Assembly (NCBI RefSeq): GCF_932294415.1
Contig: NC_065535.1
Location: 83,163,862 to 83,227,861, forward strand
Direction of reading: 5' to 3'
Source of the DNA: Quercus robur
Taxonomy: Eukaryota > Streptophyta > Magnoliopsida > Fagales > Fagaceae
Length of the DNA: 64,000 bases
A program made the position numbers and the translations under genes. This document shows, in pieces, positions 1 to 64,000 of the stretch (positions within the stretch are counted from its first letter, which is position 1; every line of letters starts with the position of its first letter). The notes beneath the pieces are model-generated. The model ran no database searches, had not been told where the DNA came from, and saw only the letters and a list, made by a program, of their open reading frames with translations.

Positions 1-108
1 TTTATTCATCACTGTCTCTTCTTCCAGTCTTTTGATATGTACTGTCTACTGACGTCTTACCAAATCAAATTGATCTTACAAAATAGAGAAGTTCTCATGC
101 CACAAATT

Positions 109-237
109 AATGTATAATTTTGCTCACAATTCGTTTATATGGCGAGTTGTGGTTGATGAAGGAATAATGGTTGGTCACCCTTTTACCAATCACAACTCAC
201 TACATAGATGAGTTGTGGACAAAATTATATACTAGTT
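109..237. mobile_element. small MITE (inverted-repeat element)
   Basis: Two arms of about 50 bp (109-157 and 187-237) are imperfect reverse complements. Both carry the motif pair TATAATTTTG and ACAA(T/C)TC, and GAGTTGTGGTTG on the left pairs with CAATCACAACTC on the right, around a ~30-bp loop. There is no coding capacity. The arrangement is that of a short non-autonomous DNA transposon. The superfamily cannot be decided because no clear target duplication is visible. Confidence 0.55.
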
Positions 238-627
238 TATGGTATCAAAATTTTTCTACAAAATATATTCGCATCAATATATGTTTAGCAAGTTGTGTAC
301 GGATGAACTCCTTAATTATTAATTTATTTTACTCCAATGTACACTGGTCAGTTTTGGAGGAGTTTTAGAACTGCACTATCGGGGTCGATTTATGTAAAAG
401 CTTGAATTGCTGATGTATAGCTCATTATGATATTTGATTTGATCGGTGGTGGTTACGAGTTAGTTGTTGACACAAAATTTCTCAAGCATGAACTCACACG
501 GGTGATTAGGGGATTTAAACACCGAAACTCACAATAAATCTATCTTGTCCATCGAGCTGGCTTGGATTGATTTGAGTTGAGAAGATGTATATCTGCTTCG
601 ATTTACATGATTACAACATGAGGTGGT

Positions 628-848
628 TCACAACAGTGACTTAGGTCTATTTAGATAATGTTTATTGCTGAAAACTGAAAACATTATAGCAAAATAATTT
701 TTAAATGTGTGAAAAGTGCCATAAGACCCAATTTTAAAGTTAGATTTATATTTTTCCGTACTTGCGGGTCCCGTGAACAGTACATTAGATCCAGCCAAAA
801 AACGCGCACGCCAGCACAAACGCAATGCGTTGCTATCCAAACTAACAC
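628..848. mobile_element. hAT-like MITE relic
   Basis: The stretch contains a string of phrases typical of a widespread tree MITE family: GCTGAAAACTGAAAACATT, a tract ending in GTGTGAAAAGTGCC, a GTGAACAGTAC block, then repeated AAACGC/CGCAATGCG and a terminal TATCCAAACT. The left end (TATTTAGATAATG) and the reverse complement of the right end (AGTTTGGATAGC) match loosely as terminal repeats. No protein is expected. Family recognition is from memory. Confidence 0.5.
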
Positions 849-990
849 TCAATGAGAAAAATAGAAATGGAATGGAACACATTTGCTTCGATTTATACAA
901 GATGGAATGAATCTAAACATTTCTAAATTTGAACAGGGTTGACAATGTGGGGGGAGAGAACACTAAATGGGTAGATTGATTCTACGTACA

Positions 991-1023
<33 letters not shown>

Positions 1024-1024
1024 T
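991..1024. repeat. compound (CT)n(AT)n microsatellite
   Basis: A CT dinucleotide run passes directly into a TA run. It lies in otherwise featureless AT-rich DNA. Confidence 0.9.
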
Positions 1025-1104
1025 AAAAAAATATAAAATATTAACAATAGATATAATTTCTAAGACATTCTCCAACTTTTTTTTTTTTTTTTTTAATTTT
1101 TAAA

Positions 1105-1195
1105 TTCAATAGTTGAGGAGGGAGAGTTTGAACCATGAATATCTCCTAGAGAATTATTAAGAAGTGTAAGTTGAACTACAAAACTCTTAGCTATT
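1105..1195 (+). repeat. degenerate dispersed repeat (SINE-like)
   Basis: It contains TTCAATAGTTG, a GGGAGAGTTTGAACC block resembling a pol III B box, then CTCTTAGCTATTCC-type text. The same order of blocks recurs near 1870, 4688 and 51364, which suggests an old retroposon family. The copies are strongly diverged and no target duplication is visible. Confidence 0.35.
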
Positions 1196-1615
1196 CCAAT
1201 TTATATATTATGCTTTCACGAAATGCTCTTCCTGATCTAAACGATGAAAATGATACTTCCCCTTAAAGTTTATAAAAATGTAATAAGTTTATAGTATACT
1301 CTATCACGTACACTATGACTTCTCTCTAATGGTCTATTCCATATGCATATTTTTAATTCCTTCTCATTTAGAGAAGTGTAATTTCGTACAAAGTTAATTG
1401 GTATAATTTTTTTTTTAAACAGTGTCATTTTGTAAATGTTTCAAAGCACCCTTATTTACATAAAGATTCTTATAAAATAGGATCACATGATGATAATTTG
1501 ATAATAATTCTTTTTTTGGGGGGATGGGGGGTTTGATCTTTTGATATTATTCCCCATTTGTAGGAATAAATTGTGATTCGAAGCCAACTATTCTATTAAT
1601 CTATTTATGAAATTT

Positions 1616-2094
1616 TGGGGGTGTTTGGCAAATGACAAGATAAATTAATCTATTAATTTATTGTTTTAGTTTGGTTAATTTTTCATTCAAAAAGCCAGTT
1701 CAAAATGAGATAAGATATATTCCCATATAAACCACTTTTTGCTTTAATACTTTCAAATCCATTTCCTCCATTTTTTAATATAAATTTTAGTGTTTTCTCA
1801 TACATATTCCTACAAAAGAAATCAATGTTTTCATGAATTATTTATTTATTTATAATTTTATAATTTATAATTAGAGGGGAAAGATTTAAATCTTGAACGT
1901 ATACCAGGAGGTGTCAATTAATATACAATACAATCTTGACCCCATGAAGTGATATTAATTAAAATTAAAATTGGTTCTGATATGATTCAAGACAAATTAG
2001 ATAAAATAAAGACAACTAAATTTTGGACTCTTTTTTTTTTCTTTTCCTTACATAAAAACTGAAGGATTTTTATGGTTTACCAAACACCCTCTTA
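1616..2094. mobile_element. non-autonomous TIR element (hAT-like)
   Basis: The left end reads GGGTGTTTGGCAAA and the right end, reverse-complemented, reads GGGTGTTTGGTAAA. This shared ~14-bp terminus brackets about 480 bp of AT-rich, non-coding sequence. An older repeat fragment (about 1865-1930) lies inside. An 8-bp target duplication is not clear (AAATTT is present on both sides but is low-complexity). The terminus is common in plant hAT-type MITEs. Confidence 0.5.
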
Positions 2095-2104
2095 AATTTA
2101 GTCA

Positions 2105-2860
2105 TCATGATGCAGTCAAGCAATATGTGAGCTAAATGTCCAGCGCAGGGATTATAGTTTTACATAATTTAGATACATTCAATACAGAAATAGTGCTCCA
2201 TGAACGTTTTTGTGCTACTTGTACGTGCTCATTCCATGGTAACTAATTTCACAAGATTGAGATCCAATACATACCTAGGGGTATTGCACTGTGCAATAAT
2301 ACTTTCAATAGTTGAGATTAAAAGTTGAAAATTCATTTTCAATCTTAATTCTTGGATAATTTTTTTAATCTTTTAATATTTTTTACTTTGTAAACTTTTT
2401 CCACTCACATTAAAATGGTAATAGCATAATACAATTGCACTGGATCCAAATTAATCGGATTGGCAAGCTTGACATGAAAGCTCTTGCCGGCGGGGTGGGT
2501 GACTTGATGGGTGCATTGTAATGAATCAGAATTAATAAGACTAATAAATGGACAAAAAGAACCAAAAAAAGGAGAAGAAAAAAAGACTGTGATCTATTCG
2601 TCATGGAATTATAATAATTTTTACAAGCCTTTTGACATGTGTTATGTGCATGCTTGATGGTTCTTTAGTTTTTAAAGAAAATATAAACTATTTTAAAGTT
2701 ATAATCGCAAGCAGTTCTAATTTATTTGTATCATAATTTTATGTTATTTGAATTTTAAACTCCTCTTCTTACTCATTATGTCCTTGATTTTTTTTATTGT
2801 TAAATAATTTTTAGTTAGATAACAAGGTTAGCTAGCATTGGAAGTATAAAAAAGCGAATA
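2105..2860. other. intergenic, nothing recognised
   Basis: AT-rich DNA without a supported gene. The only open frame is a 64-codon minus-strand one at 2410-2604 with no recognisable motif, which is best treated as chance. Confidence 0.6.
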
Positions 2861-2867
2861 ATATATA

Positions 2868-3166
2868 TCTATATTATCTATAAGAAGATTCATCTATTTG
2901 GATTGAACTTTTATGTGGTTCAGAAATACTCCTAGACCTTATTTTTAATGGGAAAAAACTTGAGGACAATTCGATAAAAATATATCTCTAACTCCACTTA
3001 AAATGCCTTCAAAAGAGGACATTTTCCTACTAATCAATATCTTCAAAACAAACTTATTCAATTTTTTTTTTAAAAATAAAAAATTATGACATCATCAGAA
3101 AAAAGAAAAAAGAAAAGAGAAGAAGAAGCCTCGTTACAGGTGCAAAGACGCATGTGACGAGGCTAG
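2868..3166 (+). mobile_element. mini-Helitron, copy 1
   Basis: The 5' end TCTATATTATCTATAAGA follows an A. The 3' end is CTAG followed by T, which matches the Helitron rule of insertion between A and T. Just before CTAG lies a hairpin whose arms are GCCTCGT and ACGAGGC, extended by ACA/TGT, around a ~13-nt loop. The element is about 299 bp, has no terminal inverted repeats and encodes nothing. A second copy of the same family lies at 4343-4600 in the same orientation. The 5' end could instead be the second TC at 2877. Confidence 0.65.
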
Positions 3167-3169
3167 TAG

Positions 3170-4019
3170 ATAATACATATAAATATAGAATCATAGATAT
3201 AGATAATTAAAATAAGAAATTGTCAAATCATATTCCCTTCATAGTAATAAATATAGACATGAACATAAAAGATGAGGGGACCGCACGAATATTATACCAT
3301 AGTCAAATGTGTTACTCATGAACTTAGTTCAATCATGGATAAAATCTAAGTATGGTCGATAGATCATGCAGACCATAATGCAAAGCTGGAATGCTTTTGT
3401 TTCGAGCTTGAAGTGTTGTTCATATTTATTTGTACATTGGGTTTTTGATTTTTCCATTTTTAACTCGGCTTTTCGTTCTTGTTTTTCATAAGGGTGAAAG
3501 ACAGGTGAAGATGGAAGGCTAGAATCTAGATCCAGTGCTTAATTTCCATTATAATTAACACAAGTACAATCAAAACCATCACCCTCCCTATTAGACTAGA
3601 CTTCCAATGCCTACACCGGCCTATAGCTAACATTCCAAAAAGAGCTCTACTAATTGGAAGTGGATGTAAAACTATGACTTATAGGGTTCTTTACATTCAA
3701 GTGTTGCCGATGAATGCAATTAAGATATAATAGTTTGAATTTATCTAAAAATATATAATAGGTTGAATTTATAGCCCTATAAAATTTTTATTCAATATAA
3801 AAATTTTCATTTAAATAAAACAGTTTTAAAGAATGGTGATTATTGGTGAAGTGTGGAGCTTTTAATTAGATGAATTTAGTTTGAAATCATGTCTCTTGAC
3901 AAGTGCCATGAACTTTGTAAGTTGTCATGCAATTTATTAGTTACTTGAGGCTAAATTAATGTCAGCTTATTATGATATAATTTATATTCACATTGGGATT
4001 TAATTGCAATAAGTGTGTG

Positions 4020-4020
<1 letters not shown>
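3170..4020. other. intergenic, nothing recognised
   Basis: AT-rich DNA between the first mini-Helitron and the AAT/ATT repeat. No gene or clear repeat was identified. Confidence 0.55.
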
Positions 4021-4024
<4 letters not shown>

Positions 4025-4057
<33 letters not shown>

Positions 4058-4085
4058 TATTATTATTATTATTATTATTATTATT
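4025..4085. repeat. palindromic (AAT)n/(ATT)n microsatellite
   Basis: About ten AAT units are followed directly by about twelve ATT units, so the tract is its own reverse complement and could extrude as a hairpin. The long isoleucine runs that open on both strands are artefacts of this symmetry. Confidence 0.9.
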
Positions 4086-4342
4086 TTATGGCCCAATAAC
4101 CATAATGTATTAGGTAAACACCCATTCAAAGTGTTGGAAGATGGACAAAGTTTGGTTACAGCTCTCACTAAAAAAATTAATATAACTGTATATTTTGAAA
4201 ATCTAACCGTCAAATTACATATTTTTTTATGTCTTTAATTAACAAGTATGTTAAATTTCACATTCATATTAGAACGCTTACATCAATACGTTCCACTTTT
4301 TTTTTTCATTTAAACGAGAGATAACTCTAAATCTATGATTTA

Positions 4343-4600
4343 CATATACTATCTATAAGAGTATTCACCTCTTTGGATTGTATTTTTATTTGGTTAAGAA
4401 ATACCTCTAGACCTTACATTTAACAGAGAAAAAACTTGAGGACAATGCGTAAAAATATAATTCCAACTCCACTTAAAATGCCTACAAAATAGAACACTCT
4501 CCAACTAATCCATGTTTTCAAAACAAACTTATCAATTTTTTTTTAAAGAAAATTATGACTCTAGACCAAAAAAATAAAAATAAAAGTATGATGAGGCTAG
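4343..4600 (+). mobile_element. mini-Helitron, copy 2 (partial 3' hairpin)
   Basis: It aligns through its whole length to the element at 2868-3166. Shared blocks include TATCTATAAGA, TTTGGATTG, CTCTAGACCTTA, ACTTGAGGACAAT, AACTCCACTTAAAATGCC and TTTTCAAAACAAACTTAT. It ends GATGAGGCTAG followed by T. The left arm of the 3' hairpin has been lost, so only GAGGCTAG remains. The copies differ by many substitutions and are old. Confidence 0.6.
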
Positions 4601-4622
4601 TGTGTGTGTGTATATATATGTG
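4601..4622. repeat. (TG)n(TA)n microsatellite
   Basis: A short TG run passing into TA immediately abuts the 3' CTAG end of the second mini-Helitron, consistent with T-rich target preference. Confidence 0.7.
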
Positions 4623-4685
4623 GTAGCTTAAAATATCTTAAGGAATTTTCAAAATGGGGGCATATGTTTCCCTAAAACGACCTTA

Positions 4686-4797
4686 TATTTCAATAGTTAT
4701 AATGGGGGGGAAAATGATTTAAATCCTGGATGCCTTTCTTAGAAACAATAAAACGTATCAACTAGTTGAGTTATAAAACTTTTGATAAAACAAACTT
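4686..4797 (+). repeat. dispersed SINE-like repeat remnant
   Basis: Blocks in order: TTTCAATAGTTATAATGG, GATTTAAATCCTGG, CTTAGAAACAATAAAACG, CAACTAGTTGAGTTATAAAA. The same order is seen, more decayed, near 1105, 1870 and 51364. I regard it as an old non-coding retroposon family without firm classification. Confidence 0.4.
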
Positions 4798-4799
4798 TT

Positions 4800-6600
4800 T
4801 ATAATAATTGGGAACGAAATTTTTCCAACATTTCAGTTAGATGAGGACATATATGATCCAAATTCATTATATATAGGATGTATTTTTCTCTGTGATACTG
4901 TATAGGATTCATTCATGAAATGTGATTAAATTCTACACTAACTATCAATTATCAAGGCATTTTACATTATTCTAAGGGCATTCTTCTAACCAAATAATAA
5001 TTTTCCATGCAAGCCACCTTAGCCTTAATAATAATTATCTATACATAAAATAAGACTCCAATTAGCTTATCACTCTTTACTTTTTAATGTAGGGTTATAG
5101 CTATACTTTCTTACCTCTCTACATTTTAATATTGAATTGACTATCATTTAAGCCAATTTTTAGAAAATATTTCTCTTGTCTCAAACAATTGGAAATCAAA
5201 CTACATGAATTTGTATGTAAACATAATTCACACACTATTAGAGTATATATAATTGAAATGACACTTGGATGAGTTTGAAGTTTATTTAAAATCTATAGAC
5301 ACTACTTAACATCAAATTATTGGATAATTAGAATGACATTTGGCAAAAAGTTAGAGTGCGATTAGAATTTAATTTAGATTCTTAATTAAACTTCTTCTCT
5401 ACTTCTACTTTTATATATTATATAAGATTCACGGACAACATGGATAACATGGATTAACAAAAGCAAACCTAAAAATTACAGCCAATTGACAAACCCAAAT
5501 ATATTTCACCCCAACTTGAAACTCATTTCACATCCCTCAAAGGTTGAGTTTGACATCCCTTAATTTCCAATAACTTATTTTACGGAAATGTGAGACAAAA
5601 GGGAAAAAAAGAAAGAAAAAAGAAGTTAATTTTTATTATTATTATTTTATTTTGTAAAATATGAAGACAGAGAGTGAGTTTAAGCAAAAAACAAACTAAA
5701 CAGTTGGGCAGTCAAACGGATCCCAAATTAAATGTTCTAACCAGTAATCACATAACTCTCCACATAGGAAAATCAATTTGGCCTAAATCTTCTATTTGGT
5801 TGAACCCGATCAAATTATTAACGCTAATACCAATAGCTTTGTAACTCATTGTATTGTCTGCTTTTCTAAATAAGTAAAATCATAGTTTTGAGTCCCCCTT
5901 CTACCATTGTTATAACTATCAATTTTTTTTAAAAAATTAATTAATTTCTAAGTGTCTCATGACTATAATTCAAATCCTATCTTCCCTTTTCTCCAAAATC
6001 TATCTATTTCAGTTCATCAAAAAAAAAAAAAAAAAAAAACAATATGAAGTACACAGGTATTTGGGACAAAATATACACACAAATAATTTTGTTTTCCACC
6101 AATTAATGTAGTGCCCCCAAGGGGTCCATTAATTAGCTGACGAGTTAATGATGTGGTACGGGCCAGGGTTACGATTATGCTCAAAGATGTGGTGATTCCA
6201 ATTCTAGACGTCGTTTTTATGCCATTTAATGGCCAATTAAGAGTCTTCAACCATTAGGTTGGGTTTTCTATTTAAAATATTTACAAGGAAGGTGACAGAT
6301 GAAACACACAAAAACAAAACTAGCGAATCACAAAACACAATTTGTTAGTGTACCGACTACCGATTGCGATTAGACTTTGTTCCCTTTCAAGTCTGGCAAT
6401 TCTAGGGCTTATTTATAGATAAATTATTAGGTATTCTCGAAAAACAGTGTCGTGATATTCATTCCTCTTATATAAATGATGAATTGAATTATTATTTGTG
6501 AGGAGAGAGTAAGACATGTACGCCTAATCATAATGCTAGGGATTGACTAGTAAGAGCAAAATTATTGCCAATATAGAGTTTAGCAAACAAAAATACATTA
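4800..6600. other. intergenic; one retroposon-type A tail
   Basis: AT-rich, no supported gene. At 6011-6040 the text GTTCATCAAAAA continues into a ~21-nt A run. This is the TTCATC(A)n tail seen at other retroposon insertions in this window (8640-8895, 41246-41265), so a 5'-truncated LINE-type copy probably ends here. Its 5' limit cannot be set. Confidence 0.45.
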
Positions 6601-6602
6601 TA

Positions 6603-7269
6603 AGAGCATCCCCAAGCAGCCTTGGAAATGTCAAATGTAAGCAGCATTTGGCATTTAGGCCCAAAATATGCTCAGCAGCTGGAAGGCTAAAAGTCGGAAA
6701 ATGCAAATTCTTTTGTAAGATGGCACTGTAACACTATGCCAAAAATAATATTAATATTTTATTCATACTTTTCTCTCTCATCTCTCTCTGTCTTTCTCTG
6801 TCTCTCACTCCCTTTCCTCTCTTTCTCCCTCTTCTCTATTACACTTTCTCAGATACTATATGGCGTTGAGCATCATGCACCAGATCGGAGCTCACGCCGG
6901 ATCGAAGCTCACACTTTCACAGATACGAACTCAATCGAGACAATCGGGACGGTGAGTGCAGTGTCTGTGTGGAAATCTCTGGTGTCGAGTCTCCGATGTA
7001 AGGTCCAAAAACCAGATGTGGATTTTGGTCCATCGTCGCTGTTGAGTCCATGCAGATCGTCGATGCTTGGAGCGACACGAGCCAATCTCTCAGTGGCGTG
7101 TAGAGCCTTCGCGACGAAGACAATCTCTCCGTGGCGTGCTGTGGGTGCTGATTGGGTTTGTTTAGATCAGCAAGTGGCTGATGTGGTGGTTTTGCCGTGG
7201 GGGTTATGGTGTGGTTTTGCCATGGGGGTTACAATGGTGGTGATGTTTTAGACCTAGAGAGACCTTGCT

Positions 7270-7301
<32 letters not shown>

Positions 7302-7530
7302 CCCTCTTTCCGTTCTTGTGCCAGAGGTTGAGGGAGAGAGACGAAAAGCAAAAGAGAGAGAGAGAGAGAAATAGTAAAAAAAGAATAAAAAAGAATATTT
7401 AAATAAAATGGGAAAAAAATAGAATTTTGGGATGTTGGGTGTGTTGTAAAATAGTATGGTATAATTGATAAAGTAGTTTTTTTGAAATGGTAAAATGGGA
7501 TGAGATAGCATTTCTAGATATTGATGCTCT
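6603..7530. mobile_element. non-autonomous DNA transposon with AGAGCATC ends
   Basis: The left end reads AGAGCATCCCCAAG and the right end, reverse-complemented, AGAGCATCAATATC. Inside are mirrored CT-rich (6770-6850) and AG-rich (7330-7375) subterminal tracts, consistent with longer imperfect inverted repeats, and a GC-richer core at 6860-7250. The core is open on the + strand from an ATG at 6736 for 171 codons, but the N-terminal third is just CT-repeat-encoded Ser/Leu and no domain is recognisable. A ~33-nt T run sits at 7271-7301. No exact target duplication was found. Confidence 0.45.
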
Positions 7531-8590
7531 AAGGCCTACGAGCATTCTAAACATTTCAGCTTTGTTTTTATATCTGCTAGTTTAGAAAAGGCAATGTATT
7601 TCTTTAAGGATTTTTTTAACATTCATTAAGAAAATGTTTTTAGAAACTTTTTAGGAAAAATATTTTATATTTTTCATAAAAATAGTATAAAAAATTTCCT
7701 AAAATAATTCACTAACTAATACTCTAAAAACGCTTGTTAAATGATACTATTGCTACCGGACACAATAGGTAATATAATAAACCTTAACTAAAAATATAAT
7801 GGACTTTTTTTTTATTCAGTTATATATTTGGACTTGAGTCTTGATATTTCTAACATTTTTTCTCAACCACGTTATATGAATTGAATGCTCTCATCTCTCT
7901 AGTACATATAGTTTTGAACGTGAATTCACCAAAAAAAGAAAAATAAGGAAAAAAGCAAAATTGAAACAAGTGTACAAACACAAATCCACGTTGCATACAT
8001 AATAATGCTAGATTGGTTGAGAATCACTCACAAGCACGATTACCATAATATAAACCTTCAAAGAGATTTACAAAACTTGTACGTTCGAATTATTGAAGGC
8101 TGTAAGCAAATTATTGTAGACTTATCATATAGTGCTATTTAGTATTTATAACTGAGCTAACCGTGAATTGTTGACTTGCCTAGCTACAAAGTCCAAGCTA
8201 TATGTATATAAGGTGACCCTAGTATTTAAGTCTGTGTTACCTAAATATAATGATGGGGTTATAATGTATGGGCCTCAAGAAAATGAAGATAAAGAGATAG
8301 GAATGCGTGGAGCTACGGGTTCCAAAGGTTGTGGAACTTAATGACATGTACAACATATAATACGGCATATCCCATGTGCAATGTGGTCACAAACCATTTT
8401 GTCACCAATATACCTGCTCCTTCTAGTACTTGATACGTTTAAACCCTTCTTCTTTTTTATTTTTATTTTTTAATATTCCCTACTAATTGGGAAGATACAT
8501 ATATCTATCTTTGCTTTCAAAATATGGCCCCTACTTACTTATGCCTTGACAGTTCAAGATCTTAATTCTATATGTTTTTTCTTCGTTGGG
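7531..8590. other. intergenic, nothing recognised
   Basis: AT-rich spacer without a supported gene, RNA or repeat boundary. Confidence 0.55.
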
Positions 8591-8596
8591 AAAAAT

Positions 8597-8850
8597 ATCC
8601 AAAGATTATACACCTATATAGTCCAAAAGACTTTTGCGTACTTTTTTTTTTTTTTTTTTTTTGATGAACCAAAAATTTTATTACGCAAAAGACTTTTGCG
8701 TACTAAGATATCTGCTTTCGTACCAAAGAGATTATACACCCATATAGCCCAAAAGACTTTTGCGTACTTTTTTTTTTTTTTTTTTTTTTGATAAACCAGA
8801 AATTTTATTACACAAAAGACTTTTGTGTACTAAGATATCTGTTTTCGTAC
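8597..8850 (-). repeat. tandem duplication containing a truncated retroposon tail
   Basis: Two ~126-bp units (from ~8597 and from ~8722). Each holds CAAAAGACTTTTGCGTAC, then a T run of about 20, then GAT(G/A)AACCA(A/G)AAATTTTATTA, then the CAAAAGACTTTTG(C/T)GTAC block again. The flanking ~18-bp repeat looks like the target duplication of a minus-strand 5'-truncated LINE/SINE insertion (tail TTCATC(A)n). The whole locus was later duplicated in tandem. The serine-poor, Phe-run frames here are not genes. Confidence 0.6.
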
Positions 8851-9180
8851 CAAAGAAATTAAAGGCACTATTTCATCAAAAAAAAAAAAAAAAAGCTCTA
8901 ACTCAAAGGACATTTCTTTCCCCTACAAGAATAGATAGTGTAACATTTGATGTATAAGTAATTTTTGTAAAACCTAACTAGGTGCCAATAAAGAGAATCC
9001 AAAAGCATCACCATGATATCCTTTTTCTCGTTCAATTTGATTTGATGTCCAACGTGTGTCAGTGTTAAATCGTGATGATGATTTTCCCAGGGGGAAAAAA
9101 TGGTGACAATGATAAAAGGAGCAGCAGTACTGAGTTCCTTACCCATTGAATAAATGCAAGATGCAGACATTTTTGTTTTC

Positions 9181-9325
9181 AATACAAGATATAAATTATA
9201 CTATATCTTAATTTAAATGTATATGTGTGTGGAGCTCTCTCTTAGAGACTTAAACTCCAGTCCTTGCCCTTTACACCCCACAAGTACTTATACTTATGAA
9301 GTGACCATCGCACCAATAGTGCGCA
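9181..9325 (-). mobile_element. tRNA-derived SINE, minus strand
   Basis: Read on the minus strand, it has a box A-like TTGGTGCGATGGTCACTTC, then AAGTATAAGTACTTGTGG, a box B-like GGAGTTTAAGTCT, a GAGAGAGCTCC stretch and the tail leading to ATCTTGTATTG. The order and wording match the better-preserved copy at 30098-30258, so both belong to one family. This copy is more diverged and its A tail is reduced. Confidence 0.65.
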
Positions 9326-9711
9326 GTGATGCTCATCTATTTTTTGGGTAAATTTTATAATTTGTAAGCTGCATTCTAAACCAACTGGAGCTGCTAATTG
9401 TGATTGCATTTGTGTGTAGCCTTCTCTGTTTCACATGCTCTATGCCCATTTTTAAAGGCTTTTTAGTTTCTATTTTTACTTATTTATTTATCTTTTCTTT
9501 TAAGGATTCCCTAATGATTTCTACAGGTATATAACTTCAAATTAAAAGAAAGGATGCTAAAAAAAAATCTGACATACGTGAATAACGTGAAACTAATAGA
9601 AAATATTTAAAGATTCAATAACTTGGGTGCCTAGCATGCAAATGAAGAATTTAAACAGAAGCTTTGTGTTAATCTTGTGAGAAACTTTGAAACAACACCG
9701 TTCTAGCTTAA

Positions 9712-9713
<2 letters not shown>

Positions 9714-9770
<57 letters not shown>
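9714..9770. repeat. (GA)n microsatellite
   Basis: About 28 GA units in a nearly pure run. Repeating Arg/Glu and Ser/Leu frames across it are artefacts. Confidence 0.95.
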
Positions 9771-9774
<4 letters not shown>

Positions 9775-10190
9775 TAACAGATCCCATTTGTCATATTTTT
9801 CTCAAAAAATTACATGCGAAATTATTAAATTATAAAAAAGAAAAAAGAGAACATAGTTTGACGTCAAAGAAGAGAAATAAGTACCAAACAAATAGAAATT
9901 GTCATGTAGCAAGACAACCAAATACATATTGGTTGTTGGTGAGGATATTGATGAAGCCGGAGGAGACAGTGATTTGAAATATCATCACGGCTATGGTGTG
10001 CCCTTCTTGATCTGGTGGAAGCATGATGTGAAGAGCATGGTTGTGAAAGTAACATGACATTATCACAAATACATGTTTGAGAGACATTTAATGTTATACT
10101 CTTGAGAATCTACCATTGAAAATTTCTCTTTAAGTTATCATGAAACTCCCAAATGCGACTTTGCCTTATCTATAGCCATTATTTTTTTTT
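9771..10190. other. intergenic, nothing recognised
   Basis: No supported gene. Several overlapping short frames exist on both strands (for example 9864-10087) without recognisable motifs. Confidence 0.5.
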
Positions 10191-10279
10191 TAAAGAAGAA
10201 GAATATGATGAAGGAGAAGGAGGAGGAGAAGTATAGCGTGAAACTAAAAAAAAAAAAAAAAAAAAAATTCCGGATAATT

Positions 10280-10720
10280 AGTTCTTAAGAAGAAGTCAGA
10301 GCAGTTTAAATTATTAAATTTGAGAGTAAAGCAATTTGTTAGGAGTAAAACATGGGGGAGTGAAATTCAAGCAGTTTGTTAGGAGTAAAATGTGGGAGTG
10401 GAATTCAAACGTGTTAGTTTTTTATTTAATTTAATTAAATGTCTCTTAAATATATGTAGACTTAATTATTTTTTGTTTAGAGTAGTGCTTAATAAATTTA
10501 GGGGTAAAGTAAATAAGTGGGGAGTATAGGTGGAGAGTTTTTAAGCTATTGAGAAGAAGTAGGAATTTATATCAACGTAGAAGTAGGAATAGGGAGTATC
10601 TGTGGGGAGTTTTTTAAGCTATTGAGTAGAAGTAGGAATTTATATCAATGTAGAAGTAGAAATTTATATCAAGTAGGAAGACATTTCAACGTAAAAGTAG
10701 GAATTTATTATTTTTTTCAA
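10280..10720 (-). repeat. degenerate repeat related to the 60.6-61.4 kb Helitron interior
   Basis: TTAGGAGTAAAA(C/T)(A/G)TGGG and GAATTCAAACGTGTTA at 10320-10420 are reverse complements of the CCCATGTTTTACTCCTAA and AACACGTTTGAATT blocks at 60655-60700 and 61320-61405. Downstream, a segment with AGCTATTGAG(A/T)AGAAGTAGG and AATTTATATCAA is repeated two to three times (10540-10690). It is probably a decayed relative of that element, but no Helitron ends were found. Confidence 0.45.
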
Positions 10721-10799
10721 TTTATTATTTTAACGTCATTTTTAAGTTTTAGATTAATTAAATTGGGAGTATTTTTTACAGTAAAAAAAAAGAAAAAAT

Positions 10800-12185
10800 A
10801 ACAATAACTAACTTTCTGAAACAAATGACTAAAGCCGTATAACAAACACACCTAGATAATAAAATGACTTTTTCGAATCGGCCAAAAATCACACATTACA
10901 GCACACCTTTGGGTCAAGGTCTCAAATTTAATACACCGTAACTGTGAGGAGCATGGTCACATGCATAGTATAGTCACTTGTGAAGATCACCAAGGTAGTT
11001 ATAGTTCGTATAAATATGAAAGACTAGTACTTGGCCCGCAAAATAAAAGCTTTAAATTTTTTATTTTTTTATTTTGATAAGTGAGTATTGTTTGTGGCCC
11101 CAAGAGGAAAGGATAGGGAGTAGCAAAGGAAAGGCTTTAAATTTGGTTTGGAACTTTTTTTAATGAAAAGTTTCCCTTAACGTTTTTGTGTGCCCCTTTC
11201 TCATAGCGGAGAGAGAACACTTGGTGATGATTAAGAACGAATCAACAATGATATCCATGGGTGTATTATTGTATATATATAGTACTATTGCTAACCCTGA
11301 ATGAGATTCTCGTTCCACTTATAAGGAGATGGATAATAAAGAATTATTACAAGTTAGGGGTGGATGGTTATCAAGTTTCTGATTAGGTGGGTTAATTTTA
11401 ACTCTCATCTACTAGCTAGGGTTTGAATTTTTGTTCTAATAATTGAATACAAGATTAAAAAATAAAAAATAAAATCTTTAAATATCAAAATGATCTAGAG
11501 ATATCAGTATTCTAGAGGAAAATAATATATATCTGTTGCACATTTCATTGCTTTAATAAGCTGTCTATGGCTTACTGGAATTGGTATTCTTGTTAATTGG
11601 TTTAATAGGACACAGGAAATTCCAATACCAAAGCTGAGATGGAAGGGTAGAAACAAAACAGTGGTCATTGGCAAAAGAGTGATACAAGGGTTATTACTAA
11701 TTTTCTTATATAAGTTTTATAAACTCACTAGTCAAATATAAAATATAAAATATAAAATATAAAATATAAAATTATTTTATTGACATAGTATAAATCATGT
11801 CATTGCGAAATTTGTATATTTTATGTAATAAATTGGTAATGCCTTTTGAATATTTCTTTAATTCTCAACAAAATCGGAAGTTGACAATAAAAGCAAATAT
11901 TTCAGAGTTTAGCTTGCGAGTGCAAAAGAATAATCATGTGAATTAAAAACTTTAAAATTACTATGATAGGCATTTGAAAACTCCATTTAAAGGAACATGC
12001 ACGATTGAAAAGAACAACACGATGACTCTTGAATGCGTTTAAAAGAATACATTAAGTTGTGAATTTTTTACCTTATTGTCATATATACCAAAAACATACA
12101 AATGTGACAAAATATTTATATATTTACATAAAAAACTGTCTATGCTTAATTACGTGAATTAGCATCATATTATATTAAGACTAAA
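10800..12185. other. intergenic; short AAATAT tandem repeat
   Basis: No supported gene. A six-copy AATATAA-type tandem repeat occurs at about 11735-11772. A TATATATAG stretch at 11271-11281 has no gene after it. Confidence 0.55.
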
Positions 12186-12200
12186 GGTAAACTCACAATA

Positions 12201-12204
12201 AAAA

Positions 12205-12241
<37 letters not shown>
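12201..12241. repeat. poly(A) tract
   Basis: An A run of roughly 40 nt (12209-12241 is pure A). It could be the tail of a degraded + strand retroposon, but the sequence before it shows no recognisable body. Confidence 0.7.
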
Positions 12242-12242
<1 letters not shown>

Positions 12243-13680
12243 CCTAAAGGTGAACTACTCTATAAGAGGTTTTGGATCAAATTTCTTAACCAACACTCAT
12301 ATATAGGACCATTCAAAAGTTTCTTCTCAATAATCACTTTGATGTATATATAAAATCATGTGTGTGTACCAGATGGGTAGTACACACCCAAGAAATAGGC
12401 AGAAAAGCCATAGACAATAGGTGGAAAAACAAATGATGCGTCCACATCTTTTCATAACTCCCATTGAAGTGCAGTAGGCGGTAGTATGATCTTTCCAACT
12501 ATAGGGTCAAGGATTCCTAAAATCATTAATGAACTATTCAATTTTATTATTTAAATAATTAAATTGAAGGTCCCAAATCCAAATTGACAAACTACCTACG
12601 GCATCATTAGCATCTACCACACTTTCTTTCTTTCTTTCTTTTTCTAAATTATACTAAATTATATCTTTTAATTTTGACATAATTTTGTGACCTAGATTCT
12701 CGTTTACACCTCCAATACTAATATATCACACCAATATTTCATAAATCAAGGAATACATTCTTCCACGTATAATATATTCTTATTAATATTTATTTGAAAA
12801 AAAATCAAATCCCATTAAATAAATATAAAACCCTTATTTACTATTAATATTAATAAAGAACCACCGAACCTAGTCCAACTCGTCAAAGACGCCATACACT
12901 AGAGGATGAGCTAGAGTGACCTAGAGTTATATGTTGTTCGGTCCTCATGATCTAAAAAAGAAACTCTACCAAGTCTATGCAATTTCATGGCTAGCTAGGA
13001 TATATTGTACCATCTTTTCTCACAACCTGAAGATATATTAAAGAAAACAAATTCAACGATTAATCAAGCTAATGTTAAACTTAAGGAATTTAATCGAAGT
13101 ACTTCAAGATACCAAAAAAAAAAAAAAAAAAAAAACAGCAAAATACATTCCAAATCAAGTGAACAGCATGAAAAAAAAAAAAAAAAAAAAAATCCAAATT
13201 TATCAATATATATTAATCCAAATTTGGAAAAGAATTAAGAAAAAACAAATCTCGAGCTCGCGACCACCATTCAAATGATGGCTCTGCCGTGGCATCTTTT
13301 TCTAGACTTAGGCACCATATTCAGTGTACTCTCTATTTGGTGACATTTCTAGCGGGTTGTTTTTATTTTTTATTTTTATGGGTTTTGATTTTTTGGAATA
13401 GGGTGTTAACTGGTATGTATTTGTGTATCTTCTCATATGACAAGATGTGTTCATTAATTTATGAAATCTCAATGTGGCATTATGGTATTGGAGGGGGTAA
13501 ACAAAGAGTTTTACACCATATCCTTATTAAATGTAAACTCTTTTCAGCTCGGTCATTTAAGTTTCATTTTTTTTTTTCTCATTTCAATCCGTTAAATTTA
13601 CTTCTTCCGTCTAGCTCTTTTCAATCTAACCATTAGTTTTAGTAGTTTTTACTTTCCAAAATAACACCAATTAGGTGGAC
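12242..13680. other. intergenic, two poly(A) runs, no recognised gene
   Basis: Two A runs of ~20 nt lie at 13113-13134 and 13171-13191. The open frame at 13289-13636 (115 codons) contains an aromatic-rich, partly T-run-encoded segment and a Gly-Gly-Gly-Lys stretch. I recognise no family and treat it as unsupported. Confidence 0.45.
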
Positions 13681-13689
13681 TTAAATAAA

Positions 13690-14350
13690 GACCTATCAAA
13701 TAGCTCAAGTCATGTTAATTGGGTTACAGGTCAAATTCAAATCGAGTTAGAAACGGTCATTTGAAATAGCTTGTGATCGAGTTGAGTCAATCGAGTTGCA
13801 AGTTGAGTTAATCAGTTTATGGGTTGACTCATTTTTTTTACATGTATGAGAAAATAGTAATAATATGATCAAATTCTCTTTGTCTTCCTTTCAAAGACAA
13901 ATAAGAAAACAAATAATAAAATGCTAAAAAAATTAAATTTAAAACATAAATTCATAATTTTACACAATCTATAGTTTACTAATGATATCATCACCATAAA
14001 AAAAATAAAAAATAAAAAGACGAAAAATTAATATATAATAAATGTCATCAACCAATGCTAAAAGTTGATTCATAAGCAATGGTGATAGGAATGCTTAAGA
14101 GATTGTGTTTCATTAAAGAGAGTTCAAAACGTAACTGTAATCTCTTTCCACCAAAAATTTAAAAAAAAAAAAAAAAAATCCAAATTTGCATATTACTTTC
14201 AAATGAAAAAGATAATCAAAAAGTTTTAGTTTTTAAAAATTCATTTCTTTAACAAATGGGTCAGGTATGGGTTGACCCAATATTTCAATGGGTTGAGTGT
14301 AGGTTGACCCATTTTTTCTATGGGCTAGGTTAATGGGTTCAAGTCCAATT
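13690..14350. repeat. degenerate repeat with GGGTTGACCC motifs
   Basis: Repeated phrases GGGTTGACTCA, GGGTTGACCCAA, TAGGTTGACCCATT and GAGTTGAGTCAATCGAGTT lie at both edges of an AT-rich centre. Such text is common in decayed plant DNA transposons. Boundaries and family are not clear. Confidence 0.3.
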
Positions 14351-14752
14351 TTTCTAGGTCAAGACTTAATAGTGCTAATTGAATGAAGTGATTACATTAG
14401 AAGCAACTGGAAGCTAAAAGATTGGAAAAATAATAATAAAAAATTAAAAACAGGTCAAAGTTAGAGGGTGTAAATTTTAAAAGTAAAATTTACACACAAT
14501 TCCTAAATACATTAAGTTCCCTAATTTTATTTTAATACGTAGTTGCATTGACAAATAAAATATAGACAATGTTATTTTGTACAAGACAACTAAATTCAAT
14601 GTAGCTATTTGTTATCTAAAAGAAAATTTTCAATATAGCTATATGTTTGAATTGAATTTAACATATTGCATCTAAAGAATTTTACCTAAGTTTTATCCTA
14701 TTTTAAATTTTTTTAATTTTGGGTTTGGTTGCAAATGACATGGAATGCTAGA

Positions 14753-14893
14753 ATTGGGCCCAAAAAAAATTCAAAACCATTGGCCCGAATAAGCCTTTAA
14801 AGGAAAACAGTGGGCTAGAATTGGGCCGAAAAAGAATTCCAAAAGTTGGCCCAAATTGAAAAAAAAAACCAATTGAAGGAAAATATTGGGCCA
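14753..14893 (+). promoter_or_regulatory. site II (TGGGCC/Y) promoter cluster
   Basis: Six TGGGC(C/T) or reverse-complement GGCCCA/GGCCCG motifs occur within 140 bp (near 14755, 14780, 14811, 14822, 14847 and 14886), 250-390 bp before the start codon of the TBC gene. Two blocks beginning AGAATTGGGCC are tandem copies about 67 bp apart. Site II elements are known binding sites of TCP factors in promoters of broadly expressed plant genes. That they drive the gene downstream is inference from position. Confidence 0.6.
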
Positions 14894-15139
14894 ACCTACC
14901 ATTCAACAACCATTTTTATTTCAACTACCATTCTTCCCGCGCTCTCGAACGTGAGGTGAGGGAGAGAGTCACGGAATGAGTAACTCAGTTCATTTCCCGA
15001 GTCATCATGAAACCCAAAACCAACACACCCTTCTCTTCTTTTCTTCCCAACTTCAATGGAATATTATCACACACCCACCAACTCAACTCGCCCGATTCAC
15101 CTCCCTTGACTCACTCCCAACTCACCTACTACCACCACC

Positions 15140-18100
15140 ATGCTCAAAGGCAAGCTCAAGCTTCCGCTTCCTGTCCCCGACAAAGCCCGCCGAGCCTTCC
15201 CGGACCGCCTTGGCAGCCTGGTCGCTGGATTCGACGGAAAAGAAGAAGAGTACGGTGGAGGCTCCGATTTGGTAGTATTTGAACCCGGTGAAGAGCTCGA
15301 GACCTTTCAGCCTAATGGGTTCGTGTCCGATAAAGAGAGCGATGGCGTTGAAAATTTTGTTGAGGACCGACCCAGACCCGAAAAAGACGGGGCGGGTCCG
15401 GTTTCGACAGTGCAAGTCATTGCGGTGGACGAGAAAAGATCCGATCTTGAATATGAGGTTTTGAATTTGAGCCTTACTGGGTTTTTTTCTTTTTTTTGAA
15501 TTTTTTTTGAATATTTTTTTTTACAATAATCCTAAACTTTGTATATTCTGATTGTAGTTTGAGTTTTTGTATGTGTGTGTGTGTGTGTGTGTTTTTTTAA
15601 ATGTAATTACAAATGGTTAAGGATTGCTGGGTTTTTTGTGAAGTTTCTTAATTTGGGTAGTCAGTTAATTTTGTACATTTGGTCTTACAGTCAGTTTGGT
15701 TACTAGAGGATAATGTTGGATAAGGAATGAAAAAGGAAATGGAGTGTGTAATTATGTTTTCATGAAGTCATGGATTTACTAAGACGGAAAAGTCAAAAGA
15801 TTGAAAGACCAATCATGTGTACAAGGTTTTCAATTTGATAACCTTGTTAAAATTTTCCAATTTGGTTTCATCTAAAAGCAGTCAAATAGAGTATTAGGGT
15901 TTATTGTTTCTTCCTTTTGCTTTCTGTAAAATGCAACTGTGATATATATTTTTTCTCTTTTTTATATTTTATATTTTTTCATTAGCTTTCTCGGCCGGAG
16001 ATAAATTTGGAGAAGTTACAAAGAATTGCTAGTGCTGGACTTCCAGATGGAGGAGGTTTGCGCGCAACGGCTTGGAAGGTAAGGGCTCTATTCTTTGGTT
16101 AGCCATGTTTATATTTTCAATCAGATTTGATCTTTTAGTGTGAATTGACAAATACAATGAGGTAGAGTGGAGACAATACTTGAATCCAGGACCATTGTTT
16201 TGATACCATGATAAAATACCACTTCGTTCACAAAAGTTTTAGTTATTAGGAAAGGCTTAATTTCATCATTTAGCCATTATTCTAACATTCACAGATATCA
16301 AATGGACTTATGGACATGGTAATTTTGGTTTCCAAAGTTCTGGTTATCATAAGTTTAGTGTAGAAAGAAATTAACTCTACCTAGCAATTTAGACAATTAT
16401 AGAGAGCATTTGAAGTGAACCCAGATAATATTTAGCCCTAGATTTTGAATTCGATGAACACAATTATAATATGGCATAATTACATTATTATTTCTATTAA
16501 CAAACAAAGCAAATTTACTTATAGCAAATAGAAGCACCAAAAATTAGAAATGTTATTTCTGATTTCTATTTTTTATATATATTTTTTCATTGGTAAGTTA
16601 TAAATGCACTAAGTGAGTTTTGAATTCACAACTTCACCCTCCACTCAGACTTGTAAGAGGAGGAAATGCCATTTGAGCCAAGGCTCATTGGTACTACTAT
16701 TTCTGATTTCTCATCATCACAATCACGTAACTGTCATGATTCGTTAATGTCATTATGGTCTGATAGATTTTGAGGAGATCATCTTGAGATAATTCAATTA
16801 CTGACTGAAGATTGTACTATAACTGCAATGATAGACTGATAGGATAATTAGGGTAGTTTTGCTCTTGAAACTTCATATCTCATTCAGTTCATTTTCATCC
16901 TGAAAATTCATTTACCTTTAGGATCAGTGGACACCTTTGAAATTGATGGGTGGGATGGAGGTTTTCATCTCATAAAAAATGGACTAAGGACCTCCCATGT
17001 GAATTTAAGGTCTGCGTGTGTGTGTTCATCAAAGTGTATGTCTATGGGTAGTATATTCAGAAAGGGCTACTGCATAATGCTTTGATACAACACTCAGATA
17101 ATCAACAGAGTTATCCCTTGGCTTAACTGGATCTTTAACTAGAAGCAAGCATTAACACAGTTGAAGGTATTCATAAAAAAATAGAAAAAACAAGTTGAAT
17201 GTAACAAATTATAAATGAATGTTTCCTAATCTGAGGATTGGAAGTTTAAATTCTAGTCTACATGTTAAGACGACACTAGATCACTAAGATGTTTAATGGG
17301 CCAAATTAATAAAGTTTTATTGTTTGATGCTTGTGATTATTTGAGTATTTATTGCCCTTGTATGTTTTCAACCAGCTGCTTTTAGGTTATTTACCTACTT
17401 CTCGTGACCTATGGGAAAAGGAACTGACTGAGAATCGACAAAAGTATGCAAAGCTAAAAGAGGAGCTTCTTCTGAGTCCTGTAAGATGCTTCTTACCAAG
17501 CACTTGTTTACATTGCTAACAAACTTGTTTAGATGCGGATGAATATCTTACACAGATTTATATCAAGTTCATTATTTCTTGTTAGCAGTTACCATGGACT
17601 AATGGAAATCTTGAATCTAGACAGTCAGAACTCACAAGGAGAAAAGATGAAGCTTTTAGTTATAAGGAGCAGCATGTTGACGTTGATGTGGATGGGCCAC
17701 TGAGGCGACATGAAATTTCTCAAGAAGATCATCCTTTGAGCCTCGGTAAAGCAAGTGCATGGCATCAATACTTTCAGGTGAATGTCTTCTCCAATTAAAG
17801 CTGTCTCTTGAATCCTTATGTTATAATCAAGTTGATTTATTTTTCTTCTCTCTTTTTGGGAGTATATAATTGAGTTGATGTTTGTCAGTAAAACTCCATT
17901 TGTTTCTAGTATACAGAGATGGTAGAACAGATTGATCGTGATCTGCAACGCACACACCCAGATAAGAAATTCTTCTCAGGGGAAACATCATTCAGTAGGA
18001 AAAACAGAGTACTTCATTGCCTTAACCCAATTTTTTATTTTCTTTTTTCTTGTTTGTGAGATTTTCTCAAGGTGACTGGATGATATGCTGAATTTTCATC

Positions 18101-19237
18101 TGCAGCAAGCAATGAAAAATATTCTTCTCCTGTTTGCAAAATTGAATCCTGCAATCCGTTATGTGCAAGGCATGAATGAGGTCCTCGCACCAATATACTA
18201 TGTGTTCAGTACTGACACCGATGAGAAAAATGCTGTAAGACTTCCGTTAGATTTCTTATTTGATAGATCTATCTGCTAATTTGTTTGAATCTAATTGTCT
18301 TTGGTTCGAGAGTGTTTGGGGACCAAAGGTCACATTTCTGTGAATTGCCAGTCTTGCAGATTCTGAAAAACCAAATTGACTGGCATAATGATTTTTGACA
18401 CTCACAGTTCACTCTATATGCATGTATGGGATGTTATTACCAGCTGATATGTGTATATTTTTCCTGTAAGCTTCAATAAATCTTATTATTCTTCTTATCT
18501 TATTAAAAAAATAAAAATAAAAATAAAAACCCGATGTTTCAGAGATGGCTTTTCCCTTGTTTTAGATTGAACCTGAACAACAATTTCTATGATAAGTTGG
18601 TTTCTTTTTTTTTTTTTTTTCTTTTTCTTTTTTTCTGGTTTTGTTTGAGGCTTTGTTTTTGTCTACATTTTCTTGTTCCTTTTCATGTTTTCGAATTTAA
18701 GATATAAGGCTAATCATGAATAGAGACATTATCCCTGTTCTTCTATGTAGGCAAATGCAGAAGCAGATAGTTTTTCTTGTTTTGTTAGACTCTTGAGTGA
18801 CTCAGTGGATCACTTTTGCCAACAATTGGATAATAGTGCAGTGGGCATCCTTTCCACCCTTACCCGCTTATCAGATTTATTAAAAGCCAATAATGAGGAA
18901 TTGTGGCGGCATCTTGAGCTCACAAACAAGGTAAATTACATCAAAATCTGCTTAGGATTTAAATTCAAATATGCCTTAAGCTTATATTAATTTAATGCGT
19001 CTTATGTTGTTTTGACTTCTTCTGCGAACCACCTCAGTCAATTAGAATCCATTTCTTAAAGGTGATCACTCATGTTACACTAAAATGTGCAAGCTTATAT
19101 TATGTATTCTTTTGAGCAGGTGAGGCCACAATTCTATGCATTCAGGTGGATTACATTGCTACTTACACAAGAATTCGATTTTCAACCAATCTTGAGAATT
19201 TGGGATTGTCTTCTGGGTAATCCTTTTGGTGTTCAGG

Positions 19238-19275
<38 letters not shown>

Positions 19276-19616
19276 CTTATTTACTTAGCTAATTGTAACC
19301 GACATTAATTCCTCTACCCCAATCTTCTCCCAGATTAATCTAGTTTTGTTTGGCCATTTACTCTTCATTTTTAATATGATGCTTCACCAATCTGTCTGAA
19401 TACTCATTTAATGGAAGCAAAATTTATGGACCACAGGATATGCTTCTACGAGTTTGTTGTGCAATGCTGCTATGTGTTAAGAGCAGGCTACTGAGTGGTG
19501 ATTTTGTGGCTAACTTAAAGCTTCTACAGCACTACCCTGATATCAACATAGAACATCTTCTCCGGGTAGCTCAGGATCTCAGTCCGGACACATCTTCCTA
19601 TCGCTTGTCCCCTTAA
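15140..19616 (+). CDS. TBC1D13-type Rab GTPase-activating protein (TBC domain)
   Basis: I join nine exons: 15140-15457, 15986-16078, 17376-17480, 17589-17777, 17910-18008, 18106-18234, 18751-18930, 19120-19236, 19437-19616. All have GT-AG borders and all eight introns are in phase 0, giving 469 aa. The N-terminal ~105 residues are an acidic linker starting MLKGKLKLPLP. The TBC domain runs from about residue 107 (LSRPEINLEKLQ, GLRATAWKLLLGYLP) to ~440. Both catalytic fingers are present: the arginine finger in IDRDLQRTHP (Arg249) and the glutamine finger in RYVQGMNE (Gln289). Later conserved text includes FCQQLDNS, YAFRWITLLLTQEF and RIWDCLL. TBC proteins accelerate GTP hydrolysis by Rab GTPases on endomembranes; TBC1D13-type members are known in animals as RabGAPs. 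The Rab partner in plants cannot be read here. Site II motifs lie upstream. Family assignment is strong; splice sites are predicted. Confidence 0.9.
19239..19272 (+). repeat. (CT)n microsatellite at an intron start
   Basis: A CT run begins within 5 nt of the predicted donor site of the last intron of the TBC gene (exon ends GTTCAG, intron begins GTCCCTCTCT). A pyrimidine run so close to a donor is unusual but leaves the GT intact. Confidence 0.85.
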
Positions 19617-20906
19617 TTACATGCCTCTGTGTACAAATGTCTCTGTTTACATGTTTTGTAATGATGTATCAGGCTTGCACTATTGCTTGAGTTACTCTAA
19701 CCCAAAATATTTTTTCATGATACATTTAAAGTACAGCTTTACTTTTCAGATCAATTCAAAGTCACATCAACATGTGACTCCTAAGATCTTTGTATATATA
19801 TTTTTTCCTAAATGATGGGGCACAAGCTCGAGTGCATTAGCTTGCTGTTATCAAGCAGTGGTAGCTTTGAGTAAATGAGTGGATTAGGTTTGGGAGTGAC
19901 ATCAATTGGAGTTTCTCTTCTTTCTTTCAAGTGATCTTTTTTAAGAATTGATGTGTGACATCATGCTCAGGTTCCTTTTTCCACCCCTTACCTTGATTTT
20001 CTGATTATGAGAAGTTCATTTGAGGTGAACTGGAAAAGAAAATAATATTATACTAACTTATGCATAAAATTTACTTTAGACCCTTGATTTTACCAAGGAA
20101 AAGTAGAAAAAAAATTTCCCCCTTGGGTTGAAGTATCTGTTGAAGGGAGAAACTCCACAAAACCACACATGTCCAAAGGAGGTTATTTGGGCATGCCATG
20201 ACCTTGGCAGCTTGCATGATGGGCTGCCAAGAGCATGCCATATTGCACTCATTCAATTCAAACATTCCCGGGTATCACAAGAATCAAGTGCAATATTCCC
20301 TTGACCAAGACAATATTAATTGTTCTTCCTTCAAAACTAGGAGACATTTTTTTTTCGACAATAAATTGAACAAGTTAATGGTACAGCCAGGTTTGCTGGA
20401 TTACTATTAATTTATTATTTCTCTCCTTGTGCTGCACCTGCACCTAAAGTTTTTTTAAAGCAAAAGACCATCTTTCCCGCCACCAACTGGTCCTTATGTG
20501 GATTGGAAGGCTTGGAGGACTCGTTTTCTAATCTTTCTAGGAAGCAACTTCTTCTACTACCTTATATTGCGCCATGACATCAGAACTAAAACAAAACCAA
20601 GTTGAAGTTGCTTTAAACCAATTAATTTAGCCTCCTTTCCAGCAAGTTTACCTGATCCACCACTGCTTCTAAATAATTTTTATTTTACTCAAAAGTCCTT
20701 TTAAGGGATTTCTCCGATTCACATTGCTTCTTCTTCAAGAACCTTCTAATGTAAGCCAACTAATTTCTTCTCTTCAAGTCAATGCTATATATGTTCGGGT
20801 CATATGTTTCATCTCCTTCTTTGTATTTTGATTTTGTGGTCCTTTTGAGTTGTTTTCAAAACTTTAAAGCCAAGGAGGTCTGTGCAGTGTGGAAATAAGC
20901 AGAGAG
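19617..20906. other. TBC 3' region and phospholipase D 5' region
   Basis: The 1.29-kb spacer between two genes on the same strand should hold the 3' UTR and terminator of the TBC gene and the promoter and 5' UTR of the phospholipase D gene. I see no transposon in it and no TATA box that can be assigned with confidence. Pyrimidine-rich text near 20700-20800 fits a 5' UTR. Confidence 0.5.
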
Positions 20907-23900
20907 ATGACAAAAATAATGTTGCATGGGACGCTTCACGCGACAATTTATGAGGTTGATAAGCTTTCTGGCAAAGGTTGCTGCATGTTCTTCTGCAGGG
21001 TATGTTTGCATGTTCCGAAAATTGTGTCCACCATCTTATTTCCTAATTGTATAGAATTCCTTTTCCCTTGTTTTTCCATCAGATATATGTTTAGATAAGA
21101 ACGAAAAAAAAAATTGATCTGAAAAGAAAGAAAAAGTAGACGTATATAACTAATTCTTCTGAGGAAAAAAAAAAAATTATGCTTTCTGGCTGTTCATATC
21201 AATGATTTTTAAAATCCATTAGTGGCTATATACCTGTATTATGCTTTCTCAATGGCACACATGTACCTGGTCCATAATCTTGTCTTATTTTACTATGCTA
21301 TTTTTCTCATTCCTACTTTACATGCAATAGTGTGCTGAAGTCAGTAAGCCATATGATGTTCCCATGTTACATAATTTATTCATTTCTCTATGGTCCAGGA
21401 AACCATCAATATACATGAACTTTCAAACACTAAACCAATTGGTTAGTCTATTTCATATTTGACTTCTCTCTCTAACATGTTAAGCATAAAGTTGGAAATA
21501 TTTTTAATTAGTACTTTTTGCTGACACTAGTCATAATATCTCTTTGGAATTGAACCAAACTTTATGATAGCGGAGAATGCTATTCTAATTGTTCTCAATA
21601 TCGTTTTCTTTGGTTTCGTTCTTTCACTCTGATCTGTTTGACAATCAAGAATTGTAGGAAAAGAAAAGCATATATGGAATTTAGAACTGCAAAACCCTCA
21701 ACCATAAGAAATTTCAAACTTACATTCCCTCTTCCATGGCAAAATAAGAAGTTTGAAATTTTTATGTCTAGAATCAATTCCAGATACATTTTGCTAAATT
21801 CAGATGTCAACGATTTTCCCTGCAGCCAATGGATAGCATAGAAACTGTTGGGCCTGGAAATGGTTCCAAACTCTATGCAACACTTGATATAGAGAATGCT
21901 AGAGTTGCCCGCACTAGACTGGTAGAAAATAGACGCTCTAATCCCCAATGGTCCGAGTCTTTCCGCATTTACTGTGCTCATAAGGCTTCTAATATTGTTT
22001 TTTCTATCAAAGAAGGTAATCATGTTGGGGCAAGAGTAATTGGAAGAGCTTATATGCCCGTTGAGGAAATAGTAAATGGAGCAGAAGTAGACAGATGGCT
22101 TAAGATCTTGAAAAAGAACCATAAACCTCTCCGCGGAACTCCTAAAATCCATGTGAAATTGCAATTTTTCAATGTCACTCAAGAATGTAATTGGTCTCGA
22201 GGAATTAGAAGTCCTAAATTTCCAGGAGTCCCTTACACATTCTTTGCACAGAGACATGGTTGCTCAGTTACTCTTTACCAAGATGCTCATATCCCAGACA
22301 ATTTTATCCCGAAAATCCCTCTTGCTGGGGGCAAATATTATCAGCCCCAGCGATGCTGGGAAGATGTTTTTGATGCCATTTCTAAAGCAAAGCATTTGAT
22401 ATATATTACTGGATGGTCTGTATATTCTAAGATCACCTTGGTAAGGGACTTGAGGAGACAAAAGCCTGGAGGAGAGCTGACCCTCGGAGAGCTTCTTATA
22501 AAGAAGGCTAGTGAAGGGGTCAAAGTCCTGATGCTTGTTTGGAATGACAGAACTTCTGTAAAATTACTAAAGAGGGATGGAGTAATGGCTACTCATGATG
22601 AAGATACAGGAAGTTATTTCCATAACACTGGAGTCCATTGTGTTTTATGCCCACGTAATCCTGACAATGGCGAAAGCATTGTTCAAGACTTTGAGGTTTC
22701 CACCATGTTCACTCATCACCAGAAGATTGTGGTGGTGGACAGTGAGATGCCCAATAGAAAATCTGAAAAGAGGAGGATTGTGAGCTTCATTGGTGGTATT
22801 GATCTTTGTGATGGGAGATATGATACTCCCTTTCATTCCATTTTCAGGACTCTCAAAACAGCTCATCATGATGATTTTCATCAGCCTAACTTTGCTGGTG
22901 CCTCAATTGAGAAAGGTGGACCTAGGGAGCCTTGGCACGACATTCACTGCCGGTTAGAAGGACCTATTGCCTGGGATGTTTTATTCAATTTTGAGCAGAG
23001 ATGGAGGAAGCAAGGCAAGAAGGAATTGCTACTTCAATTAAGCGAACTAGATGGCATTTTCATAACCCCATCTCCGGTTATGTACCCCGAAGACCATGAA
23101 ACATGGAATGTACAATTGTTCCGATCAATTGATGGAGGAGCCACCTTTGGCTTCCCCAATGCTCCTGAGGATGCAGCCAGGGCTGGTCTTCTCACTTGGA
23201 AGGATAATGTGATTGACAGAAGCATTCAGGATGCTTACATCAATGCCATTAGACGTGCAAAGAATTTCATATATATTGAAAATCAGTATTTTCTTGGAAG
23301 CTCTTTCTGCTGGAATTCACATGGCCTTAAAGTTGAGGAGGTTGGTGCTGTAAATCTTATTCCAAAAGAACTGTCACTGAAGATTGTTAGTAAGATTGAG
23401 GCAGGAGAAAGATTTACCGTCTATGTTGTCATTCCACTGTGGCCAGAGGGTGTCCCCGAAAGTGCATCTGTGCAAGCAATATTGAATTGGCAAAATAGGA
23501 CAATGGAGATGATGTACAAAGACATAGTGCAGGCCCTCCAAACTAAGGGGCTTGAGGCAAACCCAAGGGACTATTTGACATTCTTTTGCCTCGGCAATCG
23601 AGAGACAAGGAAAAGTGGAGAATATGAACCTCCAGAGAAACCCGAACATGATACAGATTATAGCAGAGCTCAGGAAGCCAGGCGGTTCATGATCTATATT
23701 CATGCTAAGATGATGATAGGTAAATTGGTTTATCAAATTTTCTTGATAAGTTTAAGTACCTACTTTTGTGTTCTGTTGGAAATTCTTGAATTCTCTAACC
23801 TAAGGCATTTGATTTCATATTGAAGTATGTCAGTGAAAATTTCAATGTATATTAATATGCATTCTTGTTGTTAGTGTTGTGCTATTAAATGACACATTTT

Positions 23901-24646
23901 ACAGCAATCATCATTATACTGATTCAAGATACCCTCCTCCCCCAAAGAGAATGAGAGTACATCCCAAGACCATATAAATGTCAACTGAAAAAGAGAGTGA
24001 GAGGGCATCCCAAAACCGTATAAATTTCAAATGAAAACTTTATCAAGACATCCACATACTGACTGTACATCATAAACTGGAATTTGTTCTTATGAAAATT
24101 GAACGTGCTTCTGTTTTGTGTGAGCTCATGCAGTCTTTTAAGGCATTAAGTTGATTAAATATGAGAATATGACAGACAATAACTAAGATTCGACAATGAC
24201 TGCATTTTGCAGTTGACGATGAATACATCATCATTGGATCTGCCAACCTCAATCAGAGGTCAATGGATGGTGCCCGGGATACAGAGATTGCCATGGGAGC
24301 CTATCAACCATTCCACCTATCCACTAGGCAGCCAGCCAGGGGACAAATCCACGGCTTCCGGATGGCATTGTGGTACGAGCACTTGGGCATGCTAGATAAC
24401 TCCTTTCTCCATCCAGAAAGCGTGGAATGTGTCCAAAGAGTGAACCAATTTGCCAGAAAGTATTGGGACCTCTACTCTAGTGAGACACTGGACCATGACT
24501 TGCCAGGCCATTTGCTCAGTTATCCCATTCATATTACTGAAAATGGAGAGGTCAAAGAGCTACCTGGAATAGAATTCTTCCCAGACACAAAGGCTAAAGT
24601 TCTTGGATCCAAGTCTGAATTACTGCCTCCAATTCTCACCACTTAA
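20907..24646 (+). CDS. phospholipase D, alpha class
   Basis: Exons 20907-20999, 21826-23719 and 24213-24646 (GT-AG) encode 806 aa; alpha-class enzymes are about 810 aa. Phospholipase D cleaves phospholipids such as phosphatidylcholine to phosphatidic acid, a signal in stress and ABA responses. An N-terminal C2 domain (residues ~1-140) starts [18 protein letters not shown], the typical alpha-class opening, so I take ATG 20907 over the in-frame ATG at 20889. Two HKD motifs are intact: HQKIVVVD (His329, Lys331, Asp336) and HAKMMIVD (His657, Lys659, Asp664). [26 protein letters not shown] and the C-terminal [18 protein letters not shown] are also conserved. The second intron (phase 1) splits the second HKD motif at its valine codon. 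No PX/PH domain is present, so it is not the zeta class. Which alpha paralogue it is cannot be fixed by eye. Confidence 0.93.
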
Positions 24647-25185
24647 TTGCCTTGCACTGATTTTAAAACTGAGCTCTTTTTTTTATTTTTAAATCTTATT
24701 TCCCAGTACTATGAGTGATTGGCAATCACTGATTGCTATATGTGTTGTGGATATGTAAATAACATTTTTACTATAGTCTAGTTCATGCAACTTTCCAAAG
24801 AAGTGATCATGTAGTACTTGTAGTGGTTAATTACACAGATAGAAAATGATGGATAAATTAGAATTATGAAGTTCAAAGTCAAGCTGAGTTTGAAGGTTTC
24901 AAAGAATTTGAGCAAACCAACTATAAGTTGGTGGCCTAATTGAAAACCAGAGATGAAAAACAAGATATTATGAATTTTAATAGGCATAATTTTGAATACA
25001 AATTTTCTATCACACTTTATGTTTCACCAATCATCATATGTCATGTGTTTGATTTTTTTTTTTTTTTTTTCTATTTTAAATTTTGATTATTTTATAAGGA
25101 AATTCAAAAGCATACATAAAAAGTTGTGATTAGTAGAGTAAAAAAATGAAACACAAAAAGTGCGACAGAGGATTTCTATCGGTTA
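24647..25185. other. phospholipase D 3' region, nothing else recognised
   Basis: The sequence after the stop codon is the likely 3' UTR. AATAACATTTTTAC near 24760 could lie near a polyadenylation site. No further gene was identified. Confidence 0.45.
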
Positions 25186-25189
25186 TAAT

Positions 25190-25378
25190 TATAGTTAAGA
25201 TGTAAATTCCAATTAGTTCAATTAATAAAGTTTCTGATAGTTGAATAAAAGATTTTGAGTTCAATCCCCACTTGAACTAAAAACTGATTAGTGTCTTAGT
25301 CTAATAACAAAAAGCGTAATTATCAAATACTAACATCGTTGGTTGAAATTTTCTATAAAATTAAAAAAAAAAAAAAAA
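25190..25378 (+). mobile_element. tRNA-derived SINE, second family
   Basis: Blocks match a SINE type common in Fagales: TTAGTTCAATTAATAAAGT (decayed box A), TCTGATAGTTGAATAA, then box B GAGTTCAATCCCC, ACTGATTAGTGTCTTAGTCT, a region ending TTGGTTGAAATTTTCT and a ~16-nt A tail. It is unrelated in sequence to the SINE at 30098. No clean target duplication was found, so it is old. Confidence 0.6.
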
Positions 25379-25379
25379 T

Positions 25380-25814
25380 TGTAGTTGAGGTGGCCCTCAA
25401 CAGCTGCTTGTGAACGTGAAACCCAAATTATGGTTCTAGAGCATTTATGAGTGGAGGACGCCAACGTCTTTGTCTTAATTGATTATTGTAAAGATTATAA
25501 GTCCTTGGTAGTTGGTAGTAGCTTGCATTTTGTGAAAATCGTACTGTAACTTGCATTCCTAATCCTTGACCGCCAAACTTGGTTCTGGAAATTTGACTTC
25601 AAGAATAATCATCGGCCTTATCCATAGAGGATGAGATTAATTACTTGGATTCTTAGTCAATTAGAGTCTTCTCTCTAACTCTCTCTCCCTCTCTCATTTT
25701 ATTTTGTTTGGCCAGTTAGGATGACTTGTTTTTATTGGTTTATTATGTTAAAAGATACAGTTGTAATTTGAAAAAAAAAAAAAAAAAAAATTGTAGGATT
25801 TTAGAAAATGACAA
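25380..25814. other. intergenic, nothing recognised
   Basis: No supported gene. A ~20-nt A run lies at 25771-25790. Confidence 0.5.
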
Positions 25815-25947
25815 AGTTTGTCTACGAACTTAGTTGTAGTCAAGGACTACAACCAATAATAGGAAGATGACATAAACACGTGTCATCTTTCTATTATTGA
25901 TTATAAGTTTAGGCTATAACTAAGTTTATAGTTAATCCTTGTCCTTT
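25815..25947. mobile_element. hairpin MITE
   Basis: The element is almost wholly palindromic. The left arm ACTTAGTTGTAG..CAATAATAGGAAGATGACA pairs with the right arm reading TGTCATCTTTCTATTATTG..CTATAACTAAGT. The loop is only about 7 nt. Arms are ~60 bp with a few mismatches. There is no coding capacity. It would fold as a long hairpin RNA if transcribed. Confidence 0.6.
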
Positions 25948-25949
25948 AA

Positions 25950-26790
25950 AAAGTTATATAATAGTTAGTATTAAAAATTAACAAACCTAGTATTATGCAT
26001 GTACTACATAATTAAGAATCATAGGTAAACTAAAAGTAAAATATTTTCATGAGATAATTAAAATTAATTAATAAAATAGATTATTAAAAAAATTAATGCA
26101 CATTGTGAAAAAAAGTTTACTAAAAATAAAAAATTTAATAGATTATTAAAAATTTTACATTAAAAATCAAAATTGGTATTAAATTTCTTTGAATTTTTTA
26201 TAATTAAGTTTTAATTGAATTTTTTTTTTTTTTTATAACTTTGATAATAGAGTTTCACTTAAAGTAAAATATATCATTGTATTTATAATGAGTTACGTGA
26301 AAAACTTGTCATACAACTTGTAATACTAACATTGTCTCTCATGGGGTGCAAGCAGGACATAAACAACTTAGTTTTTAACAATAATAAATTATTGAAATAA
26401 TATAAAATATATAATGAACTTTTTTTTTCAATTTCTAGAAACTCTTGGTAATATAACTCTAATCGAAGTAATATTTTTAAAAATTTTCAAAATTTTGGCA
26501 ATAGATGTTTATTTTAATGTGTTTATAATGTGCCACATCACATTAGGAGGAAATATTGAAAAATATAATAAAAAGCTAGAGGACATCCAATTGGCACAAT
26601 CACAAGGTGGGTAACAACTTTTATTATATGGTATATGATTAGTATGACTTAAACAAGATTTTATATAATATTAATTTTATTGTGAATGTTTGGTGACAAT
26701 AATTAAATAATTGATTACCATATAAATTCACAATTTTTGTATAGTGTACTAAAAGTCAATAATATCATTTGTAATCTCAACAAATAATAA
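25950..26790. other. intergenic, very AT-rich, nothing recognised
   Basis: No supported gene; A/T runs and an AAT repeat at 26782-26797, which served as target of the LTR insertion next to it. Confidence 0.5.
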
Positions 26791-26797
26791 TAATAAT

Positions 26798-27631
26798 TGA
26801 GGGTGGGGGGAGACTAAAGAAGGAAGACCGTCAAATGGACTCAACCCAAAGAGTAGCTAGGCCAAACTGTTCATCAGATCAGGCCAAGCACAATCATGAT
26901 AGTCCAATCAGTGAAATCGAGGAAGGCGACCTATTCGAGGAGTCCGAGGAGCCTGAGGAGCAGACACTCCCTCGAGAGACTAGAGACAAACCACCAAGGC
27001 CATAAGGTTGAAGGCCGAGAAAGGAAGTTGAGACGTGCAAACAAGAGGAGGAGGAAGCTTCTAGATAAAACACCCATCACCTTCACATTAAATGTACTAT
27101 ACCAACTCAGCTTAGCGCATTAATGGCAGAATGACCTCTGAATAATGCCCCCACAGCCTACATTCTACTCTACCACCACCAGCAAAGTAGTGAGGGGATA
27201 AGTATCCAAGGGGGAATCAACGACCATCCAAGTGAAAGGCTTGGATGCAATCCCAACAACTATATATAGGAAGGAAGATCCTCCTGAAATTGGGGGGGGG
27301 GGGGGGGGATCAAGAAATCTAAAGAGGAAGAGATAGAAAAAAGAGAGAAAGAAATTGAGAACTATGTAACCGAGAAGTGTATAACCAAAGAACTATTGCT
27401 CCTCAGCCAGCTCGATGAAGAACTTGAATAAGAATTTTTATCTCTCTTCCTACTATTCTCTACTTAAATTGTTGTCTTAGCCAATTTTCTTTCTTTAAAT
27501 TACCAAACAAAGCTACTAAGGTTTGAAGAGTTTGCCTTGATAATCCACCTTTACAAATTAATTGTATTGGGCCTCCATTCTAGCCCACTTTTATCTAGAT
27601 TGGGCCAGATCATTTGTTACGCCCCCCTACA
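26798..27631 (+). mobile_element. solo LTR (Ty3/gypsy-like), 834 bp
   Basis: It begins TGAGGGTGGGGGG and ends CGCCCCCCTACA, so the ends are TG...CA with partly inverted G/C tracts. ATAAT occurs exactly on both sides (26793-26797 and 27632-27636) as the 5-bp target duplication. Inside is a TATA box (CTATATATAGGAAGG, ~27261) and repeated GAGGAGTCCGAGGAGCC text seen in other LTRs here. A G run of about 17 lies at 27294-27309. No internal retroelement region follows, so recombination has left one LTR. The 75-codon frame at 26896 is LTR text, not a gene. The flank is an AAT repeat, which weakens the duplication evidence slightly. Confidence 0.75.
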
Positions 27632-28030
27632 ATAATAATAAGGGTTAATTACAATAAACCTACTTGTTGTTTGACCTAAATTCACTTTGCCTACCCATGA
27701 TTTAAAAAGTGTCACTTTGCCCACCTGTGATTTGCTTCATTAGGACTCTGTAACTCACCTCCGTTAAAAATAAGGGTAAATATGTATTTTTGCTTTCATT
27801 TTATGTCTCTCTCTTCTCAAAACATTAAAAAAAAAAAAAAATCAAAAAATCAAAAAGTTAGGGTTTTGTAAAAATTAATAACAAACATTTATCTCTCTCC
27901 TTTTCTACTGTGGAGTCCCTCTCTCCTCTTCGTCTGTCTCTCTACTCCCAACCGAATTCCCATTAAACCCAATTTGAGTCAAAAGAAACCATTTTGATTC
28001 CAAGCCTTTAATCTCAAGGTTTGGGAGATA

Positions 28031-28033
28031 GAC

Positions 28034-28066
<33 letters not shown>

Positions 28067-28067
28067 A
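28031..28067. repeat. (AT)n microsatellite inside the MULE
   Basis: A TA dinucleotide run of about 14 units. Confidence 0.9.
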
Positions 28068-28280
28068 TAAGTAAATTATTAGATTTTGTCTCTCAAACCT
28101 TTAATCTAAGGAAAGTTGGAAACCCATTCAAGATTTGAGAAAAAACCCATTTGAGTTCAAATCTTGAATCTCAAAAACAAATCTAAGGAAAGTAGGAAAC
28201 CCAATTTACAACCCTCCAAAACCAAGTGGAAACCGAAAGATTTGTGTCCGAAAATGGGTCTTTTATGAGATTCCAATAAA

Positions 28281-28331
28281 TGGTAGTAGGAAGACATGCA
28301 TGATGAGACAATGCATGTCTTCCTACTACCA
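28281..28331. repeat. perfect 21-bp inverted repeat (hairpin)
   Basis: The arms 28281-28301 and 28311-28331 are exact reverse complements around a 9-nt loop GATGAGACA. The left arm starts TGGTAGTAGG and ends GACATGCAT. It lies within the interior of the MULE-like element. Confidence 0.85.
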
Positions 28332-29106
28332 TCAAATTCCTACATCTAGGAGACAATGCACCAACAGCACATTTGGGCTAACTTACGTAGCTTGGTGCTT
28401 AGCTTTGGTTGCTCTTATTCACAATATGAGACAATAACATCTATTTAGTTTAGAGGCTTATCATTGAGAGTCCTTGTCACACACACTTGGGTATGATTGA
28501 GAGAGAAACAATAATTCTGGGTGGGTTTGTATATGTGTGGGTGTGTGTATTTTGATTTGAGTTTTGGCATTATATTTTGATAGATAAAGTGGGTTTGGTG
28601 CTTTCTCCTGTATCTTCCTCTATTTTCTTTAAGCTTTGTACTATTTTTGTTCTCTTGCTTTGAATGAATGAATGAAAGTTCAGTTTCAAAAGAAAACAAA
28701 GAAAAAAAAGATAAAATGGGTTTGTATTTTGATGTGTGGATGTGTTTGTGTTGGTTTCTATGCAAAATTCCAAGACTAAATTAGGTTTTGAGCGAAGAAA
28801 AAGAGATGGATCTGAGTTTTGTGTTCTTGAAGTTCTTGAGTAAGTTTCTACCATTTTTTCAAATGACATTTTTTTTTTTATCTTATTATTTCTTACTTTT
28901 GTTTGTTTTTTATGTTTTGGGAGGAGAGAGACATAAAAGGGGAGCAAAAATACATATTTACCCTTATTTTTAACAGAGGTAGATTACGGAGTCCTAACGG
29001 AGTGAAGCTCAGGTAGGCAAAGTGACACTTTTCAAATCACGAGTAAGTAAAGTGAATTTTGGCCAAACCACAAGTAGGTTTACTGTAATTACCCCTAATA
29101 ATAATA

Positions 29107-29351
29107 TCATCTGTAAGTTTTTTTTCTTCTTCTTTTGGTTGTTGCATTTAGATAGGCTTTATTCACAACATGTATGAATTTCTATTACTTTTAATAAATA
29201 ATAACTCATTGAGGATTACATTCAAAATAAGGAAATTTACTGAAAAAATAAGGTGGTCCATATTGATGAAAAGAAGAGTAAGAGTTGTTTGAGATAGTTT
29301 GGTCATATTCAGAGGAGAGCGATAATTGAGAAAGAGCAAGTTGATATGAGG

Positions 29352-29385
<34 letters not shown>

Positions 29386-30081
29386 AAGTTGATATAAATT
29401 AAGTGAACGAAAAATGCCAAGAAGTTAAAAAAATAACATAATAGAAGTTATAAAAAGAATATGTCAATTAAGGAAGTAATAAAGAGCATGAGTTTAGATA
29501 GAATAAAATGAATAACACAAATACATGTGATCAACCTAATTTGTTGAGAATCCATAATCAATCAAAAAAAATTTTGAAACTAAAATTTGGTGGTTGTTGT
29601 TGTTGAGGACATGAATTGGAATGATACAAAAAGTTTATGGTTTTAATTAAAACTCTTTTAAATTTTGGGTTTAATTTGAAAACACCCCAAACTCTTAAAT
29701 AAAAAAATCTATATAATTTATAATAAAAAAATTCATAAAGCGTAGTCGCTAGACTCAAAGAAAATGTAGCTACTTAGCACAAAATCAATTTCAAATACTT
29801 AAACTTTATTTACATAATATAAGATTTTAAACTTATCCAAAAATATACAGTAACTAGTATCAAATTCCAATGGTCCTTGTTTCTCAACAAAAACCATTGG
29901 TCCAATGTTATCAACTGGAAGTTTCTTAGGTCCGAACATTCCGGGGAAAGAAAATTCCACAAAACCGTAGTCCAAAATTCACGGTCCAAACACTCCAAAA
30001 GAAAAAAACCAAAAAACTGGAAACTCCTTGTTCACATTTTAATTTTTTCTTTTCTTTGTTTGGTAGGTTCGTGCACCTTTC
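29107..30081. other. intergenic, nothing recognised
   Basis: AT-rich with an A run at 29356-29382. No supported gene. Confidence 0.5.
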
Positions 30082-30097
30082 AAAATCTAAAAGTCCA
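30082..30097 (+). repeat. SINE target-site duplication, left copy
   Basis: AAAATCTAAAAGTCCA, identical to 30255-30270 on the other side of the SINE. Confidence 0.85.
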
Positions 30098-30258
30098 CCA
30101 CCGCACTCTCTTGGTGCGATGGTCACTCCACAAGTATAAGTGCTTGTGGAGTGTGGGGGGCAAGGGCCGGGGTTCAAGTCTCCAAGAGGGAGCTTCACAC
30201 ACATATACACTTAGATTAGACTAGAGTAGAATTCTATCTTGTATCAAAAAAAAAAAAA
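30098..30258 (+). mobile_element. tRNA-derived SINE with intact target duplication
   Basis: The body has box A-like TTGGTGCGATGGTCACTCC, AAGTATAAGTGCTTGTGG, box B GGGGTTCAAGTCT, GAGGGAGCTTCACACACAT, and ends ATCTTGTATC plus an A tail. AAAATCTAAAAGTCCA is repeated exactly at 30082-30097 and 30255-30270 (the right copy overlaps the tail), a 16-bp target duplication made by target-primed reverse transcription. SINEs are transcribed by RNA polymerase III and mobilised by LINE enzymes. The minus-strand copy at 9181-9325 is an older relative. Confidence 0.85.
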
Positions 30259-30639
30259 TCTAAAAGTCCAATTTGAGCATCATAATTAAACAGTTGTTTC
30301 GCTTCTACAAGCACTTTCATATTCTCGAAACTTAGAGAATTGTTTACGCTAAAAACCCAGAGCAGTTACCAGATTTTTAAGCATTCTTTAACATTGGAGG
30401 AAATCAACGTCGTCACTTTTTTTGTTGTAGAATCTTTCTTTTCTTTTTCTAAAGTAGAGTTGTTTTTACAGTGGGTGAATTGGAAATTTGGGAAAAGGTT
30501 GGATTCGTTTCATGACTGCCTTTGTAGATGGTCAATTTAATTAATCCCTCTTGGCCCCGCTAAAGTACATAATTATTAGCCATAAATAACTATCACATTA
30601 AGATTATTTTATTATAGTATACAGACATACACATTATCT

Positions 30640-30850
30640 AGAAGAATAATTTTAGAGTCACAATCAGTCGGACACATAATTTTACAACTTATTGATTTAT
30701 GCGATCCTAAATAACCTAATATTCTTTGTTTTGTGTGACTCACCATTTTATATTGCCTACTCATAATTGCATAAGTCAATAAGTTGTAAATTTGGTTTAA
30801 CAATAGTTGTGTGACTTGTGTCCATACTTTGGAAACTTTTTACAATTCAC
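30640..30850. mobile_element. MITE-like inverted repeat
   Basis: ACAACTTATTGATTTATGCGAT (split here: ACAACTTATTGATT and TATGCGAT) at 30686-30706 pairs with ATTGCATAAGTCAATAAGTTGT at 30767-30788. Weaker pairing continues outward (ACACATAATTTT against the GTTGTGTGACT side). No coding capacity; class undetermined. Confidence 0.4.
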
Positions 30851-32400
30851 ATAGGCTGGGTCATTGTGGGTTGAAGCCTTCGGTTTCTTAAGATTCACAA
30901 AACATATGTATTTGGGGGAAAATTCTAAAGTTTAGGGAAGTAACTAAGCCCTAGATGAAACATTTATTGTTTGGAATGTAGCCGTGAGAAGCATTACCTT
31001 TGATATGGTAAGTGACATCCAAAGGGTCCCGTATTCACTAGGTTTGGGAATATAGTGGTCTTTGAAGTAGAATGGTGAAGGACACTTTATATATATATAT
31101 ATATATATATATAGGTCTATCAAAATACTCATTACAAAAAAATAAAAATAAATAAATAGACAAAACTCAAACGGGTATAAAAGTGCATTTCAGCAACCTT
31201 TCTTAAGCTCCATGAGTAGCCTTGCAAATAAGCTTGGAGTGCATGCAAGCCCATGAGAGCTCATATACACGATGCACAAACTTACATGGTCTCATTAACC
31301 CACTATAACGTATTTTTCTCACTTTTCAAGTTATTTGCAAATCTTGCAAATCTCACTTAATCAACTTTTTTTTTTTTAATTTTTATAATTTGAGAGTTAT
31401 AATGAGAGATCTCTTTTTGCAACTTGTTAAGATGGTGAGTTGATTAGATTGAGTAGTATCATTTTCATATGATCCAATCACTAACATATCTTTTACCACA
31501 TATCAATCACAATAATTTTATTTTTTTTATTTTTTTATTTTTTTATTTTTTTTTTGAGAATCATCAATCACAATAAGTTACATCAACCATTATTTTAAAA
31601 TAAAATTGTGAAAGTTTATATCCATAAACTTATTTATTTATTTATATATGTTTGGGATCCATTTGATCCTGTTTTATGTTTAGTGCTAACACAATAACGT
31701 GGATAAGTAAAATGTTTTTGATAATAGGTTAAATATATGATAAAAAATTAAAACTTTATTTTCAAAAAAAAGTTCAATTTAAAAAAAAGTAAAAACCTTA
31801 AATCTGAAATTTTTTTTTTACCAAAACAGTAAACAAATTCTATTCCTACAATAGCGAAACTGCAAGCTCGTTAATTATTGCTTGCATGGTCATTTGAAGT
31901 ATTAAAAGAAATAAAAACCAAAAGAGAAGAAAGAAATGATAGAAATGGAATCTTTGTCTGGAATTTTAGAATAACAATTTGTCGAAAGGACCAACTTTTG
32001 TCCTCTCTTTGTCTGAATTATTTTTTTTTCTTTATATTCAAAAAAAAAAAAATCTTTTTTTCTTATCCCACACTTCTAAGAGAATATTAGGGAATCAAAT
32101 AATCAAACATCAAGTAAGTTTAGGTCCAATGTTCCTTTGTATTAGACTTGATACAATGTATATATGTGATAAAATTTTGAACACGTATTAGCATCGTATT
32201 AAATCCAATGTATAAGTGCATTAAATACAAAACGTGTTCCAATGATGATAATATTTAATCATTTTCCTTGAACTTGCTTGATCAACATCTCTTCTATGAT
32301 TAGACACATATTCGCATTGTATTAGGTCTAATGTATAAGTGCACTAACTCCAAACATGTTTCAATGATTATAATGTTTAATCATTTCCTTGAATTTGCTT
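30851..32400. other. intergenic, microsatellites only
   Basis: A (TA)n run lies at 31088-31113 and a T-rich run with ATTTTTTT units at 31517-31556. No supported gene. A near-repeat of about 75 bp is seen twice (~32190-32260 and ~32310-32400: ATGTATAAGTGCA.TAA..CAAA, ATAATRTTTAATCATTT, CCTTGAA.TTGCTT), an old local duplication. Confidence 0.55.
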
Positions 32401-32404
32401 TATC

Positions 32405-32512
<108 letters not shown>

Positions 32513-32666
32513 CTTTTCATTCTTTTTCTCCCTCAAACGTGATGTTTAACCAATAAAAGGAAAAAAATTGTAGTCGATTAGTTTGATTGGGGACTCATAT
32601 AACATTCAATTGAATAAGTATTTGTTTATTTTCTTTCATTAATTTTTTCACACTACAGTGATCCAT

Positions 32667-33492
32667 TAGGGATGTGTTTACTTCAAATATAAACATTTTT
32701 TTATTGTAAAATATCTTCAAGTGAAAACCTTTCCCGAAAAAGAAAATATTTTCAAATTTTTAGTTACGTTTTTTAAAATGCATTATAAAACATTTTTAAG
32801 CATTAGGTCTTGAAAACGCTCTGAAAAACACATTTTCTTAGCTCCCATACAGTTTAGTAATAAACAAATGGACAAAACTTCAATACAATACCTTAGGTGC
32901 TGTTCCTTAGGTTATCATCTTAAGATTCAACCATGTGGCTACTTAATTAAAAAATATACTTCCATTCCATGAAAAAAAATTCACATGGCAGAATCTTAAA
33001 ATGAGAACCTAAGAAACAACATCTAAGTATTATACATAAGTCTTACTCTAAACAAATTATAGTCCAAAAAAACCCAAAATAATAACAATTGACCAATCGA
33101 AAGACAGAGAATGTGAGAGAGAGAGACGAATTGAAGAAGGCAATGGTGAGACCGGCAATCTTGCATTCTAGTGGACAGTGGTCTTGTGTTCTAGTGAAGG
33201 ATGCCAAATGTCTCTGAGAGAGAGAGGTGGCGATGACAACAATGAGAGGTGGTGGTTGGGCTACTAATACTGGGGTGGGGATGGTGGTTGGGCTAATGAG
33301 TTTTAGGTAAGGGGTAAAATATAAGGACCTCAAATCAAGGCGTAAAATATTTTACGCCAAAACACCCCTTATTTTACAATTAACGGGAAATCATTTTCAG
33401 GTTGACCAGCAATTTTAATCACCGCAAACATCTGCAAATGCAAAAAATATTTTTTTAAAATCAATTTCAAGGGAAAAAAATACATCCTAAAT
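32667..33492. mobile_element. possible non-autonomous hAT-like element
   Basis: The left end GGGATGTGTTTACTTC and the reverse complement of the right end (GGATGTATTTTTTTCCCTTGAAA) share a short terminus and then A/T-rich text with AAAATATTTT. The centre (33130-33350) is GC-richer with AG-rich sequence and GGTGGTTGGGCTA repeated twice. This fits a decayed TIR element, but the terminal match is short and no target duplication was found. Confidence 0.3.
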
Positions 33493-33952
33493 TCCTCCTT
33501 AACAGATATACACAAATGCACCCCTTAACAAAAAGCCAAGGAAAAATTATTAATGATGATTATTATATGGCCTCATCAAAACTATGACTAAAGACTTATA
33601 ATAAGGATTTCAAAAGTGCTTAATCTTTACTATTGATTGGGATGGTGATTATCCAAAACTTGGATTATGTAATAGTCTAAGTTGACATTGTGTTCTCTTT
33701 GTTTAAAAAATAGAAATAATTAAGAAATAAATAAATTAAACAATAAATAAATTATTGAATTTGAATAATCTTAATTACAACTTGGCAATTAAAAAAAATT
33801 GTATTATTAGTTTTAGTCAAATCAAATGGTATGATTTAATTTGTTAAAAAATTTTGTAGTTTAACTAATCCTTTTTTATTTTTATTTTTTAAAACATTCA
33901 AAGTTTAAAATTTTCTATTATCCATCCATTATTGAATTGTATTAAAATTATA

Positions 33953-34012
<60 letters not shown>

Positions 34013-34880
34013 AAACCTCATCTAATCTAACCGCAATCTAGGAGCAAGGCCATTGGAGGGCCAATCCAAACAGGGTCACATATTTGAGATGATGTACATT
34101 GTACAATATGAACAGTGGCATGCGCAGCATTATAAAAAAAAAATTTAATAAAAAAGAAAGATTTTTTTTTTTTTAATGTCTTTATTGGGTATCAAAGCTC
34201 TAATTCCATTGGTTCAAAGTCATTTTCTAATCTTGAACTAGACCGACTGATCAAGAAACTCCCAATCTTCAGGCAAAGAACAACCTGACAAGATGAAGAT
34301 GTCATCGCTGACAGAGGCTACCGTATATATTCAACGAAAAACCTTAATAATGGAAGGTAAACCACATCTACATTGCACGCGCTCTTCTCACGTCTACCCT
34401 TCCACTCTCCATTATTCACTGCACGCTGCTGCAGACCCTATAAAACTTACCTCTCCACGTTTTCCATTTACTCTTGTTTATTTATATTCACATCAGAGTT
34501 TTCCATTAACAAGTTAGGATAAATTATCATTGATCACTGATCAGATTCAATGCACTGTTCTTTTTATCATTGTCAGCATGTGTATGATGGATTTGTAGGG
34601 TCACCGTAAGTCACTTGTTATGTTTTAAAATATATGAATAAGAAATTAGCATGAATGAGTGCGTGTTACAAGTTAGATAACTTTTAGCCTAATTATAAAT
34701 GTTTATTAATTGTTTATTTTTATAGAAATAATTACACCTAGCTTTATCTTCTACTTCTTTTTTATCTTAAATATCTTCGTTAAAAACATCAAAATTTGTA
34801 AATTGAGTTACAAAAATCTTGACTACACTTATTAAACTCACTTACATTACATGTGACTAAATCAAGTTTAAATTGAGGTC
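33493..34880. other. intergenic; (AT)n(AG)n microsatellite
   Basis: A compound TA then GA run lies at 33954-34010. The remainder is AT-rich with no supported gene. Confidence 0.55.
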
Positions 34881-34881
34881 C

Positions 34882-35000
34882 AAGAAATAGCCCAGTTGGA
34901 GTGGTATCATTTGTGGTGCCCTATGTCTGTGATTCAATTTTCACCTCCTTTTCTTCAATTTTCTATCTATCTTGAGGGAAAAAACCCCTCAAGTTTAAAT
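34882..35000 (+). mobile_element. SINE-like fragment, third family
   Basis: AGCCCAGTTGGAGTGGTATC, TTGTGGTGCC, then a decayed box B GTGATTCAATTTTC followed by CACCTCC and CTATCTATCTTG. The layout resembles a tRNA-derived SINE head. No A tail or target duplication could be assigned. Confidence 0.4.
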
Positions 35001-35269
35001 TGTTAAAAACTTGCACTTTATTCATGTGCAACTTGATTGTATTTATTTTTAGTTCATGAGCTTAAATTATTCATAAACTCAAATGTGATTTTTAGTAGGT
35101 AAAATGTGATGATGAATCATTGATTATGTTGCTGACCTGGCAATAAAATACCTGTGGCGGGCAGAAAAAGAAAGAAGGAATCTTTATTACCCGTGCAATT
35201 AATTTTTAGAGATGGGATGCAAGGTTAACATTAAATACCCATTCTGTAACAAAAGATGACAATCATGTA

Positions 35270-35905
35270 GCTTGACAATTAACTAAGTAGATTGAGAATT
35301 GACTAAGTGTTTGTCCTCGGGTTTTGTCCGAGGAAGAAGGTACAATGGCTGGTTTTGTTCTCTCTCCTCTTTTTCTTATACCAAAAATCTCACCCCCCCC
35401 CCCCCCTTTTTGATCCAGGCGCTTCTTGACTTTGTATAACTTAGCAAGAACGCATCTGGATCTTACATTTGGAGGGCTACGATTAAACTTTCCTGACAAT
35501 TGTCTCATCAAGACCTTGCTAGAAGGTTTTGACACTAGAATATGAGCTGTGTGGGACACTGTTCAGGGTCATTTCCCCATTAATGCAGCCAGCTAAGTGG
35601 TTGTGGTGCATTTAATGTGGAGGGGATGACTACCTTGTCTTTCCTTTTTCTTCTCTTCCTTGTTTTATACCAAGTTACCTTGTCTCCCTTGGGATTGCAC
35701 CATGCTTCCTGCACGCCTGATTCTCGATTATTCGAGGTTAATATGGAGTCCTCGGTCCTCAGTATTTTTCTCAATGGCAGCATCCCGAACTCCTTCATTA
35801 GAAAAATAGTTCTTCTCCAAAGACTCCTCATGAAATTCCCCTCCTCGGAAACAACCTTGCCCACTTTATTGCTGCTTTGGATCCTTATACCCCCCATAAT
35901 ACCTA
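35270..35905 (-). mobile_element. LTR-like fragment, probable minus strand
   Basis: GC-richer text with repeated CCTCGG/CCGAGG motifs (TGTCCTCGGG, CGAGGAAG, GTCCTCGGTCCTC, CCTCCTCGGAAAC) like the LTRs at 26798 and 52761, a C run of ~16 at 35393-35406, and ATTAATGCAGCCAG / CATTTAATGTGG phrases typical of gypsy LTRs. Clear TG...CA ends with a target duplication were not found. The 119-codon frame at 35617 has no ATG start and is not supported as a gene. Confidence 0.35.
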
Positions 35906-36181
35906 ACAATGGAGTACTTGCAAGTTATAAAATCAACCTTAGTGGCACCAACTTAGGGTCTCCCACGCATAAGTGAGTGACTTTACGAGAGAAACACTAT
36001 TTTTTGAGTGTATATATTACTCATACCTCACTCTACTTGAGAAGCCATGCATTTATAGACTTGTTGGTGACCTATATCACTCCTTAATTATGGTCATCAT
36101 TTTACTTATGGCACAAATGGGCATTGACTTTCCATGACTGAAAGTTATGTATTCCAATTCCTTCAATTTCCATTATGGGTG

Positions 36182-38198
36182 TGTTGATACCCAAAAAATT
36201 ACAAAGGAAATGCCAACTCAAGAAACCAGGTCATGGGCCCTATGGAAGCATAGAGGAGCCATGGTCCAATACTCTTGTAATATAATAAAGAGCTACAAAA
36301 TAGGCAAAATTCCCAAAAGAAAGAAAATAACCTTGTATAAGGAGGAAAATGACCCCAAAAAGGGTACAACAGAAAAGGTTCCTTCAAAAGGAACCAAGAA
36401 AGCCCTGTAAGAAAGGGGTTCACCAAGGAAAATGGCCACAAAGAACTGGGTCCCTTTTGGTGGGAAAAACGTAAAAGGGACACATGATATCTAAAAAGAA
36501 GCCTTGAAATTGGCAAATGAAAGTCAACCATCCTATAGGGGATGGGCTCGAGGAACCTTGACCAGAGAAAATATAACAAAAATGGAAAAACGTTAAACAC
36601 ACTTTAATGTAGAACAGACAGTACAAGTCTTCTTGGAGTAGTAAGAGCGTAGAAAGTCACAAAGTAAGATCAATTGGGGTGCTAATAGAGGCCATTAGGG
36701 TGACAATGTCGGAATTGCATGAAATTTAATAGGTTGAAGGGAAAAGACATTCTAATCTAGTCTCAAGACAACTCGAGTGTTGCCTAAATTTAGGCAAATT
36801 TCTTCGTTAAGGCCTTGAAAACAATGTTTTTGCTATTTATAGTAATATTTATTTTTCCTTAATAACTTTTAGTTTAAAAGTCAGAATAAGGTCCCATCTG
36901 TTTTGGGACGTCTCTTAGAGAAAATATTTTCAATTTCTGCAATTATCTAAATTTTACTATTTTGGGCAAAAATAACTATTTTGCCACCTAATTACGTGAT
37001 TAGCGTGGATTAGGGTTTCTAGGCGTTTTCATAGCCACCCTAGGGTTTCTTTTACTATTTAAACATATTGTAGCCTTTAGGGCAATTCAGTTTTCAGATT
37101 TATAAAAATACAGGCTTTGTCCATTTCTCTCTAGTGGATTCCAGAACCCTATCACATTGTGGATTCAAGGGCCCCTCATGGATTCGAGATTTTCATTTAG
37201 AAGCTAATGTTTAGTTTCTTTTCCATTCAATAAACAACGTGTTTGTTTTCTTGTAACTTTTGTGACATCACACTCTAAAAGCTCTTCCAAATCAAAGAGC
37301 TTCAATTCCATTTTTGGAAAAAAGGAGCTCAGATTGAAAAGTCCCATTATAGTGGAGAACTTTCGAAAACATCACATCCTCACTGACTTTGCACAGTTCT
37401 TGAATTGATTAAAAAAAGAAAAGAAATCCATAAGAGGAAAAACAACTAGGGATGAGTTCTCAATAAAGAGAAATATGAACCAAAAAGGGGGGAAACGTGT
37501 GTATAGTCCTAATCCCAGAGAAATCGGCAAGATCCTAGAGAAAAGGAGAAGGAGGTAATTTTATGCCCTTCACAGACCAATATAAAAGGGGAAGGCAGCC
37601 ATGGGAGACAACAACAAGCAAGTTAGAAGAAAGAGAGAGAAAAAGTAAGATAGTAGGCAAAGAAAGATTAGCAAATGTAGAACTTTGAGAAAATTTCATC
37701 TAAGAGAAGAGAAAAGCTTAGGTCAAGTTCCTAGAGAAGAGCATTGTATAAAGAAAAGCTATTTATAATAGAATTTGGTTAAGGCTTCACACTGATCCAA
37801 GGGTTTGAGTTTCACAAGTATTGTAGACCCAAAGAGGCTACTTAAGTTTGTGGAGCTTGAGCCTTATGGGCTTTGTGGATTTGGCCATCCTAAGTATTTG
37901 TACGCTTGGACACTTTGACCAACTAATGAAAATTCCTTGAAATATTTGTGCTTGATTATTATTCTATTTTAGTTCTTGCAAAGAATAAGTTGTTATATAC
38001 TTGTGTTGTATTCACCTTGTGTTTGCTTGGAGTTCCTTGGTTTATGCGCAGATCAGTTTAGTGTAACGGTCCAAACAGATCGCAATGAATTGAGTCTAGT
38101 TCACCCATTCAGTATCTCATTCCATCCTTGGCCCTTCAACAAACTCACAACATCATATTGGGTTTAGGCTTAAGGGACAGTCCAAAAAGGGCCCCACA
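36182..38198 (+). mobile_element. solo LTR, about 2.0 kb
   Basis: It starts TGTTGATACCC and ends GGGCCCCACA. GGGTG is repeated exactly outside both ends (36177-36181 and 38199-38203), the 5-bp target duplication. A TATA-like ATATAAAAGGGG lies at about 37580, with AG-rich leader-like text after it. At 2,017 bp it is long for a single LTR but has no internal repeats marking two LTRs and no polymerase or gag-type frame. The superfamily is uncertain (Ty3/gypsy favoured by length). Confidence 0.7.
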
Positions 38199-38238
38199 GG
38201 GTGCATCTTATTGATGGTGTCCGCACTCGTTTATGGAC

Positions 38239-39050
38239 TGTTAGGTTCTACAGACTTAGGTTTTTATGTATTTAGAACTCTAATGTGTATTGTTGGCAAA
38301 CCATGATCAAAACAAGTTGGTTAGTCGTGTTTAAACTTGCTCAAAGTTGGTTCTTTTATGTAAAGTTGGATTAAGCTGTTGCAGGATTCATTTATGCTTC
38401 TTGGCCTAGTTCGATTGATCGAAGTTTAGGCTCGATCAATCGAAAATCGGGTCAGATGTGTTTTCTGTAAAATTCCAACTCAGCCTTAGTTTGTTTAAAA
38501 TGTTTAGGGTTTTCTAATTTGCCCTTGATATATAAGGCAAACCTTAGCTACGTTTTAGTGTTGCTCATATTGCTATTTGTGTAAATCTCTTGTGAGATCT
38601 GTGAGGAGCTTTCCTTTACACAAGCTTAGGATGATCAAGAAGGAGATTTCTTCAAGAGCTTGATGATCATTCAGTTGCTACCATAAGAACTTAAAGAAAC
38701 ACAAGCGGGTGTGCTTGTACTTGCTGGAGAATCTTAGAAAGAATGAGTCCGTGGTTTCAGAGTTTACACGTGGTCGTGTCAGTAAGTTTCTACTAGTAGG
38801 TAGCAATAGGATGTTAGTGGTTTAAGTCCTGTTGAACAACTTCGATTCTTTCATAGTGGTTTAAGTCCCCAGGTTTTTACCGGTTTGGTTTCCTGGGTGA
38901 TCATATCATTATCTTATTTATATTTCCGTTGCTTTGCATGATATGATTGTTTGATTGTGATAACCTAGATTTGGAATTTGGACTAAGTAACAACTTGGAT
39001 AATTATCTAGGTTAATCCAATTGTGTTTTTTAGGAGTCTAAAAACTATCA
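38239..39050 (+). mobile_element. solo LTR (Ty1/copia-like), 812 bp
   Basis: It starts TGTTAGGTTC and ends AAAACTATCA. TGGAC is repeated exactly at 38234-38238 and 39051-39055 as target duplication. Inside, TCGATTGATCGAAG and CTCGATCAATCGAAAATCG form a near-palindromic pair, a feature I associate with copia LTRs of trees, and a TATATAAGGC box lies near 38548. It sits only 35 bp after the preceding solo LTR and in the same orientation. No internal region remains. Confidence 0.75.
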
Positions 39051-39055
39051 TGGAC

Positions 39056-40500
39056 TATGGAGATCTATGCTCATGCCTGAGTTCCATGTACAAGTTCACT
39101 TAATCTTTAGATTATCAATCCGTTCAATGAGCCTCAAATTATTGGAATAGTGAGGATGGTCAAACCATGTTCCTATGCCCAAAGTAAGAAGGTCATCCAT
39201 GTTAAATAGACTTGTTTAGGCCATTAATATTGTCGTAAAGAATGATATAGTTAAATCACGTCTTCCATATCAAAATGTAACCCTTTAAGTGAATAAATTG
39301 TAAATAATTTTTTTTTTCCAATTTAAGGAATACAAGCAAGTATACATTCTTTTGCTGAGATTTTTTTTGGCTGAGAAGCAAGTATAAATTCTATCCAACT
39401 AGAAGAAGAGACGTTGTATGAAATTTTTTTTGCAATGTTAGTTGGGCTCTAAAAAATTTTATGCCCATGTTCTTGTTTCTTCCTTGTATGTTTTCTTTAA
39501 TCTCAATCACATTTTAGCTAGTTGCCCCTGAATTTAAGTGTGAGATGAGCTGGGGTTCTTCTATCACTTAGAAAAAAGAGGGAAGAAAGGGGGGGGGGGA
39601 CAGAGTCTAAAAACATCCAAAACACAATATTTTGTTACTTTCTTTAATCTTTTGCAGTGGTTTTATTTTTGACTCATTACTTTTTTTCCCAAAAATAATA
39701 ATAATTATTTTTGCTTGTGGGTAGTTGGATCCTATTTTCTATGGAAAGATGTCACTGCATGAGCCAATGACCTCCCCCATATAAATCTATGCTCATGAGT
39801 CATGTCTCTGTCTGACAAAAACTAGAAACACTTTTTTAACCACATTATTCATGCTACCACAGCTAAAACTTTTGAGATAAAATACTTTGGTGCAAATTGC
39901 AGGAGTAAAAGACTAATCCAACCTCAATTTCTCTTCCTCTCTCTTTTTGATTTAGTCCAAAGCCTCAATTGCAGGGATAAATGCTTACCTTTTACCGGAA
40001 ACTACCCTGCACGCGCAACCATCACACTGATGGGTAAAAAACTTGGAAAAAACATTATCCTATTCCTTTAGTAGACCTCCCTGAACAAGAAACTGTGACA
40101 TCACTTTATCTTTGGCACTGCCGTGCGGTGCACCAGCAAAAGCAAAAGCAATCAGACAGTCCCCTCCAACTCCAAAAAAGCCATAATAGTCTACACCTGC
40201 TTAGTGCTTACATACACATTCACATTCACATTCGCTTTCATTTACTATACCAATAAAAAAGCCAAATCTAAATATTCTAATATAAATATAAAAATAAAAA
40301 ACAAAACTAACCCTTTTTTTGGGTAAGCAAATAAAAGTATAAAACAAAATAATTAATCCCAACTAACCTTCCCTTGAAATAACATAACTATATTAATAAA
40401 ATATACCCATTTGATTCAAATTTATAATATATAGTCACATTTGGTCCTTCACAGCACCAAGTAAACGAATTATAGCAACCGGCCCTTCTCTCACCTTTTA
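39056..40500. other. intergenic, promoter side of the small membrane-protein gene
   Basis: No supported gene. A G run (~10) lies at 39589-39599. The last 100 bp before the gene contain TCATATATTATATG at 40511-40524, a candidate TATA region. Confidence 0.5.
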
Positions 40501-40567
40501 CATCACCTCATTCATATATTATATGTACTTTGCTCTGTCTAGTCAAGCTTGCTTCTTTCTTGTAACC

Positions 40568-41122
40568 ATGTCTTCAATAATGAGTCCTCAAGGTGTAGTC
40601 TTTGCCACAGCCATGGCTGTGTCCGGCACTGTCGTCCTCCTTGTTCTTAAACTTCAAAAGTCTCTCCCAAATACCCAATTCTCTGTTGATCAAATTCCTC
40701 AGTCCTCACAGCCAATTTTACGTTCTTGTCTCTCTTCTGGTACGCAAAAAAATGGTCCTATATACATGCAGTACTATATACATACTATTTATCTCTTTGT
40801 TTTTTTTTTGCTAATGGGTGTTTTTTGTTTCTTTGTTTGGTGGCGTGTAGAGGAAAAGAAAAAGGAAAAGAAGAAGAAAAAAGTTCACTTTGCAAAGGAT
40901 GTGGTGGATCCAAGTGGGGATGGAGAAGCGTATAGGAAGCAGCATGGTATAATTAGCAGCAATTCTTCTTCTTCTTCTTCTTCATCATCATTAGCTTCAT
41001 CACCAACACCAAAGTTAGAAAAGTATAGAGGTCAAACAAGAGGAATGCCTGCCAATAGGGTGGCTTTGTACAATGGAATTCTCAGGGATCGTGTGGTTCA
41101 ACGAATGGGTTACTCTTATTGA
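40568..41122 (+). CDS. small plant protein with one N-terminal membrane segment
   Basis: Two exons, 40568-40739 and 40851-41122, encode 147 aa. Residues ~8-28 (GVVFATAMAVSGTVVLLVLK) form one hydrophobic segment. A Lys/Glu-rich stretch (EEKKKEKKKKK) leads into VHFAKDVVDPSGDGEAYRKQ, then a nine-serine run coded mostly by TCT/TCA repeats, and a C-terminus with GMPANRVALYNGILRDRVVQ and a final YSY. The VHFAKDVV and MPANRVALYNGIL blocks occur, as I recall, in an uncharacterised plant family; no function is known to me. I prefer ATG 40568 (context AACC before it) to the in-frame ATG at 40523, which lies inside a TATA-like tract. The 111-nt intron has GT-AG ends and no in-frame stop, so an unspliced reading adds 37 residues. 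Confidence 0.75.
   Translation: MSSIMSPQGVVFATAMAVSGTVVLLVLKLQKSLPNTQFSVDQIPQSSQPILRSCLSSGTQKNGPIYMQYYIHTIYLFVFFLLMGVFCFFVWWRVEEKKKEKKKKKVHFAKDVVDPSGDGEAYRKQHGIISSNSSSSSSSSSLASSPTPKLEKYRGQTRGMPANRVALYNGILRDRVVQRMGYSY
40964..40991 (+). repeat. (TTC)n-type run coding poly-serine
   Basis: TCT/TCA triplets within the second exon encode a run of about nine to ten serines, a likely length-variable site in the protein. Confidence 0.85.
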
Positions 41123-41229
41123 TCCAATTTCTGTGCAAAAATCTGTGTTTATGGTCTCCAATGTAGGCTTTTTTTTACCATTCTTCTTTTTAACTTTTAA
41201 TTTTAGAATCTGTAATTAGGAATTGGAAA

Positions 41230-41281
41230 GGAGACCAAAGGCTTTTTTTTCTTTTTTTTTGATGAGGAGACCAAAGGCTTT
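41230..41281 (-). mobile_element. minimal LINE-type insertion with 16-bp target duplication
   Basis: GGAGACCAAAGGCTTT is repeated exactly at 41230-41245 and 41266-41281. Between lie only 20 nt: a T run with one C, then GATGA. Read on the minus strand this is TCATC plus an A tail, the same 3' tail seen at 8640-8895 and 6011. It looks like a retroposon insertion truncated to almost nothing, in the likely 3' UTR of the small membrane-protein gene. Confidence 0.65.
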
Positions 41282-41289
41282 GATGGTTC

Positions 41290-41947
41290 CTGAAGTTCAT
41301 GTTCTCATGGTCTGATGGGGAACAGGGTGAAACCTCTTGGAAGAGTAAAATTTCTTGGGGTTATGTAACTTATGTTCATAGTCGTTATTTTTTTCTGGAA
41401 AATTCTCTACCTTCTGTAAAATTTCTTGTTCTCTAGTTCACAAATGTGCACAAAGAGTATCATGTAATCACAGTCTTTTCTCCCCTTTTTTTTTAATAAT
41501 CTTTTTTGGGTGCTTTTCTTTTTGGTTGGTCTGACATGAATGTAAATACAGGGACTGCTTAAAAGGCAAACATTGATGGTACTTTTTCTAATTTTCTTTG
41601 GTCCTACATGCTGTAATTTCAATTTACGGCATCTGTTTCATTACGTGGGGATTGTATTATTGAATCTTGTTCATAGGTGAAGACATTTGTGTTTTCAAGT
41701 TATGTTGATTATTCATCCAAGAAAAAGCTGTGTTAAGTGGTTGGGCCATTGGATTCGTCCATTTATCATTGAGAATCAATTTTCTGACTAAGGCCATTGT
41801 TGATAGCCTTTTTTTTCCTACCTTTTTCAAGGAATATCAATGATTGTCATTGAAAACGGTTCAAGATCAAAATTGGATGTGCTTTTGGTTGTTTGTTTAA
41901 CATAGAAATAGAAGTTTTAGTTCAATGTTAGAAAATTTGATTTGATA

Positions 41948-41990
<43 letters not shown>

Positions 41991-43185
41991 AAGATTGTTT
42001 TATGGAAATAGCTAAAGTGATTAAAGAAAGAAAAGTAGGAAATTATCATTTCTTTCTTCTAACGCTAATAATAACAAATTTAGTTTCAATGAGGTTATGT
42101 TCAAAAAATTTATATACGCTAAAACTAAATAATTGACTAAAAAAACATAAAGATATAATCCACTAGCAAAAGAAATGTTTATTAAAGAGAGAGAGGTATT
42201 CTTTTGACCATTAAAATTTGTGGTGCTTTCACAACCCTTTACGTTTCCAAATTTTCTTTTTGACATTTCATATTTGAATCCATTTTTATATTGTCCTTTT
42301 TTTTCATTTATGTTGATAATATGATAACACTTAATATTATATAGGTAACTTGGCTTAATGAATACTATTTATTTGACACTTAACAATCAAATTACAAATA
42401 AAAATGGATGATATAGTCAATATGAAAACAAAATCAAACATGAAGAGTTAAAATAAAAATTTTAAAACATAAAGAATTAAAATAAAAATAACCTTAGATT
42501 TTAAGTGTCAAAAATGTACTTTACCTTTTTTGGGGTGGGGGTGGGAGGAATTTATCTAAATTCGTGATATTTAACGTAGTTTGATAAATATCCAATAAAT
42601 TTTTAATTTTTATGGTCACATCCTACGATTTGGTTCTCTAATGCACCCGTATATCTTTTTCTCTAATCAGTAATCACACTTCATGTAACATTCAATTATT
42701 CTCCTTGGGCTAATTTTTTGCTGTGAGTGGATGAAAATAGTTAAAATATTAGACGGATTGGGTGTTAAATACTGCGCAATTAGGGGGGGAAAAACCAAAA
42801 ACATTTTTTTTAAGCTAAATAAAAAAAAATAAAAAATAAAAGTTGTATTTGGGCAAAGAATTCTTGGGTGGTAATGGAATATGTAATGTTTAGTATTATA
42901 TTGTGTTCTACATGACGGCACATGGATTTTTAAAATTTTCTTTTCTTATCGTTCTTTTGTTAAAATATTATCTCCTCTCATTCTCTTATGTGTATGCACA
43001 TAAAAGGACTCATGTGCCATATGTGTATACATGTGTCACATCAACTCACATGTGGATGTTTATGACATCTTCTTTTGACCACTTTTGGCATTGCTTAGTG
43101 ACAAATGGAAAAAAAATTTCATGTCATGTCATGTGACCAAAAACATTGTGTGTTCCTTCCGACATGCATAACTCATCACATGCTC
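41290..43185. other. intergenic; microsatellite only
   Basis: A (TA)n run lies at 41955-41992. CATGTG/CACATG words are frequent at 42900-43150. No supported gene. Confidence 0.55.
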
Positions 43186-43189
43186 ATGT

Positions 43190-44560
43190 CAATGCACATC
43201 GTGCTTGTTGCATGAAATACAGCCATTTGGTCTCCACCCAAAGCTATGCTTCAAACAACCTTTGATTCTAAAAAAATAAAAAGAAAAAAGAAAAAAGAAA
43301 AAGAAAGAAAAGAAAAGAAGAGGAAGTTTCAACAAACCAACTATAATAAATGAAAAGACCTCTGCATTGACCCAACAAAACTTTATAATTTATTTATTTT
43401 GAGTAAAAGGATAGAACACGACCTTAATAATTGAAGTGAGAAAAATTGTTTTACCAAAAAAAAAAAAGTGAGAAAAATTGAGTAATAGACTGATTTGCTG
43501 CTAGTTTCTAATATATCTTCTATTATTAACACCCCCCCCCCCCCCCCCCAAAAAAAAAAAAAAAAAGAAGTAAGCAAATTAAATTGCTATACATGAGAAC
43601 TATTAAAAATTGAAATTACTTACTTCTATTGGGTAATTATTGACCATGCCCACTTAGCACCCGTTTCAACTTTCAAGTAGCTTATTTTTATTGGTTTAAT
43701 AAGTAAAAAAAAAAAAGAATATTTCTAATCTTTTATATAAAAAAGAATAAAAATATAGTTATACTTAAACAAAATTAAAAAGTTGTATATAAGTCAAATA
43801 AGCTGGATAAATTAGGGGGGAAAACCTATAACAAACAATTCCTTAGAAAACCTTAAAAAGAGAGGCCAAAAAAATTGACCAGGTCGATGGCTCCAGTTTT
43901 TCTTCTTTGTAAATATCAGGGAAATGCAAGCCAACATTGAAGAAGGTCAAGTGCCAACCAATAAATCAATTTTAAATTTCATAGTTTTATTAAGGGTCCG
44001 ATTAATGTGTGCTTTTTAAGCTATCCATTTTTAGAAACATTTTTTCAAGAATTGAAAAAACTGTCAATATTTTTTCAATTCTCGAGAATTTTTTTTCCAA
44101 AAATGAAAATTACCGTATGCTCTAAGGACATACATTAGCAAAATCATTTTATTAAAGTAACGTTGAACGTCAAGTTCAAGAGTTATTTAGGGCATGTGCT
44201 CCTTTCACATTAGAGACCTCATCACAGGCTTATATTTAAATGCACATCACATTCAACAACAACCCAAAAAAAAAAAAAAAAAAAAGGAAAAGTAAATGAA
44301 CATCATGCCTGGTGTGAGGTGTGAACATAGCCATTTGTCTCTGCTTCCTTTGATACGTTACTTTCTCAGCACAAAGCTACATTTTCAACCATCCAATTAA
44401 TCAAATAAAAAGACCACTGCATTGACCCGTTCAAAACTTTATAATTATTGAAGTAACAAAATTGGTAAACGTGAGGGCCATTTTTTGAAAATGGAAAATT
44501 ATTGAATTTTACTATTTCTCTCTTTGCTTGGTAATTATTGAAAAAGCTTACTTGGGAAGC
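43190..44560 (+). repeat. old spaced direct duplication (two ~300-bp copies)
   Basis: 43190-43450 and 44240-44470 share, in order: ATGCACATC, ACA(T)AGCCATTTG.TCTC, CAAAGCTA, AAA(T)GAAAAGACC.CTGCATTGACCC, CAAAACTTTATAATT. GGTAATTATTGA recurs after each (~43631, ~44530). Copies lie about 1.05 kb apart in the same orientation and are well diverged. A C run of ~19 (43530-43549) followed by an A run lies between them. Confidence 0.5.
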
Positions 44561-44564
44561 CATT

Positions 44565-46750
44565 TGCCACCTAAATTATATTATAATTCAAAATTTATGT
44601 ATATATGCAGTATGCTATGCTGCACGAAAATCCTGCACAGCAGGTTCTACTCTTTGTAATTTCTTTCTCTGTTGCAATGCAATTTATATTCCCTTTCAAA
44701 AAAAAAAAAAAAAAAATGCAGTGTGCTATATAATTATCTATTTATTTAAATGAAATAAAGAAGGACCAAGGGGTCAAAAAAACAAAAACAAAAAACAAAA
44801 AACCTATAAAGTTTGGTTTCAAACTCAAAAACTTCTGAAGGGGACACATCACACATGGCAAGCAGGTGTTGGAGACAGTTTAAGCAAGCAAAACGTCTAG
44901 ACAAAAATTTGGCGTTTCATTGATTTTTTGGAACTGAAATCTTTAATCTTTATATGACCTTCTTTATCCATTTTTTCGTCCATTTTCTGAGAGTATGGGC
45001 ATCACTATGTTGTCTGTGGGGCTCATTTTTTTTGTTTCTTATTATGTTATATGTATATGTGATATTTTAGTTTAATGTGTGCCTGACATCTCCATGTTCT
45101 AAAATTCACTCGGTTGCACAACAAACGCGTATTGAATAATTGACCAATCATCCCCAATCAATGGAAAATAGAATGCTGACAATAAAAAAAATTAAAAATT
45201 TGGGACTTGGATAAAATTCTTTATCTTATCATTCAGCCCCTCAGCCCAATATGGTTGGATAATGAGCAATGCCAATCATGGTTGCAGGATAGAGACTGAG
45301 AGAGACGCAAAGAGCAAAGATGATGAATTGAGAAAAGAAAATAAGGCCGGGTGACCAAAATTACCAAGATTGGAATTGTTAATATGACATTTTTGTAAGA
45401 CTTATTATGCAGCATGAGAACGTACATGATTCATTCGTGGAATTTTATTGAAAATTTCCTTCAACTTCAACTTCAACTTGAAATTCAGCGGATTTGATTG
45501 TGGCTTTTACCCACACGCATTGGTTATGGTGAAAGACAGGCAACAAGTAACAACGACAATTAATACATATATAAAATTATATATATTCAACCAACTAGTT
45601 GAAAATTCTCGACCTAAAACATTAATAAATTGCAGTACCATGTACATCTTGGTTTTAGGCATGCAAATGATACAATGGTCCCAGACCTCTAGTCTCCAGT
45701 CAAAGACAATGAAATTTGGGATCAATTTATTCGAGCAAAAGAGAACTTAAACAAGCAAGTTTCGTGTAAAATGAGTTAAATAACATAATATATGGGGCAT
45801 GGTGAGCATAGGAACACTTTTGTAATGATATGAGTTTGAATGGAAAGTAATAGACTAAGGTCATGTGATGTGAATAATTAATGACCTTTGGATTAACTGA
45901 CATGCCCACCCATAACGTTAGGACACGTTTTGTAAGTTCCATCTCATCATTTTAGGATACATCCAAAGTTAAATTCCTTTAAAGTCTTTATCCAACAACA
46001 AAAAAAAAGACTCATGACTCATGTGAATAATGATTTGAAGTTTACTTTAAATCGCCTAGCTAGAATCCTGTAGTTCAACAACTAACATCTTCTAATCCTG
46101 AATTAAAGTCATAAAAGTGCCAACAATTTTGGTAGCTTTCTTATGCAAGTTGAAGAAGAAAAATTGGTAAACTTTAAATCTAACAACCAAATGCTTGTGC
46201 GTGTGCAATGATGCAAGTTATCACTTCTTAAACCTGATCTTTCCACAAAATTTGACAGGAAAAATATCAATGTTCTTTCGTTTTGATCTAATCTTGAATG
46301 AAAGTCATAAAAATGCCAACAATTTGGTAGCTTTCTTTTTTTTTTTTTTTCCAATTTCTTATCATCAGATTTTTATTGAATTTCCAAGAAACCAAAAAAA
46401 TTATTTGCACCCAATTATTATTATTATTATATTTTAAATCACTTATCAAAAATTATTATATTTTAGATTTTTTTTTTTTTTTTTTTTTTGGTCATGGGTT
46501 TAAGTCCAAGAATCAATTTCTAAAAAAACATGTGTATGGAAGTAAGGTTATCTACAACGACCTCTCTCATACCCCACAAAAAAGTGGGAGCTTTAAGCAC
46601 CGAATACAAGATTTTTATGTTGAATACTTTTTTTTTTTTTTTGACAATTTGTTTTGTTCTATTTTTTTGGTAAATTTATAGGTTAATAATAATTTTTTCC
46701 AAATTATGTATAGGAGAGGGTTATGGTTTTTTTTTTGTTTTTTTCTGCTT
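44565..46750. other. intergenic, nothing recognised but a short direct repeat
   Basis: A ~45-bp direct repeat is seen at 46095-46141 and 46291-46339 (AAAGTCATAAAA.TGCCAACAATTT, GGTAGCTTTCTT). No supported gene. Confidence 0.5.
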
Positions 46751-46752
46751 GA

Positions 46753-46930
46753 GTAATACTACGTCCAAAAAAATTTCACAATAAATATGAGATGACAAGT
46801 TATCACTAATTCTAATTGGGCTTGCCACTAAAATTATTTTTTTGTCTACTAGTAACAGCTGATGACTTCTTGCCATCTAAAATTTATTGTAAAAATACTG
46901 TGAAAAATATTATGAACGTAACGTTTCTTA
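46753..46930. mobile_element. MITE with GTAAYRYTACGTYC ends
   Basis: Left end GTAATACTACGTCC with TTTCACAATAAAT; right end reverse-complemented reads AACGTTACGTTCATAATATTTTTCACAG then ACAATAAATTTTAGATGGCAAG. Arms of ~70 bp pair imperfectly around CTAATTGGGC-type centre. No coding capacity. Confidence 0.55.
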
Positions 46931-49655
46931 ACTTTTTTTGGCCAAAACTCCCGAGGCTCATTGAATATAAGAAGTTTCCTTGATTTTACTTGTTTCATTG
47001 TGGAAAGTAGAAAATAAAAGTAACAAAATAAGTATGAAAATAGCTCTTGTGAACTTTACACCTCAAGATAGAAAAAGCTAACGATGCTTTTGTATTATTG
47101 CCTTCAACGGGTAAAAAATTTGCATTATTATAGGTACCTGGTAGCCCTAGGAATAATAGTACATGTAAGTCTATGACATTCGTGTGAATACATATGATCC
47201 GTCCAAAGTGGAATCCAGAAGCTTCTTCTCTTGGCAAAAGTTTTGAAGGTTCTCGAAATCTTCCTAGTGAATTTGTTTGCATAAAACAATGGTTTTTTTT
47301 TTTTTTTTTTTTTTTTTTAAGGAACATTGAGGATAAATTCAGAAAAGAAAATTTGACTAATTACAAGATATAAACCTCCATATATTACAAAAATTAGGAT
47401 AGAGGATTTTTATTTGTTCTTGATCTTACTTGGGACGTTCTACTAGGTACGATATCAAGTATTATAAATTTATAATATCTTCTTATAGTTACTCCCAAAA
47501 ATTAAGATTATTTTTAAGATTTTCCAATTTAATCATTTATTAATATTTTAACACTCAATTGGAATTCTCTCTTAATGATTAAGGTTTAGGTAAAATGCTG
47601 GGTAAAGAACAAAATACCTCCATTTATTAGTCTTTATCATTTTACCTCACGACTTTTTAAATATTACACACACATGATGTGAATGTCTTGGTCTATGCAA
47701 CGTACACACACAATACCACCTCCGTTCAAAGGTCTATAAGTTATAACACCAAAAAATGAGTATTTTTGTTAGATTTTATCAATTCATATGTAAAACATGA
47801 ATTTACATGATATTGTAACTCGGTAACATTTGAAAAGTTATGTTAGTAACTTAATAATAGCCTTCATATGATAGGATGAATTTTGTCATTAACCTAAAAT
47901 ATTTTTACTTTAAATGAGGAGTATAGATTAGAAACACGTTTCAAACTCAACAACATATATCTCTGTACCACTTATCCTAAAAAAAAATCTATAAATTGAA
48001 AGAGATGAGATACAATATGAAAGTATATTTGATTAATCCTTTTGTCAGAAGGCTAAGTTTTTTGTCCAATACTTGTAATGGAGCAGATATGAAACTAACA
48101 AGTACTAATATTTTTAGAACATGTGTTGCCTCTAGTACTGTATAAGAGTATGGGAGGCAAACCAAATCCTTATTAGATGTGCACCGCTCAATTAACTTTT
48201 AATGATTAAGACTGAAAGTGTAAATTGCTTTCTTTTAAATTTTTAATCTCAGCGTTTAAATCAGAAAAGTATTCAACCTTTTAATTTACAGTATTTTTTT
48301 AACCCCTTTTAACTTCTCTCTCCCAAATTAAACGTGGGAATGGACGGCGGCGACAAAAAATCTCCCATATTCTCAAAAGAAAACTTGATTGGTGAGCATG
48401 ACATGTTCGTTCACAATGAACCAGTCAAAAATTACCACGACTATAAAAGGAGCATGACGTTTGGAAATCTCATAGATGCTTCCAGGATCCACTTTCTCTG
48501 TTACCTCAGCAACTTTTTTTTATAAACATATCTTAAAGGTAATAAAAATTCAAGAGTGGGTTTTGAAAAACTAGGGGCTTCCATAAACGTAGCTTTTGAA
48601 TTTGGTATCTATATAGCCTATAGCCTCTTTCCACGAAAGAGCCAATGCTTTTGCTTCACAATACCATTACAAGTTATGATAATGGAAGTCACCCAATAAT
48701 GTTTCCCCTTCTTGCCTCATTCTTGTTAGGCATCATGCCTATATGCCTATATAAATTTAATAATACAACAAACCCAATTGATCAAATTGCAACAATTTTT
48801 TTTGATAGTTTTTTCTTGCTAATCATGTTTGGCTCAATTTAAGGAATGGGTAATCATTAAAAAAGAAAGGTTTTGCAGTGTACTTGTATGCAACAAATGC
48901 TTCATATAGGAACATGTGATAGCAAAAAGAAAATGATAAGAGTCTAAATTCTACTTGATCATGTGTATTGTACATAATCTTTGAATGCATATCTTTTTTT
49001 TTTTTTTTTGCTATTATATACCTCTGTATGCAACAATTACTGTATACAGGTATGTGACAAAACTTTTCTCATCATTAAATTACAGTGAAAGTTACTTCAC
49101 ATTGAAGCTTAGGTGGGAGAGTTTAGTGTTGGGTGTCTTTGTCTCGCTCTCTAAACATGGTAAGCATGCACCTCTATCCAATCGTTACCATAAAAAAGAA
49201 AAATGGGCGGTTTGAAGATAAGGTTAAAGCTTTGATTAAGATATTCCTTGTACGTAAATTAATTAGTGGTAATGACGTTGGTTGATGTGCCTCTTGGCTC
49301 AATTAAGTAGCATTAAAAACATAACTATTTGCAGCAAAAATTAACCATATATTGCAAAAGTGATACGCATTTGTTTCTAATTCGCCAACAAATTTATCAA
49401 CTTTGTACATCACATTCGTCCTAAATCGTTCCTACGTCACTAGCCTGTTACCAAAAGTCAAACGGTCCTTTCAAAACATATGTAAACAAATTTCCTCTGC
49501 TTTTTTTTTTTTTTTTTAAAAAACTAATTAATAAAAGTGTTGTTAATTTAAGTAAATGTCAAAGTGATGCTATTTTAATTACAATTTATAACGTTAACCA
49601 TGGTAAAATATATCGATAAAATTATTGTGTTTCAAGTATTCAGTTTTGAAAAAAA
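46931..49655. other. intergenic, nothing recognised
   Basis: AT-rich spacer. A T run lies at 47292-47318. The open frame at 48334-48525 (63 codons) has a charged start but ends in a T-run-coded tail; I recognise no family and leave it uncalled. Confidence 0.5.
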
Positions 49656-49659
49656 ATAC

Positions 49660-49748
49660 TAGGATAGCTACAAAGTTCACAATTTTTGTTACAATCCACT
49701 ACATAGCAAGTTGTAACAAAATTATGTAAATAGTTGTGGTCCTAACAT
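49660..49748. mobile_element. short MITE-like hairpin
   Basis: AGCTACAAAGTTCACAATTTTTGTTACAA pairs imperfectly with the following ~35 nt (TTGTAACAAAATTATGTAAATAGTTGTGG) across a ~15-nt loop. The ends resemble those of the MITE at 109-237 in the TGTAACAAAATTAT words only. Confidence 0.4.
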
Positions 49749-49749
49749 T

Positions 49750-50600
49750 GTTTTTAATTTTTTTTTTTTGTCGTGTATTATTAGTAGAGACATTATTTAT
49801 GGAGGAAAGCAAATCGAGTGAATGGAAAGATAATGTTTTCTCTAATTTAATTAGATGGAAAAGAAAGAAGGGAAACGAGTAATGGGAAGAGGTTTCAATG
49901 GGGCTCACTTTTCTTTTTTCTTTTTTTTTTCACTTTTGTGCTTTCGGTCGAATTTGGGTGGCTGAAAGGAAAGCAAGGGCCATTTTTTTCATATGTAAAA
50001 TGACTTTTATGGCCTTGTAGTTAATAAATGTCATCAAATAGTTTAATAACTATGTATAAGGATAAAATAGTAAAATTCTTAATAGATAACTTTCTAGCTA
50101 TGCTTGGTAGAAAAGAAAACAAAAACAATGGAAAAGTATAATTGGTATTTCTAGACTTTGGTGGAATAGAAATGTTGAGGAAAGGGGTAGAACCTTGTAG
50201 TATAATTGGTATTTCTAGACTTTTTTAATTTAAATGTTTATAATTCAAATTCTTCTTATCTAACTATCAAATTATTAAAATAAAAAAAGTTCTTAAGGAG
50301 AGAAAAATGGGTTGTATAGAAAATTTTCCAACGCCTACAAAAATTCTTCCACCCAAGGATGGACGGAAAACTAGAGGCAAAATAGGATGGGTAAATGAAT
50401 GAACAAATTGAGATTTTTAACAAGAAAACTTAAAAAATAAATAAGTCAATCAATTGAGAGCATGATTGGGAGAGCCTCGATATAATTTTTGTAACGGACA
50501 TATAAATTGAAATGTTTTAATATGAAAAACCTTTTTTTTTTTATAAAAGAAATCATAATATAGATTTAATTAAGATATAATATTTAAAATATGAGTTTCC

Positions 50601-50630
<30 letters not shown>
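49750..50630. other. intergenic; one 24-bp direct repeat
   Basis: AGTATAATTGGTATTTCTAG followed by ACTT occurs at ~50136 and ~50197, about 60 bp apart. An (AT)n run at 50611-50631 ends at the fold-back element. No supported gene. Confidence 0.55.
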
Positions 50631-50631
<1 letters not shown>

Positions 50632-50632
<1 letters not shown>

Positions 50633-51033
50633 GTGGGTACCTAAGGCATGCTTGGCAACGTCCTAGGCATTCAAGCAACATCCTTGGCCGTCCTCGACAT
50701 GCTTTGCAACGTCCTCGGTTGACCTTGGCATGCTTTACAATCTAGGCGTCCCACATTGAAAGAAAACCCCCCTACTTTCTGCCTTATAAGCTATGAAGTA
50801 AAGGGAGTAGTGTACCACCAAGCCTCTTGTGATCACAGAGATGCTTGGTGGTACACTACTCCATTTGCTTCACAGCTTATAAGGCAGAAAGTGGGGGGAT
50901 TTTCTTTCAATGTGGGACGCCTAGGTTGCAAAGCATGCCGAGGTCAACCAAGGACTTTACAAGCATGCCGAGGACGGCCAAGGACGTTTCTTGAATGCCT
51001 AGGACGTTGCCAAGCATGCCTTAGGTACCCACA
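50632..51033. mobile_element. 402-bp fold-back element
   Basis: The whole element is a long inverted repeat. It begins TGTGGGTACCTAAGGCATGC and ends with the reverse complement. Arms of ~190 bp meet at a small centre (CTCTTGTGATCACAGAG, 50823-50839, itself palindromic). Near each end are three to four imperfect copies of a GCATGC(T/C)..GCAACGTCCTCGG-type unit. It lies exactly between two (AT)n runs, so its TA-rich target duplication cannot be measured. No protein; the 103-codon frame is arm sequence. Confidence 0.8.
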
Positions 51034-51343
51034 ATATATATATATATATATATATAAATTAAAATAAATCAATGAATATGTGGAATAGATATACACATGA
51101 CTTACTTTCTTTCTTTTTTCGGTTGAGAAATTGATTTTCTTCCTTCCATCAATTTTCTTTACTAAACAAAAGAAATTGATAATTATTATCTACTTTTTCA
51201 CTTTTTCATTTTTTTTCTATTGCTTACTAGTAGAAAAATCTTTCTTCTTGATTTTGTATCTGCCATGTGTGTGTGTTTTTTTTTTTAAAACCATATACTT
51301 TCCAAAATTCTATATGTAAGTTCATTGGCTTTGTAATAAATAT
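51034..51343. other. intergenic, nothing recognised
   Basis: An (AT)n run follows the fold-back element at 51034-51055, then AT-rich text without a gene. Confidence 0.5.
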
Positions 51344-51345
51344 GT

Positions 51346-51547
51346 AAATTGTAATTGATAATTCAATAGTTATAATGAACAGTGGAGATTTGAACTCTAG
51401 ACTTACAAATTGGCATTTTTCTCAGTAATCCATGTTGGAAAGAAAACAAATGTTTGGAAAATATTTAAAAATATATCAAACACTATTTTCCTTAGAAAAC
51501 CAACTAGTCTTATAATTACTAAGAGCATTCGGATATCTCTTTTTTAG
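51346..51547 (+). repeat. ~200-bp direct repeat, copy 1
   Basis: It starts AATTGTAATTGATAATTCAATAG and ends GAGCATTCGGATATCTCTTTTTT (both given here in joined short blocks: AATTGTAATT, GATAATTCAATAG; GAGCATTCGG, ATATCTC). The same ~200 bp recurs, nearly identical, at 52737-52760 plus 53571-53755 (split by a solo LTR). The two copies bracket the Pack-MULE-like element exactly. Confidence 0.8.
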
Positions 51548-51985
51548 GCGAAAGTACATAATTAGTCCCTGAAATTTATCCTATGTGCGCAATTGGTTTC
51601 TTAAGTTTCAAGTAAGCACAATTGGTTCCTCAAGTTTTCAAAATGAGCAATATAAGTCATTCGGTTAACTTCTGTTAGTGATGTTACTTATGTAGCTAAC
51701 GGAATAATGATCTAACTTTTTTTAAATGATGTGGCATTCTTTTTTATTAAAAAATTACAAAATTAAATTAACACATAAGAAAGAAATTAGACCATTCTAA
51801 TTCAAATCTTTGTCCTAGCCCAGTACAAAAGTGATCAACGGTGCCATGGCAATGTCAACATAATGGAAAGAAAAACTTTATCCAACACCGTCGATTATGT
51901 GCCTTGGCTTTAATCGGATTAAGACAATTGCAATTGTCTTAAAGAAAAACGTTATTGTTTGATGGTGCAAACTTTAAGCAATTGT

Positions 51986-52082
51986 TTTAGAATGATTGAC
52001 AGTGCCACATTGGACGAAGACAAGGTGACTCCGGTGTACAAGCTCGAAGAGATCTACGAGCTTTGCAGAACTACCAGAGGAA
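51986..52082 (+). pseudogene. captured fragment of an ENTH/VHS (MTV1-like) gene
   Basis: The frame reads RMIDSATLDEDKVTPVYKLE then EIYELCRTT. This strongly recalls the N-terminal start of the ENTH/VHS domain of plant MTV1-type clathrin-associated trafficking proteins (R-M-I-D-x-A-T-x-D-E-D-K-V-x-P-V-Y-K-L-E-E-I). Only ~30 residues, about one exon edge, are present; the remainder of the domain is missing. The flanking codons have no homology that I recognise. It cannot make a functional protein; it is a transposon-borne piece. Identification is from memory of the family. Confidence 0.65.
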
Positions 52083-52118
52083 GCCAGAGAGTGGGTAGAC
52101 TAAAGTTCCACCAAATAG

Positions 52119-52280
52119 TTAGACTAAATTTTCACCAATGTAGTTGCGGACCCATGTTTGGATGAAGTGGGGTAGTGGGTCCCACAGTTTCATTGACAAG
52201 AGACTCCCAAGAACAATGCGGTTGTAAAAGGTGGCCCCATCCATGAATAGTTGTAGATATGCACCACCATGGTCATCCAT
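52119..52280 (-). pseudogene. captured first-exon fragment of a sterol C-5 desaturase gene
   Basis: The minus-strand frame contains MDDHGGAYLQLFMDGATFYN then RIVLGSLLSMKLWDPLPHFI then QTWVRNYIG. This matches the N-terminus of plant delta7-sterol C-5(6) desaturase (STE1/DWF7), notably FYNRIVL, LWDPLPHF and QTW-RNY. The parent enzyme acts late in sterol synthesis, upstream of brassinosteroids. The desaturase His-box region is absent, so this ~54-residue piece is non-functional. It reads toward the ENTH/VHS fragment (convergent), and lies wholly inside the terminal-repeat element. Confidence 0.7.
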
Positions 52281-52760
52281 GTTTGGCGGAGGATGGTCCA
52301 ATGATTTCTCGGGTCAGGTTCTGGTGATGGGCCGATGGAAATGTGGCCAGTAATTTGGAACTTAGAGAGAGTGAGAGAGTAAAGTGGGGGAGGTCTGAGT
52401 TAGAATAGAGTATTTGAGTTGAAGATTCCGAATATAACAGGTGTGTGTAAATAATATATGGAGTGTGATAACAAATGAATAGTGCAGTGGACAATTGTAT
52501 TTGGGATGATCTAAATCTAATTCAATAGCTATTGATGGTATTTAATAAAAATAAATGCCACGTCATTTAAAAAATGTCAAATCATTATTCTGTTAGCCAC
52601 GTAAGTAATACCGTTAATCAAAAGATTTATATTACTCATTTTAAAAACTTGAGGGACTAATTGTGCTCACTTGAAACTTGAGGGACCAATTGCGCATACA
52701 GGATAAATTTCAAGGACTAATAGGGTAGTTTCGCCAAATTGTAATTAATAATTCAATAGT

Positions 52761-53570
52761 TGTGGGGCCGGGGAGCTTGCGATCCGACCCACGCTCTACC
52801 TGGGAACAGGGCCCATGCCGAGGAGGTCATGTGCCGAGGACGAATGATCGAAGGCCGAGGTGTCAAAAGGCGCAGCTGGGGACGACCTTATCCTCGGCAT
52901 TCCAGGATTTCAATGGGAAGAGCAATGACTCGATGAGATCTATCCCCAAAAAACCCCTTGAGGGGGATGTGAATGGAATGGGGCCCATGTGGAGGTACGG
53001 CGCAAAAGTGGTTCAAAGAAAACACGTCTCCTCCGCATTAAATGCACCTGCCAGCATCCTAATCACGTTAATGAGAAAAGACGTTTAGGCAGTGTAACTT
53101 CGATCATCACAACTAAACAGAAAGTAAGAGGGTACAGTTGAGGTGATAGATACAGAAGTAAGCACCTGCCTTCGCATTAATGAGAAAAGACGCTTGGGCG
53201 GTGTAACTTCGATCATCGCAACTAACAGAAAGTAAGAGGGTACAGTTAAGGTGACGAATATAGAAGTAAGCACCTGCCTGACCAACAGGTGGAGGACTAA
53301 TATCAACCAAGAAGGACTATATAGTGAAAGAGGGAGGTGCGCCAAAGGGGGCTGGGAAAAATGGCCAAAAACCTGAGTCTCCCAGCCCGCCTCCAAGAGA
53401 AAGACTCCTAGGGCGAGAATGACTTAACCATGTATGAACACCACGAAAAACCCACTACCTGGTGACCAAGGCCTAGCCTTTCAAACCTACGCTCTACAAA
53501 TGATATTGTTTGAGCATTTTTACGTGCGAACCCAACACTGTTACGGTTCGTTACTAATCGTGTCCTTACA
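52761..53570 (+). mobile_element. solo LTR (Ty3/gypsy-like), 810 bp
   Basis: Begins TGTGGGGCCGGGG and ends TGTCCTTACA. ATAGT is repeated exactly at 52756-52760 and 53571-53575. It is rich in CCGAGG motifs. Inside is a ~120-bp tandem duplication (53080-53165 and 53185-53280: GTGTAACTTCGATCATC, AGAAAGTAAGAGGGTACAG, GAAGTAAGCACCTGCC). A TATA-like CTATATAGTG lies at 53315. It interrupts copy 2 of the ~200-bp direct repeat, so it inserted after that duplication formed. Short frames here are not genes. Confidence 0.85.
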
Positions 53571-53755
53571 ATAGTTATAATGAACAGTGGAGATTTGAAC
53601 TCTGGACTTACAAATTGGCATTCTTCTCAGTAAATCCATGTTGGAAAGAAAACAAATGTTTGGAAAATATTTAAAAATATATCAAACACTATTTTCCTTA
53701 GAAAACCAACTAGTCTTATAATTACTAAGAGCATTCGGATATCTCTTTTTTATTT
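53571..53755 (+). repeat. ~200-bp direct repeat, copy 2 (main part)
   Basis: Nearly identical to 51368-51547 (GAACAGTGGAGATTTGAACT through GCATTCGGATATCTC). The first 24 bp of this copy lie before the solo LTR at 52737-52760. Confidence 0.85.
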
Positions 53756-53873
53756 TTATCATTAGAGTAAAAATAAATCTTTGTTTTCCTAAAGGGTCTG
53801 AAGTCGTATTGGGTTTAATAGTATTTCTTGTCGGGGGCCTTCATAAAGTTTTTTTTCCGAGTAAAAGTGGAAA

Positions 53874-54356
53874 TTGCATAAAGAAGGATTTAAAGGGTAT
53901 TCCATTTTAAGTTTTTGCCATTCCAACAATTTCTTTTCTCTTTCCTCAGACATTCTCTATCAATTCATTCTTTCTTCATCCTTCGTAAGTGAGGTGGCAA
54001 TTGATGCATTCACTGAATTATTAAAATTGTTTTATAAAAAGCATAGTCATGTATCTTTGACAAAAACTACTAATCTTATTGTATGCTTTTTAGGGTTTAT
54101 TTATTTTGTCTTTTTAATTTTTAGAACCTTGATTGTTTTTCTTTCTCAGTCTTATTCTTTTTCCCAAAAACTAGTTGTTATAATCTTGATAGTTATAATA
54201 GTTGGGCTATGCAACACCATGATTTCTAATATTCTGACTGATCTTATTACCACTCTAATCCTTGGTTTAGCTATACCTTGCATTCTAAACATATTAGAAT
54301 TGCTTAATCAAATGGAAGAGTTTGTTAAACTCTTTTTTTTTTCTCTCTCTATGTAA
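53874..54356 (+). other. open frame without ATG start, membrane-like, unassigned
   Basis: A 160-codon open frame in AT-rich DNA. Its central and C-terminal parts predict three to four hydrophobic segments (around LIVCFLGFIYFVFLIF, LVVIILIVIIVGLC and LITTLILGLAIPCI), with a short acidic/amphipathic piece near the start (EVAIDAFTELLKLF). The frame has no in-frame ATG before the hydrophobic part and runs into a T run at 54332. I recognise no family. It could be an exon remnant of a membrane protein or chance in T-rich DNA. Confidence 0.25.
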
Positions 54357-54384
54357 CAATTCTCAGCATCCTATAAACATTTTC

Positions 54385-54958
54385 TGTATCAACTTTGAAG
54401 AGGATAAAATATGGCTTGATGGGCCTGATGTAATGGACCTGACGGATCCGATTCCATGGGCCAACGAGGAGCTGGCCCAACATTCGCTAAAGCCCATCGT
54501 TGGTAGGTACAGTAAAAGCCCTAAATGCAGAGTCCTTGCTGCTTATGCCTGAGTCACCCTAGAATCCCAAAATAGGAATCCTAGCGCAAAGGGGATTCTA
54601 GGAGATACGTGCGCCGAAGGAAGATCTTCTCTACAAGGAAAGATCTTGCTCACTACGTTTGGAAATATTCAAGTAGAGTCCTATAAGGAAAAGACTTCAA
54701 CACCAAGGAAGAAAGACCGACCTTCTACTACTATAAAAGCCCCAATACCCTCACAAATCAAGGTACGCATAATTTACCCTCTCTAGCACTCTAGAGTTGT
54801 GAGAATAGTTCTAACTTGACCTTCGGAGGGTATTTGGCCGGCACCACATCGGTGCTTTCTGTGAGGTCTTCTATTATTTTGTTGTACAGGTCTACTTTGA
54901 GCGTGCGAGTGCTGTGTGACCTATTGGTGATTTTTTCGGCATCATCAAACTTTAAAGG
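54385..54958 (+). mobile_element. LTR-like remnant (gypsy type)
   Basis: GC-richer block with GATGGGCCTGATGTAATGG, TCGTTGGTAGGTACAG, a TATA-like CTATAAAAGCCCC (54732), and a 3' part reading TATTTGGCCGGCACCACATC then GGTGCTTTCTGTGAGG, a phrase I associate with the LTR 3' end/primer-binding region of tree gypsy elements. TG...CA ends with target duplication were not found. Confidence 0.45.
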
Positions 54959-54959
54959 A

Positions 54960-55533
54960 AAAAAAAAAAATAAACTGTTCTGTGTGGTTTGGTAATTCTT
55001 AGAGTCATAACTTCTCGTTTCTTCACTTGTGGCATACTAACAAGATTGAAGTCGTATTCGTGGAGACAGGCATGGGCCAATGGCTTCATGATGACCAGTG
55101 ACCACTCTAGGAGTAATCGAAATGTCAGTTTTTGCCATAATCAAATATGAAAAGGTAAATTTGTTGAATACTACTTCAAAACAAGTTGACCACCTTTACT
55201 AATTCTTGATTATTTCATGTAGGTAATTGAGAAAGCTGAATATTCCTTACTGATTTTGAGCCAATTATTAGTTTCTTCCAATATCCCAACAATGGTTCTC
55301 ATTGAACACTTCTTTGCAAAGTCATCAATTTTATATTTGAGTGTTTTTAACAACTTTAGTCTCAATTGAAACTCTCTCAAAAACGAAAAGAAAAAAGAAT
55401 TGATTTCTTTATACTAATACCATGATGATCATGCCAAAATCATGAATTATCAACCCTGTTATTGCAATGTTAAATGCATTTCATGAAATATATGACCATT
55501 CTGAGGATTTGTCATATGCATAAAGTATTTTAA

Positions 55534-55572
<39 letters not shown>

Positions 55573-56088
55573 TAATTGTAAATTTTAAATGGTGTCGTTT
55601 CAGTCAAATACCTTAATTCAACTTAAAACATATACGTTTCAAACTTCCAATTTGCCATCTGTAACAATAGGGCTTAATTTAGGACCAGCACAACACACTT
55701 TGGAGTCCAAGGCGGCAATTTTTAGTGGGAATTTATCTTATTTTAAATATTTTATTGAATAATATTTATGTTTTGGTTTTTTTTGGAGTCTACCTCTCTA
55801 GTCTCTTAGTAAGTCATGCTTAATGGACTTTTATATAGACTTTCTATTAGGGTTACAAAAATCCACATGTACAGCAAACTTAATAAATCATGTCATTTGA
55901 AAAAATTGAATTTGCGATTCTTGATCGTTTGAACTTGGAATTGAACAACAGTCGAACTTACATAAACTTAGATTTCTTTAGCAAATCTTGGGTTTTCGTC
56001 TTCAACTTATTAATTTACATTGAGAACTCAACAAGACTCAATCTTTTTGTCATTGGTTGCCAACACTTAGTCCGTTAGACCTAACAAA
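54960..56088. other. intergenic; (AT)n run
   Basis: (AT)n at 55539-55563. Text near 55685-55735 (GGACCAGCACAACACACTTTGG then AGTCCAAGGCGGCAATTTTT) loosely resembles the hAT-like termini at 57509 and 59293. No supported gene. Confidence 0.45.
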
Positions 56089-56089
56089 T

Positions 56090-56169
56090 ATCACTTTAGG
56101 GACTAATAGTCTATATATATATATATATATATATATAAATATATAATATCACTTTAGGGACTAATAGTC

Positions 56170-56202
<33 letters not shown>

Positions 56203-56276
56203 CACTTTAGGGACTAATAGTCTATATATATAAATATATATATATATATATTTATTTATTTATATATACTTATTGT
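56090..56276. repeat. three-copy minisatellite with (AT)n
   Basis: ATCACTTTAGGGACTAATAG then TCTATATATA starts at 56090, 56148 and 56201. Each unit carries an AT run of different length. Confidence 0.85.
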
Positions 56277-56409
56277 TTATTTATTTTTCCCATCATTTAT
56301 ACAATGGAGCAGGATCAAGTCTCTTTTCCATGCCATACTAAAGACATATTGTCCACTTTCTAGGCCTTTTTCTTCTTATTTCATTTCCTTTGTGTTTTCA
56401 AGTTAAATA

Positions 56410-56825
56410 AGGTTATGTTTGGTAATAGTTTTTGTTTTCTATTTTCAAAAACTTGTTTTTGGGAATATAAAGAAAAAACAATTTTCTTGTATTTTTGAAA
56501 TAAAAAACATGTTTGCTTAGCTAAAATTAAAAAGATCGTTTTTTGAAGAAAAAAATAAAATATACTAAAATATGTTGTTACTAGGATTTGAACTCTAATA
56601 CTAACTCATTAAATGAGATAAGTTCATTAAATTAAATGCTTATTTTCATTGACTTTTGAAAATTACTTTTGCATGTTTTTAGTTTTCTTCACAAATTGAG
56701 TTTTGAGAACAATTTTTGTATTCTATCCATTTTGAGTTGCCAAACAAGTTTTTTAGTCTCAAAAATAGAAAATTATTTTTGGAAACAAAAAATAAGAAGA
56801 AAAAACAGTTACCAAACATACCCTA
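56410..56825. mobile_element. hAT-like MITE
   Basis: Left end AGGTTATGTTTGGTAATAG; right end reverse-complemented AGGGTATGTTTGGTAACTG. Terminal repeats continue imperfectly (TTTTC(A/T)...AAAAACTTGTTT). No coding capacity and no clear 8-bp duplication. Confidence 0.6.
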
Positions 56826-57505
56826 AGATTTTTTCTTTCCTATTTTTTGTTTTTGTTTTTTTTTTGAAATAGAGAGTGACCATTTCATAACAAAGAATTG
56901 GCAATTAACAAATTTAAAAGTGATTATAATGACAATTGACACATCAATTAAAATCAGTTATCAATCCTTATTTGGTGAATTATAAAATCTAAATCTAATT
57001 CTGAAATCAATATTTTCTATTTCGAAGCAAATAGAGAAAATCTTGAGACTCCAAAAAGTGCAATGAAAGTGATTAGAAAACACAGTCTCAGTCATGGGCC
57101 TACCCAGAAACAAATGTAACTGCACTAAGTGGCCCACTTCAATCGCACTAAATGGGCCTAAGATATTCAAGGTCCATGCTCAATATACACTTTTGTTGAA
57201 TCGCGAATCACAAAAATACCCACTGAGTGAGAAGGAGCGTGAAGGTCTTTTTTCTTCTTTTGTTCTCTGCCAAACACCGCGCTCACCAAACAGGTACTCA
57301 CTACTCACTACTCATTTCTAAAACTAGTAGTTAGAATCAAATTCACGGAATTCATTTTCTGGGTTTAACTTTGAAAGAGGTGCGATCACTTGAAAACTAA
57401 ATTCCCTGGAAATGTTTTTTCCATTACGAAGAATTTCATTTTTTATGACACTAGGGTTTTTGAAGGGCTTGGTCTGATCTGTTGTATGTAATTTGTTGTT
57501 ATTGT
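56826..57505. other. intergenic, possible 5' leader text
   Basis: 57210-57300 has a leader-like composition (GAGAAGGAGCGTGAAGG, GCCAAACACCGCGCTCACC) ending AACAG/GTACTC, which could be a donor site of a non-coding exon. Nothing downstream forms a matching gene, so this is not called. Confidence 0.35.
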
Positions 57506-57508
57506 CAC

Positions 57509-57545
57509 CAGGGGCGGCCCTAGACATTTTGGGGCCTAAGGCGAG
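57509..57545 (+). mobile_element. hAT-like terminus, copy 1
   Basis: CAGGGGCGGCCCTAGACATT then TTGGGGCCTAAGGCG. CAGGGGCGG starts are typical of Ac-type hAT inverted repeats. A related direct copy begins at 59293. No inverted partner was found, so the element's other end is missing or outside. Confidence 0.45.
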
Positions 57546-57554
57546 AATTAGAAA

Positions 57555-58435
57555 TATATGTGTATGTGTATGTGTATTTATGTATGTGTATGTGTATGAG
57601 TGTGTATGTGTGTGTATGTGTATGTTTATGTGTGTGTATGTGTATGTTTATGTTTATGTTTATGTGTATGTGTGTTTATGTTTATATTCATTTATATTTA
57701 TGTATGTTTATATATGTGTGTATGTTTATGTATGTGTATGTGTATGAGTGTGTATGTTTATGTATGTGTGTATGTTTATATATATTTATATTTATAAACA
57801 TAAATATAAACATAAACACAAATTTACATAAACATACATGAACACAAACAAACATACAGAAAAACAAAAAAATATAAACACACATACACATAAACACGCA
57901 TAAACAAACATAAACAAAAACAAACAAATATAAACACACATACACATAAACACACACACATAAACATAAACATACATAGACATAAACACACATACAGACT
58001 GAAAAAAATTAAACCTTCATATAGACTAGAAAAAATTGCAAACTAACACCAATCCTCAAACAATTCATTAGTTACTTTAGTGTGCTAAATCGAGCCTTTA
58101 TGTGTGTTTATGTTTATATTTAATTTTATGTGTGTGTATGTTTACGTTTATTTGAGTTTATATGTGTTTTTGTGTATGTGTGTTTATGTTTATGTATATG
58201 TATATTTATGTGTATGTGTGTATATGTTTATGTGTATTTGTATGTGTATGTATATGTGTATATGTATGTTTATGTATGTGTGTGTATGTGTGCTTATGTA
58301 TGTGTATGTGTATGTGTTTATGTGTGCTTATATTTATGTATGTTTATGTGTATGTGTATGTGTTTATGCGTGCTTATGTATGTGTATGCGTATGTGTATG
58401 TGTATGTGTATTTGTATGTGTATGTGTATTTGTAG
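57555..58435. repeat. TATGTG-type satellite with strand switch
   Basis: Three blocks: 57555-57795 rich in TGTATG/TTTATG on the + strand, 57796-57995 rich in the complementary CATAAA/ACACAT, then ~100 bp of other text (58000-58100) and 58100-58435 again TGTATG. Cys/Val/Tyr/Met-repeat frames open on both strands throughout this region are artefacts. The first two blocks together can pair as a very long imperfect hairpin. Confidence 0.9.
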
Positions 58436-58439
58436 ATCT

Positions 58440-59290
58440 CTTTGTTTTTTTCAGATTCAGGTACAATACCCTGATGCAATTATAATTAATGGTTGAGATT
58501 AAAAGTTGAAAAAACAACTTTCAATTTCAACCATTAAATAAAATATATTAAAGGAGAGTTAGAAAGTTTAAAAAAAAAAAAGAGTAAAAAATGTATAAAA
58601 AAAAACCTGCGATGCACCTGATCTCAGTTCGTCTTTCTTCTCTCACTATTTTTCTTTTCTTCTTTTTTATGTGGTGCTTTGTTCTTCTTCCTTTTATTTT
58701 TCTTTATACGTCGCCTAGGCTGACAGGAGAGGAGTGAGCGAAAGCCACGTCAAGAAAGGAAATCGAAGATTGTGCTGCCGAGCCAAAAACTATGAAAATC
58801 TCTTCCTCTCAACTCAGATGATTCATTTAGGTGAAATTGTGGCTCACGAGACTTCACCAGATTATAGTGTGTGATTTTTGTTTATTTATTTATTTGTTTG
58901 ATTAATTTGGATTTAAAATTAGTTCAACAAGATGATTATTCTTCTAAAATATAATAACAAAACCAATATATGTTTTTTTAATAGTGGGTTCACTTTCAGT
59001 GTTTTCATTTTGTGATTTTGGTTGTTTTGTGGGTTTTGTGTTTTGATTTCGGTGGGTGTGATTTGATTTGTGATTTGGTGGACTTCTGGGTTTTTGTTGC
59101 GATTTGATTTTGGCTGGGTTTTGGCCGTGGTGGTGGTCGTGATTTGATTTTGGCTAGGTTTCAGTAGTGATGCATGATTAGAGGTGATGAGCTTAAAAAG
59201 CTCTGGCCATGGAGGTTTAGAAGGAGAGCTTGGTGATCAGCCATGGAGCACGGTGTGACGTGGGTTGAGGCAGAGAGAGGATGAGAGGGA
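58440..59290. other. repeat-like interior, no recognised gene
   Basis: G/T-rich text with GTTTTGGTTGTTTTGTGG and GATTTGATTTTGGCT(A/G)GGTT repeated (59105-59165) lies between the two hAT-like termini, so it may be the interior of one element. No frame with recognisable motif. Confidence 0.4.
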
Positions 59291-59292
59291 AA

Positions 59293-59330
59293 TAGGGGTG
59301 GCCCTAGACATTTTGGGTCCTAAGGTGATA
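59293..59330 (+). mobile_element. hAT-like terminus, copy 2
   Basis: TAGGGGTGGCCCTAGACATT then TTGGGTCCTAAGG, matching 57509-57545 in the same orientation with several substitutions. Confidence 0.45.
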
Positions 59331-59745
59331 ACTAAAAATTGAGCATTTTTTTATACTTATATGTTAATTAAATTAATGTTTATTTAATATTTTTATATTA
59401 TATTTTTCATAATTATTTTCATTTTCTTCTAAATTATTTTGAAGTTCATTATCAAGATTTGTTGTATTTCAAAATTGAACATCATCTTCTTCTAAATTAT
59501 TTTGGTGAATCTTTTGCTCATTTGTGATATTTTCATCTAAATTTTGTGTTATATTTTGTTTATCTATACTACTATTTAAGGGGCTTCCCCTGTTTGGATT
59601 CCATATTTTTCATGCCTAAGATACCCTCATCATACCCATTTACAAGTTTTCAACTACCGGGGATAGATATGTAAATTAAAACTCCTACATTTTAAAACCA
59701 CAAACTCACGTACGCTTTGCAGTTTCTATCTCACTTTCTCTCTCT

Positions 59746-59792
<47 letters not shown>

Positions 59793-60095
59793 CCAGATTG
59801 AAGACATTTAGTTTAGCTCTACATCCTCCTTTCTTTTTCTTCAGATTAAAAACATTTACTGTCAGAGGCTTCAACAAATTTTCAGGTTCTATTTTTTGCA
59901 AGTTCCTCTTTATTTTATTTTCTTTTGTTTATGATTGACTTTCTTTAAGTTCTACTTTTTTTTTTCTTATATGTATAACATTAACTTTTTATTTTTTTCT
60001 TCTTCTTCTTTTTTTTAAATGTAATTTTGAAATAAATGGTTCCTTCATATACTCTACCATTGCACTTCTTAATGAATTGTCATTTCATGTTGTAG

Positions 60096-60169
60096 GTATT
60101 GTGATCCAAAGACAGGGCTGTCTTATGTTACAAAAGAAGCATTCAAAATCATTCGTAAACAGTTAAACA
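60096..60169 (+). pseudogene. captured exon of a YL1-C domain (SWC2/VPS72-like) gene
   Basis: After a TTGTAG acceptor the frame reads YCDPKTGLSYVTKEAFKIIR then KQLN, followed by a GTATGA donor. This matches the YL1 C-terminal motif (x-Y-R-D-P-K-T-G-L-x-Y-A-T-K-E-A-F-K-x-I-R) of SWC2/VPS72, a subunit of the SWR1 complex that deposits histone H2A.Z. The canonical Arg of YRDP is Cys here and Ala of YATKE is Val. No neighbouring exons of the gene were recognised, so it is an isolated 74-nt exon with its splice sites, inside the Helitron-like element. Confidence 0.65.
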
Positions 60170-60509
60170 GTATGACTTCCCTTATCTCCTTTAATAGCCT
60201 TTGTTTACATTTTATTTAAAAAATTTGAATTGAAATAAAAATAGTTTCATATAAATGATCAATTACTATTTCTTTCTCCTTCCTCACTTCACTTCTTTTT
60301 TTTTTTTTCCTTCTTCATATATATATATATATATATTTTTTTTTTTTTTACCATCATTGTATATGTTTTTGGCGTTAAATTTTTTTATTTAGGTATGTAG
60401 CAACCTTGAGTTCTACTTTTTTTTTCTATATATATGTATCACGTTAACTCTTTTTTTTTTCTTTTCTTTTTTTTTTTAAATTTAATTTTGAAATGTTGGT
60501 GGTGATTGA

Positions 60510-61114
60510 AAACAAAAAAAGCCACGTTGTATCAAAAAAATTATCTACCACATTTCTATTTTGAAAAAAAAAAAAAAAAAAAAAAAACTCTAGCCGACCC
60601 TTTTTTTTTTTCAAATTCAAATTCAAAAAAAATAGAAAAAAAAAAAAAAAAACCTTAACACGTTTGAATTCCACTCTCCCATGTTTTACTCCTAAGAAAC
60701 TGCTTTACTATCAAATTTAAAAAATTTTAACTTCTCTTTAATAACATGCATGCTAACGTTGGTTTGTTAATTAAAGTTTTAAAAAAAAAATACTTGGTTC
60801 CCTAATTCTTTTATTTCTCTTAGGTTCACGTATGCACAAACTTTTTGGATTGCATTGAGGAATCATTGGAATGGACATGTAAAATAGTAGGGTTAGACAT
60901 GTAAAATTATCAATTTAAAGAGTCCTAAATTTTAGATAAATTTGACAAAACATTACCTACAAAATAGGAACACTTCTACTAACCCACTTATTCTAACACA
61001 TGTTTCTAATATTATATTCTTAAAAAAAACCTCACGTTGAGTAAAAAAAGAAAAAAAACACAACTAAATAGTAAAATTTCTAATATTTTATTCTTAGAAA
61101 AAACCTCACGTTCA

Positions 61115-61152
<38 letters not shown>

Positions 61153-61445
61153 TAATGAAATACCCTTAATTTAATAGACTTATCTTTATCTCTAAATCAT
61201 AAGAAATGGTTTAAAATCTTAAATTGATAAAAATTGAAAACAAAAAACCTAATGAAAAAAGCCACGTTGTATCAAAAAAATTATCTACCACGTTTCTATT
61301 TTGAAAAAAAAAAAAAAAACCTTAACACGTTTGAATTTCACTCCCACATTTTACTCCTAACAAATTGTTTGAATTCCACTCTCCCATGTTTTACTCCTAA
61401 GAAACTGCTTTACTATCAAATTTAAAAATTTTAACTTCTCTTTAA
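60510..61445 (+). repeat. local direct duplications inside the Helitron
   Basis: 60517-60740 and 61255-61440 share AAGCCACGTTGTATCAAAAA, TTATCTACCAC, TTCTATTTTG(A)n, CTTAACACGTTTGAATT, CTCCCATGTTTTACTCCTAA and CTGCTTTACTATCAAATTTA. A smaller pair, 61000-61060 and 61075-61120, shares TTTCTAATATT and AAAACCTCACGTT. Copies are close to identical, pointing to fairly recent duplication. Confidence 0.75.
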
Positions 61446-61542
61446 CTTCTTTTGCTTATCCAGTTTTTATTTTATTTTATTTAAGTTTCATGTTATATCC
61501 TCCTTCCTTTTCATCTTCATCTTCTTCTTCTTCTGGATATAT

Positions 61543-61580
<38 letters not shown>

Positions 61581-62185
61581 GAATAGAATATTACTACACT
61601 AGAATAACAAAAGACTTCATTACTTGACTTCCAAGATTATCCGGATAAGTATATAAGAAAATATTATTCTTTTACTTATAATGTTTTTTAGTTTTCTATT
61701 TCTTACATTCAATTGATGCTTTAAAATATTGTATCTGTTTTTGCTCTCAACGTGTCTTCTCTTGAGTTCCATTCATTGTTATCCAATTTTTAATGCCTCG
61801 GGTTGCAACCATTGTCATAGAGAATATATGGTGAGTAGGGTTTCTTTTTTATTTATGTTGTAATAAATTTATTTTAGAATTTTTTTGAACAAAAATGTAA
61901 ATGGATTTAATCTCAATTGCAAGCTAGGCAAGACCACGTGTGGTGCTATTAGCAAACTGTGGAATCCAATATGCAGAGCATTCCTCAAAATCCCATTAAT
62001 TCTTTGATTTCATAAGAAAATCAATGGAACTCAATGGATGGTTGTGCCACTTGATCATTCCTTTGCTTGCACAATTTATTTGGTTTTATTTCGGATTGAA
62101 CATTTGCATCTTTGCCCTCTATTCTACAACACCATTTTGTGCTTTGTGTGGAGCCCAGGTCTTACCATTTTTTTTTTCTTGCAGA

Positions 62186-62281
62186 TGTTATGTACATGTG
62201 CAAAGAACATGAGGATATTAGCAAGATGGGAGAACAATTGACTATCCTGGCTTTTGATCTAAGAGAGATGTATTTTTTTTA
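62186..62281 (+). pseudogene. possible captured terminal exon, unassigned
   Basis: A polypyrimidine tract and TTGCAG acceptor precede a frame VMYMCKEHEDISKMGEQL then TILAFDLREM, ending at TAA. The text reads like real protein and the acceptor is strong, but I cannot name the family. Confidence 0.35.
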
Positions 62282-62926
62282 AAGTAAATATTATGTATTG
62301 TAAGTAGCTGACTTTTTTTTTACCATTTATTCATTTTATTGAGAAACTACCTTTTGATTGTGGACTTAGTAGAGGGCACAAACAAATTTTTGAAATCATT
62401 TTGTTTACATTTTACTAACTGAATGGCATATACCATTTTGTTTGATTATTTTCTTTCTTTCATTTTAGAATTCTTTTCATTTTTTATGTTGCATTATATT
62501 CTTCATTTTTTATTTTTTATATTATTCCCTTTTTAATTTTTTTTTTTTTATTTTTTGTCATTTGAGAGTGCAAGTTAGCTAAGAGTGATATAGATAATTC
62601 TGAGTATAATTTAGTAACCATTAAATTTGATTATCCAAACATTTTAGTAGGGAGATTGTGAAAAAGAAAAATATAAGGCGGATCAAAATTTTAGTAACAA
62701 ATAAATTTTATGAAGCTTTAAAAAAAAAAATTCCAAACAAAATGACTACAAACATATCAAAAGGAAAAACATTTTAGGTGGGTTTGTGGGAGACATGTAA
62801 CGATAGTATAGGAAACCCACACATAATGTAGGAGAGAGGTTTCATGAGAATCTCTTTTAAGATAACTTTCCTCTTTTCTTATTTATTCATTACATATAAC
62901 CTTACAAAATTTATTAGCAAAAAACT

Positions 62927-63294
62927 AGCCTCTGAGCACGCGCTCACGCGCGTGCTCAGAGGCTCTTCTATTTTTTGGGTAAGGGTTAATTTAGAGCATT
63001 TATTATAATTTGGGATTACTACATTTTCCAATCACAAAAAAAACTTAGGGGTGTGATGAGTGTCATGTGTGGAGAAATAATTTTCCAATCACAATAATTT
63101 TTCATCACAAAAAAATCTAGAGGTGTGATTGGAAAATTATTTCTCCACACATGACACTCATCACACCCCTAGGTTTTTTTTTGTGATTGGAAAATGTAGT
63201 AATCCCAAATTATAATAAATGCTCTAAATTAACCCTTACCCAAAAAATAGAAGAGCCTCTGAGCACGCGCGTGAGCGCGTGCTCAGAGGCTAGT
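62927..63294. repeat. 368-bp near-perfect palindrome at the Helitron 3' end
   Basis: Both ends carry AACTAGCCTCTGAGCACGCG or its complement. The arms continue through CTATTTTTTGGGTAAGGGTT, AATTTAGAGCATTTATTATA, GGGGTGTGATGAGTGTCATG and AATAATTTTCCAATCAC, and meet near 63100-63120. Each tip is itself a ~36-bp hairpin. It can be read as two Helitron 3' ends in inverted orientation, or as an independent fold-back element. Confidence 0.8.
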
Positions 63295-64000
63295 TATTAA
63301 TAACAAATTTATCCATTGATCCTTTTTGAGACTCAATTAATTTTTCTTCTTTTTTTAAGTTTTTCATATCCAAATATATATTTTCTAGTAGACATTTCTA
63401 ATTAAACAATATATTTATAAAGACTAAAATAAAAAAATAACTTTCAAGTGTAGAGCAAATGAGAAATAGAACTTGATTTATATAAAAAGTATTGTTATAG
63501 TTTCACTGAATAATAACAAGTTTTTAGCAATCTCAAGCTACATAAATTGAAAAAAAAAAAAAGCACAAGCATAACAAAAATTTAAGCACAGTCATAACAC
63601 TGACACAAGACTTATTAATAAGGCCCACCCACCAAAAAAATAAAAAATAAAAAATAAACAGACAAACAAAAAACAAATCCTATCTATAACTAAAAAAAAA
63701 AAAAAATGCAGACTTTAAAAAATAATAATAATATAAAAAAATAACAACAAAAAAAAAAAAAACCTTGAAGGCCCAAACTTAACGCCCAGTCCAGGGAGGG
63801 TCCAGGCAGCCATAATGATAAACTGATAAGTGACAAACAAAGTTACAAAACCAGCCAGGGAGGGCCCAAACAAACAAAGTTATCTTAAGTTCTTAACAAA
63901 TAAAATGCAGTGCCCTGTGCCCAAATATTTATAATTTTTATACCTGATTCCTGAGGTGAGGTGAGCAGTTGAGACTTGAGAGAGGCGGAGAGCAGAGAAT
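63295..64000. other. intergenic, nothing recognised
   Basis: AT-rich with several A runs. The last 250 bp are more GC-rich (GCCCAAACTTAACGCCCAG, CCAGCCAGGGAGGGCCC, GAGAGAGGCGGAGAGCAGAG) and could be the promoter or leader of a gene beyond the window edge, which cannot be tested here. Confidence 0.4.

Follow-up and report, generated by a model that had tools for sequence, protein, structure and literature searches.

The window analysed here (64,000 nucleotides of Quercus robur, C2:83163862–83227861) contains an element of 1,189 bp that is very probably a non-autonomous Mutator-like element, a Pack-MULE, in which pieces of two host genes were captured at the DNA level and then spread as one unit; its assignment to Mutator rests on the structure of the ends and on the length of the target-site duplications in its family. 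The ends, the two sources, the composite in five copies, the duplications at three of these, and a mosaic linker are all directly seen. The parts of the window copy are the following.

51547–52735, no strand: whole element, probable non-autonomous Pack-MULE copy.
51547–51828, plus strand: left terminal repeat; the right arm matches 205 bp of it, and 282 bp are common with sister elements.
51829–51988, no strand: mosaic linker, with short patches of MTV1 exon 1 and of a third locus (about C5:58537700–58537929); longer in the sister copies L002–L004.
51989–52069, plus strand: MTV1-like ENTH gene piece (exon 1), 81 bp; likely parent at C5:19474409–19474489, minus strand.
52064–52525, minus strand: sterol C-5 desaturase gene piece, with an upstream region, an ATG at 52280, 53 codons, and a tandem duplication of ~24 bp bringing a TAA; likely parent at C2:49840219–49840590 and a little beyond; the outer limit at ~52525 was placed by eye.
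52541–52735, minus strand: right terminal repeat, without the inner ~77 bp.

The terminal regions align as inverted repeats, with arms at 51544–51669 and 52613–52738 (84% complementary) and a second pair at 51675–51751 and 52541–52617 (83% complementary). Inverted repeats of ~100 bp or longer are expected of a MULE, and here the two ends are 80% identical across 205 positions. The tips of both read GGCGAAA, and an autonomous partner would be expected to have GGCGAAACTACA ends. A first-pass annotation, made from the letters of the window, had described inverted repeats of ~200 bp with these tips, and the alignment of the arms bears this out; its view of the element as Pack-MULE-like is likewise supported by the ends, by both gene sources, and by the dispersed copies. 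The inner ~77 bp missing from the right repeat of the window copy are present at both ends in 10 of 25 elements compared. The longest stop-to-stop frame fully within the element has 82 residues, so that it carries no transposase of its own, and the host-gene pieces have parents elsewhere, both as in Pack-MULEs. A Pfam scan of three frames, including those of the gene pieces (which are short), gave nothing above the cut-off.

In a search of PDB sequences, the piece at 51989–52069 (plus strand) matches residues 14–42 of the Arabidopsis chain 1vdy_A (E = 3.1e-7), deposited under the title of hypothetical protein, which we take to be the ENTH-VHS domain of MTV1. It aligns over 81 bp at 90% identity with exon 1 of the C5 locus, the single locus matching it outside the elements with these ends. 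Because the entire first exon of this parent stays below the Pfam cut-off for ENTH (E = 0.088), the name MTV1-like rests on the chain match. The piece keeps 27 codons, and its methionine is internal in the parent (DSSRRAVESYWRS-RMIDGATSDEDK). Hence, of the ENTH/VHS (MTV1-like) start of ~30 residues first proposed, the source gene stands (chain match and C5 exon), but the protein start does not.

The desaturase piece runs on the minus strand, giving the convergent orientation already noted in the first reading, and meets the MTV1 piece at 52064–52069, where ~3 bp (AGA, judged by eye) are common to both. Three stretches of it match the C2 locus at 85–91%; a PDB sequence search with the piece gave no match. 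The candidate parent, presumably STE1/DWF7, has three exons with open frames, the first beginning MDDHGDAYVQLFMDETTFYNRVVLG, and its exons 2 and 3 match FA_hydroxylase above the Pfam cut-off; judged from its sequence, the gene is apparently intact. At least two other loci, ~21.6 kb apart on C39, match part of the piece at 80–81%. The captured stretch, ~460 bp in all, also includes ~245 bp of upstream sequence before the ATG, with the outer limit placed by eye. A tandem duplication of ~24 bp brings in a TAA just behind codon 53, and past the duplication the parental sequence resumes. The desaturase N-terminus of ~54 residues initially reported is thus right in its source and its frame (ATG at 52280, 53 codons), but the piece extends upstream and the frame is cut by the duplication. 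Since this duplication and its TAA are found in all five copies, they are older than the copies. Neither of the two short frames retains its domain, as had been claimed, and the parental genes, whose location had been proposed as a check, have likely loci on C5 (MTV1, 90%) and C2 (desaturase, 85%). Because the pieces are only 85–90% identical to these likely parents, the true donor could be a closer paralogue that has been lost.

The element was searched for in the whole genome (785.7 Mb, 42 contigs), and the best 40 of 748 candidates were scored, so that the copy counts are lower bounds. There are at least three further near-full-length copies (L002, L003, and L004, on C35, C39, and C5) and at least one broken copy (L045 on C5, with ~1 kb inserted), and many further matches among the 40 scored are limited to the ends. 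The identity of the window copy over aligned sites is 94% with L002–L004 (90% by the search tool) and 89% with L045. The composite is therefore shared by at least five places, including the window, which answers the question of whether other copies carry the same gene pieces. L003 and L004 are 99.1% identical, so that movement was fairly recent.

Target-site duplications of 9–11 bp are expected in a MULE family, and the sister copies have them: perfect direct repeats of 9–10 bp flank L002 (TAAAGGTAAA), L003 (ATTAAAATA), and L004 (ATAGTTAAA), at three different sites. The window copy has no such duplication, as its flanks TCTTTTTTA and AAATTGTAA differ. Because the duplication belongs to the insertion and not to the element, the window copy is classed by its sister copies. 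A 26-bp near-identical direct repeat lies at 51346–51371 of the window, ~175 bp to the left of the element, and at 52736–52761, at its right edge, and the missing duplication makes a rearrangement there possible. Among 25 elements (the window copy, L002–L004, L045, and L009–L028), with shifts of up to 3 bp allowed, both ends could be placed in 19 and not in L045, L009, L010, L019, L022, and L028. Fourteen of these 19 have perfect repeats of 8–11 bp, two have repeats with one mismatch, and three have none (the window copy, L018, and L021); some of the repeats are A/T-rich runs, weak evidence taken alone, that of L020 being a run of T, and those of L012 and L013 have only 8 bp. At positions 1167–1218 of L002, a 52-bp stub of end sequence lies beyond one end, with TAAAGGTAAA again just before it.

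Recognised host-gene DNA is present in 12 of the 25 elements, as classed by matches to the two parents and by translation. Both genes are found in five (the window copy, L002, L003, L004, and L045) and MTV1 only in six, namely L009 and L010, with part of exon 1 and intron 1, and L015, L017, L018, and L020, with a stretch of intron 1. In the remaining one, L027, the captured DNA codes for the N-terminal 45 residues of methionine synthase (match to 1u1h_A, E = 3.7e-22). L017 and L027 also have a short MTV1 match each (47 and 27 nt) that lies in neither exon 1 nor intron 1; these two matches were left out of the count as likely simple sequence. In the family of the window copy, the MTV1 piece corresponds to positions 5012–5092 of the parent; in L009 and L010 it runs from position 4999 into intron 1 (the intron limit placed by eye). 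Exon 1 thus continues into intron 1, which argues that at least that capture was made from DNA and not from spliced RNA. L056 and L057, which bear these ends, have the methionine synthase piece as well (L055 is the place of L027); the likely parent of this piece is L058 (C35:31535055), where a longer frame stands without such ends. A search for parents of the interiors of L011 and L023 found no clear gene. A stretch at C6:7845329–7845728 resembles the L011-type interior at 84% and may be a parent or another copy. In the 3-kb element L018, long frames resemble, by eye, a retrotransposon reverse transcriptase/RNase H insertion. Elsewhere in the window, positions 57324–58496 hold overlapping long low-complexity frames (runs of C, V, Y, and M), probably a simple-sequence region.

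The linker is a patchwork of two templates, beyond what chance would give. A 230-bp stretch at ~C5:58537700–58537929 matches 37 nt of it at 97% on one strand, and on the opposite strand provides exact patches of 18 nt and 14 nt; a further patch of 22 nt matches at 91%. The start of the MTV1 exon is matched by an exact patch of 15 nt in L002–L004, mutated in the window copy, and by several shorter ones. In L002, exact 8-mers of the two templates cover 148 of the 198 nt of linker, and the best of 2000 random template pairs covers 75. The match itself had led to the choice of the C5:58.5-Mb template, so that a fair comparison is given only by the masked test and by the MTV1 part. With the 37-nt patch and its fold-back masked, 51 of the 149 nt are covered by the C5 stretch at k = 9; the best of 5000 controls covers 30, and the best of 162 other stretches of that locus 27. 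At k = 8 the comparison is closer (51 versus 48 for the best control). MTV1 coverage alone is equalled by four of 2000 controls at k = 8, by one at k = 9, and by none at k = 10. The linker also has an internal repeat of ~30 nt, and hence some patches may be local re-copies. Outside the family, the linker part used as query matches only C5:58537862–58537898, where no gene was identified, and family end sequence was not found in the 9 kb around it. The linker of L045 was not recovered with the same probe.

The simplest reading suggested by these patches is that the linker arose by copying with repeated template switches. An ancestral element would have taken up, by copying of DNA, a small part of MTV1 exon 1 together with the 5′ end of the desaturase gene, so that both came to lie between its ends; this probably happened while a break was being repaired or replication had stalled, with the template changing repeatedly. 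The composite would then have multiplied as a single unit, with a transposase that, we infer, was supplied from elsewhere. Whether the linker is a fossil of the act of capture itself, left by DNA synthesis that switched several times from the MTV1 exon to an unlinked third locus or back, on both strands, until it reached the end of the element, seems to us evenly balanced. If such a process is general, Pack-MULEs would acquire host DNA by switching templates in series where a copy is broken or has stalled, a route already put forward for the Pack-TIRs of animals.

The transposase expected to move a MULE is of the MURA type. MULE transposase domains are abundant in the genome (the best 150 of 1249 candidates were scored), and the comparison with the ends of the element covered one of them. 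This 775-residue frame, which contains the strongest domain hit among the 150, lies in a 3.3-kb locus without such ends and has no tblastn match in 30 loci that do have them. In five 9.9-kb stretches beside family ends (L047–L051), no long frame was taken, by eye, for a transposase. A diverged or distant autonomous partner is possible. In L048, two inverted family ends stand ~9 kb apart (~577–9643), delimiting a large element or belonging to two neighbours.

Capture by a single element must be weighed against other origins. The lack of a target-site duplication at the window copy would agree with chance or decayed repeats and no real element, but the dispersed copies share the same limits and three of them have duplications, which refutes this reading and leaves it a negligible probability. 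Recombination between elements, instead of stepwise capture, would have joined two ends from different sub-lineages. A tree built from 53 ends joins the right ends with L011-type elements in a group of 14 rows (96/95) and puts the left ends in a separate group that is less well supported (90/77). However, AU tests, on groups defined once the tree was known, reject none of three alternatives: both ends placed together (p = 0.064), the left ends within the L011 group (0.275), and the right ends outside it (0.49). Chimeric ends are thus suggested by the tree and unsupported by the tests, and we consider such an origin unlikely.

It is also conceivable, and in our opinion a good deal less likely still, that the pieces are kept because they act, as sources of antisense or small RNA that target the two parent genes, or else as short peptides. 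The geometry had been correctly argued at the outset, as a read-through transcript from either end would be antisense to one parent. The window copy matches each parent exactly over 37 nt, long enough for small-RNA matching, and small-RNA or antisense effects on the parents are possible on this basis. The other copies share less, the longest MTV1 run being under 18 nt in L002 and 21 nt in L004. In all five copies the 53-codon desaturase frame is open, as is the MTV1 frame across the 25 codons compared. The desaturase coding part was compared with the rest in six of the ten copy pairs (p = 0.0085, 0.199, 0.0167, 0.583, 0.066, and 0.83, uncorrected); it is less divergent in two (Fisher p = 0.0085 and 0.0167, not independent), but the other four give 0.066–0.83. 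Moreover, the chance of no stop under 10–30 random point changes without indels is 0.33–0.69 for the desaturase and 0.46–0.77 for MTV1, and pN/pS is not consistently low. The open frames quite likely fit chance, and we infer that the captured pieces lack a host function.

Taken as a Pack-MULE, the element is ordinary and of a well-known kind. Pack-MULEs with pieces of several loci (PMC12030055) and Pack-TYPE elements with genic material from multiple loci (PMC8903248) have been described; about one-fifth of the Pack-MULEs in rice are reported to join several loci. In maize, siRNA effects on donor genes are described (PMC13317346). With the Pack-MULEs of rice and other plants it shares long inverted repeats, duplications of 9–11 bp in its family, multiple copies, the lack of a transposase inside, and host-gene pieces from unlinked loci; it differs in having two convergent pieces and a two-template mosaic linker. 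MULEs with multiple terminal repeats (PMC3310237) recall the extra 52-bp end stub outside one end of L002, whereas the window copy has a single pair of ends. The way in which MULEs acquire sequence was described in 2012 as not yet understood (PMC3310237), and a 2026 review still calls the mechanism by which DNA transposons capture unlinked genes undiscovered (PMC13317346). The closest parallel is with Pack-TIRs formed by gap filling or FoSTeST (PMC8277862), which are also multicopy, with sequences from distant loci, and for which template switching at microhomologies is proposed as the source of captured sequence; these are elements of animals, and their applicability to plant Pack-MULEs is left open in that work. 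The mosaic linker is consistent with such models, short of proof. What is unusual here is the legible junction, and the value of the element is that of a worked example, with both likely parents, five copies, relatives holding more of MTV1, and a junction with traces of copying.
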